The notes below the pieces were generated by a model. The model ran no database searches. It was not told the DNA's origin and saw nothing but the letters and a program-made list of their open reading frames with translations. The translations under genes were made by a program, and so were the position numbers. This document shows positions 1-38,603 of a DNA stretch of 38,603 nucleotides, one piece after another. This DNA is from Thermanaeromonas sp. Lineage in GTDB: Bacteria > Bacillota > DSM-521 > Neomoorellales > Neomoorellaceae. The stretch covers positions 1-38,603 of the forward strand of contig NZ_JAKKUR010000013.1 in the NCBI RefSeq assembly GCF_021890735.1. Direction: 5' to 3'. Within the stretch, counting starts at the first letter, position 1. Each line of letters begins with the position of its first letter.

Positions 1-59
1 CCAGCTTTGAACCGGTATTCCGGAGCAAGCCTCTCTAAATCGATTTACAATTCCTATCC

Positions 60-167
60 TCACCGCCTCCCCCACTCCAGCAGCTTCTCAGCGTCCCGGA
101 CCCACCCGGCTACATAGGCCTTTTTAAAAAACTCCTCCACTTGAGCAGGATTTTGCCCACAGAAAAC
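60..167 (-). pseudogene. C-terminal remnant of an unknown gene
   Basis: An open stretch of 35 codons on the minus strand, bounded upstream by a stop at 168-170 and ending in TGA at 60-62. Its last residues (AGWVRDAEKLLEWGRR) have the composition of a real helical protein end, and there is no start codon or ribosome binding site for it. I do not recognise the family. It contains the 40-bp segment that recurs inverted at 32442-32481, where the same peptide reading (QNPAQVEEFFK) is also open. It is probably the tail of a gene destroyed by recombination; it could also be a chance frame. Confidence 0.3.
117..156 (+). repeat. 40-bp repeat, left copy (inverted partner at 32442-32481)
   Basis: These 40 bases match the reverse complement of 32442-32481 at 39 of 40 positions. 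The match stops abruptly on both sides. The partner copy sits at the end of the zinc-finger gene of the mobile element on the right. The pair is in inverted orientation about 32 kb apart. Confidence 0.85.
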
Positions 168-230
168 CTAAAACTTACTTAACCAAAGCATACTATGTAA
201 CGGCTGGAATGCGTCTTAGGAGGGAAGAAC

Positions 231-446
231 ATGGCCCGCTTTATTGTCTACCTCGAACCCGCCGAAGAAGGAGGCTATATTGCTTCTGTACCGGCACTAC
301 CGGGCTGCGTCACCCAGGGGGAAACAAAGGAAGAAGCCTTGGCTATGGCCGAAGACGCCATAAAAGGTTATATCGAGAGCTTGAAAAAACATGGAGAGTC
401 ACTGCCCTTTGGCTTTTGGAAGAGCAGAAAAGAACGTCTAGTCTAG
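231..446 (+). CDS. HicB-family antitoxin-like protein (first of two)
   Basis: A 71-residue protein with the HicB-type partial RNase-H fold. The pattern is an N-terminal beta strand (FIVYLEPAEEGGYIASVPALPGC), then TQGETKEEAL and a helix with AIKGYIESLKK. Family members usually neutralise a HicA mRNA interferase. The ATG is preceded by a strong AGGAGG at 219-224. It ends shortly after the helix and has no separate DNA-binding domain. Thirteen bases separate it from a second HicB-like gene, and a damaged hicA follows that one. The two hicB genes resemble each other, so a duplication is likely. The family call is firm; activity is unknown. Confidence 0.85.
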   Translation: MARFIVYLEPAEEGGYIASVPALPGCVTQGETKEEALAMAEDAIKGYIESLKKHGESLPFGFWKSRKERLV

Positions 447-459
447 GGGGTTCAAGGAA

Positions 460-690
460 ATGCTTTACCGCTACAAAGTTATCCTCGAATGGGATGAGGA
501 AGGTAAGGGCTATGTCGTTTCTGTTCCTGCCTTACCGGGGTGCTTCACCCAGGGAGATACCGTTGAAGAAGCATTGGAGAGGGCTAAAGAGGCTATAGCA
601 GGCCACCTTGCGGCTTTAGCCCAGGAAGGTCTGCCCCTGCCTACTAAAGACGTTGAAATAGCCGAAGTGCAGGTAGAGATAGCCTCATGA
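460..690 (+). CDS. hicB: HicB-family antitoxin (second of two)
   Basis: A 76-residue HicB-like antitoxin with the typical start (YKVILEWDEEGKGYVVSVPALPGC), the TQGDTVEEAL turn and a helix AKEAIAGHLAALAQEG, ending with the strand EIAEVQVEIA. An AAGGA motif lies just before the ATG. Its stop overlaps the start of the hicA-like gene in an ATGA arrangement (687-690), the normal coupling in hicBA operons. Here the toxin is damaged, so this antitoxin may be an orphan or may counter a HicA encoded elsewhere. Confidence 0.88.
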   Translation: MLYRYKVILEWDEEGKGYVVSVPALPGCFTQGDTVEEALERAKEAIAGHLAALAQEGLPLPTKDVEIAEVQVEIAS

Positions 691-872
691 GCAGGCTACC
701 GAGGGTTACAGGTAAAGAAGTGGTTAGTGCGTTGAAGAGGGCTGGCTTTGTGGTGGTGAGAATACAGGGCAGCCACCACCACTTGCGAAAGCCGGGTGCT
801 AGAAGCCTGGTTACTGTTCCTTATCGCAGGCCCTTGGGGAGTTCCTCCTTGCCAGCCAGGCTGATGGCGTGA
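687..872 (+). pseudogene. hicA: HicA-family toxin with a replaced C-terminus
   Basis: The first 48 or so residues are a clear HicA mRNA interferase. They include LPRVTGKEVVSALKRAGF and the GSHHHLRKP segment with the catalytic histidine, ending at SLVTVPYRR. A normal HicA then continues with a segment like LAPGTLxSILRQAGL, which is absent. Instead the frame runs through unrelated sequence (PLGSSSLPARLMA) to a stop. From base 833 another frame looks coding, so a recombination joint lies near 825-835. The start overlaps hicB by ATGA. The toxin is probably inactive, because the C-terminal helix of the dsRBD-like fold is lost. Confidence 0.75.
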
Positions 873-1030
873 TAAAGCGCACCCTCGACGATTACCGCTT
901 CCCTGCGGAAACCTTTAAGGCCCCGGAAGCTGTAAAAACACCTTCTATTTTGACCTGTAAGCCCGTGGAAAAGGCCGTGCAGGCACCTTTACCTCCCGGC
1001 CATTTTTGCGTCGTTTCTAGGGCCTTGTAG
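833..1030 (+). pseudogene. Open-frame remnant, possibly the N-terminus of a tyrosine recombinase
   Basis: A 65-codon open frame without a start begins at the point where the HicA similarity ends. Its first 20 residues (FLLASQADG, KRTLDDYRF) resemble the SAM-like core-binding domain of tyrosine recombinases, where a pattern like FLxxRQAxGLSxRTLxDYR is common. The rest (PAETFKAPEAVKTP and beyond) resembles nothing I recognise and has no catalytic residues. If correct it is a fragment of an integrase gene fused into the hic locus. The similarity is short and uncertain. Confidence 0.25.
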
Positions 1031-1042
1031 AAGCCGGTTTTG

Positions 1043-1270
1043 CTAAGCGAGCAGGCCCAGGTCCACACTTACGCGCTCAGCTATGGCCGCAGGCTGAGGA
1101 ATGGGAAGGCCGTCCTCCTTCAAGCCCTCAATATGCATGCGTATGGCCCCAGCCGTGTTAGCCCTCACCTCTTCAAGCGTTGCGCCCGTAGCTACACAGC
1201 CTGGCAGGTCAGGGGAATAGGCCGAATAGTTATTGCCCGCCCTCTCAATCACAATAAGGTATTCGGTCAT
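1043..1270 (-). CDS. hicB: HicB-family antitoxin (minus strand)
   Basis: A 75-residue HicB-like antitoxin of the short type: TEYLIVIERAGNNYSAYSPDLPGC, then ATGATLEEVRANTAGAIRMHIEGLKEDG, ending in a strand IAERVSVDLG. A GGAGG (revcomp of 1280-1284) precedes the ATG. Its start overlaps the stop of a broken hicA on the same strand by ATGA (1267-1270). It therefore belonged to a hicA-hicB operon whose toxin has lost its 5' part. The gene itself looks intact. Confidence 0.87.
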   Translation of the reverse strand: MTEYLIVIERAGNNYSAYSPDLPGCVATGATLEEVRANTAGAIRMHIEGLKEDGLPIPQPAAIAERVSVDLGLLA

Positions 1271-1480
1271 TGGCGGTTAACCTCCTTTAATCCGGCTTGC
1301 TTGAGTATGCTGTTTAACGTTCCCGGTGCCAGGTCATCGCCTAGGTTTCCATCGACAGTTACCCTCCACTTCCGCCACTTCAATGGCTGTGGGAAGCTCG
1401 AGCGCCTCTTCGGTCTCTAGATACAGCTCAATCGCTTGCCGGATGTTCGCATAACCGGCATTGCAGTTCTTCCCTAGCAA
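1267..1480 (-). pseudogene. Fused remnants: tail of a hicB followed by tail of a hicA
   Basis: Two partial reading frames follow each other on the minus strand. From about 1475 to 1340 the frame reads ANIRQAIELYLETEEAL then PTAIEVAEVE, which is the C-terminal half of a HicB protein. From about 1360 to 1267 another frame reads RVTVDGNLGDDLAPGTL then NSILKQAGL, the C-terminal third of a HicA toxin. Its TGA overlaps the start of the intact hicB. The 5' halves of both genes are missing, so one or more deletions joined two hic operons. The 200 bases upstream (1481-1681) contain no gene that I can see. Confidence 0.7.
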
Positions 1481-1681
1481 AAGTATAGCATAGATAAGAG
1501 ATTAGCGCTGGCCCTTGAGGATTTTCTTCTAGTCCCTTCTACTTTATCATGCAAGGGATACACTAGACAGGGTTATGTAGTTTCCACTGCACACCGGGGG
1601 TAAGGTGCGGTCCTGCGGTCCCAGTAGACCATAACTGCTTTTTTCTACGTGGAAGGCCGCTGCTCCTTTCTGAAAGGGGAC

Positions 1682-1708
1682 TAAAGTCCATAGGACCGCT
1701 GACGATAA
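1682..1708 (+). promoter_or_regulatory. Sigma-28 (SigD/FliA-type) promoter of csrA-hag
   Basis: TAAA at 1682-1685, a 15-base spacer, and GACGATAA at 1701-1708. The consensus is TAAA-N15-GCCGATAA, so there is one mismatch. It lies about 60 bases upstream of csrA, and no terminator is visible between csrA and hag, so both are probably read from it. Confidence 0.75.
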
Positions 1709-1766
1709 ATATCGAGTGAAGGGATGGCAGGAAGGCGGAAACGGTCCAGGGAGGGAAGTTGAGGAG

Positions 1767-1946
1767 GTGCTGGTGCTAAGCCGGAAGGAAAACCAGAGCA
1801 TCATCATCGATGGGCACATAAAGGTTACCATAGTGCAGATTGCAAAGAGTCAGGTACGAGTAGGTATCGAGGCACCAGACGGTGTAAGAATTCTCAGGGC
1901 CGAGGTGCTGGAAAAGCACCGGACGCCCGTGGAGGAAACCGGTTAG
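1767..1946 (+). CDS. csrA: Carbon storage regulator CsrA
   Basis: CsrA is a small RNA-binding dimer that represses translation by covering GGA motifs near ribosome binding sites. In Firmicutes its main target is flagellin mRNA, and the FliW protein counters it. The 59-residue product starts MLVLSRKENQSIIIDG and continues IKVTIVQIAKSQVRVGIEAP, the full CsrA beta-strand core. It ends with RAEVLEK as expected. The GTG at 1767 is chosen because it gives the universal MLVLSRK start, and GAGGAG sits just upstream. It is 149 bases from hag and shares its sigma-28 promoter. No fliW is present in the window. Confidence 0.93.
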   Translation: MLVLSRKENQSIIIDGHIKVTIVQIAKSQVRVGIEAPDGVRILRAEVLEKHRTPVEETG

Positions 1947-2095
1947 GGAACACGCCTCATTCAGGGAAGAAGAGGCATGAAACCTTAAGATAAGAAAGGG
2001 GAGGTGGATTTCGGTTTCCTGGGAAGGGAATACCTGCCTTCCGCAGGAAGCGGCGAGGAAAGTAGACAGGGCTTCCCAGGGAAGCCGGAGAAGGT
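1947..2095 (+). promoter_or_regulatory. GGA-rich hag leader, probable CsrA target
   Basis: The 149 bases between csrA and hag contain about ten GGA motifs, including the one in the hag ribosome binding site (GGAGAAGG, 2087-2094). Bases near 2014-2025 (TTTCCTGGGAAG) can pair with 2071-2082 (CTTCCCAGGGAA), giving a hairpin ending just before the ribosome binding site. GGA in or next to hairpins is the known CsrA recognition feature, so this leader probably mediates repression of flagellin by CsrA. Confidence 0.55.
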
Positions 2096-3514
2096 ATGAG
2101 GATTAACCACAATATCTCGGCGTTAAACACCTATCGTCAGTTGTCGATTAACAACATGATGGCGGCTAAGTCGCTGGAGAAATTGTCCTCGGGCCTCAGG
2201 ATCAACCGCGCGGGTGATGATGCTGCAGGCCTGGCGATCAGCGAAAAGATGCGGAGTCAGATCAGGGGACTGGAGCAAGCTATCCGAAACGCCCAGGACG
2301 GAATTTCGCTGATACAGACTGCGGAGGGTGCGCTGAACGAAACTCATAGCATTCTTCAGAGAATGCGGGAACTCGCGGTGCAGGCATCTTCTGATACCAA
2401 CACCGACAGCGACCGCGCTGCTATCCAGGCAGAAATTAATCAACTTAAGGACGAGTTAACGAGGATCGCCAATAACACCGAATTTAACCAGAAAAAGCTT
2501 CTTAATGGGGAGCTTGCCCGCGCTGCGGCTGTAAGCGGAGCAAACGGCGATTTGGCTTCAGCTACCATTACCGTAAACCCCGGTTCCACGGATATTGGCA
2601 GCTACACTTTAACGGTTTCTAAATATGCGAGCAGAGCAACGTTAGGGGATGCTGCAGCATTTGCTACTACTGGAGCTACGGCTGGTACCATAACTATAAA
2701 TGGGGTAAATATAAGCATTGCGGCAGGGGATTCATCTAGCGTTGTAATAGATAAGATTAACGCTTTGAAATCTCAAACGGGCGTCGAAGCATCACTGGGA
2801 ACCAATGGCGGCATCAAGCTTACTTCGCTAAACAAGGGTAGCGACCAGACCATTCAAGTTAGTGGTGTGAAGAATGTCCTCAATAGCCTCGGTATAACTA
2901 CGGATACCGGTACAGATGTCGGCGTATACAGCGCGGCGGGTACTGATGCTGTGGCGACGCTAACGCCCCAAAGTGGTGGCAGTGCCATATCACTTAAGGC
3001 GGTAGGCAATACTCTCTCCTATGATGTAACCGGTCTCAAGATTTCAATTAATACAACGCAAGAAGGAACTCCCACTGATTCTAATGATGACACTGCAACT
3101 ATCATAATCTCGCCTGGTGGGCAGCTAGTGTTCCAAATTGGAGCTAATCAGGGGCAGAGTGTAGCTCTATCCATCGATAAGATGGATGCTGTAAGCTTGG
3201 GAGTAGCCAATATTGATTTAACCACGCATGCGGGTGCTAACAATGCTCTTTCAGTTCTTGATGCAGCTATTGAGCGCGTCTCGTCAGTTCGAGGCAATTT
3301 GGGTGCTCTACAAAATCGACTTGAGCACACTATCAACAACCTGGGTACCGCTTCTGAAAACCTGACCGCCGCTGAGTCCCGTATCCGCGACGTGGACATG
3401 GCCAAGGAAATGATGGAATTTACCAAGCTCAGCATCCTCCAGCAGGCCGCCACAGCCATGCTCGCCCAGGCCAACATGCAGCCGCAGATGGTGCTGCAAC
3501 TCCTGGGTAGGTAG
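2096..3514 (+). CDS. hag: Flagellin
   Basis: This is the filament subunit of the flagellum, exported by the flagellar type III apparatus. The 472 residues carry the conserved N-terminal D0/D1 part (MRINHNISALNTYRQL, LSSGLRINRAGDDAAGLAISEKM, NAQDGISLIQTAEGAL) and the conserved C-terminal part (LGALQNRLEHTINNL, AESRIRDVDMAKEMM, ILQQAATAMLAQAN, ending LQLLGR). Residues of about 145-390 form a variable, Thr/Ser/Gly-rich surface domain. The ATG has GGAGAAGG directly upstream. A strong terminator follows. A short degraded flagellin fragment at 10191-10262 shows that another copy once existed. Confidence 0.97.
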   Translation: MRINHNISALNTYRQLSINNMMAAKSLEKLSSGLRINRAGDDAAGLAISEKMRSQIRGLEQAIRNAQDGISLIQTAEGALNETHSILQRMRELAVQASSDTNTDSDRAAIQAEINQLKDELTRIANNTEFNQKKLLNGELARAAAVSGANGDLASATITVNPGSTDIGSYTLTVSKYASRATLGDAAAFATTGATAGTITINGVNISIAAGDSSSVVIDKINALKSQTGVEASLGTNGGIKLTSLNKGSDQTIQVSGVKNVLNSLGITTDTGTDVGVYSAAGTDAVATLTPQSGGSAISLKAVGNTLSYDVTGLKISINTTQEGTPTDSNDDTATIIISPGGQLVFQIGANQGQSVALSIDKMDAVSLGVANIDLTTHAGANNALSVLDAAIERVSSVRGNLGALQNRLEHTINNLGTASENLTAAESRIRDVDMAKEMMEFTKLSILQQAATAMLAQANMQPQMVLQLLGR

Positions 3515-3520
3515 GTCGGC

Positions 3521-3562
3521 AGAAGTAAAGGGCGGAGGCCATCCTCCGCCCTTTACTTCTTT
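3521..3562 (+). terminator. Terminator of hag
   Basis: A perfect 18-bp stem (3521-3538 with 3543-3560) around a 4-base loop, ending in CTTT. It starts 7 bases after the hag stop codon. Confidence 0.85.
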
Positions 3563-3599
3563 GGCGTGAAGGTAGAGTTGTAATGGGAGGTCGTCTGGG

Positions 3600-4904
3600 A
3601 TGCCTCAGCAACGCATTGATTGTGAGTTTTGTTTTCATAACGTGGGCCAGGGGCTTTTCTATACGGGGTACGTGGCCGACTTCAGGTTTATATACGATTG
3701 CGGGAGCCAGATAGGGGCATGTGCCGAAAAGGCTGTTTTAAACTATTGCAGCGCCATCCAAGGCAATTCATCCGGCAAAGTGTCATTGCTGGTCCTATCC
3801 CACTTGCACCACGACCACGTCTCTGGACTCAAAGCTCTTTTCGAACGTGTTACCGTGGAAGTTGCGGTCCTACCTTATCTGAGACCCTGGGAGAGGCTGC
3901 TCCTGGCCTGTGTTGTTACGGGCTATTCTCCGTGGTACCTGGATATGTTGCGGGACCCAGTCGGTTTTCTCAGTAAGTACAAAGTAGGCAGGGTTGTCTT
4001 GATTACGCATGGTTGGCGTGGAGAACCTAATGACCGACACAGCACCGACTCTGCTGGCCGTTCAGGCCCAGACAAGGTGGGTGACACACCAGTTGATATG
4101 AGTGAGCTGGCAGACTTGGATGAGGATAGGTTGAACAAGATCTTTCAGAAGGAAGAAGAAAATGGTAATGATTGGCGAAGGCTATATCGAGATGGGAAGT
4201 TGATGGTAAAGACCCATTACGGAATCTTCAGACTTAGAAAGCTATGGGAATTTGTGATTTACAACCAACCAGTTTCGGACGACTGGATTGAGGATTTTAG
4301 GAATTGCGTTTCGCAACTTGCGGCGCGTACGGACTACAATAAATTTCCGTTAAGGTTACTCAAGGACAGTAATTGCCTAAAAGAATTGAGGAGGTGCTAC
4401 CGGGAGGACCTAATGAAAGGCCGCAAGGATCTAAACTTTACTTCCTTGGCTTTATGGCATGGACCTATAAACCCCGACGGGTGGAAGATGGAATGGGGAC
4501 ATTGTCCTTGCTATGCATCCGACGCCACTTCCAGAATAAAATTTGCCCTCAAAGCATGCTCCATGGGCGGGGGATGCTCCTTTGTGGCGGATCTTAGCCG
4601 GAATCTATCGTTCGGACAGTTGCTTACCGGCGATATGAACCTCAACAATAACTACGAAGGGTTCAAAAAGCATTTTGGGACCAAACTGGAATCCACGGCT
4701 GTCTGCCTCGTACCCCACCACGGATCCGCCCGCAACTGGAACAATAATATATTAAAAGATCTGCGATCCTGTAAAGTATGGGTTATTTCCGCCGGACTCG
4801 AGAACCGTTACTATCACCCCCATAAACAAGTCCTCCGAGACCTCTTGCAAAGCGGGCAGGCATTATGTTGGGTGCACGAAAAGTTATGCCTTGTGATAAA
4901 GTGA
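3600..4904 (+). CDS. Orphan metallo-beta-lactamase-fold hydrolase related to the ComEC C-terminal domain
   Basis: A 434-residue soluble protein with the metal-binding signature HxHxDH (SHLHHDHVSGL, residues 67-77). It also has TGDMN (343-347), VPHHGS (371-376) and a late HPHKQVL (406-412), the order seen in the MBL domain of ComEC/Rec2 DNA-uptake proteins. No membrane segments are present. About 200 residues between HxHxDH and TGDMN form an unusual charged insert. The ATG has GGGAGG nine bases upstream. The gene stands alone between the hag terminator and an IS remnant, and a 45-codon ORF overlaps its stop. Similar stand-alone proteins occur in defence or accessory loci, but the substrate (nucleic acid or small molecule) cannot be told. 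Confidence 0.8.
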   Translation: MPQQRIDCEFCFHNVGQGLFYTGYVADFRFIYDCGSQIGACAEKAVLNYCSAIQGNSSGKVSLLVLSHLHHDHVSGLKALFERVTVEVAVLPYLRPWERLLLACVVTGYSPWYLDMLRDPVGFLSKYKVGRVVLITHGWRGEPNDRHSTDSAGRSGPDKVGDTPVDMSELADLDEDRLNKIFQKEEENGNDWRRLYRDGKLMVKTHYGIFRLRKLWEFVIYNQPVSDDWIEDFRNCVSQLAARTDYNKFPLRLLKDSNCLKELRRCYREDLMKGRKDLNFTSLALWHGPINPDGWKMEWGHCPCYASDATSRIKFALKACSMGGGCSFVADLSRNLSFGQLLTGDMNLNNNYEGFKKHFGTKLESTAVCLVPHHGSARNWNNNILKDLRSCKVWVISAGLENRYYHPHKQVLRDLLQSGQALCWVHEKLCLVIK

Positions 4905-5038
4905 TTGATGCATTAGCCACATTGAAGCTCTATATTAATGTTTCTCCCGAATGGTTGTTACCTTGGCAAGAACCCCTTCATAGCTCCTTGCATCTATTGC
5001 CGGACGTGCGGGTCGAGCAAACACGCAACCGGAGGTGA
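4901..5038 (+). CDS. Small ORF overlapping the MBL gene stop
   Basis: A 45-codon frame beginning with GTG at 4901, which overlaps the TGA of the MBL gene in a GTGA arrangement. It ends at 5038. The peptide (VIDALATLKLYINVSPEWLLPWQEP and on) has a helical, partly hydrophobic start. I recognise no family. The overlap suggests translational coupling, but the frame may be only the start of a partner gene cut off by the accessory DNA that follows, or a chance ORF. Confidence 0.3.
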   Translation: MIDALATLKLYINVSPEWLLPWQEPLHSSLHLLPDVRVEQTRNRR

Positions 5039-5229
5039 TATTGTAGGTCCTGGGAAAGTAAGCGGATCGGCATTAGCGGTCTCGTAAGTAAGTATCATTC
5101 CAAAGATCTATCTTTGAATGGCCTGTCCTAGGCTGCGACCTGGAACGACAAATCCCCTTTGGCCTGTTTCTCCCAGAGTGGCGGTCAAGACACAGATTGT
5201 GCTCTGGTCAACTTTCCACGCCCCTCTTC
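5039..5229. other. Gene-free stretch downstream of the IS110 remnant
   Basis: No convincing gene on either strand. It probably holds the 3' end of the IS110 element (downstream of its transposase on the minus strand) and its junction with the MBL locus. I could not define the IS end. Confidence 0.4.
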
Positions 5230-6148
5230 TCAAGAGGACCCATTCTCCGTCGCAGGCTCCCGGTAGGGGCTCCCCGTCTTCATCATCCGGAAAACGATGT
5301 TCACCAGCCTCCGCATGACGTAGACCATGGCCCGGTGGCGGTGCTCCGGCTCCTTCTCGGCGAGCTTCTTCTGGTAGTAGGCGTACATGAGGGGGTTCCT
5401 GGGGTTGCCGTCCCTGTCCGTGGCCACGTGCTGGACGGCGAGCATGTAGAAGGCGTGGTTCAGGCGCCTCTTGCCGTAGCGGTTCCGGCGGTGGCTTATT
5501 CTTTCCCCCGAGCTGAAGCTTACAGGGCAAATCCCAGCGTACTTCGCCACCTGGTCGGCGGAGCGGAAGCGGCTGACGTCGCCTATGTAGGCGATGATGG
5601 CTGCCGCCGTGACAATGGAGATGCCGGGCATGGTGAGGAGGTTGGGGTAGGGCGAGGCGTAGACGAGCCGCTCCAGGGCCGCTTTCACCCGCCGTATTTC
5701 CTCCTTCAAGTGCATGAGCCTCCGGACGCAGGAGCGGGTTACCTCGTCGTGGGCGTCCTGGAGGGGCGAAGTGGTCCAGCCGCTCTCCCTTGCCGCCGAG
5801 AGTATCTGCCTGGCCTTCTCCAGGTACCTCCCGGGGTAGCGCTTTTCCCGCAGGAAATCGGCGAGGCTCTCCTCGGTCTCGGAGAGGAGGGCCCGGGGGC
5901 TGGGGAAGCGCTCGAAGAAGGCCAAGGCCACCCTGCCGTCGAGTCTCCTGAAGAAGCGCTGGTAGTTGGGGTAGTGCTGCATGAGGTGGGCGTGGAGGGC
6001 GTTGGTGACCCTGGCGGCCTCTTCCACCAGGTGGTCGTGGATGGCCAGAAGCTTTTTCATGGCGTAGTAAAGGTCGTCGGGCTTCGCGTCCTTCAGGCGC
6101 GGGAGGTCGAGGATGAGGGAGCGGCAGATGGCCTTAGCGTCCTCGAAG
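5230..6148 (-). pseudogene. IS110-family transposase lacking its N-terminal catalytic domain
   Basis: About 306 residues of an IS110-type transposase. The C-terminal Transposase_20 part is clear (LLTMPGISIVTAAAIIAYIG, then DVSRFRSADQVAKYAG and HRRNRYGKRRLNHAFYMLA). A coiled middle section precedes it. Full-length IS110 proteins are about 400 residues and begin with a RuvC-like DEDD nuclease domain, which is missing. The frame runs into the left terminal repeat of an IS66 element at 6149, and the only start beyond that is a TTG inside that repeat. The IS66 insertion, with loss of flanking DNA, therefore truncated it. It should be unable to transpose. Confidence 0.85.
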
Positions 6149-6173
6149 GTAAGCGTCAAATACAACCCACCTT
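6149..6173 (+). repeat. IS66 left terminal inverted repeat
   Basis: Reads GTAAGCGTCAAATAC then AACCCACCTT. It differs from the right repeat at one position in 25. The truncated IS110 frame reads into it from the left. Confidence 0.85.
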
Positions 6174-6237
6174 GGCCCTGTGCTCGAGTTTAAGGGATAA
6201 TCTTCCTCAGAAAACGGACTGAGGAAGATTTCCCCTT

Positions 6238-6464
6238 ATGACCAGAGCCGAATTACAAAAGCTATGGGAAGTTCGCATAGCTGAATACAGGGAAAGCGGG
6301 CAAAGCGTTAAAGAATGGTGCGCCTCCCATGAGGGCATTAGCCCCAGGCAGTTATGGTACTGGCCCTACTGGTCAAAATAGGACCGGCCAGCATCGAGGT
6401 AAGACCCGGCTTTGACCCGGCCTTACTCACCCAGGTAGTTCAGGTGCTGATGGCATTATGCTAA
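6238..6464 (+). pseudogene. tnpA: IS66 accessory gene tnpA with internal deletion
   Basis: The first part (MTRAELQKLWEVRIAEYRES, GQSVKEWCASHEGISPRQLWYW) is the usual N-terminal DNA-binding helix-turn-helix of IS66 TnpA, but this frame stops at 6379. A second frame, starting near 6367, reads VKIGPASIEVRPGFDPALLT and ends VLMALC at 6464. That is the normal TnpA C-terminus. The linker between them is missing, with a frame change. The last codons overlap the tnpB start, as in complete IS66 elements. Confidence 0.8.
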
Positions 6465-6814
6465 ACGAAGTTGGTATCGACCGGGTTTACCTCGCCTGCG
6501 GCGCCACAGACTTGCGCAAGTCCATCGACGGCCTGGCGGTGCTGGTCAAGGAAGGCTTCGAATTAGACCCATTTTCTTCTTGCCTCTTTGTCTTCTGCAA
6601 CCGTAAGAGGGACAAACTGAAGATCCTCCACTGGGAGCACAACGGGTTCTGGCTTTATTACCGCCGGCTGGAGAAGGGCAAATTCATATGGCCGCAAGAC
6701 ACTACTTCTTCCACCATCACCATAAGCCGCCGGGAGCTGCGCTGGTTGCTTGATGGCCTCTCCCTAAACCAGCCTAAAGCTCATCCCGAGGTAAAAGCGC
6801 GCACCATCTTGTAA
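6458..6814 (+). CDS. tnpB: IS66 accessory protein TnpB (IS66 Orf2 type)
   Basis: A 118-residue protein of the IS66 Orf2-like family. Its start VYLACGATDLRKSIDGLAVLV and the segment LFVFCNRKRDKLKILHWEHNGFWLYYRRLEKG are the family hallmark. The end (ISRRELRWLLDGLSL) is also typical. Length is normal and the frame is intact. TnpB is needed for IS66 transposition together with TnpA and TnpC, but its exact role is unknown. The start overlaps the tnpA tail. Confidence 0.93.
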   Translation: MLNEVGIDRVYLACGATDLRKSIDGLAVLVKEGFELDPFSSCLFVFCNRKRDKLKILHWEHNGFWLYYRRLEKGKFIWPQDTTSSTITISRRELRWLLDGLSLNQPKAHPEVKARTIL

Positions 6815-6863
6815 AAGAAATCGCTAGAAAGAAATATTTTTTGTCTGGGGTTGATTTTAGAAA

Positions 6864-7133
6864 ATTGATAACATCCGCAGCGAGCGTTCTATAAAACCCT
6901 TTGTTATTGGCCATAAGAACTGGTTATTTGCCAACATCCCGCGGGGTGCTAAAGCGAATGCTATTGTTTACAGCATTATAGAGACAGCCAAGGAGAACGG
7001 GTTAAATCCCTTCCACTACCTTGCTTATCTCTTCGACAGGCTACCCAACCTGGACACGCAGGATAAAGAGGTATTAGATCAACTTCTGCCGTGGTCGGAT
7101 ACTCTGCCCCCCATTTGCCGGATGAATAATTAA
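6864..7133 (+). pseudogene. tnpC: C-terminal fragment of IS66 transposase TnpC
   Basis: An 89-codon open frame without a start. It encodes the extreme C-terminus of the IS66 DDE transposase: SERSIKPFVIGHKNWLFANI, PRGAKANAIVYSIIETAKEN and GLNPFHYLAYLFDRLPN. About 400 upstream residues, including most of the catalytic core, are gone. The 50 bases between tnpB and this fragment carry no recognisable coding sequence, so one large deletion is likely. Confidence 0.88.
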
Positions 7134-7203
7134 TTAAGCTTGCTTTAGCCCCTGCCTTAGGTGATTAGGTAGGGATTCTTTTTATGCTTCCTGCCTAACC
7201 CCA

Positions 7204-7228
7204 AAGGTGGGTAGTATTTGACGCTTAC
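7204..7228 (-). repeat. IS66 right terminal inverted repeat
   Basis: Reverse complement reads GTAAGCGTCAAATAC then TACCCACCTT. It is the partner of 6149-6173. Confidence 0.85.
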
Positions 7229-7272
7229 TTAAGTTTAGTGGCTTAACATATATTACCAATTCCCACTTGGAG

Positions 7273-7329
7273 TTGACACTAACGTCGGGTGCCAACGGCT
7301 TGACATTGGCACGACGTAAGAGTTACACT
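7273..7329 (+). promoter_or_regulatory. Promoter and operator of the brnT-brnA operon
   Basis: TTGACA at 7300-7305 and TACACT at 7324-7329 with an 18-base spacer. A dyad, ACGTCGGGTGCCAA (7282-7295) and TTGGCACGACGT (7306-7317), with one unpaired base, brackets the -35 box. A second TTGACA is at 7273-7278. An operator over the -35 fits autoregulation by the antitoxin. Confidence 0.65.
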
Positions 7330-7337
7330 AAAAGAGG

Positions 7338-7622
7338 GTGCGGAGAGTGCTACGAATAAAGGGCTTTAAGTGGGATACATGGAATACTGGCCATATTGCC
7401 AGGCATAGAGTGCGGCCCGAGGAAGCGGAAGAAGTGTTTTTTAACGAGCCGCTTTTTCGGAAGGGCCGCAGCGGCACTTACATGGCGCTGGGCCCTACGG
7501 ACGACGGGCGGCTGCTGACGGTAATATACGCGGTCAGGCCGGGCGGCGAGGTCTACGTGGTGACGGCCCGCGACATGGACCATAAAGAAAGGCGGCTCTA
7601 CCGCCGCGAAAGGAGGCGTTGA
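7338..7622 (+). CDS. brnT: BrnT-family toxin
   Basis: A 94-residue BrnT-type ribonuclease toxin with a RelE-like fold. Visible family marks are FKWDTWNTGHIARHRVRPEEAEEVFF, then LGPTDDGRLLTVIYAVRPGGEVYVVTARDM, and the basic end ERRLYRRERRR. The arginine of TARDM and the basic tail are typical of the active region. GTG at 7338 is close to the expected transcription start; an in-frame GTG at 7347 is an alternative. A CopG-like antitoxin follows four bases after the stop, in the toxin-first order normal for brnTA. Confidence 0.85.
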   Translation: MRRVLRIKGFKWDTWNTGHIARHRVRPEEAEEVFFNEPLFRKGRSGTYMALGPTDDGRLLTVIYAVRPGGEVYVVTARDMDHKERRLYRRERRR

Positions 7623-7626
7623 GGCG

Positions 7627-7941
7627 GTGAAGAGAGAAAGGACAATACCGGAATTCAAAAACGAACGGGAGATGGCCGAGTTTTGGGACACCCACAGCGT
7701 GGCCGACTACTGGGACCAGCTTGAGCCGGAAGAAGTCGAGCTGGCCCCGGAGCTGGCGGCAAAAGCGGCCGAGCGGCAGAAGACCAAACGTATTACTTTG
7801 CGCCTGCGGGTCTCCCAGATCGAAGCGGCTAAAGAAATCGCGAGGAAGAAGGACATCCCCTACCAGACCCTCATGCGCTCTTGGATCGCCCAGGGGATAG
7901 AGCGTGAACTGGCCGAAATAAGAAGAGAGACAGGTGTTTAG
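7627..7941 (+). CDS. brnA: BrnA/CopG-type antitoxin
   Basis: A 104-residue antitoxin. The N-terminal half is IPEFKNEREMAEFWDTHSVADYWD, a segment common in CopG-type antitoxins paired with BrnT-like toxins. The C-terminal half has KRITLRLRVSQIEAAKEIAR then KKDIPYQTLMRSWIAQGI, a ribbon-helix-helix DNA-binding domain. AGGAGG lies upstream of the GTG start. It should bind both BrnT and the dyad upstream of the operon. Its stop overlaps the start of the DUF2442 gene. Confidence 0.85.
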   Translation: MKRERTIPEFKNEREMAEFWDTHSVADYWDQLEPEEVELAPELAAKAAERQKTKRITLRLRVSQIEAAKEIARKKDIPYQTLMRSWIAQGIERELAEIRRETGV

Positions 7942-8185
7942 TGCAAGGCTTGAGAGCAAATGCCAGGAAGTCCGTAGCGCGTACCCCGTCGGGAGGCACC
8001 ATCTGGTCCTGGAGTTTGAGACCGGGGAGTACCGGGTGGTCGATATCCGCCCGTTCCTGAAAGGGTCGGTGTTTGAGCCCCTGAAGGATCCATGCTTTTT
8101 CCGCCAGGTAAGGGTGGACCCCGACGCGGGCATCGTGGTCTGGCCCAACGGGACGGATATAATGCCCGGACGTGATGTACGCTAA
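7934..8185 (+). CDS. DUF2442-family protein
   Basis: An 83-residue protein with the DUF2442 pattern. VGRHHLVLEFETGEYRVVDIRPFLKG is followed by VFEPLKDPCFFRQVRVDPDAGIVVWPNGTDI. The function of this family is not established; members often lie beside toxin-antitoxin genes. The GTG start at 7934 overlaps the brnA stop, so it is likely the third gene of the operon. The residues after NGTDI (MPGRDVR) are shorter than usual, so the end may be slightly altered. Confidence 0.75.
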   Translation: MFSARLESKCQEVRSAYPVGRHHLVLEFETGEYRVVDIRPFLKGSVFEPLKDPCFFRQVRVDPDAGIVVWPNGTDIMPGRDVR

Positions 8186-8392
8186 CAGCGTCCCGCTCGA
8201 AATTTTAGTGAAACCGGCTGGGAGCGGCCGATCGCTTAACCGAGCGCGTCCAGCAAAAGCAATAACGAGGTGGTAAAATCGGCAGCAAGCGGGTATGTGC
8301 ATATTTCCGAAGTCGTCCACCGGAGCAAAGCCTACCAATAGGATAATTGCCGGGAGGTAGCAGGCAGGATTGGATAACTCCAGATAGTTTTG
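8186..8392. other. Gene-free stretch before the operon terminator
   Basis: No gene recognised. One short frame (about 8271-8340) reads GYVHISEVVHRSKAYQ after a GTG, but it has no family resemblance and is probably not a gene. Confidence 0.4.
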
Positions 8393-8425
8393 GCGGCCCT
8401 ACCTGCGGGTCGCTTTTCGTTTTTT
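8393..8425 (+). terminator. Terminator of the brnTA-DUF2442 operon
   Basis: Stem GCGGCCC (8393-8399) with GGGTCGC (8407-8413, one G-U pair) and a 7-base loop. It is followed by a T-rich tract to 8425. Confidence 0.6.
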
Positions 8426-8471
8426 AGGGGAAGTAAAAAGCATGGTAAAAGCGGCGACCGCCGTTGACACT

Positions 8472-10082
8472 TTAGCGTTGTGTACCGTACATACTGAACT
8501 GCTGTGCCAACCAGGCACTTTGCATATTCATACGTGCGATGGCCCGCTCCAGTGCCGTAAACTGCCGCCAGTAGCGGTCTTCGATCTGCCGCAACCTATT
8601 CTCCCAGGCAGCGATTCTTTCGTTTAACTGGGCAATCTCCCTACCGATAGCGCTGGTATCCACTCTAGAAAATGACACATCGCTCCCAGCTTTGGCGTAA
8701 AGCATTTTTAAAGCGTTTTCCACATCGTCATAAAGTCTTTGGGCAATGCCCTTTTCGTTGTAAGCTTTAGGATCTTCTGGGCTCTTAGTGAAAAGCCTCA
8801 TCACCGCGACAGGATCTTTAGAAAGGGCCTCCCGTAACTTAGCCTCATTGATGTAAAGCTTACCCCTCTCGGCATAAAGACCTGTAGTGATACCTATATC
8901 GGCCAATGTGTCAGCACTTGCGGACAGACCTGGCACTACAGCAGACATAGTAGCGCGCATCTTATCTAGAATACTTTGCAACAGTGGGTCTCCCTGTAAA
9001 AGCCCGCTCCTGGCCTTTTCCTCCCATTTCTTTTCCTGCTCGTCGGAAAGTTGTTCCCTCTGCTCATCGGTAAGCGGTAAGTAATCCCGGTACCGGGGCT
9101 CGGTGAGCTTGGCGTTGATTTTGCCGATGAGCTCATTGTAGGCGTTGACGAAATCTTTGATGGCGTTAAAAACTGCGTCGGTGTCGGCTGAGACGGTTAT
9201 GGTGACAGGGTTATTAGGGTCAGCCTTCTTTAGATTGAGCGTAATACCGGCTACCGTAGGGGCGTTCGTCGAGCTAGTGTAGGTTAATTTGGCGTCACCG
9301 ATAGTGATGTTGAACGATGCATTTTGGCCGACATTGCGGTAAGGAAGAGACGGATCATTGTAAATTGCACCGTCACCTTTAAGCAATAGCCCTAAAATGT
9401 TATTTCCCTCTCCATTGGGATCAGAGAGGAAGTTGTGTGAATCATTTCTAACTACTATTTTCGCATCTTCACCCGTAGAAGTGGTGGTGAGAATAAAACG
9501 ATTCAAATTGGAGTCATAGGAGGCGATTATCCCCAAGTCGGCATCGTTGATTTTTTTGACGACGTCATAGATAGTGTTCTTGGTGGTGTCAAAACTAAAG
9601 TAATCTGTGCCTTTCTTCCCTTTGCTGCCTTCCAGCTCAAAAGAGATAGTCCCTGTTATCCCAAACTGTTCAGCAAGAGTCTTGACGGTTTTGGTGTTAT
9701 CATCGTATTCTTCCTCCAGGTTCTTCTGGCTTACTTTATAAACCCCGGTGGCCAGGCTTGTTACTTCTACGGTTTAGGTTCCAGGTGTAGCGTTGGGGCC
9801 GGCTGTGGCGACTACTGAACTTTCATCCGACGATACAGCCTTCTTGGCCAGGTAAGTGGCCTGCAGCTTCATGGCAAAAACTTTGTCCCTGAACGAACGC
9901 AGCGCGGCGTAAATGGACCGATAGTCCTCCTGTTGCCACTCCAAAATTTGCTTTTGCTGGTTTAGCTTATCTATGCGCATCCGCTCTATTTTCATTAGTT
10001 CCTTGACGATTGACTCAGTATCCAGTCCCGTAGCCAGGCCGGTCAAGCGTAAGCTGGAGCTGATAGCCGAAACCGAGCTCAT
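8472..10082 (-). pseudogene. fliD: Flagellar cap protein FliD interrupted by one in-frame stop
   Basis: FliD caps the flagellar filament and guides flagellin assembly. The whole 537-codon frame is continuous except for a TAA at 9774-9776. The first 102 residues carry the FliD N-terminal domain (LRLTGLATGLDTESIVKELM, KQILEWQQEDYRSI) and end NATPGT. After the stop the same frame continues TVEVTSLATGVYKVSQ and runs to the normal C-terminal coiled coil (IAQLNERIAAWENRLRQIEDRYW, ending SMYGTQR). In FliD this site is usually PGTYTVEV, so a tyrosine codon seems to have become TAA. It may be a real nonsense mutation or a sequencing error. A sigma-28 promoter lies upstream. Confidence 0.9.
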
Positions 10083-10127
10083 AAGGTCACTCTCCTTTTT
10101 TGCTAACCGTGTTCCTCGTAAAAATAA

Positions 10128-10154
10128 AAATCGGAATTTCGTAGTATAACCTTA
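10128..10154 (-). promoter_or_regulatory. Sigma-28-type promoter of fliD
   Basis: On the minus strand: TAAG, a 15-base spacer, then TCCGATTT (consensus TAAA-N15-GCCGATAA). It lies 45 bases upstream of the fliD start, whose ribosome binding site is AAAGGAGAG. Confidence 0.6.
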
Positions 10155-10190
10155 GGCTGTTTGGTCCTTCATAAAACTCGACGAAAACAC

Positions 10191-10262
10191 CTCAGGATAA
10201 ACCGCGCTGTGACGGCGCGGCGGGCCTGGCGATTACCGAGAGGTGGCGCGGCCAAAACCGCA
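10191..10262 (+). pseudogene. Fragment of a flagellin gene
   Basis: The plus strand reads LRINRA and then, after a one-base deletion, DGAAGLAITERWRGQNRTL. This matches hag LRINRAGDDAAGLAISEKMRS closely, with many shared bases. No flagellin sequence continues on either side. It is the relic of a second flagellin gene next to fliD. Confidence 0.75.
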
Positions 10263-10282
10263 CCTTAAGGAAGGTTGAATTT

Positions 10283-10442
10283 CTAGCCCAAAAGTTTCAC
10301 GTAATCCTTATTCGCTTTCACAGTGTTAAAAAGCTTCTTATCCGCAGTCCAGAACTTGCATGGACCCGTTTTAGAATTTTTAGATGCAATTTCTGCTACT
10401 GGTAGGTAAGCTGCATCATAAAGGGTGGGCAGGTCTGCAAGA
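10283..10442 (-). pseudogene. C-terminal remnant of a PIN-domain (VapC-like) toxin
   Basis: The frame reads LPTLYDAAYLPVAEI, GPCKFWTADKKLF and KDYVKLLG to the stop. This is the last third of a PIN-domain ribonuclease, with the conserved aspartates of YDAAYL and TADKKL. The N-terminal two thirds, including the first catalytic aspartate, are missing. Directly upstream and in another frame lies the head of a Phd antitoxin, so an internal deletion fused the two genes of one operon. Confidence 0.75.
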
Positions 10443-10527
10443 TAACGGACGGCTTGCCCGTTTCTAATACTCGTTTTATGATGGCACTTGCATTTTGACG
10501 GATTTCGGTTACTCCTACAGTAAACAT
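10435..10527 (-). pseudogene. N-terminal remnant of a Phd/YefM-family antitoxin
   Basis: From ATG at 10527 the minus strand reads MFTVGVTEIRQNASAIIKRV and then LETGKPSVILQ. That is the DNA-binding N-terminus of a Phd/YefM antitoxin, cut at about residue 31. The dimerisation and toxin-binding parts are lost. The promoter upstream still looks intact. A longer overlapping frame in this place (start MFSNVYC) is an artefact of the fusion. Confidence 0.75.
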
Positions 10528-10561
10528 TAGAAAACAACCCCTTTTTTGCATTGTTACCGGT

Positions 10562-10590
10562 AGTATAGCAGTTAAGTACTAATTTAGCAA
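10562..10590 (-). promoter_or_regulatory. Promoter of the broken phd-PIN operon
   Basis: Minus strand TTGCTA (10590-10585), a 17-base spacer, TATACT (10567-10562). It lies about 35 bases upstream of the Phd start. The rest of 10538-10695 holds no gene that I can see. Confidence 0.55.
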
Positions 10591-10698
10591 TATTCCCTGA
10601 GTACGGGCTAACGGCCTAGCTGCACAACGACGGAGTGGGTACGGAGGAGAATAAGGGAATATTGGGCCGGCTCTTGTTAAGTGCAATTTAATAGAACG

Positions 10699-10721
10699 GG
10701 CCTCCCGGAAACCGGGAGGCC
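10699..10721 (-). terminator. Hairpin terminator, probably of the DUF1540 gene
   Basis: A perfect 10-bp GC-rich stem (10699-10708 with 10712-10721) around AAA. The downstream sequence is only moderately T-rich on either strand, so the direction is uncertain. Confidence 0.5.
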
Positions 10722-10833
10722 TCGGCTTATTGTTAAAGGAGCTGCATCTTGCCCTACGCCCGGGGTGTGACCACGTTAATCACCGGCCCCAGGCTTTGAG
10801 GAAGCGGACTTCTAAGAAGCGGGCTTCTAATTT

Positions 10834-10998
10834 CTATTTCTTGACTGCATGCCGCGGTATGAAGGTATCGCAAGCCGTGTCGTCGGAAACGGAGATCATG
10901 TGGTCCATGGAGGTGGGACGCACTTGGATGCTGGAGGCCTTGCATTCGTTTCCTTCTTGGTACAGGCACTGGTCTACTGAGCACTTGATCCTGGGCAT
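10834..10998 (-). CDS. Small DUF1540 cysteine-containing protein
   Basis: A 54-residue protein beginning MPRIKCSVDQCLYQEGNEC, with cysteines at 6, 11, 19 and 43 (TACDTF), the DUF1540 arrangement. The family is common in spore-forming Firmicutes and probably binds a metal; its role is unknown. The ribosome binding site AAGGAGGTGATC is an exact match to the 16S 3' end and sits just before the ATG, which suggests strong translation. It precedes rtcB's 3' end on the same strand order, but it has its own terminator-like hairpin downstream. Confidence 0.88.
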   Translation of the reverse strand: MPRIKCSVDQCLYQEGNECKASSIQVRPTSMDHMISVSDDTACDTFIPRHAVKK

Positions 10999-11056
10999 TT
11001 TGATCACCTCCTTCCACGGGTGTTAGGATTACCCATGGAAGGCTAATTTATGCAAT

Positions 11057-12493
11057 TTAGCCCTCATCTCCCTCGCCTTTAATTACGGCCAGGGGTTTAA
11101 GCCTGACTACCGGCCTAGTTAACCCCGCATCCACCAGGGTGCCCACTACTTCATCTATGTCCTTATAGGCCACCGGAGCCTCATCGAGGAGGTAGCGTAA
11201 ATTTTTCGCCCGTAGGAGCACACCCTTAAGGGATTCCCGGAGCTCTTCTGTGGTTAGGGAGCTTTTCGCCTTTTTTCTCGACATGACCCGGCCTGCTCCG
11301 TGGTTTACGGAGTTGAAGGTCTCCCCGATGCGCTCCGTACCTATGACGACATAAGAAGCCGTGCCCATGCTTCCGGGGATTATGGCCGGGTGGCCGGTTT
11401 TAAAATAACGGGCCGGGTTTTCTTTGTGTCCTGCGGGTAAGGCCCGGGTTGCCCCTTTGCGGTGGACCAAAAGCAGCCTTCCGTTATGTTCTTCGAATTT
11501 AGCTATGTTATGGGCCACGTCATATACCAGCTCAAGCCCTATTTCTTCCAGGGGAAGCTTTAGAACTTCCTCAAAGGCTTCCCGCACCAGGAAGGTTATA
11601 AGCTGGCGGTTGGCAAAGGCGAAGTTGGCCGCACAGGCCATTGCCGCAAGGTACTCACGTCCTTCAGGCGAATCTATGGGTGCCGCGGCCAGCCCTTTGC
11701 TGGGAAGCCGGATGCCGTATTTAGAAGCAGCCTGGGCCATGCGGGCGGAGTAGTCGGTGCAGATCTGGTGGCCGAAGCCGCGGCTTCCGGTATGGATGAG
11801 AACGGTCAATTGGCCCTCGTTAAGCCCCATTACAGAAGCAACTTCAGGCAGGAAGACCTTTTCCACCTCGCCTATCTCTATGAAATGGTTTCCGCCGCCT
11901 ATGGTGGCCAACTGGTCGGCCCGCTCCCGGGCCTCTCTGCTTACTGCTTTAAGGTCCGCACCGGGTAGAGCCCCGCCTGCTTCGATGGAGGCTTCATCCT
12001 CAGGGAAGCCGTAGCCCCGCCTGATAAAATAGGCTGCGCCCCGGTGGGTTACGGCCTCTAGGTCGGCCTCCCTAAATTCTCGGTAAAGGCTGGACTTGCC
12101 CACCCCGGAAGGGACGCGCTTTTCTATGGCTGCAAGAAGTTTTTCAAGTTTCCCCGTGCTTAAAGATTTTGCTTCCAGGTTGGTACGCAGGAGGCGCACC
12201 CCGCAGTTTATATCCATCCCTACGGCGCCGGCGGAGACCACCCCGTTTTGGGCATCCGTGGCCATTACTCCCCCTATGGGCAGGCCGAATCCGGTGTGGA
12301 TGTCCGGCATGCCTATGACCGGAGGCACCACCCCCGGGAGGCTTGCCGCATCGGCAAGTTGCTTTAAAGCCTCGCTTTCACCGAACTGGGCTTTTAGCTT
12401 AGGGCTTAAGAACACCAAAGCCTCCACCTGCATATCGCCCGAGGGTCGCAGGCGGTAGCGGTTTTTTCCGCAGGGTTCCAGGCTCAAAGTCAT
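11057..12493 (-). CDS. rtcB: RNA-splicing ligase RtcB
   Basis: RtcB joins RNA 2',3'-cyclic phosphate (or 3'-phosphate) to 5'-OH ends using GTP and Mn2+, in RNA repair. The 478 residues carry all main motifs in order: GMPDIHTGFGLPIGGVMA, GMDINCGVRLL (metal cysteine), GGGNHFIEIG, HTGSRGFGHQ, YDVAHNIAKFE, PGSMGTASYVVIG and, near the end, NSVNHGAGRVMSRKKA with the histidine that is guanylylated. Length is normal. The ATG follows GGGGGGATGAGGA. No archease gene, a frequent partner, is adjacent. It is divergent from polA. Confidence 0.96.
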   Translation of the reverse strand: MTLSLEPCGKNRYRLRPSGDMQVEALVFLSPKLKAQFGESEALKQLADAASLPGVVPPVIGMPDIHTGFGLPIGGVMATDAQNGVVSAGAVGMDINCGVRLLRTNLEAKSLSTGKLEKLLAAIEKRVPSGVGKSSLYREFREADLEAVTHRGAAYFIRRGYGFPEDEASIEAGGALPGADLKAVSREARERADQLATIGGGNHFIEIGEVEKVFLPEVASVMGLNEGQLTVLIHTGSRGFGHQICTDYSARMAQAASKYGIRLPSKGLAAAPIDSPEGREYLAAMACAANFAFANRQLITFLVREAFEEVLKLPLEEIGLELVYDVAHNIAKFEEHNGRLLLVHRKGATRALPAGHKENPARYFKTGHPAIIPGSMGTASYVVIGTERIGETFNSVNHGAGRVMSRKKAKSSLTTEELRESLKGVLLRAKNLRYLLDEAPVAYKDIDEVVGTLVDAGLTRPVVRLKPLAVIKGEGDEG

Positions 12494-12516
12494 TCCTCAT
12501 CCCCCCGTCAAGAAAG

Positions 12517-12546
12517 TTGCCTGGAAAGGGTGTAATAGAGTACAAT
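12517..12546 (+). promoter_or_regulatory. Probable promoter of the polA operon
   Basis: TTGCCT (12517-12522), an 18-base spacer, TACAAT (12541-12546). It overlaps an upstream in-frame ATG at 12545, which argues for the ATG at 12581 as the polA start. Confidence 0.5.
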
Positions 12547-12580
12547 GGATAAAGCTAGGTCAACAGGTGAGGTAACTTCT

Positions 12581-15256
12581 ATGGCAGCCAGGTTGTTACT
12601 TGTAGACGGTAACAGTGTAGCCCACCGGGCTTTTCATGCCCTGCCCTTGCTTTCTACAAGTACCGGAGTGTTCACCAACGCGGTGTACGGCTTTACCACC
12701 ATGCTCCAAAAGGCCCTGTCAGAGGCCAAACCGGAATACGTCGCGGTGGCCTTCGATCACGGTAAAGTCACCTTTCGTACCGGGATGCTCTCCAGCTACA
12801 AAGCCCAGAGGCCGGAGACCGCGGTGGAACTAAGGCCCCAGTTTGAGCTTATTAAAAAGTTACTTAAGGCCTGGCGGATAGCCACGTATGAACAAGAAGG
12901 TTTTGAAGCCGACGACATAATCGGCACGCTGGCCTGCCAGGCCAAGGAAATGGGGCTGACCTGTCTTATTTTAACAGGCGACCGGGATGCCCTGCAACTT
13001 GTGGACGAAAAGGTTAAGGTAATGCTCATGCGGAAGGGCATTTCCCAGGTCACCGTCTACGACGTCCACCTCATCCGGCAGGAGTACGGCCTGGAGCCCG
13101 TTCAGCTTATAGATGTAAAGGCCCTCATGGGAGATGCATCGGATAACATTCCCGGGGTGCCCGGCATAGGGGAAAAGACCGCCCTGCAGCTCGTGCGGCA
13201 GTACGGCGATCTGGAAGGGGTGCTCGCTCACGTGCACGAGCTTAAAAAAAGTAAGGTAGCGGAGAACTTAGCGGCTCATGCCGGGCAGGCGCGGCTTGCG
13301 CGGGAGCTTGCCACCATTCGGGTTGATGTGCCTGTTAAGCTGGATTTGGACTACTGCCGCAGGCAAAAGCCCGACTATGAAGCCTTGCTTTCGCTGTATA
13401 AAGAGCTGGAATTTCACAGTCTCATTAAAGGCGTCCTCCAGGAAATGCAGGAGGCAAAAAACGAGCGTTCGCCGGCTTCCCTTCCTTCTCCTCAGGTCAA
13501 GGTGAAATCTTTAGCCTTACCCCAGCCCCGGCTTTTAGAAAATGTGGAAGAGTTGGGACGCCTGGCCGGGGACTTGGCGGGACGAGAAGAGGTAGCCCTG
13601 GAGCTTAAACTCAGCTCTCCGGCTTATTTAGAAGCGGGGCTCGAAGCTTTGGCTCTGGCCTGGGGAGAGAACGTCGCCGTTTTTGAGGCGCGGCGGGTTC
13701 CCCTTAAGGCCGTGGCTGCGGCCCTTTTTCCGCTTCTGGGCGAGGATAAAACTCCCCTTCTTTTCCACGATGCCAAAGCCAAACTGGCCTGGCTTATGGG
13801 GACCGGGGCGAGATTGGGGGATCCGGCGGGCGACACTATGGTGGCAGGCTATCTTTTAAATCCGACGGCTTCCCGGCATGACCTGCCCGAACTTTGCCTG
13901 GAGCACCTTGATGTGGCCCTAGTCGAGGAGCCTGATCCTTTGCTTAACACGGCTCGCCGGGCTTACAGCGTCTTCAGGCTCCACCAGGTTTTGGCGGAGA
14001 AGATAAGGCTTGCCGGTATGGAGAGGCTTTACAAGGATGTGGAAGTACCTTTAACAAGGGTTCTGGCCGCCATGGAGAGGAGCGGGGTGGCCGTAGATCT
14101 TGATACTCTTGACAGCATGGGGGCCGAACTGGAGGACGCTTTAGAAAAGCTCACTTCCGAGATATACGAGCTGGCCGGGGAAGCTTTTAACATAAATTCC
14201 CCCCGGCAGTTAGCTTATATTCTTTTTGAAAAGCTGGGCCTTCCTCCGGTAAAGCGCACCAAGACCGGGTATTCCACCGACGCGGAAGTCTTGGAGGAGC
14301 TGGCGGATAAGCACGAGATAGCCGCCAAACTGGTGGAGTACCGGCAGGTTATGAAGCTAAAGTCTACCTACGTGGACGGGCTTAAACCGTTGATCAACCC
14401 CCGTACGGGCCGCCTGCATACCAGCTTTAACCAGACGGTCACCGCTACCGGCCGTCTGTCCAGCAGCGAACCTAATCTGCAGAATATACCGGTGCGCATG
14501 GACCTGGGGCGCCGCCTGCGCAAGGCCTTCGTTCCCCGGGGCCCGGGTAGGGCATTGCTTGCCGCCGACTACTCTCAGATCGAGCTGCGGGTACTGGCCC
14601 ATATCTCGGGGGATGAGAGGCTCAAGGAGGCCTTCCTTAAGGGTGAGGATATCCATACCCGTACTGCTGCCGAAGTCTTCGGGGTTCCTTTGGAGGAGGT
14701 TACTCCGGAGATGAGGCGCCGGGCCAAGGCGGTTAACTTCGGGATAGTTTACGGTATAAGCGATTACGGCCTGGCCAAAGACCTCGGTATCGGCCGCCGG
14801 GAAGCCCATGAGTATATCGAGCGCTATTTCCAGCGCTACCCCCGGGTCAAGGCCTACCTGGAGGAAGTGGTGCAGAAAGCCCGTGAAACAGGGTATGTTA
14901 CCACCCTTCTCGGGCGGCGGAGGTATCTTCCGGATCTATTCAGCCCCAACCATAATATCAGGGCCTTTGGTGAGCGTACGGCCAGGAACACGCCCATCCA
15001 GGGCAGCGCGGCGGACATTATTAAAGTGGCCATGGTAAGGATTTTCCGCCGGATGGAGAAGGAAGGGTTTGCGGCGGAGATGATCCTTCAAGTCCACGAT
15101 GAGTTGATATTCGATGTGCCGGAGCCGGAGCTCCGAAGGGTGGCGCTTTTGGCCAAGGAGTGTATGGAGAAGGCCTTACCTTTAGAGGTGCCCCTACAGG
15201 TAGACATAAAGTGGGGTCCCAACTGGTACGAACTGGAGGAGAGGAGCCTTGCCTGA
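12581..15256 (+). CDS. polA: DNA polymerase I
   Basis: The 891-residue repair and Okazaki-fragment polymerase. The N-terminal 5'-3' exonuclease is intact (LLLVDGNSVAHRAFHALP, EADDIIGTLA, TGDRDALQLV, MGDASDNIPGVPGIGEKTA). The polymerase motifs are present: A DYSQIELRVLAHISGD, B RRRAKAVNFGIVYG, C LQVHDELIFDVPE. In the middle 3'-5' exonuclease domain the usual DxE metal motif is replaced (EVALELKLSSP), so proofreading is probably absent, as in other Gram-positive and thermophile Pol I enzymes. ATG 12581 is preferred over 12545 because AGGTGAGG precedes it and a promoter overlaps the earlier codon. The stop overlaps mutM by eight bases. Confidence 0.97.
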   Translation: MAARLLLVDGNSVAHRAFHALPLLSTSTGVFTNAVYGFTTMLQKALSEAKPEYVAVAFDHGKVTFRTGMLSSYKAQRPETAVELRPQFELIKKLLKAWRIATYEQEGFEADDIIGTLACQAKEMGLTCLILTGDRDALQLVDEKVKVMLMRKGISQVTVYDVHLIRQEYGLEPVQLIDVKALMGDASDNIPGVPGIGEKTALQLVRQYGDLEGVLAHVHELKKSKVAENLAAHAGQARLARELATIRVDVPVKLDLDYCRRQKPDYEALLSLYKELEFHSLIKGVLQEMQEAKNERSPASLPSPQVKVKSLALPQPRLLENVEELGRLAGDLAGREEVALELKLSSPAYLEAGLEALALAWGENVAVFEARRVPLKAVAAALFPLLGEDKTPLLFHDAKAKLAWLMGTGARLGDPAGDTMVAGYLLNPTASRHDLPELCLEHLDVALVEEPDPLLNTARRAYSVFRLHQVLAEKIRLAGMERLYKDVEVPLTRVLAAMERSGVAVDLDTLDSMGAELEDALEKLTSEIYELAGEAFNINSPRQLAYILFEKLGLPPVKRTKTGYSTDAEVLEELADKHEIAAKLVEYRQVMKLKSTYVDGLKPLINPRTGRLHTSFNQTVTATGRLSSSEPNLQNIPVRMDLGRRLRKAFVPRGPGRALLAADYSQIELRVLAHISGDERLKEAFLKGEDIHTRTAAEVFGVPLEEVTPEMRRRAKAVNFGIVYGISDYGLAKDLGIGRREAHEYIERYFQRYPRVKAYLEEVVQKARETGYVTTLLGRRRYLPDLFSPNHNIRAFGERTARNTPIQGSAADIIKVAMVRIFRRMEKEGFAAEMILQVHDELIFDVPEPELRRVALLAKECMEKALPLEVPLQVDIKWGPNWYELEERSLA

Positions 15257-16076
15257 GCTACCCGAGGTAGAAACCGTACGGCGCACCCTGGAGCCCTTAC
15301 TTAAAGGCCGGGCTATAACGGAAGCTAGGGTGTTACATCCTTCCGTAGTAAGAGGTCCGGAAGTACACGAATTTTCTTCCTTGCTTCCGGAGAAAAAGGT
15401 GATTGCTTTAGAGCGCCGGGGAAAGTATTTGCTATGGTCCCTGAGCGAAGGGTACACTTTGATCTGGCATCTGGGCATGACGGGAAGGCTTTTGTGGGTA
15501 GAACGACCTGAGGGTGCTCTGGAGCCCCATACCCATGTGATTATAACCTTTAGTAACGGCGGCCAGGTCCGCTTTGTAGACGTAAGGCGCTTCGGCCGCT
15601 GCTACCTGGGCCATACTGAAGAAGTGTTGCGGGAGGTCGGCGTAAAGGATTTGGGGGTGGAGCCTTTAAGCCCTGAGTTTACTGTAGAGAGGCTTGCCCA
15701 GATGACACGGTCCACCAAGAGGCGGATTAAAGAGGTTTTGATGGACCAGCACTGTATTGCAGGCCTGGGCAATATTTATAGCGATGAGGCCCTTTTCCAG
15801 GCCGGGCTTCATCCTCTAAGGCCTGCTTCCTCCTTAAGCGAGGAAGAGATCGAGCGCCTGCACCGGGCCATACGCGGGGTGCTTGAGGCAGGTATTTCCC
15901 ATGGCGGCACGAGTTTTCGCGATTATGTAAACGGCCTGGGGCAGAGGGGAAACCACCAGGATTACCTGGCCGTGTACGGGAAAAAGGGCGAGCCCTGCCC
16001 CCGCTGTGGAAAGGCTATTGAGACTTTAAAGGTAGGCGGGCGTACCAGCTATTTTTGTTCTAGGTGCCAAGTGTGA
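15249..16076 (+). CDS. mutM: Formamidopyrimidine-DNA glycosylase
   Basis: MutM/Fpg removes 8-oxoguanine and formamidopyrimidines by glycosylase and AP-lyase action. The 275 residues begin with TTG then PELPEVETVRRTLEP, giving the required N-terminal proline nucleophile and Glu. A beta-hairpin lysine occurs in RRGKYLLWSL. The helix-two-turn-helix has DQHCIAGLGNIYSDEALF. The C-terminal zinc finger is CPRCGKAIETLKVGGRTSYFCSRC. The start lies inside the end of polA, so the two repair genes are translationally coupled. Confidence 0.97.
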   Translation: MPELPEVETVRRTLEPLLKGRAITEARVLHPSVVRGPEVHEFSSLLPEKKVIALERRGKYLLWSLSEGYTLIWHLGMTGRLLWVERPEGALEPHTHVIITFSNGGQVRFVDVRRFGRCYLGHTEEVLREVGVKDLGVEPLSPEFTVERLAQMTRSTKRRIKEVLMDQHCIAGLGNIYSDEALFQAGLHPLRPASSLSEEEIERLHRAIRGVLEAGISHGGTSFRDYVNGLGQRGNHQDYLAVYGKKGEPCPRCGKAIETLKVGGRTSYFCSRCQV

Positions 16077-16143
16077 AGGAGAAACAGGCACTTCTTTTCC
16101 TTCCCTGGGCGTATATTGCTATTGGTGCAGGGAGGTAAGGGAA

Positions 16144-16773
16144 GTGTCTGTTATCTCTACTTTGCTGCTTGCCCTGGCTGTGAGCCTGGATGGCTTGGGA
16201 GTGGGGATTTCTTACGGACTACGTGGGCTTAAGCTCCCGTGGGCCAGCCTAATTTTGGTTACCTTTATTTCTATAGCAGCGAGCTTTTTTTCTATGCTTT
16301 TAGGCAAAGCTTCTACCTTGGTTTTTCCTCCTCATTTAGCTCAGAAGATAGGGTCTGCGCTGCTACTAGGATTAGGTTGTGAAATTCTACTAGAATCTTA
16401 CTTAAAAGGTAAGGGGGAAGATCTACAGAATCCGCGTACCTTATTACGGGTGCGGGTGCCCCGCTTAGGGTTGATCATAGCTATTTTGCAGGAACCAGCC
16501 AGGGCCGATCTAGATTCCTCCGGAAGCATTAGTCCAGGCGAAGCTTTAACTTTAGGCCTGGCTCTGGCCCTGGATGCCTTTGGGGCAGGCTTAGGAGCAG
16601 GAGCTACAGGTTTTTCTTTAACCCTTACACCTCTTTTTATAGGTTGTTCCCAGTTACTACTAGTGAGCGCAGGTTTATTATTAGGCCGTCGTTGGCATAC
16701 GATAAGCTGGGGGAGGAAAGGAGCAGCTTTGCCAGGAGTTATTTTAATTGGTTTGGGTCTTTGGCGGTGGTGA
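16144..16773 (+). CDS. ytaF: YtaF-type sporulation membrane protein
   Basis: A 209-residue integral membrane protein of the MntP/YtaF type. Six or so hydrophobic segments are arranged in two related halves, each starting near a conserved aspartate (ALAVSLDGLGVGISYGLRG and ALALDAFGAGLGAGATGF). It is found mainly in spore formers, with no defined biochemical role; relation to manganese exporters is known. GTG start with GGGAGGTAAGGGA upstream. It lies between mutM and coaE, as in several related Firmicutes. Confidence 0.85.
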   Translation: MSVISTLLLALAVSLDGLGVGISYGLRGLKLPWASLILVTFISIAASFFSMLLGKASTLVFPPHLAQKIGSALLLGLGCEILLESYLKGKGEDLQNPRTLLRVRVPRLGLIIAILQEPARADLDSSGSISPGEALTLGLALALDAFGAGLGAGATGFSLTLTPLFIGCSQLLLVSAGLLLGRRWHTISWGRKGAALPGVILIGLGLWRW

Positions 16774-16782
16774 TGGTATAAT
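16753..16782 (+). promoter_or_regulatory. Possible promoter for coaE
   Basis: TTGGGT (16753-16758), an 18-base spacer, then a perfect TATAAT (16777-16782), 18 bases before the coaE start. The -35 is weak and lies inside the ytaF coding end. Confidence 0.35.
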
Positions 16783-16799
16783 GTGGAAGGTGAATACTT

Positions 16800-17414
16800 T
16801 TGATAGTTATAGGGTTGACTGGTGGGATAGGAGCAGGCAAGAGCACCGTAGCCCGTTTTTTAGAAGAGCTGGGAGCAAAGGTAATTGATGCCGATAGGGT
16901 GGCCCGCAAGGTGGTAGAACCCGGAAGGCCGGCCTGGGAGGAGATAAAAGCTGTCTTCGGTCCCCGGTATTTTCACGCGGATGGTAGTATTGACCGCCGC
17001 GCGCTGGGAAATCTTATTTTTAGCGATGAAAGGGCCCGGGAAAAACTTAACGCCATCACCCACCCCAAAATTAAGGACGAAATACAGAAGGAAATAGAAG
17101 CTTATCGCCGGGAAGAGCCCGGGGGGGTAGTGGTAATCGAGGCCCCGCTTTTGCTGGAGGCCGGTATGCAGGATATGGTGGATGAGGTTTGGGTTGTGAC
17201 CGCGCCGGAAGAGGTGCGGTTGGAAAGACTGGTGAAGCGGGACAACCTCTCCCGGGAGGAGGCTTTAAAGCGCATAAGGGCCCAGCTTCCGGAAGAAGTA
17301 AGGCTCAAATACGCCACCCGTATAATTGATACCGGTGGAGATCTCGAGGCCACCCGGGCGGCCGTGCTTGCAGCTTGGGAGGAATTGCGGGGACGGACGG
17401 GGTGTTATGCGTAA
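16800..17414 (+). CDS. coaE: Dephospho-CoA kinase
   Basis: CoaE phosphorylates dephospho-CoA in the last step of coenzyme A synthesis. The 204 residues start MIVIGLTGGIGAGKSTVARFL with the P-loop GGIGAGKS. They continue with DADRVARKVVEPGRP, the substrate-binding DRR (GSIDRRALGNLIF), HPKIKDEI, and VVIEAPLLLEAGMQ, where the family usually has a D or E near IPLLFE. TTG start with GGAAGG upstream. It overlaps the following gene by eight bases. Confidence 0.95.
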   Translation: MIVIGLTGGIGAGKSTVARFLEELGAKVIDADRVARKVVEPGRPAWEEIKAVFGPRYFHADGSIDRRALGNLIFSDERAREKLNAITHPKIKDEIQKEIEAYRREEPGGVVVIEAPLLLEAGMQDMVDEVWVVTAPEEVRLERLVKRDNLSREEALKRIRAQLPEEVRLKYATRIIDTGGDLEATRAAVLAAWEELRGRTGCYA

Positions 17415-17946
17415 TTACCGGCGCATTCTGGTAGTGTTGCTTTTATTTGTAGCAGGAGTTTTAATGGTCAAGCCTTTGGCCCGCCTTTTTTACCCCATGC
17501 CTTACCGGGAGAAGATATTTTTTTATGCCCGCCAGAACGGTTTAGACCCTCTGCTGGTACTGGCTCTTATCCGTACGGAAAGCAAGTTTTACCCGTTGGC
17601 CGTGTCCGCTACAGGAGCCCGCGGGCTCATGCAGCTTATGCCCGAGACCGCGGAGTGGGTGGCCGGGAAGATGGGGCTTCAGTTTAATGTGGAGCGGCTT
17701 TTTGAGCCGGATTATAACCTGCGCCTGGGTACGTGGTACCTGGCGCACATCCTTAGGGAGTTCAAGGGAAATTTGCCGGCAACCCTGGCTGCGTACAACG
17801 CCGGAAGCGAAAAAGTCAAGGAATGGCTGGACGGCGGCGTCTGGAGCGGCAGTACGGCGGACCTCCATAGGGTCCCGTTTCCTGAGACCAGGGAGTTCGT
17901 CCGCCAGGTCCTCCGCAACTACTCCGTATACCGCTGGCTTTATTAG
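17407..17946 (+). CDS. Membrane-anchored lytic transglycosylase
   Basis: A 179-residue SLT-type murein lytic transglycosylase. An N-terminal hydrophobic anchor (residues 6-22) places it outside the membrane. The catalytic glutamate is in LALIRTESKFYPLAVS, followed by GARGLMQLMPETAEWVA, NLRLGTWYLAHILREF and AAYNAGSEKVKEW, all standard for the soluble lytic transglycosylase fold. ATG at 17407 is chosen because it opens the signal-anchor and overlaps the coaE stop (ATGCGTAA). It cleaves peptidoglycan glycan strands; its precise cell role is unknown. Confidence 0.92.
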   Translation: MRNYRRILVVLLLFVAGVLMVKPLARLFYPMPYREKIFFYARQNGLDPLLVLALIRTESKFYPLAVSATGARGLMQLMPETAEWVAGKMGLQFNVERLFEPDYNLRLGTWYLAHILREFKGNLPATLAAYNAGSEKVKEWLDGGVWSGSTADLHRVPFPETREFVRQVLRNYSVYRWLY

Positions 17947-18043
17947 GCCAGGCTCTAAAGAAAGTCGGTGTAGAAAAGAGGTATTTTTTGTTGGGGAGCG
18001 AATAAATTAACGGCGGTTTAATTTTCGCGTTGGGAAGGGGAGA

Positions 18044-19096
18044 GTGAAAGGGTTGGCCAAGGAAGAACTGACCTCCCTGGAACAGGTAAAGCTTCTTGAG
18101 GTAGCGCCGGGCCGGCCCTTTTTTTCGGCCGAGCATAGGGAGATCGCCACCGGTGCTACTACGGACATCTATTTTGTACGGACTTATGAGATATTAAAGG
18201 ATCTGGGGCTCCTTAATACGGAGGTTACGGCCGAGATCTTCCCGCGGCGGGAGGGGATACTGGCCGGTGTGGCCGAAGTTATAAATCTTCTACGGGGGAA
18301 GAAGGTGGAGATCTGGGGCCTTCCCGAAGGGAGCCCCTTTGCGGCGAAAGAAGTGGTAATGCGCATTAAAGGGCCTTACGGGGAATTCGGGTTATTTGAA
18401 ACGGCCATTTTGGGGATGCTGGCCAGCTCCAGCGGCTGGGCCACGGCGGCCAGGGAGATTAAAGAAGCGGCCGGCGGGAAGCCTTTCATATGTTTCGGCG
18501 CGCGGCACGTCCATCCGGCCGTGGCCCCGGTTATGGAGCGTGCCGCCATCATAGGCGGAGCCTCCGGGGCAAGCTGCATTCTGGCAGCTAAGATTGCCGG
18601 GATGGAGCCCCAAGGTACGGTACCCCATGCGCTATTTTTAATCGTAGGGGATACGGTGGAGGGGGCCAAGGCCTACCACCGCCTCATGCCTCCCGATGCT
18701 AAAAGAACTATTTTGGTGGATACCTTTAAGGATGAGGCCGAAGAGGCTCTACGGGTAGCCGAGGCTTTGGGGCCGGCTCTGGAAGCCATACGCCTAGATA
18801 CTCCCAGTGAACGGGGAGGTGTAACTCCCGACCTGGTACGGGAGGTGCGGGCAAGGCTGGACGGTGCCGGTTTTCACCATGTCCGCATTCTGGTTTCAGG
18901 GGGGTTGACCCCGGAGAAGGTCCGGCAGCTCGCTGAAGCCGGGGCGGACGCTTTTGGCGTGGGAAGCTATATTTCGGGCGCGCCTCCCATAGATATGACC
19001 ATGGACCTTAAAGAGGTGGCCGGACGGCCGGTAGCCAAGCGCGGCCGCCTGCCCGGGCTTTTGCCTAACCCGAGACTCGAGCGACTCTATCCTTGA
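18044..19096 (+). CDS. pncB: Nicotinate phosphoribosyltransferase
   Basis: This enzyme makes nicotinate mononucleotide from nicotinate and PRPP for NAD salvage. The 350 residues show the family core: FFSAEHREIATGATTDIYF, a helical stretch, FICFGARHVHPAVAPVMERAA, SGASCILAAKIAGMEPQGTVPHAL, then ILVDTFKDEAEEALRVAE and LVSGGLTPEKVRQLAEAGADAFGVGS. The form without a long N-terminal domain is typical of many anaerobic Firmicutes and archaea. GTG start with GGGGAGA upstream. The tRNA-Leu promoter overlaps its stop codon. Confidence 0.93.
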   Translation: MKGLAKEELTSLEQVKLLEVAPGRPFFSAEHREIATGATTDIYFVRTYEILKDLGLLNTEVTAEIFPRREGILAGVAEVINLLRGKKVEIWGLPEGSPFAAKEVVMRIKGPYGEFGLFETAILGMLASSSGWATAAREIKEAAGGKPFICFGARHVHPAVAPVMERAAIIGGASGASCILAAKIAGMEPQGTVPHALFLIVGDTVEGAKAYHRLMPPDAKRTILVDTFKDEAEEALRVAEALGPALEAIRLDTPSERGGVTPDLVREVRARLDGAGFHHVRILVSGGLTPEKVRQLAEAGADAFGVGSYISGAPPIDMTMDLKEVAGRPVAKRGRLPGLLPNPRLERLYP

Positions 19097-19121
19097 CAGG
19101 GAAGCTTCTCCTGTTTATAAT
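19093..19121 (+). promoter_or_regulatory. Consensus promoter of tRNA-Leu
   Basis: Perfect TTGACA (19093-19098) and TATAAT (19116-19121) with a 17-base spacer. The TGA of the upstream gene lies within the -35 box. Confidence 0.9.
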
Positions 19122-19146
19122 CAAAGTGAAGAAAGCGTTATAATGT

Positions 19147-19232
19147 GTCGGAGTGGCGGAACTGGCAGACGCGTACGTTTGAGGGGCGTATGGGTTCAGC
19201 CCGTGCGGGTTCGAGTCCCGCCTCCGACACCA
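19147..19232 (+). tRNA. tRNA-Leu (GAG)
   Basis: A class II tRNA of 86 bases including an encoded CCA. The acceptor stem is GTCGGAG with CTCCGAC. The anticodon stem TACGT/GCGTA encloses TTGAGGG, so the anticodon is GAG. There is a variable-arm stem (GGG/CCC), and the T arm is GCGGG-TTCGAGT-CCCGC. GAG reads the leucine codons CUC and CUU. Confidence 0.95.
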
Positions 19233-19247
19233 AAACAAGTACATGGA

Positions 19248-19285
19248 AGCTCTTGCGGAGACGGAGTCCGCAAGGGCTTTTTTAT
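19248..19285 (+). terminator. Terminator of tRNA-Leu
   Basis: A 12-bp stem (19248-19259 with 19267-19278, one G-U pair) followed by a T run. Confidence 0.85.
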
Positions 19286-19408
19286 TTTGCCCGGGGATTA
19301 TTGCCTGGGTGTAGGCGGGCATGGCAGAAGCGCATGAAGCCATATTTGGGACCGCCTTGCCATATATATTGGGTAGGGTTTTATTAACCGGCGGGGAGGA
19401 CCGGTCGG

Positions 19409-20539
19409 GTGTTTGGTATAGTACCCAAGAGGTTACTGGTACTAGTATTCTTTCTTTTTTTATGCGTTGCTGCGGGCTTGGGGATGCGCAAATTAGGGGG
19501 CACAGCCGGAGAAGTAGTTGCGGCAGCTTCCAAAGGAGAGGAGGAAGCCTTTAAAAAAGAAATAGAAAAGATTTTTCATCTGCGGCTCCAAGCCTTGCTT
19601 TCGGGGGATACCCGCAATCTGGAAAACTACTATGACGTATCCCGGACCACGGGCCGGTGGGCTTTAAACCATGAGATCGGGAGGACCAAATACTTGCAGG
19701 AGTGGCTGGGAAAGCGCGGGATAGAAATAGTCGAGAGCAAGCTGGACTTGCGGATAGTAGAAGCCAGCCTGCAAAAGGAGCGGGGATCGGCCTCAGTGGC
19801 CCAGCACTTAATCCTTACCTACAGGCCTAAGGGTTCGAGCCGGGATAAGGAGAGCCAGATGGGTTTCCGTACCCTGCACTGGGTGGAGTTGACTTTCAAG
19901 GAGGGGCGCTGGGTCATGGAAAAGGACTGGTACTGGGACCCTTTAGAAGCGGACGATTTAGAGCCGGACATTGAGCCCACACCTTCCGCGGCCGGCGAGG
20001 GCTTAAGCTCGAAGAGCCTGCCGCCCGGTGGAGGGAGGTATAACCGGGAACGGGCGGTGTGGTATGCCCGACGTTACAGCGGGGTAAGGATGGGCTTAGG
20101 GGATGGCCGCTACAACCCCGATTATAAGGATTTCACTTACGAAGGGGGAGACTGCACCAACTTCGCTTCCCAGGTTTTGACCGACAAAAAGGCAGGTGGC
20201 ATTCCCACGGACTGGAACTGGTTTTACAGCCGCGGTCAGGCCACGGCCGCCTGGGTTCAGGCCGAGGCCCTGGTCCACCACTTACTTTATAACGGTTTGG
20301 CAGTATTAGTAAAGAAAGGCAATTTAGAAGAAGTTTGGGAGAGTGTTAAGCTTTTGGAACCGGGTGATATAATCGGCTACGAGGAAAAAGGGGAAATCGC
20401 CCACATCTCCATAGTTGTGGGGAAGGATGCCAGCGGCTACACGATAGTAAATAGCCATACTGCGGACCGCTACCACGTACCGTGGGACATGGGTTGGGAT
20501 AGGTATACTACTTACTGGCTCCTGCACATTACGTATTGA
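19409..20539 (+). CDS. Secreted amidase-like protein (Amidase_6 domain)
   Basis: A 376-residue protein. Residues 8-25 form a signal or membrane anchor (LLVLVFFLFLCVAAGLGM). Residues of about 40-200 form an unrecognised domain with a mixed fold (ENYYDVSRTTGRWALNHE, HWVELTFKEGRWVMEKDWY). A linker rich in Pro/Ser/Gly leads to an Amidase_6 domain from about 210: YNRERAVWYARRYSGVR, GGDCTNFASQVL with the likely catalytic cysteine, GEIAHISIVVGKD with the histidine, and VNSHTADRYH. Such domains are NlpC-like and probably act on the cell wall. The GTG has GGGGAGGA upstream. Substrate unknown. Confidence 0.8.
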   Translation: MFGIVPKRLLVLVFFLFLCVAAGLGMRKLGGTAGEVVAAASKGEEEAFKKEIEKIFHLRLQALLSGDTRNLENYYDVSRTTGRWALNHEIGRTKYLQEWLGKRGIEIVESKLDLRIVEASLQKERGSASVAQHLILTYRPKGSSRDKESQMGFRTLHWVELTFKEGRWVMEKDWYWDPLEADDLEPDIEPTPSAAGEGLSSKSLPPGGGRYNRERAVWYARRYSGVRMGLGDGRYNPDYKDFTYEGGDCTNFASQVLTDKKAGGIPTDWNWFYSRGQATAAWVQAEALVHHLLYNGLAVLVKKGNLEEVWESVKLLEPGDIIGYEEKGEIAHISIVVGKDASGYTIVNSHTADRYHVPWDMGWDRYTTYWLLHITY

Positions 20540-20618
20540 TCCCGCCTTTTCATAAAACTTTTCTCCGCCGGGAATACTTAAATAAAAAAGGAGCACTTAC
20601 CCAAAAGGAGGGAAGAGC

Positions 20619-20876
20619 GTGGCCGAAGGTGAAAAAGGTTGGGAGGAGTGGAAGAATACCTTAGCTGCCGCGGTAAATGTGGGCAATATGATGGGGATGA
20701 ATGAAAATACCATAGAAGGGCTGGCGTATCGCGTGGGCAATTTTTTGGCCGCACGGGTGGACCCTGCCAACCGGGAACAGCGGGTATTAAAGGAACTATG
20801 GGAGGCGGCCAATGAAGACCAGAGAAGGGTCTTAGCCCAGGTTATAACGCAGATGGTGAGTGACGGGCAGAAATGA
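20619..20876 (+). CDS. DUF3243-family protein
   Basis: An 85-residue helical, acidic protein. WEEWKNTLAAAVNVGNMMGM, NTIEGLAYRVGNFLAARVDPANREQRVL, KELWEAANEDQRRVLAQVITQMV match the DUF3243 pattern seen in Bacillus YmfJ-like proteins. The function is unknown. GTG start with AAGGAGG upstream; a hairpin terminator starts at its stop codon. Confidence 0.85.
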   Translation: MAEGEKGWEEWKNTLAAAVNVGNMMGMNENTIEGLAYRVGNFLAARVDPANREQRVLKELWEAANEDQRRVLAQVITQMVSDGQK

Positions 20877-20900
20877 AAGGGGGCTTACGCCCCCCTTTTA
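20876..20900 (+). terminator. Terminator between the DUF3243 and ferredoxin genes
   Basis: AAAGGGGGC pairs with GCCCCCCTTT around a short TTAC loop, with T residues after it. It lies between convergent genes and may work both ways. Confidence 0.7.
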
Positions 20901-20911
20901 TGTTTCTTTAT

Positions 20912-21100
20912 TTATACCTCTTTTATCGCTTCGCTTGGGCAGGATTCGATGGCTTCCCGGGCACAATCCTCAGAGTCTTCGGGTACCTCATCAACGATTA
21001 CATGGGAGAGGCCTTCATCGTTCCAATCGAACACCCCCGGGCACAGGTCTATACAAGCGCCACATGCTATGCAGAGATCTTGGTCTACGTAAACCTTCAC
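20912..21100 (-). CDS. Single-cluster [4Fe-4S] ferredoxin
   Basis: A 62-residue electron carrier. Cysteines 10, 13, 16 (CIACGAC) and 54 (ESCPSEAI) are the cluster ligands of a one-cluster ferredoxin. Cysteines 20 and 46 are placed where related thermophile ferredoxins carry a disulfide. The acidic middle (WNDEG, VDEVPEDSEDC) is typical. The start is GTG, with GGGGAGG ten bases upstream. The redox partner cannot be told from the context. Confidence 0.92.
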   Translation of the reverse strand: MKVYVDQDLCIACGACIDLCPGVFDWNDEGLSHVIVDEVPEDSEDCAREAIESCPSEAIKEV

Positions 21101-21196
21101 TGTGGATACCTCCCCTAAGCAGGTTTAACTTTTCCTTCCAAGAAGACATTAGGTATTTTGTACGGCCCCAAGGCTTTTCATACCTGAAGGCTCCAC

Positions 21197-22621
21197 CTAA
21201 TGGGTGGCCTCCTTGGTACGGGGAGTTTTTACCCACACCTGGGGCTGGCGGTTAAGCAATTTCATCACCGAGGCAGAGGTATAGGGTACGGGCAGGAAGA
21301 AGCTGGCTATGGGTAGAGCCAGAAGTTGCAAGGCGCCGAGGACCTGCTCGTACCACGGAACCGGGTCCATGAGGCGCCTGAAGTGGAAGAAGATGTAAAA
21401 TGTGAAAAGGAAGTAGAACACGAAAAGGTAATGTAAAAACTGGCGGACGCCTACAGGAAGTATTGAAGAGTCTAGATACCCGTTGAGACCCAAGATTAAA
21501 AAGCTAAGGGGTACCAGCACAGCACCCTGGTACAGGGTCCACTCACCCTGACCCTTCCAGAAAAGATTATATAGAAGAGGTGCGCGCTTACTCCAGTCGT
21601 ACTGGTAGGCCCAGCGGAATTTATCGCACACCTGGAGGTGGCCGCTGCCCCACCGCAGGCGCTGGCGGAAGAACGCCTGGAAGGTAGCAGGTGTCTGTTC
21701 GGTACTATAGAAGGGGAAATATTCCGCCCAGACCCCCGTCTCGAGATAAGCCCTTACCCCCAACTCCAGGTCTTCGGTCAAGGCGCGGTGGTCGTAGCCC
21801 CCGATCCTCTCTAACAGCCTGCGGCCGACGAAGAGGTTAGTGCCTCCCACAAAAGGTAGCTTCTTCATGAGCACGGGCATATACCATTTATGAGAGACGG
21901 CCTGGTAGAGGGCGGCCACTTTGGTAATAAAGCCTAGCTGGAAGAAATTGCGCACCTGGAATACCGGCCCCTGCCAGATCCTCTCCCGGGGGTCCTGCAA
22001 GTAGGACCAGGCTATATAAAGAAGCACCTTTTGTTCCGGGTGGCTTTCCGCGTCGTAAAAACCGCAGATGACGGTACGCGGGTCCACAAAGGACAGACCG
22101 TAGTTTAAAGCGCGGCCCTTAGTCGAAGGAACCTCCCGGCCCAGGCAGAAGCCCCGGAAGCGCCCGTCAAAATCGTAGGGCACCGTACAGTGTTTTAACT
22201 GGGGTACATCTTTACGGGTAGCAAATTCTTTGATCTTGGCTTCTACTACATCTTGCGTAGTAGGGCCTTGACCCCCTTCCCTCTGGCGGGCCAGAAGTTC
22301 TTTTTCGTCGGTGATGACTATGATTTCGTAGCGGTCTTTCGGATATTCGAGCGAGGCTAAATGCTCTATAGTGTTGGCTATCACCTCGGCTTCGTTGCGA
22401 GCCGGGACTAGGACGGAGAAAAACGGGAGCTCCATGCCTTTTGTCCGGGCCAGGGCTTCGACCCTTTCAATGCTTAAAGCCGGTCGCTTCCTCCAAAAAT
22501 TTTTTTCCGAATACCACATCCAGATAAAATATCTTAAAAACAGGAGGAAAAAGAGAACGTAAAACCCCATGGCGGCCAGGTACAACATTTGCGCCAGTTC
22601 TAGTCCCGTTTCCCAGTCCAT
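21197..22621 (-). CDS. Membrane-bound family 2 glycosyltransferase
   Basis: A 474-residue processive-type GT2 enzyme. One or two N-terminal membrane helices (residues 10-35) precede the GT-A domain from about 65 (FFSVLVPARNEAEVIANTIEHL). Nucleotide-sugar motifs are visible: CGFYDAESHPE (DxE-like), ALTEDLELGVRAY (TED) and FFRQRLRWGSGHLQVC (QxxRW-like). Several hydrophobic helices close the C-terminus. Enzymes of this type make beta-linked surface polysaccharides; the sugar cannot be inferred. It stands alone, divergent from the triple helix-turn-helix regulator. Confidence 0.87.
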   Translation of the reverse strand: MDWETGLELAQMLYLAAMGFYVLFFLLFLRYFIWMWYSEKNFWRKRPALSIERVEALARTKGMELPFFSVLVPARNEAEVIANTIEHLASLEYPKDRYEIIVITDEKELLARQREGGQGPTTQDVVEAKIKEFATRKDVPQLKHCTVPYDFDGRFRGFCLGREVPSTKGRALNYGLSFVDPRTVICGFYDAESHPEQKVLLYIAWSYLQDPRERIWQGPVFQVRNFFQLGFITKVAALYQAVSHKWYMPVLMKKLPFVGGTNLFVGRRLLERIGGYDHRALTEDLELGVRAYLETGVWAEYFPFYSTEQTPATFQAFFRQRLRWGSGHLQVCDKFRWAYQYDWSKRAPLLYNLFWKGQGEWTLYQGAVLVPLSFLILGLNGYLDSSILPVGVRQFLHYLFVFYFLFTFYIFFHFRRLMDPVPWYEQVLGALQLLALPIASFFLPVPYTSASVMKLLNRQPQVWVKTPRTKEATH

Positions 22622-22769
22622 ATCCCGTCGCCTCCATATTTTGGGTAATTCAACCGGATATAATTATAGCACTGACTGGAGCTATTACCAACGGGTAGAA
22701 CCTTTTCCTGCGGCAGTTTTCCCTATTTGCCCTTCTTCTATCCCTCTCTCGCAAAGGATATCAAAGCCA

Positions 22770-22799
22770 TTGACAACGCTCCTTGCAAGAGCCTATACT
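22770..22799 (+). promoter_or_regulatory. Promoter of the triple helix-turn-helix gene
   Basis: TTGACA (22770-22775), an 18-base spacer, TATACT (22794-22799), about 50 bases before the start codon. Another TACTATAG lies at about 22811. Confidence 0.6.
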
Positions 22800-22851
22800 G
22801 TCTTTAGTGATACTATAGCTTGCTTTTCAAAAATAGGTGGTATGAGCGAAA

Positions 22852-23607
22852 ATGAAAATCTGCGGTCAAAAGATACGTGAACTAAGGGAAGGAAGGGGCT
22901 ATTCCCTCCAGGACCTTGCCCAAAAAGCTAAGGTGTCGGTATCTTACCTTAGCGAAATAGAGCGGGGTACAAAAAGGCCTTCCCTTAAAACCCTGGAGCG
23001 CATAGCTCAAGCCTTAAACATCCCGCGGGACCAATTAGTTGAAGCGGACGGCCGGGGTTTAGAACTCGGGCAGCGGGTTCGCCTGTTCCGGGAAAGAGCA
23101 GGCCTATCCTTGACGGAGTTTGCTGCTAAAGTGGGCATTTCGCCATCTTATTTAAGTGAAATAGAGCGGGGTAACGTGTACCCCGCGGTGGATACCATAA
23201 AGAAGCTGGCGGAAGGCCTGCAGGTGCCTCTCAGCTCTTTGTGGGGGCAGGGCGAGACTTTAGGTCAGAAGCTCCGTATGGCCAGGGAAGAGCAGGGCTT
23301 GACCCAGGCCGAGCTGGCGAAGGCCGCAGGCGTTTCTGCTGGACTGGTGGGGCAGATTGAGCAGGGCAAAGTCCAGCCTTCCCTTAAGACCCTGGAGAAG
23401 CTCGGGGCAGTATTGGGGATTTCGCCCTGCTATTTTATTGCCGAAGATGCCGGGGTGGAGGAGATTTTGCACCAGATGAGCCCGGATGTCCGCTGCCTGC
23501 TTCTCGACCCTAAGGTTCAGGCCGTTTTACGGCTGGTCTGCAACTGTACGGAAAAGGAGCTCCGGTTTATCCTGAATTTTATTCAACTTTATAAGCGCAG
23601 CCATTAA
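22852..23607 (+). CDS. Transcriptional regulator with three tandem Xre-type helix-turn-helix domains
   Basis: A 251-residue protein with three Cro/CI-type domains in a row, at about residues 7-62, 73-130 and 137-195. The recognition helices are SYLSEIERGTKRPS, SYLSEIERGNVYPA and GLVGQIEQGKVQPS, so the first two are almost identical and the third has diverged. The C-terminal 50 residues (MSPDVRCLLLDPKVQAVLRLV and on) may serve dimerisation or sensing. Ligand and targets are unknown. Its stop codon overlaps that of the convergent ldh gene. Confidence 0.88.
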   Translation: MKICGQKIRELREGRGYSLQDLAQKAKVSVSYLSEIERGTKRPSLKTLERIAQALNIPRDQLVEADGRGLELGQRVRLFRERAGLSLTEFAAKVGISPSYLSEIERGNVYPAVDTIKKLAEGLQVPLSSLWGQGETLGQKLRMAREEQGLTQAELAKAAGVSAGLVGQIEQGKVQPSLKTLEKLGAVLGISPCYFIAEDAGVEEILHQMSPDVRCLLLDPKVQAVLRLVCNCTEKELRFILNFIQLYKRSH

Positions 23608-24557
23608 ATTTCAAGGGTCTCGATGACCTCCCGCAAGGTTTCCGCCGACCGCTGAAAGGCGAGTTTCTCTCCGGGAGCTAAGGGTAAGGGAAGCACCTTT
23701 ATCCTGCCCTCCCGGCCTACGATGCAAGGCAGGCTTAAAGCTACCTTATAGTTGATATCGTAGAGACCTTCGATTACGGTGGAGACGGTCAAAACCCGCC
23801 TTTCATCTCGCAGTATGGCTTCGCTTATTCTGGTTAGAGCCAAAGCTACGCCGTAGGAGGTATACCCTTTGCGCTGGATAATGTCGTAGGCGGCTTCACG
23901 TACCTGGTGGCTTACATCTGATTTAAAAAGGTCCCGGTCCACTTTTGCCTGAGGCAAGGGGAACTCCTCCAGCCATATACCGGCAATGTTGGCCAAGGTA
24001 AAGACCGGCACCTCGGTGTCTCCGTGTTCGCCGATGACGTAGGCATGGATGTTGCGGGGGTCCACCCCTACCCGCAGGCTCAAAAGGTGGCGGAAGCGCG
24101 CACTGTCCAGTACCGTACCCGAACCCAGGACCCGTGAGACAGGAAAGCCGGAGACCTTCCAGGCCACGTAAGTAAGGATGTCTACAGGGTTAGTTACCAT
24201 GAGGATTACGGTATCCGGACAGTAACGGATAACCTCGGGAAGGGTTTCTTTGACTAACTTGGTATTTCGGTGGACCAGGTCCAAGCGGGTTTCTCCGGGG
24301 CGCTGGTTGGCACCGGCGGTGAAGATGAGGATATCCGCACCCCTACAGTCGGCAGGTTCACCGGCCACGATCCTAACGGGGCGGATTAGGGTGGCCGCGT
24401 GGGAAAGATCCATGGCTTCGCCTTCCGCCTTGGACCGGTTTATGTCTACCAGAACTATTTCTCCTACGACGCCGCTAAAGAGCAGGGAAAAGGCCGTAGT
24501 CGCTCCTACGTGGCCGGCCCCGATTATGGCTACCTTGGCCGTACCCTGTTTGGGCAT
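23604..24557 (-). CDS. ldh: L-lactate dehydrogenase
   Basis: It interconverts pyruvate and L-lactate with NAD(H). The 317 residues have the Rossmann start VAIIGAGHVGATTAFSLL, VLVDINRSKAEGEAMDL with the NAD-selective aspartate, the loop TAGANQRPGETRLDL whose glutamine marks lactate rather than malate specificity, DILTYVAWKVSGFP, GSGTVLDSARFRHLL with the substrate arginine, and the catalytic histidine in IGEHGDTEVPVF. ATG start preceded by GGGGGGTC. It is divergent from a LysR regulator only 38 bases away, which might control it. Confidence 0.93.
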   Translation of the reverse strand: MPKQGTAKVAIIGAGHVGATTAFSLLFSGVVGEIVLVDINRSKAEGEAMDLSHAATLIRPVRIVAGEPADCRGADILIFTAGANQRPGETRLDLVHRNTKLVKETLPEVIRYCPDTVILMVTNPVDILTYVAWKVSGFPVSRVLGSGTVLDSARFRHLLSLRVGVDPRNIHAYVIGEHGDTEVPVFTLANIAGIWLEEFPLPQAKVDRDLFKSDVSHQVREAAYDIIQRKGYTSYGVALALTRISEAILRDERRVLTVSTVIEGLYDINYKVALSLPCIVGREGRIKVLPLPLAPGEKLAFQRSAETLREVIETLEI

Positions 24558-24595
24558 TTTTCAGACCCCCCTTGGAGAGGTAGGTTTGTTAGGCT

Positions 24596-25615
24596 GTGAA
24601 CCTTAACCTGCTGGAAACCTTTATTGTTACGGTAGAAAAGGGCACGCTTTCTGCTGCAGCCGAAGAGCTGCATCTTACCCAGCCAGCCGTCAGCAAGCAG
24701 CTTAAGGCCTTAGAAGAAATTTTGGGCTTGCGCCTTCTGGAGCGCTCCAGCAGGGAACTTAAGCTTACCCCAGGTGGCCAACTGTTTTACCGCCGGGCCC
24801 GGGAGATCTTGCGTCTTCTGGAGCAGACACGCCGGGAACTGGCGGAGATGAGCGGCTTGGTCCGGGGCAAGCTGATTTTGGGAGCAAGTACCATACCCGG
24901 GCATTATATACTGCCGCGGCTGATCGGACCTTTTAAAGATAAGTATCCCCAAGTAGAAGTTAAATTAGAAATAGGGGATTCCGAAGAGATCATCCATAAA
25001 TTAATGGGCGGCGAGATCGATCTGGGAGCAGTAGGTGTTGAGGAGCGAAGGCGCGGCCTGTTTTATCAGTACCTGGTAGAAGACGAACTTATATTGATAT
25101 TGCCCCGTGAGCACCCTTGGGCTAGAAAGCCCTCCCTTACCGTTCAAGACCTGGCCGAGGCATCGTGGGTCTGGCGAAAAGAGGGCTCGGGGACCAGGCG
25201 GTCGGCAGAGGAATTACTTAAGACCCATGGTTTCATTTTGCGGCCCGAGAAAATTGTAGCCGAGTTGGGGAGCACAGAAGCAGTGGTAAACGCCGTAGAG
25301 GCAGGATTGGGGGTCTCCCTGGTTAGCAGGTGGGCGGCAGAAAAATCCTTAAGCTTGGGCCGCATAGCTACTGTGCCTGTTGAAGGAGTCCGGCTTAAAA
25401 GGCACCTTTATTTAGTGCGCAAGTCCAGGCAACTGTCTCCTCCTGCTGCGGCCTTTGTAGAATTTGTAGAGGGCTGGCGGTTGGGGGGTTGTGGAAGCAG
25501 CTCCTTTGCCGCTGCTGGCAATCTGATAAATCAGTTTGATAGGGGAAGATTAGAGAATGGAAGCAGCCGGTATTGTATTGGCTGGCGGCAAGAGCACCCG
25601 CATGGGAAGAAATAA
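24596..25615 (+). CDS. LysR-family transcriptional regulator
   Basis: A 339-residue LysR protein. Residues 1-60 are the winged helix-turn-helix (LETFIVTVEKGTLSAAAEEL, QPAVSKQLKALEEILGLRLLE, LTPGGQLFYRRA). Residues of about 90-295 are the effector-binding domain (GKLILGASTIPGHYILPRLI, GEIDLGAVGVEERR, ILPREHPWA). This set resembles CysL-like regulators and some annotated with selenium or sulfur metabolism, but that is weak. The GTG start lies 38 bases from divergent ldh. The last 20 or so residues overlap mobA by 59 bases in another frame, which is unusual, and may mean the gene was recently extended. Confidence 0.9.
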   Translation: MNLNLLETFIVTVEKGTLSAAAEELHLTQPAVSKQLKALEEILGLRLLERSSRELKLTPGGQLFYRRAREILRLLEQTRRELAEMSGLVRGKLILGASTIPGHYILPRLIGPFKDKYPQVEVKLEIGDSEEIIHKLMGGEIDLGAVGVEERRRGLFYQYLVEDELILILPREHPWARKPSLTVQDLAEASWVWRKEGSGTRRSAEELLKTHGFILRPEKIVAELGSTEAVVNAVEAGLGVSLVSRWAAEKSLSLGRIATVPVEGVRLKRHLYLVRKSRQLSPPAAAFVEFVEGWRLGGCGSSSFAAAGNLINQFDRGRLENGSSRYCIGWRQEHPHGKK

Positions 25616-26168
25616 GGCCCTGCTCCCTTTAGGACAGGAGACGATGATAGGTAGAGTAGTGGGATTACTCAAGCTTATCTTTCCGGAAATAATTATTGTG
25701 ACTAACGAACCCGAGCTATACCGGGACCTGCAAGTTACTTTGGTCCGGGATGTAATCCCGGCTCAAGGGCCTCTAAGCGGAATCCATGCCGGGCTCTTGG
25801 CATCGCCTTACTGGTATAACTTTGTAGTCGCTTGCGACATGCCTTTTATTAATTTAGAACTGATAACTTTTATGGTAAAGGAAGCGCAGGGTTTTGACGG
25901 GGCGGTGCCGCGGCTCGGCGGGTTCTATCAGCCTTTGCATGCGGTGTATGGCCGGAGCTGTATAGAGCCCATTGAGGCTTGTCTTAAAAGAAAGCTCACT
26001 CAGGTCATCGCCTTTTATCCGGAGGTGCGGCTACGGGTTTTGGATGCTGATGACTTAGAGCGCTTCGGGGACCTGGAGACGGTGTTTTTTAACATAAATA
26101 CCCCGGGGGACCTGGAGCAAGCCAGGAGCAAGGTGGGAAAGGAAGGTGGGGGCGGGGCCGCGTCATGA
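25557..26168 (+). CDS. mobA: Molybdenum cofactor guanylyltransferase
   Basis: MobA adds GMP from GTP to molybdopterin, giving the MGD cofactor used by formate dehydrogenases and related enzymes. The 203 residues start AAGIVLAGGKSTRMGRNKAL, the nucleotide-binding signature. They continue with DVIPAQGPLSGIHAGLL and VVACDMPFI, whose aspartate binds Mg2+. The end, NINTPGDLEQAR, is typical. The ATG lies inside the end of the LysR gene and the stop overlaps moeA by ATGA, so mobA-moeA-mobB form one operon. Confidence 0.95.
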   Translation: MEAAGIVLAGGKSTRMGRNKALLPLGQETMIGRVVGLLKLIFPEIIIVTNEPELYRDLQVTLVRDVIPAQGPLSGIHAGLLASPYWYNFVVACDMPFINLELITFMVKEAQGFDGAVPRLGGFYQPLHAVYGRSCIEPIEACLKRKLTQVIAFYPEVRLRVLDADDLERFGDLETVFFNINTPGDLEQARSKVGKEGGGGAAS

Positions 26169-27364
26169 AGGAGCTTTTAGAATGGGAAGAAGCTTTATGC
26201 TTGCTGGAAGAGATTGTTACTCCTCTGACGCCGGTGAAAGTCCCTCTGGCTGACTCTGCGGGCCTTGTGCTGGCTGAGGAGATAACCTCTCCGGTACCCT
26301 TTCCCCCTTTTACACGATCAAGGGTGGATGGATATGCCCTGGGGCCCGTAGCAGGGGAAAGTTATCGTTTGGTAGGGGAAGTACCTGCAGGGGGGAAATA
26401 CCCTTATCCCTTAGGGCCGGGGGAGGCCGTACGCATTTTTACGGGTGCTCCCGTGCCCGTTGGTGCCGTAGGCGTGCTTCCGCAGGAATGGGCGAGGGAG
26501 GAAGAAGGGAGGCTTTACCCGGTTTCTTGTGCGGACGCCAGCGTATTGGCTTCGCTGGTCCAGAGGGAAGGAGAAGAGATAGGGCGGGGAGAAGAAGTAT
26601 TAAGGCCCGGTATCGTCTTGACGCCCGCGGAAATAGGCCTTCTAGCTGCGCTGGGGTTTAAAGAGGTAGCCGTCTACCCCCGGCCTCAAGTGGCGGTGAT
26701 GGCTGTGGGTAGCGAGTTGCGAGATGCCGATGAATACGGGGAAAATACTATACCCGGCAGTAATTTGTTTGCGCTAGAGGCCGGGCTAAAGTTGGAGGGG
26801 GTTAAAACTTTTTGCCTGCCCCCTTTACCCGATGATTTGGAGAGAGTGACTTCGAGTTTAAGGGAGATGATAAACTCGGTTGATTTGATAATAACGTCGG
26901 GAGGGACGGGAGAGGGGAAATATGACCTTACAGCCCGTGCGTTTCTGAAAGCCGGGGCCGAGCTCTTATTTACCAGGCTCAACTTCCGGCCGGGGGGACG
27001 GGTCATAATGGCCAGGAGGGGGCGGTGTTTTCTCGTGGGGCTGCCCGGTACGCCTTCGGCAGCGCTGGTATCCTTCTATCTTCTGGTCCGGCCATTATTA
27101 AGGGCTCTGGCCGGAAAAAATTTAAAACCTTGCCTGTGGAAGGGGATACTGGTAGAGGAATTCACTAAGGAAAGGCGCCAGCGGTATTTCCACTATGCCC
27201 GGGCTTGCAACAAGGAGGGCGTCTGGGAATTGATTCCGGTGAACCTAAAACAGGCTCCTCTGAAAGCTGGAGTAGGTGCCAATGCCCTGTTAGACCTTCC
27301 AGCGGGTAAGTGTTCTATAGACAAAGGTGTGGAATTAAATTTTGTACCCCTAAACTATATTTAA
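26165..27364 (+). CDS. moeA: Molybdopterin molybdotransferase, divergent MoeA
   Basis: MoeA inserts molybdate (or tungstate) into adenylylated molybdopterin. The 399 residues have the usual order: an N-terminal domain with FPPFTRSRVDGYALGP, a PAGG-type turn (EVPAGGKYPYPLGPGEAVRIFTGAPVP), VAVMAVGSEL, the MPT-binding SGGTGEGKYD and a C-terminal barrel. Two motifs differ from the usual consensus: SGGTGEGKYD rather than SGGVSVGDYD, and GLPGTPSAAL rather than GLPGNPVSA. It is therefore a diverged paralogue, perhaps for tungsten or an accessory role. ATGA overlap with mobA. Confidence 0.9.
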   Translation: MKELLEWEEALCLLEEIVTPLTPVKVPLADSAGLVLAEEITSPVPFPPFTRSRVDGYALGPVAGESYRLVGEVPAGGKYPYPLGPGEAVRIFTGAPVPVGAVGVLPQEWAREEEGRLYPVSCADASVLASLVQREGEEIGRGEEVLRPGIVLTPAEIGLLAALGFKEVAVYPRPQVAVMAVGSELRDADEYGENTIPGSNLFALEAGLKLEGVKTFCLPPLPDDLERVTSSLREMINSVDLIITSGGTGEGKYDLTARAFLKAGAELLFTRLNFRPGGRVIMARRGRCFLVGLPGTPSAALVSFYLLVRPLLRALAGKNLKPCLWKGILVEEFTKERRQRYFHYARACNKEGVWELIPVNLKQAPLKAGVGANALLDLPAGKCSIDKGVELNFVPLNYI

Positions 27365-27409
27365 AGAAGGGAGGCCAACGCCTGGTCAGCTTTGACCGGG
27401 AAGGAAGCG

Positions 27410-27904
27410 ATGACACCTATAATCTCTGTAGTAGGCAAGTCTGATGTGGGTAAGACTACTTTGCTGGTAAAGCTCATACCCGAACTTAAGGCGAGGGGAT
27501 ACCGCATAGCTACCATAAAACACGACACCCACGGCTTCGATATCGATAAGCCCGGCAAAGACACCTGGAAGCATGCGGAGGCAGGAGCAGATATCGTAGC
27601 CATATCCTCTCCTACGAAGGTGGCCGTTATCGAAAAAGTAGAGCAGGAACTTACTTTAGACGAGGTAGCTTCCCGTATTAAAGGGGTGGATTTAATAATA
27701 ACTGAAGGTTACAAGCGGGGGAACAAGCCCAAGATAGAAGTTCACCGTAAAGCAGTAGGGAAGGAGCTTCTCTGCACTGAAGAGGAGCTTCTGGCGGTGG
27801 TCACGGACGAACCTTTGCCTCTAAATGTCCCCCTTTTCGGGCTCGATGATGTAGCGGGGCTAGCCGACCTCATAGAAGCCAAAATTCTTAAACGTAAAGG
27901 TTAA
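27410..27904 (+). CDS. mobB: Molybdopterin-guanine dinucleotide biosynthesis adapter MobB
   Basis: A 164-residue P-loop GTP-binding protein that assists MobA. It has IISVVGKSDVGKTTLLVKLI (Walker A), the switch-like TIKHDTHGFDIDKPGKDTWKH, AGADIVAISS, and DLIITEGYKRGNKPKIEVHR. ATG 27410 is chosen because AAGGAAG precedes it and the family starts right at the P-loop strand. A TTG at 27392 would add six residues without a clear ribosome site. Third gene of the Mo-cofactor operon. Confidence 0.94.
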   Translation: MTPIISVVGKSDVGKTTLLVKLIPELKARGYRIATIKHDTHGFDIDKPGKDTWKHAEAGADIVAISSPTKVAVIEKVEQELTLDEVASRIKGVDLIITEGYKRGNKPKIEVHRKAVGKELLCTEEELLAVVTDEPLPLNVPLFGLDDVAGLADLIEAKILKRKG

Positions 27905-27932
27905 AAAGATATAACTTTTGAGGTGCAGCATT

Positions 27933-28601
27933 ATGGCCAGACCGCTGAGCGCCTATGATCGCGCCCTCTTGGAGCTGGAGCGGGATATCCTCCGCATGGG
28001 TGATCATGTAGAGGCCAGCGTGGCTAAAGCCCTGGAAGCCTTGAAAGAGCAGGATGTAGCCTTGGCCAGGCAGGTTATCGAAGAAGATGCCTTAACCGAC
28101 GATTGGAACTACGATATTGAAGAGAGAGCTTTGGAACTCATTTCCCTCCAACAACCTTTGGACAAGGACTTACGGATCCTGGCTACGGTGATGAGGGTGG
28201 GCAGGGAGCTCGAGCGCATCGGTGATTACGCCGTAAACATTGCAGAGGTAGCCTTGAGGCTGGCCGGCCAAGGACCTTACTTTAAACCTTTGGTCGACAT
28301 ACCCCGCATGAGCGAGCTTGCCCAGAACATGCTGCGCAGGAGCTTAGAATCTTTTGTGACGCGCAAGGTGGAGATCGCGAAAGAGGTTATAGCTTCTGAT
28401 GATGAAGTGGACCGGCTTTTTGAAAGCCTTTATGATGAGCTTGTAGGTTATATGAAAAAGGGCGCTCAGTATGTGGATCAGGCCAGTTATCTTGCGCTGG
28501 TTGCAAGATACTTAGAGCGTGTGGCGGATCATGCCGTGAACATAGCAGAGATGGTCATTTTCCGGGAGACAGGAGTCCGCCGCCCCGGGCGAGCGAAGTA
28601 A
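27933..28601 (+). CDS. phoU: Phosphate-signalling protein PhoU
   Basis: A 222-residue PhoU protein made of two three-helix repeats. The repeat motifs are ELERDILRMGDHVEASVAKALEAL with LARQVIEEDALTD and VGRELERIGDYAVNIAEVAL in the first half, and VIASDDEVDRLFESLYDEL with YLERVADHAVNIAEMVIF in the second. The ExxxD patterns bind metal clusters in known PhoU structures. It damps phosphate uptake and signalling. ATG 27933 is preferred over an upstream codon because GAGGTG precedes it. A phosphate symporter follows 26 bases later and no pst genes are near. Confidence 0.94.
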   Translation: MARPLSAYDRALLELERDILRMGDHVEASVAKALEALKEQDVALARQVIEEDALTDDWNYDIEERALELISLQQPLDKDLRILATVMRVGRELERIGDYAVNIAEVALRLAGQGPYFKPLVDIPRMSELAQNMLRRSLESFVTRKVEIAKEVIASDDEVDRLFESLYDELVGYMKKGAQYVDQASYLALVARYLERVADHAVNIAEMVIFRETGVRRPGRAK

Positions 28602-28627
28602 TAAACTTATAGGGAGGCTTCTGGTGG

Positions 28628-30232
28628 GTGAGCTTTTTTCTTTTTTTAACCAGCCTTGTGGGCGGGTTGGCCCTTTTTATTTTTGGGACCAACCTGATAA
28701 GCGACGGATTGAGGAAAGCGGCGGCCCTTGAAGTACAGAAGATACTGGGGACTTTCACCCGCAACCGGATCGCCGGGATGTTGGTGGGCTTGGTAGTAAC
28801 CGTTTTCCTGCAGACCAGCGCGGTGACCAGTGTTCTTCTGGTGGGGTTTGTTAGTGCAGGGCTTATGACTTTGGAACAGGCTTTAGGGGTGATTTTGGGC
28901 GCTGCTATAGGGTCTACCGTCACCGTGCAGCTTATTGTATTCCGGATTACCGATTACGCTCCCTGGGCCTTAGTTTTAGGGCTTCTCCCTTACCTTTTGG
29001 CCAGGCGGCGCAGGTGGCGTTACCTAGGACAGGCGGTAGTAGGGTTCGGCCTCTTATTTTACGGGGTAGCGACCATGTCTTCGGCAGTCCAGCCCTTGAA
29101 GGATTACCCGGGCTGGGTCGTTGAGATGCAGCATTTGGCCTCCCGCCCGTGGCTTTTATTTGTAGCGGCTACTTTATTTACTGCTATTGTTCAAAGTAGT
29201 GCCGCTCCGGTAGCGCTGGCTATTTCCCTTGCCGGGCAGGAGGCCCTCTCTCTGGAGCCTGCTTTGGCCGTAGTATTAGGCGCTAATGTAGGTACTACTG
29301 CTACGGGGATTCTGTCCAGCCTGGGGGCTTCTTGGGAAGCCAAGCGGGTGGCCTGGGGCCATTTCTTTTTTAAAGTGACAGGAGCTCTGCTTTTCTTGCC
29401 TTTTTTATCCGGTTATGCTCGCCTGTTGGAGTGGACATCTCCCGACCTGCCCCGCCAGATCGCCAACGGCCACACCATTTTTAACGTAGTTAACATGCTT
29501 ATTTTCCTCCCCTTTACTCCTTATATGAGCAAGATTTTAGAAAGGCTTTTGCCTGAGCAACCTAAAGAAGAGAAAATAGCCAAATACCTGGATGAAACCC
29601 TTTTGGAGGTTCCAGAGCTGGCTTTAAGCAGGGTCCGCCAGGAGATTTTGCGTATGGCAGGTATCATTCGGGGAAAGATGTTTCCCCAGGCGATGCAACC
29701 CCTTCCCTTACGGGAAGAAGGGCTGCTCCGTAAACTTAAGGAAGTTGATGACGTGCTGGATTTTCTTTACCAGGCCATTGCGAGATACCTGGCCCGTATT
29801 TCCCCGGGAGATGAGAGGGAAGAAGTGGAGAAGGCCCGCCTGCTCTATATAGCCAATGACCTGGAGCACATAGGAGATGTTATGGTTCAAATAGCCCGGC
29901 AGTGGCGGAAGATGGAGGAGAGTGGTCTTGTATTTTCTGTTGAGGGGCAGTCCGAAATGGAGGAGATGTATAAGCTGGTACAGGAAAATTTTGACAAGGC
30001 TGTAGAGGCTTTCGCTTCCGTAGATCATAACCTGGCCGTGCAGGTTATAAAGCAGCATCCCGCACTCCTTAAGATGGAAAAGACCTTGCGTTTTAACCAT
30101 TTCCAGAGGCTGCAGCAAGAAAACCGTTTAAGTCTGGAGACTACGGCCGTGCATATGGACCTTATAAACTATCTTTTGCGTGTCAACAGCCATACGGTAA
30201 GCATCGCCCAGGCGGTCCTGGGGATCATTTAA
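28628..30232 (+). CDS. Na+/phosphate cotransporter with PhoU-like C-terminus
   Basis: A 534-residue NptA/PNaS-type symporter. Two homologous membrane halves contain the QSS-type signatures ([22 protein letters not shown] and [19 protein letters not shown]), with [13 protein letters not shown] and [12 protein letters not shown]. Residues of about 335-530 are a cytoplasmic PhoU-like helical domain ([20 protein letters not shown]). It imports phosphate with sodium. The GTG start has GGGAGG upstream. Pairing with phoU suggests joint control of phosphate uptake. Confidence 0.93.
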
Positions 30233-30308
30233 AAGTTGCACCCGGGGTGGTCATGTTGTATTCTTAAGTCGGCAGGAAAATGAATGGAAGCAGGGAGGTA
30301 CGTTTTTC

Positions 30309-31157
30309 ATGCAGGGCATATGGGTGACCGAACTTCAAACTCCAAGCCTAGCTTTATCTTGCCGTGTTAAGAAAACCCTGCATCGGGAAAAAACGCCTTA
30401 CCAGGAGCTATGCATTGTGGATACCGAAGCCTTCGGCCGGATGCTGCTCCTGGACGATGTTATCCAGACCACAGTTAAAGACGAATTTGTCTATCACGAA
30501 ATGATCGCCCATGTTCCGCTAAATACCCATCCTCATCCCCAGGAAGTCCTCGTGATAGGTGGGGGTGACGGAGGAGCCATCAGGGAGATCATTAAGCATG
30601 CCAGCGTTACCCGGGCCGTTTTGGTGGAGATAGATGCCCGGGTGGTGGCGGCCGCACGGGAATATTTACCAGAGATCGCTTGTGGTCTGGATGATGCCCG
30701 GGTGGAGATACGGTTTGAGGACGGTATCGACCACGTGCGCCGTTTTGAATCCCAGTATGACGTGATAATAGTAGACTCCACGGACCCCGTGGGACCGGCG
30801 GAGGGCCTCTTTACCCGGGAGTTTTACCAGAATGTGTTCAAGGCTTTGAAGCCCGACGGATTGTTTGTCGCCCAGACGGAATCGCCGTTCCTTAACGGCG
30901 AGTTTATCAGGCGCGTATACTACGATATAGCCAGCGTTTTTCCTATAGCGCGCATTTATCTGGCCACGATACCCACTTATCCCGGAGGTCTGTGGACCTT
31001 CAGCCTCGGGAGCAAGCAATATGATCCTTTAGAGGTGGATCCTGCTCGTATACCACGTATTCCCACCCGTTACTATTCTCCGGAAATGCACCGGGCGGCT
31101 TTTATCTTACCGCCTTTTGTAGAGGAAATAATCCGGCCCGAAGAAGAAAGGGAATGA
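30309..31157 (+). CDS. speE: Spermidine synthase
   Basis: It transfers aminopropyl from decarboxylated SAM to putrescine. The 282 residues start with the small beta domain ([46 protein letters not shown]). The nucleoside-binding [15 protein letters not shown] and the catalytic loop [23 protein letters not shown] follow. The end [15 protein letters not shown] with [11 protein letters not shown] is also typical. GGGAGG is upstream of the ATG. It overlaps speB by ATGA, so the two enzymes are coupled. No SAM decarboxylase gene is in the window. Confidence 0.95.
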
Positions 31158-32071
31158 AGAAGCAAGGGAGTAGATTTTACGCGGAGGAGTCGAAAGGAAA
31201 ATTGAGGGGTGAACTTGGTTTCTTGGAGGAAGGAGTATTCCTAGGGGGTAGCAACGATTACGAGGCCGCGCGGGCATGCCTCTTGGGTGTACCCTTGGAT
31301 GTGACTGGTACCTTCCGGCCCGGCAGCCGTTTTGCTCCCCAAGCCATCCGGGCTGTGTCGGAAGTTCTGGAGGAATTTAGCCCTGCCTTAAGGCGGAGCC
31401 TTAGGGAAGTGGCTTTCTGCGATTTAGGGGACCTGGAGATGGTACCCGGGCAGGTAGAGGAGAATCTCGGCCGTATAGAAGAGGCCGCCTTTAAAATAAT
31501 GAAAGAAGGTAAGATCCTTTTGTCCCTCGGGGGTGAGCACCTGGTAAGTTACCCGCTGATCCGCGCGGCCCGAAGTCTTCATCCCGAGTTGGCCGTGTTA
31601 CATTTTGATGCTCACGCGGACCTGCGGGAGGAATACCAGGGTAAGAAGTATTCCCATGCTACGGTCATGCGCTTGGTAGCAGAGGAGATAGGAGCAAGCA
31701 ACCTCTATCAATTTGGTATTCGCTCCTGTACCTGGGAGGAATTAATTTACGGGAGCGAAAACACTAACTTTTTCTTAGACCATATTGAGGTACCGTTATC
31801 CAAATTGGCGCCGGAACTGAAAAGTCGCCCTCTGTACCTTTCCCTGGATATAGACGTTGTAGATCCCGCCTATGCTCCGGGTACCGGCACTCCGGAGCCG
31901 GGCGGTTGTACACCTCAAGAGCTTTTTTCTGCTCTATACTTGCTTAAAGGAGCTAATGTGGTAGGCTTGGATTTAGTGGAAGTATGTCCGGCTTACGATA
32001 CGGGAAATATAACGGCGATCCTGGCTGCAAAGCTGATCCGTGAAGCCATCCTTGCTTTTACCCCTTCTTAA
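31154..32071 (+). CDS. speB: Agmatinase
   Basis: Agmatinase hydrolyses agmatine to putrescine and urea, supplying the substrate of SpeE. The 305 residues have the arginase-fold Mn2+ ligands in order: [24 protein letters not shown] and [22 protein letters not shown]. The early segment [22 protein letters not shown] is also characteristic. The final helix ([26 protein letters not shown]) is complete. The N-terminal 25 residues are a little longer than usual. It is the last gene of the operon before a strong terminator. Confidence 0.94.
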
Positions 32072-32095
32072 GACAAGAATAAAGAAGCGTAATAT

Positions 32096-32134
32096 AAAGA
32101 AGGCCTCCTTCCGTAACGGGAGGAGGCCTTCTTT
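32096..32134 (+). terminator. Terminator of speE-speB
   Basis: An 18-bp stem (32096-32113 with 32117-32134, one G-U pair). It ends with CTTCTTT. Between here and the tRNA fragment at 32279 I see no gene. Confidence 0.85.
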
Positions 32135-32278
32135 GCCCTTGCATGTGCCGGGAGGGAGGCAAGTTAGAAGGAGCTTTTGCTTTTAGTGGCGCTTTCCACT
32201 TTTAAGGAATCCGCATAAATAAAGCCACCTCCAGTATTTCTGAAGGCGGCCGCAGGGAGAGGATTATGCATATTTATT

Positions 32279-32332
32279 TGGTGCCCCAGGGCGGAATCGA
32301 ACCGCCGACACGAGGATTTTCAGTCCTCTGCT
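32279..32332 (-). other. tRNA-Phe(GAA) 3' fragment, likely integration scar (att site)
   Basis: The minus strand reads AGCAGAGGACTGAAAATCCT and on through variable loop, T arm (GGCGG-TTCGATT-CCGCC), CTGGGGC, A and CCA. It is a perfect 3' part of a tRNA-Phe from the end of the D stem, with the anticodon loop CTGAAAA (GAA). The acceptor 5' strand and D arm are absent; the upstream sequence does not match a tRNA. Partial tRNA 3' ends of this kind mark integrase-mediated insertion, with the intact tRNA at the other element end. Confidence 0.85.
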
Positions 32333-32441
32333 TGGATTCCGCAAGCTCCAGGCTTGAAAAATCTAGCTTCCTCTGCTTCAGGCCACCTTCAAGAACAGGG
32401 GATTCTAATGCTTCTTTTTCACTATTATTCGCCACATTTTC

Positions 32442-32481
32442 GCAAAATCCTGCTCAAGTGGAGGAGTTTTTTAAAAGGGCC
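32442..32481 (-). repeat. 40-bp repeat, right copy (inverted partner at 117-156)
   Basis: Matches the reverse complement of 117-156 at 39 of 40 positions. It encodes the last residues (ALLKNSST) and stop of the zinc-finger gene and a few bases beyond. Confidence 0.85.
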
Positions 32482-33530
32482 TCTAGTTTTTGCCTCTCCC
32501 GGTAGCGGTGGCTTTTGGCCGAGTGCTTGCAGGTATCGGAACAGTATTCCCGGTTTTTGTTGTAGCACCCACGCAAATCAAAAGGCTTCCCGCACCACTT
32601 GCACACCTTTACGTTGTGGCCGCAAAGGAGGATGTAAAACTGCAGGTACATGGCCTGAAGAAGATTTTTCGGCCTGATTACCGGCCTGAGTTTAAAAATA
32701 TCGTCTTTGGGATTACTGATTTTCTCAAGGCCAGTGTAGCTCAACCCCACATCGGCCAGTTTTTCCTCTATCTTCTCACGAATGTAGTACAGCCCAGCCA
32801 CCTGGTAGAACTCAAGCGGGTTGCGGTTTATTTCTTCGAGCGTGGCCGAAAAAGCAACATGGCCTTTCCCAAAACTCCTGCCTGCGGCTTCTTCAAAAGT
32901 TTCGCCTTCCTGCATTTCCACCTCGAAAGGCCAGTAAACGGCTTTTGTGTGACACTCCTTCCCGACTAACTGTCTAATGCCTGGGTGTAAGGCTACAAAC
33001 CTTATCCACTCTCTCATGCCGTCCAAATCCCGTTGCGTGACCTGCCGGAACTTATCCCACAAATCGGCCAGGGTTTCAGCTTCCCGCCAGAAATCCGCAA
33101 GGCTTTCCCAACTGTGTATGTGCCCATCAGCGTCAACATGAACTCCCAGAAAGCCGTACTGTGAGACCCACTTCTTTATTGCGGCTTTTTTGTTTCTCCC
33201 CTGCCTCACTTCTTTCACAAGGCGGCATAGCGAAGGAATCAAGTCGGCAGTCTCAAAGGCGTTGTAGGTGCTTTTTTCGCTGCGTTTCTCTGCCTCAAGC
33301 ACGTCTTCGATTTCTTCGGGTTTTCGCTGCAAGTCCACTCCCTGGGCCTTCAAATAGTCCAGATAAGCCTGGGCCTCTTTCTTTCCTGTTCCTGGCGGCA
33401 ATCCCATAAGAAAATGTCGTTTCTCCCGCCAAACCCAACCTTTGCCCCACTTGTACCTCGTGTACACCGTCTGCTCAAACCGGCACTCCACCGGGAAATG
33501 CTGGTAGAGCGAATGCATACCCATTTGCAT
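32454..33530 (-). CDS. Unknown protein with C-terminal zinc-finger (CGNR-like)
   Basis: A 358-residue protein. Its C-terminus has CKWCGKPFDLRGCYNKNREYCSDTCKHSAKSHRYRERQ, a four-cysteine finger with the arrangement of CGNR-type zinc ribbons (C-x2-C-xn-C-x4-C and a basic helix). The rest shows helical segments (AQAYLDYLKAQGVDLQRKPEEIEDVLEAE, SLADFWREAETLADLWDKF) without a recognised fold. The start is placed at 33530, where AAAGGGGGT precedes ATGCAAATGGGTATG; in-frame ATGs at 33524 and 33518 are alternatives. The start overlaps a tandem-repeat array. It is divergent from an Xre gene. Its last eight codons lie in a repeat shared with 117-156. Confidence 0.75.
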   Translation of the reverse strand: MQMGMHSLYQHFPVECRFEQTVYTRYKWGKGWVWREKRHFLMGLPPGTGKKEAQAYLDYLKAQGVDLQRKPEEIEDVLEAEKRSEKSTYNAFETADLIPSLCRLVKEVRQGRNKKAAIKKWVSQYGFLGVHVDADGHIHSWESLADFWREAETLADLWDKFRQVTQRDLDGMREWIRFVALHPGIRQLVGKECHTKAVYWPFEVEMQEGETFEEAAGRSFGKGHVAFSATLEEINRNPLEFYQVAGLYYIREKIEEKLADVGLSYTGLEKISNPKDDIFKLRPVIRPKNLLQAMYLQFYILLCGHNVKVCKWCGKPFDLRGCYNKNREYCSDTCKHSAKSHRYRERQKLEALLKNSST

Positions 33531-33562
33531 ACCCCCTTTGCATACCCATTTGAATACCTTCC
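33514..33562 (+). repeat. Four tandem 12-13-bp repeats at a divergent gene pair
   Basis: TGCATACCCATTTG at 33514 and 33539, with a variant TGCATACCCCCTTTG at 33526 and a weaker copy TGAATACCTTCC at 33551. They lie over the start of the zinc-finger gene and upstream of it, in the region shared with the divergent Xre gene. They look like binding sites for a regulator, perhaps that Xre protein. Confidence 0.65.
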
Positions 33563-33639
33563 AATACATGCTAATGCCTGCTAGCTTTAAATGTAGCAAA
33601 CACAAGCTCAAACTGCAACCGGGAGAAAGGGGGTAGCCT

Positions 33640-33885
33640 ATGGTTACTAATCTTCGCCTGCTTCGGGTACGCAAAGGGTTAACCGTTAGAAAAGTGGCGG
33701 CCCAACTCGGTGTCAATGAAACCTGGTATTGCCGGATGGAAAGAGGCCAGAACTACATTCCGCCACACTACCGCCAAAAACTGGCCGAGTTTTTCGGTGT
33801 TCCCGTCTCCGAAATCTGTGACCCGACCACCGGCTGGCCGGTATTGATAGACCAGCCAATGCCGAAGCTAGTGCGGAAGGCGTAG
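33640..33885 (+). CDS. Xre-family helix-turn-helix regulator
   Basis: An 81-residue Cro/CI-type protein. LRLLRVRKGLTVRKVAAQLGVNETWYCRMERGQ forms the helix-turn-helix, followed by HYRQKLAEFFGVPVSEI. The last 20 residues are a short tail. The ATG has GAAAGGGGGT upstream. It is divergent from the zinc-finger gene across about 110 bases with tandem repeats, so it is the likely local regulator of the element. Confidence 0.88.
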   Translation: MVTNLRLLRVRKGLTVRKVAAQLGVNETWYCRMERGQNYIPPHYRQKLAEFFGVPVSEICDPTTGWPVLIDQPMPKLVRKA

Positions 33886-33971
33886 CCAGCAGAACAAGTG
33901 AATACTCCTCGTCGAGGAACCCGAGAGGGAGAAGGCGAGGCAATGAGGTAATCTCCGGGAGGTGTACCCTT

Positions 33972-34133
33972 TTGTCTCCGGAAGCTAAAGCCCGAAGGCG
34001 AGAGAACCGGCGAAGAGCTAGGCGGCTAATGAAAATGTTGGCTTGCGAACGGGAGTTTAGAAGCTGGGCGGGAATCAATGACCCAACCCTTGGAGTGGTG
34101 TTGAGGAAGATACAAAGAGGCCGGGCGATATGA
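33972..34133 (+). CDS. Small basic ORF
   Basis: A 53-residue frame beginning with TTG (MSPEAKARRRENRRRARRLM) and ending KIQRGRAI. GGGAGG lies eight bases before the start. The strongly basic N-terminus suggests nucleic acid binding. No family recognised; the TTG start and short length leave real doubt. The stop lies in the loop of the hairpin at 34118-34140. Nothing else coding is seen in 33886-34169. Confidence 0.35.
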   Translation: MSPEAKARRRENRRRARRLMKMLACEREFRSWAGINDPTLGVVLRKIQRGRAI

Positions 34134-34141
34134 CCCGGCCT
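34118..34141 (+). terminator. Hairpin after the small basic ORF
   Basis: AGGCCGGG (34118-34125) pairs with CCCGGCCT (34134-34141) around an 8-base loop. Only TTAAG follows, so it is a weak terminator or a structured leader for the next operon. Confidence 0.45.
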
Positions 34142-34169
34142 TAAGCCTTTGAAAGGGGGGGGAACTTCA

Positions 34170-34538
34170 ATGAAGGCTATCCCAATCAGGGCCTGCGTAG
34201 GTGGCCGTTGGGCCATAGCGGGAAAACTTATCCCCGGCGACCCTGCAATTTTTGAGCAACGAATAAAGCCCGGCGACATCCTCCGCATTGAAGGAGCGGC
34301 AGGTATTGACCTGGTGTATGACCCACCCTTGCCGGAAAACACGGTTATTCGGCACATAACAGCAGTGGCAACCTTCGAGATACCGCTAGCGGTGTTAAAA
34401 ACCCATCCCAAAACACGTATTCGCCAAGTAGGGAGCTTACACCCTAAGCGGATGTACCTGCCATACCGCTATTGGCGGAACGTGAACGAGGAGCAGGAAC
34501 AGCTTACATTCGCATGGGTAGGTGAGGCTTCGGTATGA
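34170..34538 (+). CDS. Unknown protein upstream of the primase
   Basis: A 122-residue protein, MKAIPIRACVGGRWAIAGKL and on, with alternating beta-type segments (IKPGDILRIEGAAGIDLVYD, NTVIRHITAVATFEIPL). No family recognised. ATG 34170 is preferred over an upstream in-frame ATG (34149) because GGGGGGGGAACTTCA gives a ribosome site at the right distance. Its stop overlaps the primase start by ATGA, so it is co-translated with it and probably works in replication or its control. Confidence 0.7.
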   Translation: MKAIPIRACVGGRWAIAGKLIPGDPAIFEQRIKPGDILRIEGAAGIDLVYDPPLPENTVIRHITAVATFEIPLAVLKTHPKTRIRQVGSLHPKRMYLPYRYWRNVNEEQEQLTFAWVGEASV

Positions 34539-36331
34539 GCTTGCCTGCTGAAAGATTAACCGAGGCCCAGGCCCAACAAGGCTTGGGCCTCTCTATTTGG
34601 TGGCGGCCAGCCAAGGTAGCCCTCTACGACCGGGGCTGGAGGACGCTCCACTACCCTGATTATACGCTATTTTTAGCGACAGCGAAAGGGAGAAGAAGCA
34701 AGGCTATTTCTCCCTCACCGATTGGGGTAGACGGTAAGGTGTACTACATCGGCTTCGACATAGACACCGGGCCGGAGGCGGTACGGAAACTTTTGAGTGC
34801 CTTACCGCCTAACTGTGTGCCGCTTGTGAGCAGGAGCGGGGGCAGGAACGGAAATGGCTACCATGTATGGCTTTTCCCTTCCGAACCGCTAGAGGTGCAA
34901 ACCGCCGTTTCCTTCGCCAAGGTGGTGCGGGAGAAAGCGGGCGTTCTTTGCGAAATCAGGCCCACAAGCCGGAGAAGCTTATGTTTGAAGTGGCCCGGGC
35001 AGCGACACCCTGAGAGTGGCCTACAGGAGGTTTTCGTACCGCTCGACGACCTAAACGACACCGAACGGCTGGACACTCCTGTTATCCTCCAAATGCTCAC
35101 CGAAGGGTGCTACCGAACACCAATAGAAGTCGTTGAGGGCTTCGTTGAGGCCCATTGTTCCAAAAAGCCGAAGACCAAAAAGCAGGCCACCGCCAAGGCC
35201 AGGCCAGCCCAGCGGGTGGAAGGCCACTGGCTGGAGGTCTTCAAAGACGAGCAAGCAGGTTTCCGGTTGCTTGAGCTTTTCGGCAAGCATGTTAGGGTCA
35301 GTCGGCTAGGGCGGGCTTTCAAGTGTCCAGTCCACAATGAGCGGCGGCCAAGTGCCACCTTTATCCGGGATAGCAACGGGCTTATCGCCTTCCATGACTG
35401 GCACTTCGAGAAGTATGGCCTTGAAAGCGAGTTCTTCACCCTACCGGAACTTTACCATGCACTCAAGACCAAAAGCGAACTCCACAGGCTTGACCGCCGT
35501 GAACAAGCGGCCACCGCCAAGGAGCTAGCTTTCCTGCTTGGTTTCACCAATCCACTTGTAGAAGAAATCTCAAGCAAGTGGTTAGAGTCCACTAGAATCC
35601 TTCTCAAGCTAGGCGTGATTACCGACCTTATCTTTAAAAGATTGGTTACAACGCCAACACCGAAAGATTGGCTCAAAGCCTTGAATCTCAACGGTTTGAG
35701 TGATTTTGAAAGGGTTTGGGTGATGTGTTTTTGGTGCTTCATCCAGGACGCAATGGACGGCAAAGCGGTAACGGTAATGAGCAAGCGGTTTCTTGGCGAT
35801 AAGGCAGGCGTGAAGTATTGGGCTGTCAATAGAATCCTGAACCTGCTTTGTAGCTTGGGCCTCTTAGAAAAGTGTGAAGTGGTGAAGCATGGGAAACGTC
35901 TAGGTGCTGATAGGTACAGGCTTTGCAGGGTGAATGAAGCCGAAGCAAAACGACGGTTTGACTTGCTTTTCCCTGAAGGCAAGTTTAACCTCCGACAGTT
36001 TAAGGCTTCCCTGGTGGCGGAGCGGCTTGGCGAAGAGACGGCCAAAGCCATATTCCGGCGGCAGGGTGGAAAGGTATCCGAAGACCATTCCAAGGATATT
36101 CAAATACCTTCCGAAGGCCTCGGCATATCCTCGGAGGATATAGGCATATCCTTGGAGGATATTCAGGCCATTGAAGCGGCCATTAAGCGGCTTGCCGAAG
36201 AAATCGGCAGGCTTGAGGAGGCGGGCGATGTGTCGAGGGTTAACGATTTGGTGCGGCAGGCTGTTGCTTTGGGCAGGCGGAGGCTAGCCCTACTTAAGCG
36301 GGGGGATTATACTGCAAAAATTGCAGTTTAG
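34535..36331 (+). CDS. Primase-like replication protein of the element (archaeo-eukaryotic primase type)
   Basis: A 598-residue protein. The segment YIGFDIDTG (residues 71-79, D75 and D77) followed by SRSGGRNGNGYHVWLF (99-114) is the catalytic pattern of AEP primases such as those of TOTE-type and plasmid replication proteins. Residues 258-300 hold CPVHNERRPSATF, like a CHC2 zinc finger, but its second cysteine pair is replaced by FHDWH. Residues of about 405-470 look like a winged helix (VMSKRFLGDKAGVKYWAVNRIL). A heptad repeat (IQIPSEG, LGISSED, IGISLED) and a coiled coil end the protein. It probably primes replication of the element. Confidence 0.75.
   Translation: MSLPAERLTEAQAQQGLGLSIWWRPAKVALYDRGWRTLHYPDYTLFLATAKGRRSKAISPSPIGVDGKVYYIGFDIDTGPEAVRKLLSALPPNCVPLVSRSGGRNGNGYHVWLFPSEPLEVQTAVSFAKVVREKAGVLCEIRPTSRRSLCLKWPGQRHPESGLQEVFVPLDDLNDTERLDTPVILQMLTEGCYRTPIEVVEGFVEAHCSKKPKTKKQATAKARPAQRVEGHWLEVFKDEQAGFRLLELFGKHVRVSRLGRAFKCPVHNERRPSATFIRDSNGLIAFHDWHFEKYGLESEFFTLPELYHALKTKSELHRLDRREQAATAKELAFLLGFTNPLVEEISSKWLESTRILLKLGVITDLIFKRLVTTPTPKDWLKALNLNGLSDFERVWVMCFWCFIQDAMDGKAVTVMSKRFLGDKAGVKYWAVNRILNLLCSLGLLEKCEVVKHGKRLGADRYRLCRVNEAEAKRRFDLLFPEGKFNLRQFKASLVAERLGEETAKAIFRRQGGKVSEDHSKDIQIPSEGLGISSEDIGISLEDIQAIEAAIKRLAEEIGRLEEAGDVSRVNDLVRQAVALGRRRLALLKRGDYTAKIAV
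36122..36163 (+). repeat. Two adjacent 21-bp repeats inside the primase gene
   Basis: GGCATATCCTCGGAGGATAT and GGCATATCCTTGGAGGATAT follow each other directly, each with one more base, and match at 19 of 21. Each is nearly palindromic (ATATCC...GGATAT). They encode the heptads LGISSED and IGISLED. They may be iterons inside the rep gene or only a protein repeat. Confidence 0.6.
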
Positions 36332-36354
36332 CGGTAGACTGCAAAATTTGCAGT
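36311..36354 (+). promoter_or_regulatory. Pair of palindromic operators after the primase gene
   Basis: ACTGCAAAAATTGCAGT (36311-36327) and ACTGCAAAATTTGCAGT (36338-36354), 16 of 17 identical, centres 27 bases apart. The first spans the last codons and stop of the primase gene, and both precede the small membrane gene. Repeated palindromes at this spacing are typical of a dimeric repressor. Confidence 0.7.
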
Positions 36355-36390
36355 ATGGCCCAGGATACACCGCAGAAAGGAGGTTTACCC

Positions 36391-36501
36391 ATGAGGAAGC
36401 TAGCCCGACTTTATTTCCTGGGTGGGGTACTCTACCCTCTTAGCTGGACGTTAGCGGCAGTAGGGGCTATGCTGTTATTGATGGCCCTCTTTTCGAGGTG
36501 A
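36391..36501 (+). CDS. Small membrane peptide
   Basis: A 36-residue ORF: MRKLARLYFLGGVLYPLSWT and on, a basic start then one long hydrophobic segment to ALFSR. AAAGGAGG lies eight bases before the ATG, a very good ribosome site, and two operators lie just upstream. No family recognised. It could be a holin-like, toxin-like or signalling peptide; the role is not known. Confidence 0.55.
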   Translation: MRKLARLYFLGGVLYPLSWTLAAVGAMLLLMALFSR

Positions 36502-36575
36502 GGCTTTTTGACAGCACTCCCTACGCACATAAGGCTTTTTTGCAAGGACATATTCCCTGGTAGAGAAGGGGCGAG

Positions 36576-36911
36576 ATGACCAGGAAGAAAAGCCTCTTGC
36601 CCAAGCCGGTGTTTGGCTTAATCGAATATCTCTTGGGCGAGTATGACCATATGCTTGGGCTACTACAAAGCGAAGACCCGTTGATTCCTAGCACTACTCT
36701 CCTCGGTGCTGTCAGGCGTGTTCTTGCCATCAGTAGGGCACTCGACCGCCTCCAACCCCACCACCGCCGTCTTTTTGAACTGTGCTACCGGCGGAAACTA
36801 CCGAGAAGCCGGGTCTGCCTGGAAATGGGGATAAGCGAAGAAGCCTTTCTCCGCTACCGCCGGGAGCTGGTGTTAGCTGTGGGTCAGGAACTCGGGTTTA
36901 TTTTGGCCTAG
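36576..36911 (+). CDS. Sigma-70 region 4-like (ArpU/RinA-type) regulator
   Basis: A 111-residue helical protein. The second half, LDRLQPHHRRLFELCYRRKL, PRSRVCLEMGISEEAFLRYRREL, has the form of a sigma-70 region 4 helix-turn-helix as in phage late-transcription regulators (ArpU/RinA type). The first half (VFGLIEYLLGEYDHMLGLL) is typical of such proteins, which follow replication genes. The assignment is by overall pattern only. ATG with GGGGCGAG upstream. The stop codon lies in the arm of a large inverted repeat. Confidence 0.6.
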   Translation: MTRKKSLLPKPVFGLIEYLLGEYDHMLGLLQSEDPLIPSTTLLGAVRRVLAISRALDRLQPHHRRLFELCYRRKLPRSRVCLEMGISEEAFLRYRRELVLAVGQELGFILA

Positions 36912-36975
36912 AAGCGGGGTTTTTCCCTTGCGGGGATATTTCCTATGCACCCCCACCCAAAAACCCGCTTCTAGG
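36907..36975 (+). repeat. Inverted repeat with 33-base loop spanning the gene end
   Basis: CCTAGAAGCGGGGTTTTT (36907-36924) is the inverse of AAAAACCCGCTTCTAGG (about 36958-36975), with one extra G. The left arm includes the stop codon of the sigma-4-like gene. It may act as a terminator or as a cruciform at the edge of the gene-free region. Confidence 0.7.
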
Positions 36976-37475
36976 CGGCGGTATAAATGGCAAAACTGGC
37001 AGAAGGTGGTGGGTGTTAAGCTAACATTAACGAAGGCTTTGGAAAGTTTAACACCTTAACGGGCGGCGGAGGCGTAACAAGGGTAACGAAGTTGTGGAGA
37101 AGCGTAACAGGCCAGCCCAAGGGTGTAGTGCAACAAACCCCTGGGGAAGTGCAACATTGCAACCTTGACAAGCGTGGCACCAGGCGGGAGGGTAGGGGTG
37201 CAAAATCCCTGGAACCGCCAGCATGTAGACCGCCGGGCCGGTGCTTTGCACACCGCCGCAAAATGGCGTAAAAAAACGGGGAGGAGCAAAAAGGCACATT
37301 TTAGGCACAAAAAGGTAGCAAAAAAGAGAGGCAAAAAGGAGGCAAAACCGAAGCATTTCCGGCGGGGTTAAAACTTCTCTCTTTCTTCTCTCCTTTCTCC
37401 CTCCGCAAAAAGGAGGGGGCAGAAGTAGGATAAAAGTGGGATGAAAGTGGGGCATTCGGCGGGAGGGATGAACAG
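36976..37475. other. Gene-free repeat-rich stretch, candidate origin
   Basis: About 500 bases with no convincing gene. The left part (37020-37110) has seven TAAC motifs, mostly in pairs that recur about every 27 bases. Next come two GTGCAAC motifs and GTGCAAC with TTGCAAC. The right part (37280-37420) is purine-rich with repeated GGCAAAAAGG-like units. Clustered short repeats downstream of a replication gene are what an iteron origin would look like, but this is inference. Confidence 0.45.
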
Positions 37476-37709
37476 ATGAACATGAGAAAGGAGCTAATCG
37501 CAGCTTTAGAAGCTTTAGCAGAAGCTGAGCTATGGGCGAGGATGTGCCGGGCCACCGATTGGGAGGCCTCCTGCATCAAAAAGCTGGAAGGTTGCAGGCT
37601 AGGGGTGAAACATTATGAAACGAAATGGAACGGTGGAACAGTGAAACACCGGCCAAAAAAGCGAACCGAACCGTGGACAAAAAAAGAACCGGGCTATTTG
37701 CCCGGCTAG
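37476..37709 (+). CDS. Small unknown protein
   Basis: A 77-residue frame, MNMRKELIAALEALAEAELW and on, helical first and then basic (RPKKRTEPWTKKEPGYLPG). GGGAGGG lies upstream of the ATG at a suitable distance, and the stop lies in a good terminator. No family recognised. Those two signs make it a probable gene. Confidence 0.55.
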   Translation: MNMRKELIAALEALAEAELWARMCRATDWEASCIKKLEGCRLGVKHYETKWNGGTVKHRPKKRTEPWTKKEPGYLPG

Positions 37710-37717
37710 GCTTTTTA
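37689..37717. terminator. Bidirectional terminator between convergent genes
   Basis: CCGGGC and GCCCGG around TATTT (37689-37705). A T run follows on the plus strand (37712-37716), and the reverse strand has TTCTTTTTTTG. Confidence 0.75.
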
Positions 37718-37729
37718 TCCCAAGTTCCT

Positions 37730-38131
37730 TTAGCCTTCCTCGTCGTAGAGTTTTACAAGTTCTGTTTCGCTCTTCCGCCAAACTGAATCCCTTTCCGGAG
37801 GGCCTTCCATGAACGGAACATAGTTGAAGATTTCGCCACCCTCCGAGAGAGGGTTAAACTCTTTGTTGTCCGATAACATGTGTTTCCAGTGCAAGAACGC
37901 ACCCTGTTTCCCACATTCTGGGCAGTAAGTATTGTCTACTCGGTGGCGATTAGATTGCCAAGAAAACACCAAAAAGTGTAGGCCGCAATGCTGGCAAATG
38001 AAGCTATGCACAAATACACCTTCCCTTTCGATGGTGAACTCATACCCTGTTTCAAGGTTGGCGACTCTTACGGTATTTTTCGTTTCTTGTGTGATTAGTT
38101 TGTTTCTTTTAAGGTCTACCCATGCTTTCAT
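37730..38131 (-). CDS. Unknown zinc-ribbon protein
   Basis: A 133-residue protein with two CxxC pairs: ICQHCGLHF and, 19 residues on, YCPECGKQG. This makes a zinc ribbon inside an otherwise unrecognised protein (start MKAWVDLKRNKLI). ATG with GGGGGGTG upstream. It overlaps the end of the preceding minus-strand gene by 23 bases, so the two are co-transcribed. No function can be assigned. Confidence 0.7.
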   Translation of the reverse strand: MKAWVDLKRNKLITQETKNTVRVANLETGYEFTIEREGVFVHSFICQHCGLHFLVFSWQSNRHRVDNTYCPECGKQGAFLHWKHMLSDNKEFNPLSEGGEIFNYVPFMEGPPERDSVWRKSETELVKLYDEEG

Positions 38132-38399
38132 TCCTACACCCCCCGCTTCTCAAGGCCTCAATAATCTCCTGCGTTGGCGGATACCACCCAGAAATGTTTA
38201 TCGCTCCACCAAAAGCCTCTACTGCTCCCTCGGCCAACTCTTGGCCGTTGGGTATCTCTTCGGTTACGTCTACATACTGGCCGTCCCGCAAGACCATAAT
38301 CCGGGCCCGGCAGTTGTAAACGTTGACGAAAACTTCGGGTGTCCCTCCAGCCTCGAAGAAGGCTATCCATTCAAGCTGATTTAGTACCGACTTACCCAT
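38109..38399 (-). CDS. Unknown protein, middle gene of a minus-strand operon
   Basis: A 96-residue protein: MGKSVLNQLEWIAFFEAGGT, VFVNVYNCRARIMVLRDGQYVDVT, GAVEAFGGAINISGWYPPTQEI. ATG 38399 is chosen because TTGGAGGA is just upstream; the frame is open further to an ATG at 38420. It overlaps the genes on both sides. No family recognised. Confidence 0.6.
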   Translation of the reverse strand: MGKSVLNQLEWIAFFEAGGTPEVFVNVYNCRARIMVLRDGQYVDVTEEIPNGQELAEGAVEAFGGAINISGWYPPTQEIIEALRSGGCRNESMGRP

Positions 38400-38603
38400 T
38401 CCTCCAAAGCCTCCCTGCATATCTCTTCTATGGGTTCGCCGAACTGTGGCAACTGTGGTGGCTCCTTGGCCTCTATTGCCGCTCTAAAGCCTTCAACGAA
38501 GACGTAGGTCTCTACGATACCGTTCCGCAGGTTTTTAAGCTCCTCCAACTTCTCATAGACGGCCTTCTCTTGCTCACCCAGGCGGCTTAGAAGTATCTCC
38601 TCA
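38381..38603 (-). CDS. Unknown protein, 5' end outside the window
   Basis: An open minus-strand frame of 73 codons entering from the right edge: EEILLSRLGEQEKAVYEKLE and on through LKNLRNGIVETYVFVEGFRA to EALEEWVSRY and a TAA at 38381-38383. It is helical and charged. It overlaps the next gene by 19 bases, the usual sign of coupling. The start codon lies beyond the window. No family recognised. Confidence 0.55.
   Translation of the reverse strand, partial: EEILLSRLGEQEKAVYEKLEELKNLRNGIVETYVFVEGFRAAIEAKEPPQLPQFGEPIEEICREALEEWVSRY

Follow-up and report, generated by a model that had tools for sequence, protein, structure and literature searches.

Genetic organisation of the locus

The window, by which we mean the whole stretch of 38,603 nucleotides that was analysed, is contig C104 of a 2.13-Mb Thermanaeromonas genome (G000). 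The last core gene to the left of the site described here is a speB-like gene of the agmatinase/arginase family (31154..32071, plus strand), and its terminator, at about 32100-32137, marks the beginning of the core chromosome proper. It is followed on the minus strand by a leader relic (32214..32278, perhaps reaching to about 32153), which includes the start of another integrase gene of the C24 integrase family and now lacks an open reading frame, and by a displaced 3' fragment of a tRNA-Phe gene (32279..32332), the distal attachment-site copy. The remainder of the window, from 32333 to 38603, is the interior of an element, of which it holds 6,271 of 7,483 bp; the other part lies at positions 53-1210 of the neighbour contig C24.

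The element encodes several proteins with mostly weak similarities. The gene next to the fragment (32454..33716, minus strand) codes for a protein with a C-terminal CxxC...CxxxC finger and weak PHROG and CGNR-type finger matches. A search for the finger motif among the distal proteins of related elements by a regular expression gave no match, and homology is not claimed. On the plus strand follow an Xre/CI-like HTH repressor (33640..33885; Pfam HTH_31, 1.8e-10; PHROG transcriptional repressor, 1.4e-8), a small protein without assignment (34149..34538), a putative replication primase (34535..36331) and a regulator resembling sigma-70 region 4 and phage activators (36576..36911; phrog_36, 3e-6; phrog_248, 8.9e-6; TIGR02937, 5.9e-4). 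The minus strand carries a zinc-ribbon protein with a weak Zn_ribbon_8 match (37730..38131), another small protein without assignment (38109..38420) and a DUF6809 protein (38384..38603; PF20648, 3.7e-8) that continues onto C24. Apart from a weak match to the zinc-ribbon protein (PDC-M14A, 1.3e-4), PADLOC did not detect a defence gene on the element.

The putative primase shows weak similarity to AEP primases, DnaG-type zinc fingers and winged-helix domains, all Pfam matches being below threshold (AEP-TOTE, 0.001; Zn_ribbon_DnaG, 0.14; MarR_2, 0.02). The assignment leans on position since related elements encode clear Prim-Pol, D5, AAA_25 or DnaG proteins at the corresponding site and on the corresponding strand. 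Relatives of the primase were not found in viral contigs, species genomes, phages or plasmids, with both contig scans made by peptide patterns only. Among 60 relatives, the only match was to the N-terminus and came from the genome itself (C83:42748-43014; 92 aa, 39%); it may be what remains of another element. A single-sequence structure prediction for the N-terminal 330 aa was uninformative (pLDDT 37.6).

Further observations concern other parts of the window. By eye from the translations, two frames at 5230-6814 resemble IS110 and IS66 transposase genes. Moreover, a flagellar cap (fliD)-like gene on the minus strand (8472-10082) is apparently split in two frames.

The tRNA-Phe fragment and its intact counterpart

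The fragment, whose minus strand reads AGCAGAGGACTGAAAATCCTCGTGTCGGCGGTTCGATTCCGCCCTGGGGCACCA, comprises the anticodon stem-loop (GAA), the variable loop, the T arm, the 3' strand of the acceptor stem and CCA. The earlier note had described these 54 bases as an exact 3' part of tRNA-Phe, and this description holds: an intact tRNA-Phe gene is located on C24 (1211-1286, minus strand), and its 3' 54 nt match the fragment at 100%. Identity begins just before the anticodon stem and extends to CCA. An exact match of this length is far beyond chance. When the 2.13-Mb genome was searched with a 76-nt query, two matches were obtained, one in the window and one at C24:1212-1264. The only complete copy is thus the one linked to the element, rather than an unlinked gene elsewhere, which would have spoken against the earlier proposal.

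It could be argued that no mobile element is involved at all, and that a complete tRNA gene has decayed here or a tRNA pseudogene, degenerate or duplicated, is present. Indeed, Rfam cmscan reports a full-length tRNA match at 32282-32353 (33.4 bits). However, the fragment alone scores higher as a truncated tRNA (36.7 bits, E 3.8e-7), and the score falls to 33.4 bits when the upstream 5' sequence is included. Moreover, the likeness of this upstream sequence to a tRNA 5' half is no better than that of about 70% of random element segments. A decayed 5' half upstream of the fragment was rejected on these grounds. Because the upstream sequence is at the random level, the 5' strand of the acceptor stem and the D arm are truly absent, as had been noted before. 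Likewise, ARAGORN did not call a tRNA at 32279-32332, its single call in the window being a tRNA-Leu. The pseudogene reading is also opposed by the full identity of the 3' part with its sharp break at the anticodon stem, and it is refuted by the integrase-bearing element between the two copies and by the empty site described below. We therefore regard it as hardly credible.

The other end of the element lies on C24. There, the intact tRNA-Phe gene is followed by tRNA-Asp and tRNA-Val, and on the element side it adjoins an intact gene for a tyrosine integrase (C24:155-1108, minus strand; 318-323 aa; PF00589, 3.1e-29). Hence, the intact gene that the earlier note expected at the far end is present with a tyrosine recombinase directly beside it, which bears out the proposed integration into the 3' end of a tRNA gene. 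The window ends with 52 bases that are identical to the first 52 of C24, and this stretch has a full-identity match nowhere else in the genome. Furthermore, the DUF6809 protein (about 111 aa) is encoded by an open reading frame of 111 aa that spans the join of the two contigs. From the assembly, we infer that C104 and C24 are adjacent, their ends being joined solely by the 52-base overlap. The unique shared end and the open reading frame over the join give an element of 7,483 bp, which is the repeat-to-repeat distance across the joined contigs. Taken as a tDNA island, the element has a regenerated tRNA gene and an identical displaced fragment at its two ends in the correct orientation, and the integrase gene lies within the interval.

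An uninterrupted site in a genome of the same genus

G001, the only genome of the same genus that was compared, is complete and consists of a single contig. Positions 29471-32070 of the window (79.7% identity) and 1190-2985 of C24 (80.1%) map side by side in this genome (locus L054, 9958-14500), where both flanks surround one intact tRNA-Phe gene onto which the 54-nt fragment maps at 100%. The order speB, 158 bp, tRNA-Phe, tRNA-Asp, tRNA-Val and MFS is found there in one piece. The speB-like gene is orthologous and collinear, and its 3' end directly faces the intact tRNA-Phe gene at a distance of about 158 bp from the tRNA 3' end. Thus, the empty site that had been suggested as a check exists in a close relative. 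As judged by alignment, the flank of tRNA-Phe in G001 resembles the arm of the element (score 54 versus a shuffle maximum of 45), and the site may be a deletion scar rather than a site that was never occupied. The tRNA-Phe site in the genus seems to be repeatedly used, since the flank in G001 also resembles the element arm.

A relic of a second integrase leader beside the fragment

The statement of the earlier note that everything to the left of the fragment is core chromosome stands for the speB side beyond the relic but fails for the approximately 65 bp that adjoin the fragment. Positions 32214-32251 and the leader of the C24 integrase can be aligned over 41 nt with 90% identity, including an exact match of the 32-nt hairpin pattern, and the terminator/Shine-Dalgarno leader of the relic lies at 32220-32251. 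The alignment score is 80, while the maximum among 1000 shuffles was 41. Only two copies of the hairpin leader are present in the genome, the relic and the leader on C24. Related arrangements were found at two other elements. Past the distal tRNA copy, the tRNA-Cys element of G001 is flanked by a related leader followed by 27 codons of an integrase gene (78% identical), and the tRNA-Leu element of G006 by a related leader and an integrase N-terminus of 37 aa (73% identical).

An earlier related element probably occupied the same tRNA-Phe site, as the leader sequences suggest. Serial occupancy, in which the older element was deleted while its leader was kept, would explain the relic. IMEs are known to accumulate in tandem at a single att site (PMC5704250). 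Alternatively, the relic could be the host's own tRNA-Phe terminator, which was copied into attP and is used as the integrase leader. The hairpin and flank common to the relic and the element leader are in line with this idea, and so is the resemblance of the G001 flank to the element arm. However, the shared stretch extends to TATTTATG at the integrase start, and the distal flanks of the G001 tRNA-Cys and G006 tRNA-Leu elements contain the leader together with N-terminal integrase codons (27 and 37 aa; 73-78%). Furthermore, other members of the host's family are devoid of such a flank. We consider a host origin of the relic unlikely, though worth keeping in mind, and favour its derivation from an earlier element.

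The integrase family and its tRNA targets

In the C24 integrase, the catalytic positions R, K, R, H and Y are conserved, and the usual first histidine of the HxxR motif is replaced by tyrosine in 10/10 aligned family members. The family integrases are 38-56% identical to the C24 enzyme and are found beside about 11 tRNA isotypes; relatives were not detected in viral contigs. Ten of them, including that of C24, were checked at both ends, and all ten follow a tRNA 3' end (Phe, Cys, SeC, Glu, Arg, Trp or Leu). The ten elements are cases in which repeats were found; G022:C73, G006:C6 and G051:C25 (near contig end) were left out. The direct repeats that bound them are 24-154 bp long and reach into or cover the tRNA gene, and the elements have sizes of 4.5, 6.4, 7.5, 7.9, 8.0, 8.6, 8.9, 12.1, 14.1 and 36.3 kb. 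The nine delimited relatives (4.5-36 kb) mostly carry primases. In a wider sample, tRNA-Met, tRNA-Gly, tRNA-Thr and tRNA-Asp also occur next to the integrase. Repeats in the attP arms are limited to 7-mers; an AATCAAG-like motif located 7-10 nt after CCA in about 12 of 29 arms is suggestive only.

Several family members have individual features. For instance, an 8.9-kb tRNA-Trp element (L092:4321-10300, G055) contains a complete-looking type I restriction-modification operon. A duplicated block of partial tRNA-Gly and tRNA-Cys (L081:14794-15097, G001; 154 bp) bounds a 4.5-kb element; another truncated integrase start follows and represents a tandem relic. Two damaged integrase genes of the same family are present in G000, one with three stops next to tRNA-Leu(taa) (C92:9391-10275) and one at a contig end with one stop listed in the match (C88:111-1010). 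The broken C92 integrase showed no repeat within the sequence searched and is outside the ten. Within the window, a HicA-like toxin frame, recognised by eye, runs into an integrase remnant (690-1056; remnant 806-1027, 42%, 78 aa), and this region has DNA similarity to G001 near the tRNA-Cys element.

The integrase leader

The leader of the C24 integrase (C24:1109-1146) forms a terminator-like hairpin with the Shine-Dalgarno sequence in its 3' arm. Among 34 distinct integrase leaders (sampled records L034-L052 and L099-L117), 79% have a hairpin with the Shine-Dalgarno sequence in the 3' arm and a U-rich tail, followed by the start codon. The stems vary (CCTCC/GGAGG, CCCCC/GGGGG, CCACC/GGTGG and CCACTC/GAGTGG). 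By comparison, such a hairpin was present at 0/24 start sites of other genes of the window. The hairpin scores of leaders and controls differ with p = 1.2e-6 (Mann-Whitney), a value that is indicative only because all controls are from this single genome and the integrases are related to each other. The tRNA array is preceded by a promoter match (11/12); the stretch from tRNA-Phe to the integrase contains one terminator hairpin and no promoter match. No account of an integrase leader that combines a hairpin terminator with the Shine-Dalgarno sequence was found in the literature, of which the coverage is partial.

It is a serious if tentative possibility that the integrase family carries a dual-use leader. 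The hairpin would serve as a replacement terminator for the tRNA operon and provide the Shine-Dalgarno sequence in its 3' arm, int would be expressed only from transcripts that start at the tRNA promoter and read through the hairpin, and the leader would be left as a scar after loss of the element, which would account for the relic in the window.

Relation to known mobile elements

The principle by which islands insert into tRNA genes has been described, and the element resembles Islander-type tDNA islands in having a tyrosine integrase, a regenerated tRNA gene at one end and a displaced 3' fragment at the other (PMC4383910). The identity block reaches the anticodon stem, as in the anticodon-centred class A of these islands (PMC4383910). 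While the insertion mechanism is the same, the small size and the gene content of the element are lineage-specific. The size of 7.5 kb, the integrase at the att end, the putative primase and the phage-like regulators are reminiscent of P4-like satellites, which have about 7-15 kb (PMC8628076), and of PICIs. The putative primase, the HTH repressor and the activator-like gene may correspond to the replication and regulatory genes of PICIs; a packaging gene was not recognised. Among the open reading frames of the element, Pfam and PHROG searches gave no match to Psu, Sid, delta, epsilon, AlpA, terminase or capsid-remodelling proteins. The P4 alpha profile (PF03288) is matched by the primases of two relatives but not by that of the element. 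Like IMEs, the element is small, bears an integrase and resides at a tRNA gene; a relaxase or coupling protein was not recognised among the open reading frames searched. Finally, intS of KplE1 (PMC2951348) also lies directly downstream of the regenerated tRNA gene in the same orientation, with its expression tied to the attachment region. In contrast to intS, no separate integrase promoter was seen here, and a terminator hairpin that contains the Shine-Dalgarno sequence forms the leader.

The phage-like repressor and the late-activator-like gene might also indicate a prophage remnant rather than an independent compact element, and the same integrase family drives a 36-kb element in G001. However, structural, terminase and lysis genes are absent among the open reading frames searched in the 7.5 kb, and several relatives of 6-9 kb have a common order of integrase, small genes, primase, HTH and distal gene. 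The prophage origin is therefore improbable, and we treat the locus as a compact integrative element, which may be a satellite, mobilizable or cryptic.

Proposed history and implications

In sum, the only tRNA-Phe gene of the genome has almost certainly been the target of a site-specific insertion, within its 3' part, by a 7,483-bp element with its own integrase. A related element probably occupied the site before. The mechanism of insertion is textbook. The attP of the element holds an exact copy of the last 54 nt of tRNA-Phe. The arrangement of the sequences indicates that recombination rebuilt the intact gene on the upstream side, next to the Asp and Val tRNA genes and MFS, and left the original 3' fragment on the speB side at 32279-32332. 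As identity sets in at the anticodon stem, the anticodon loop is the probable place of the crossover. Upon insertion, the element would give the tRNA operon a new terminator, the 3' arm of which is the predicted Shine-Dalgarno sequence of the integrase gene, and read-through of transcripts from the tRNA promoter probably yields small amounts of integrase. A prior related element would be the source of the leader that adjoins the fragment. In the circular form, the distal gene (32454..33716) would point in the same direction as the integrase gene on the other side of attP, and the excised circle probably replicates via the putative primase of the element.

The analysis places both boundaries of a small orphan integrative element, which would be split and overlooked in a fragmented assembly. 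It also ties the element to an integrase family reusing tRNA genes across the phylum. Beyond the earlier description, the element is now delimited in full, a relic of a probable previous occupant has been found beside it and a leader common to the family has been recognised. If the proposed function of the leader is true, transcription of the tRNA operon is still terminated while hardly any integrase is made, and the leader hairpin may explain element-derived terminators that are left at tRNA genes.
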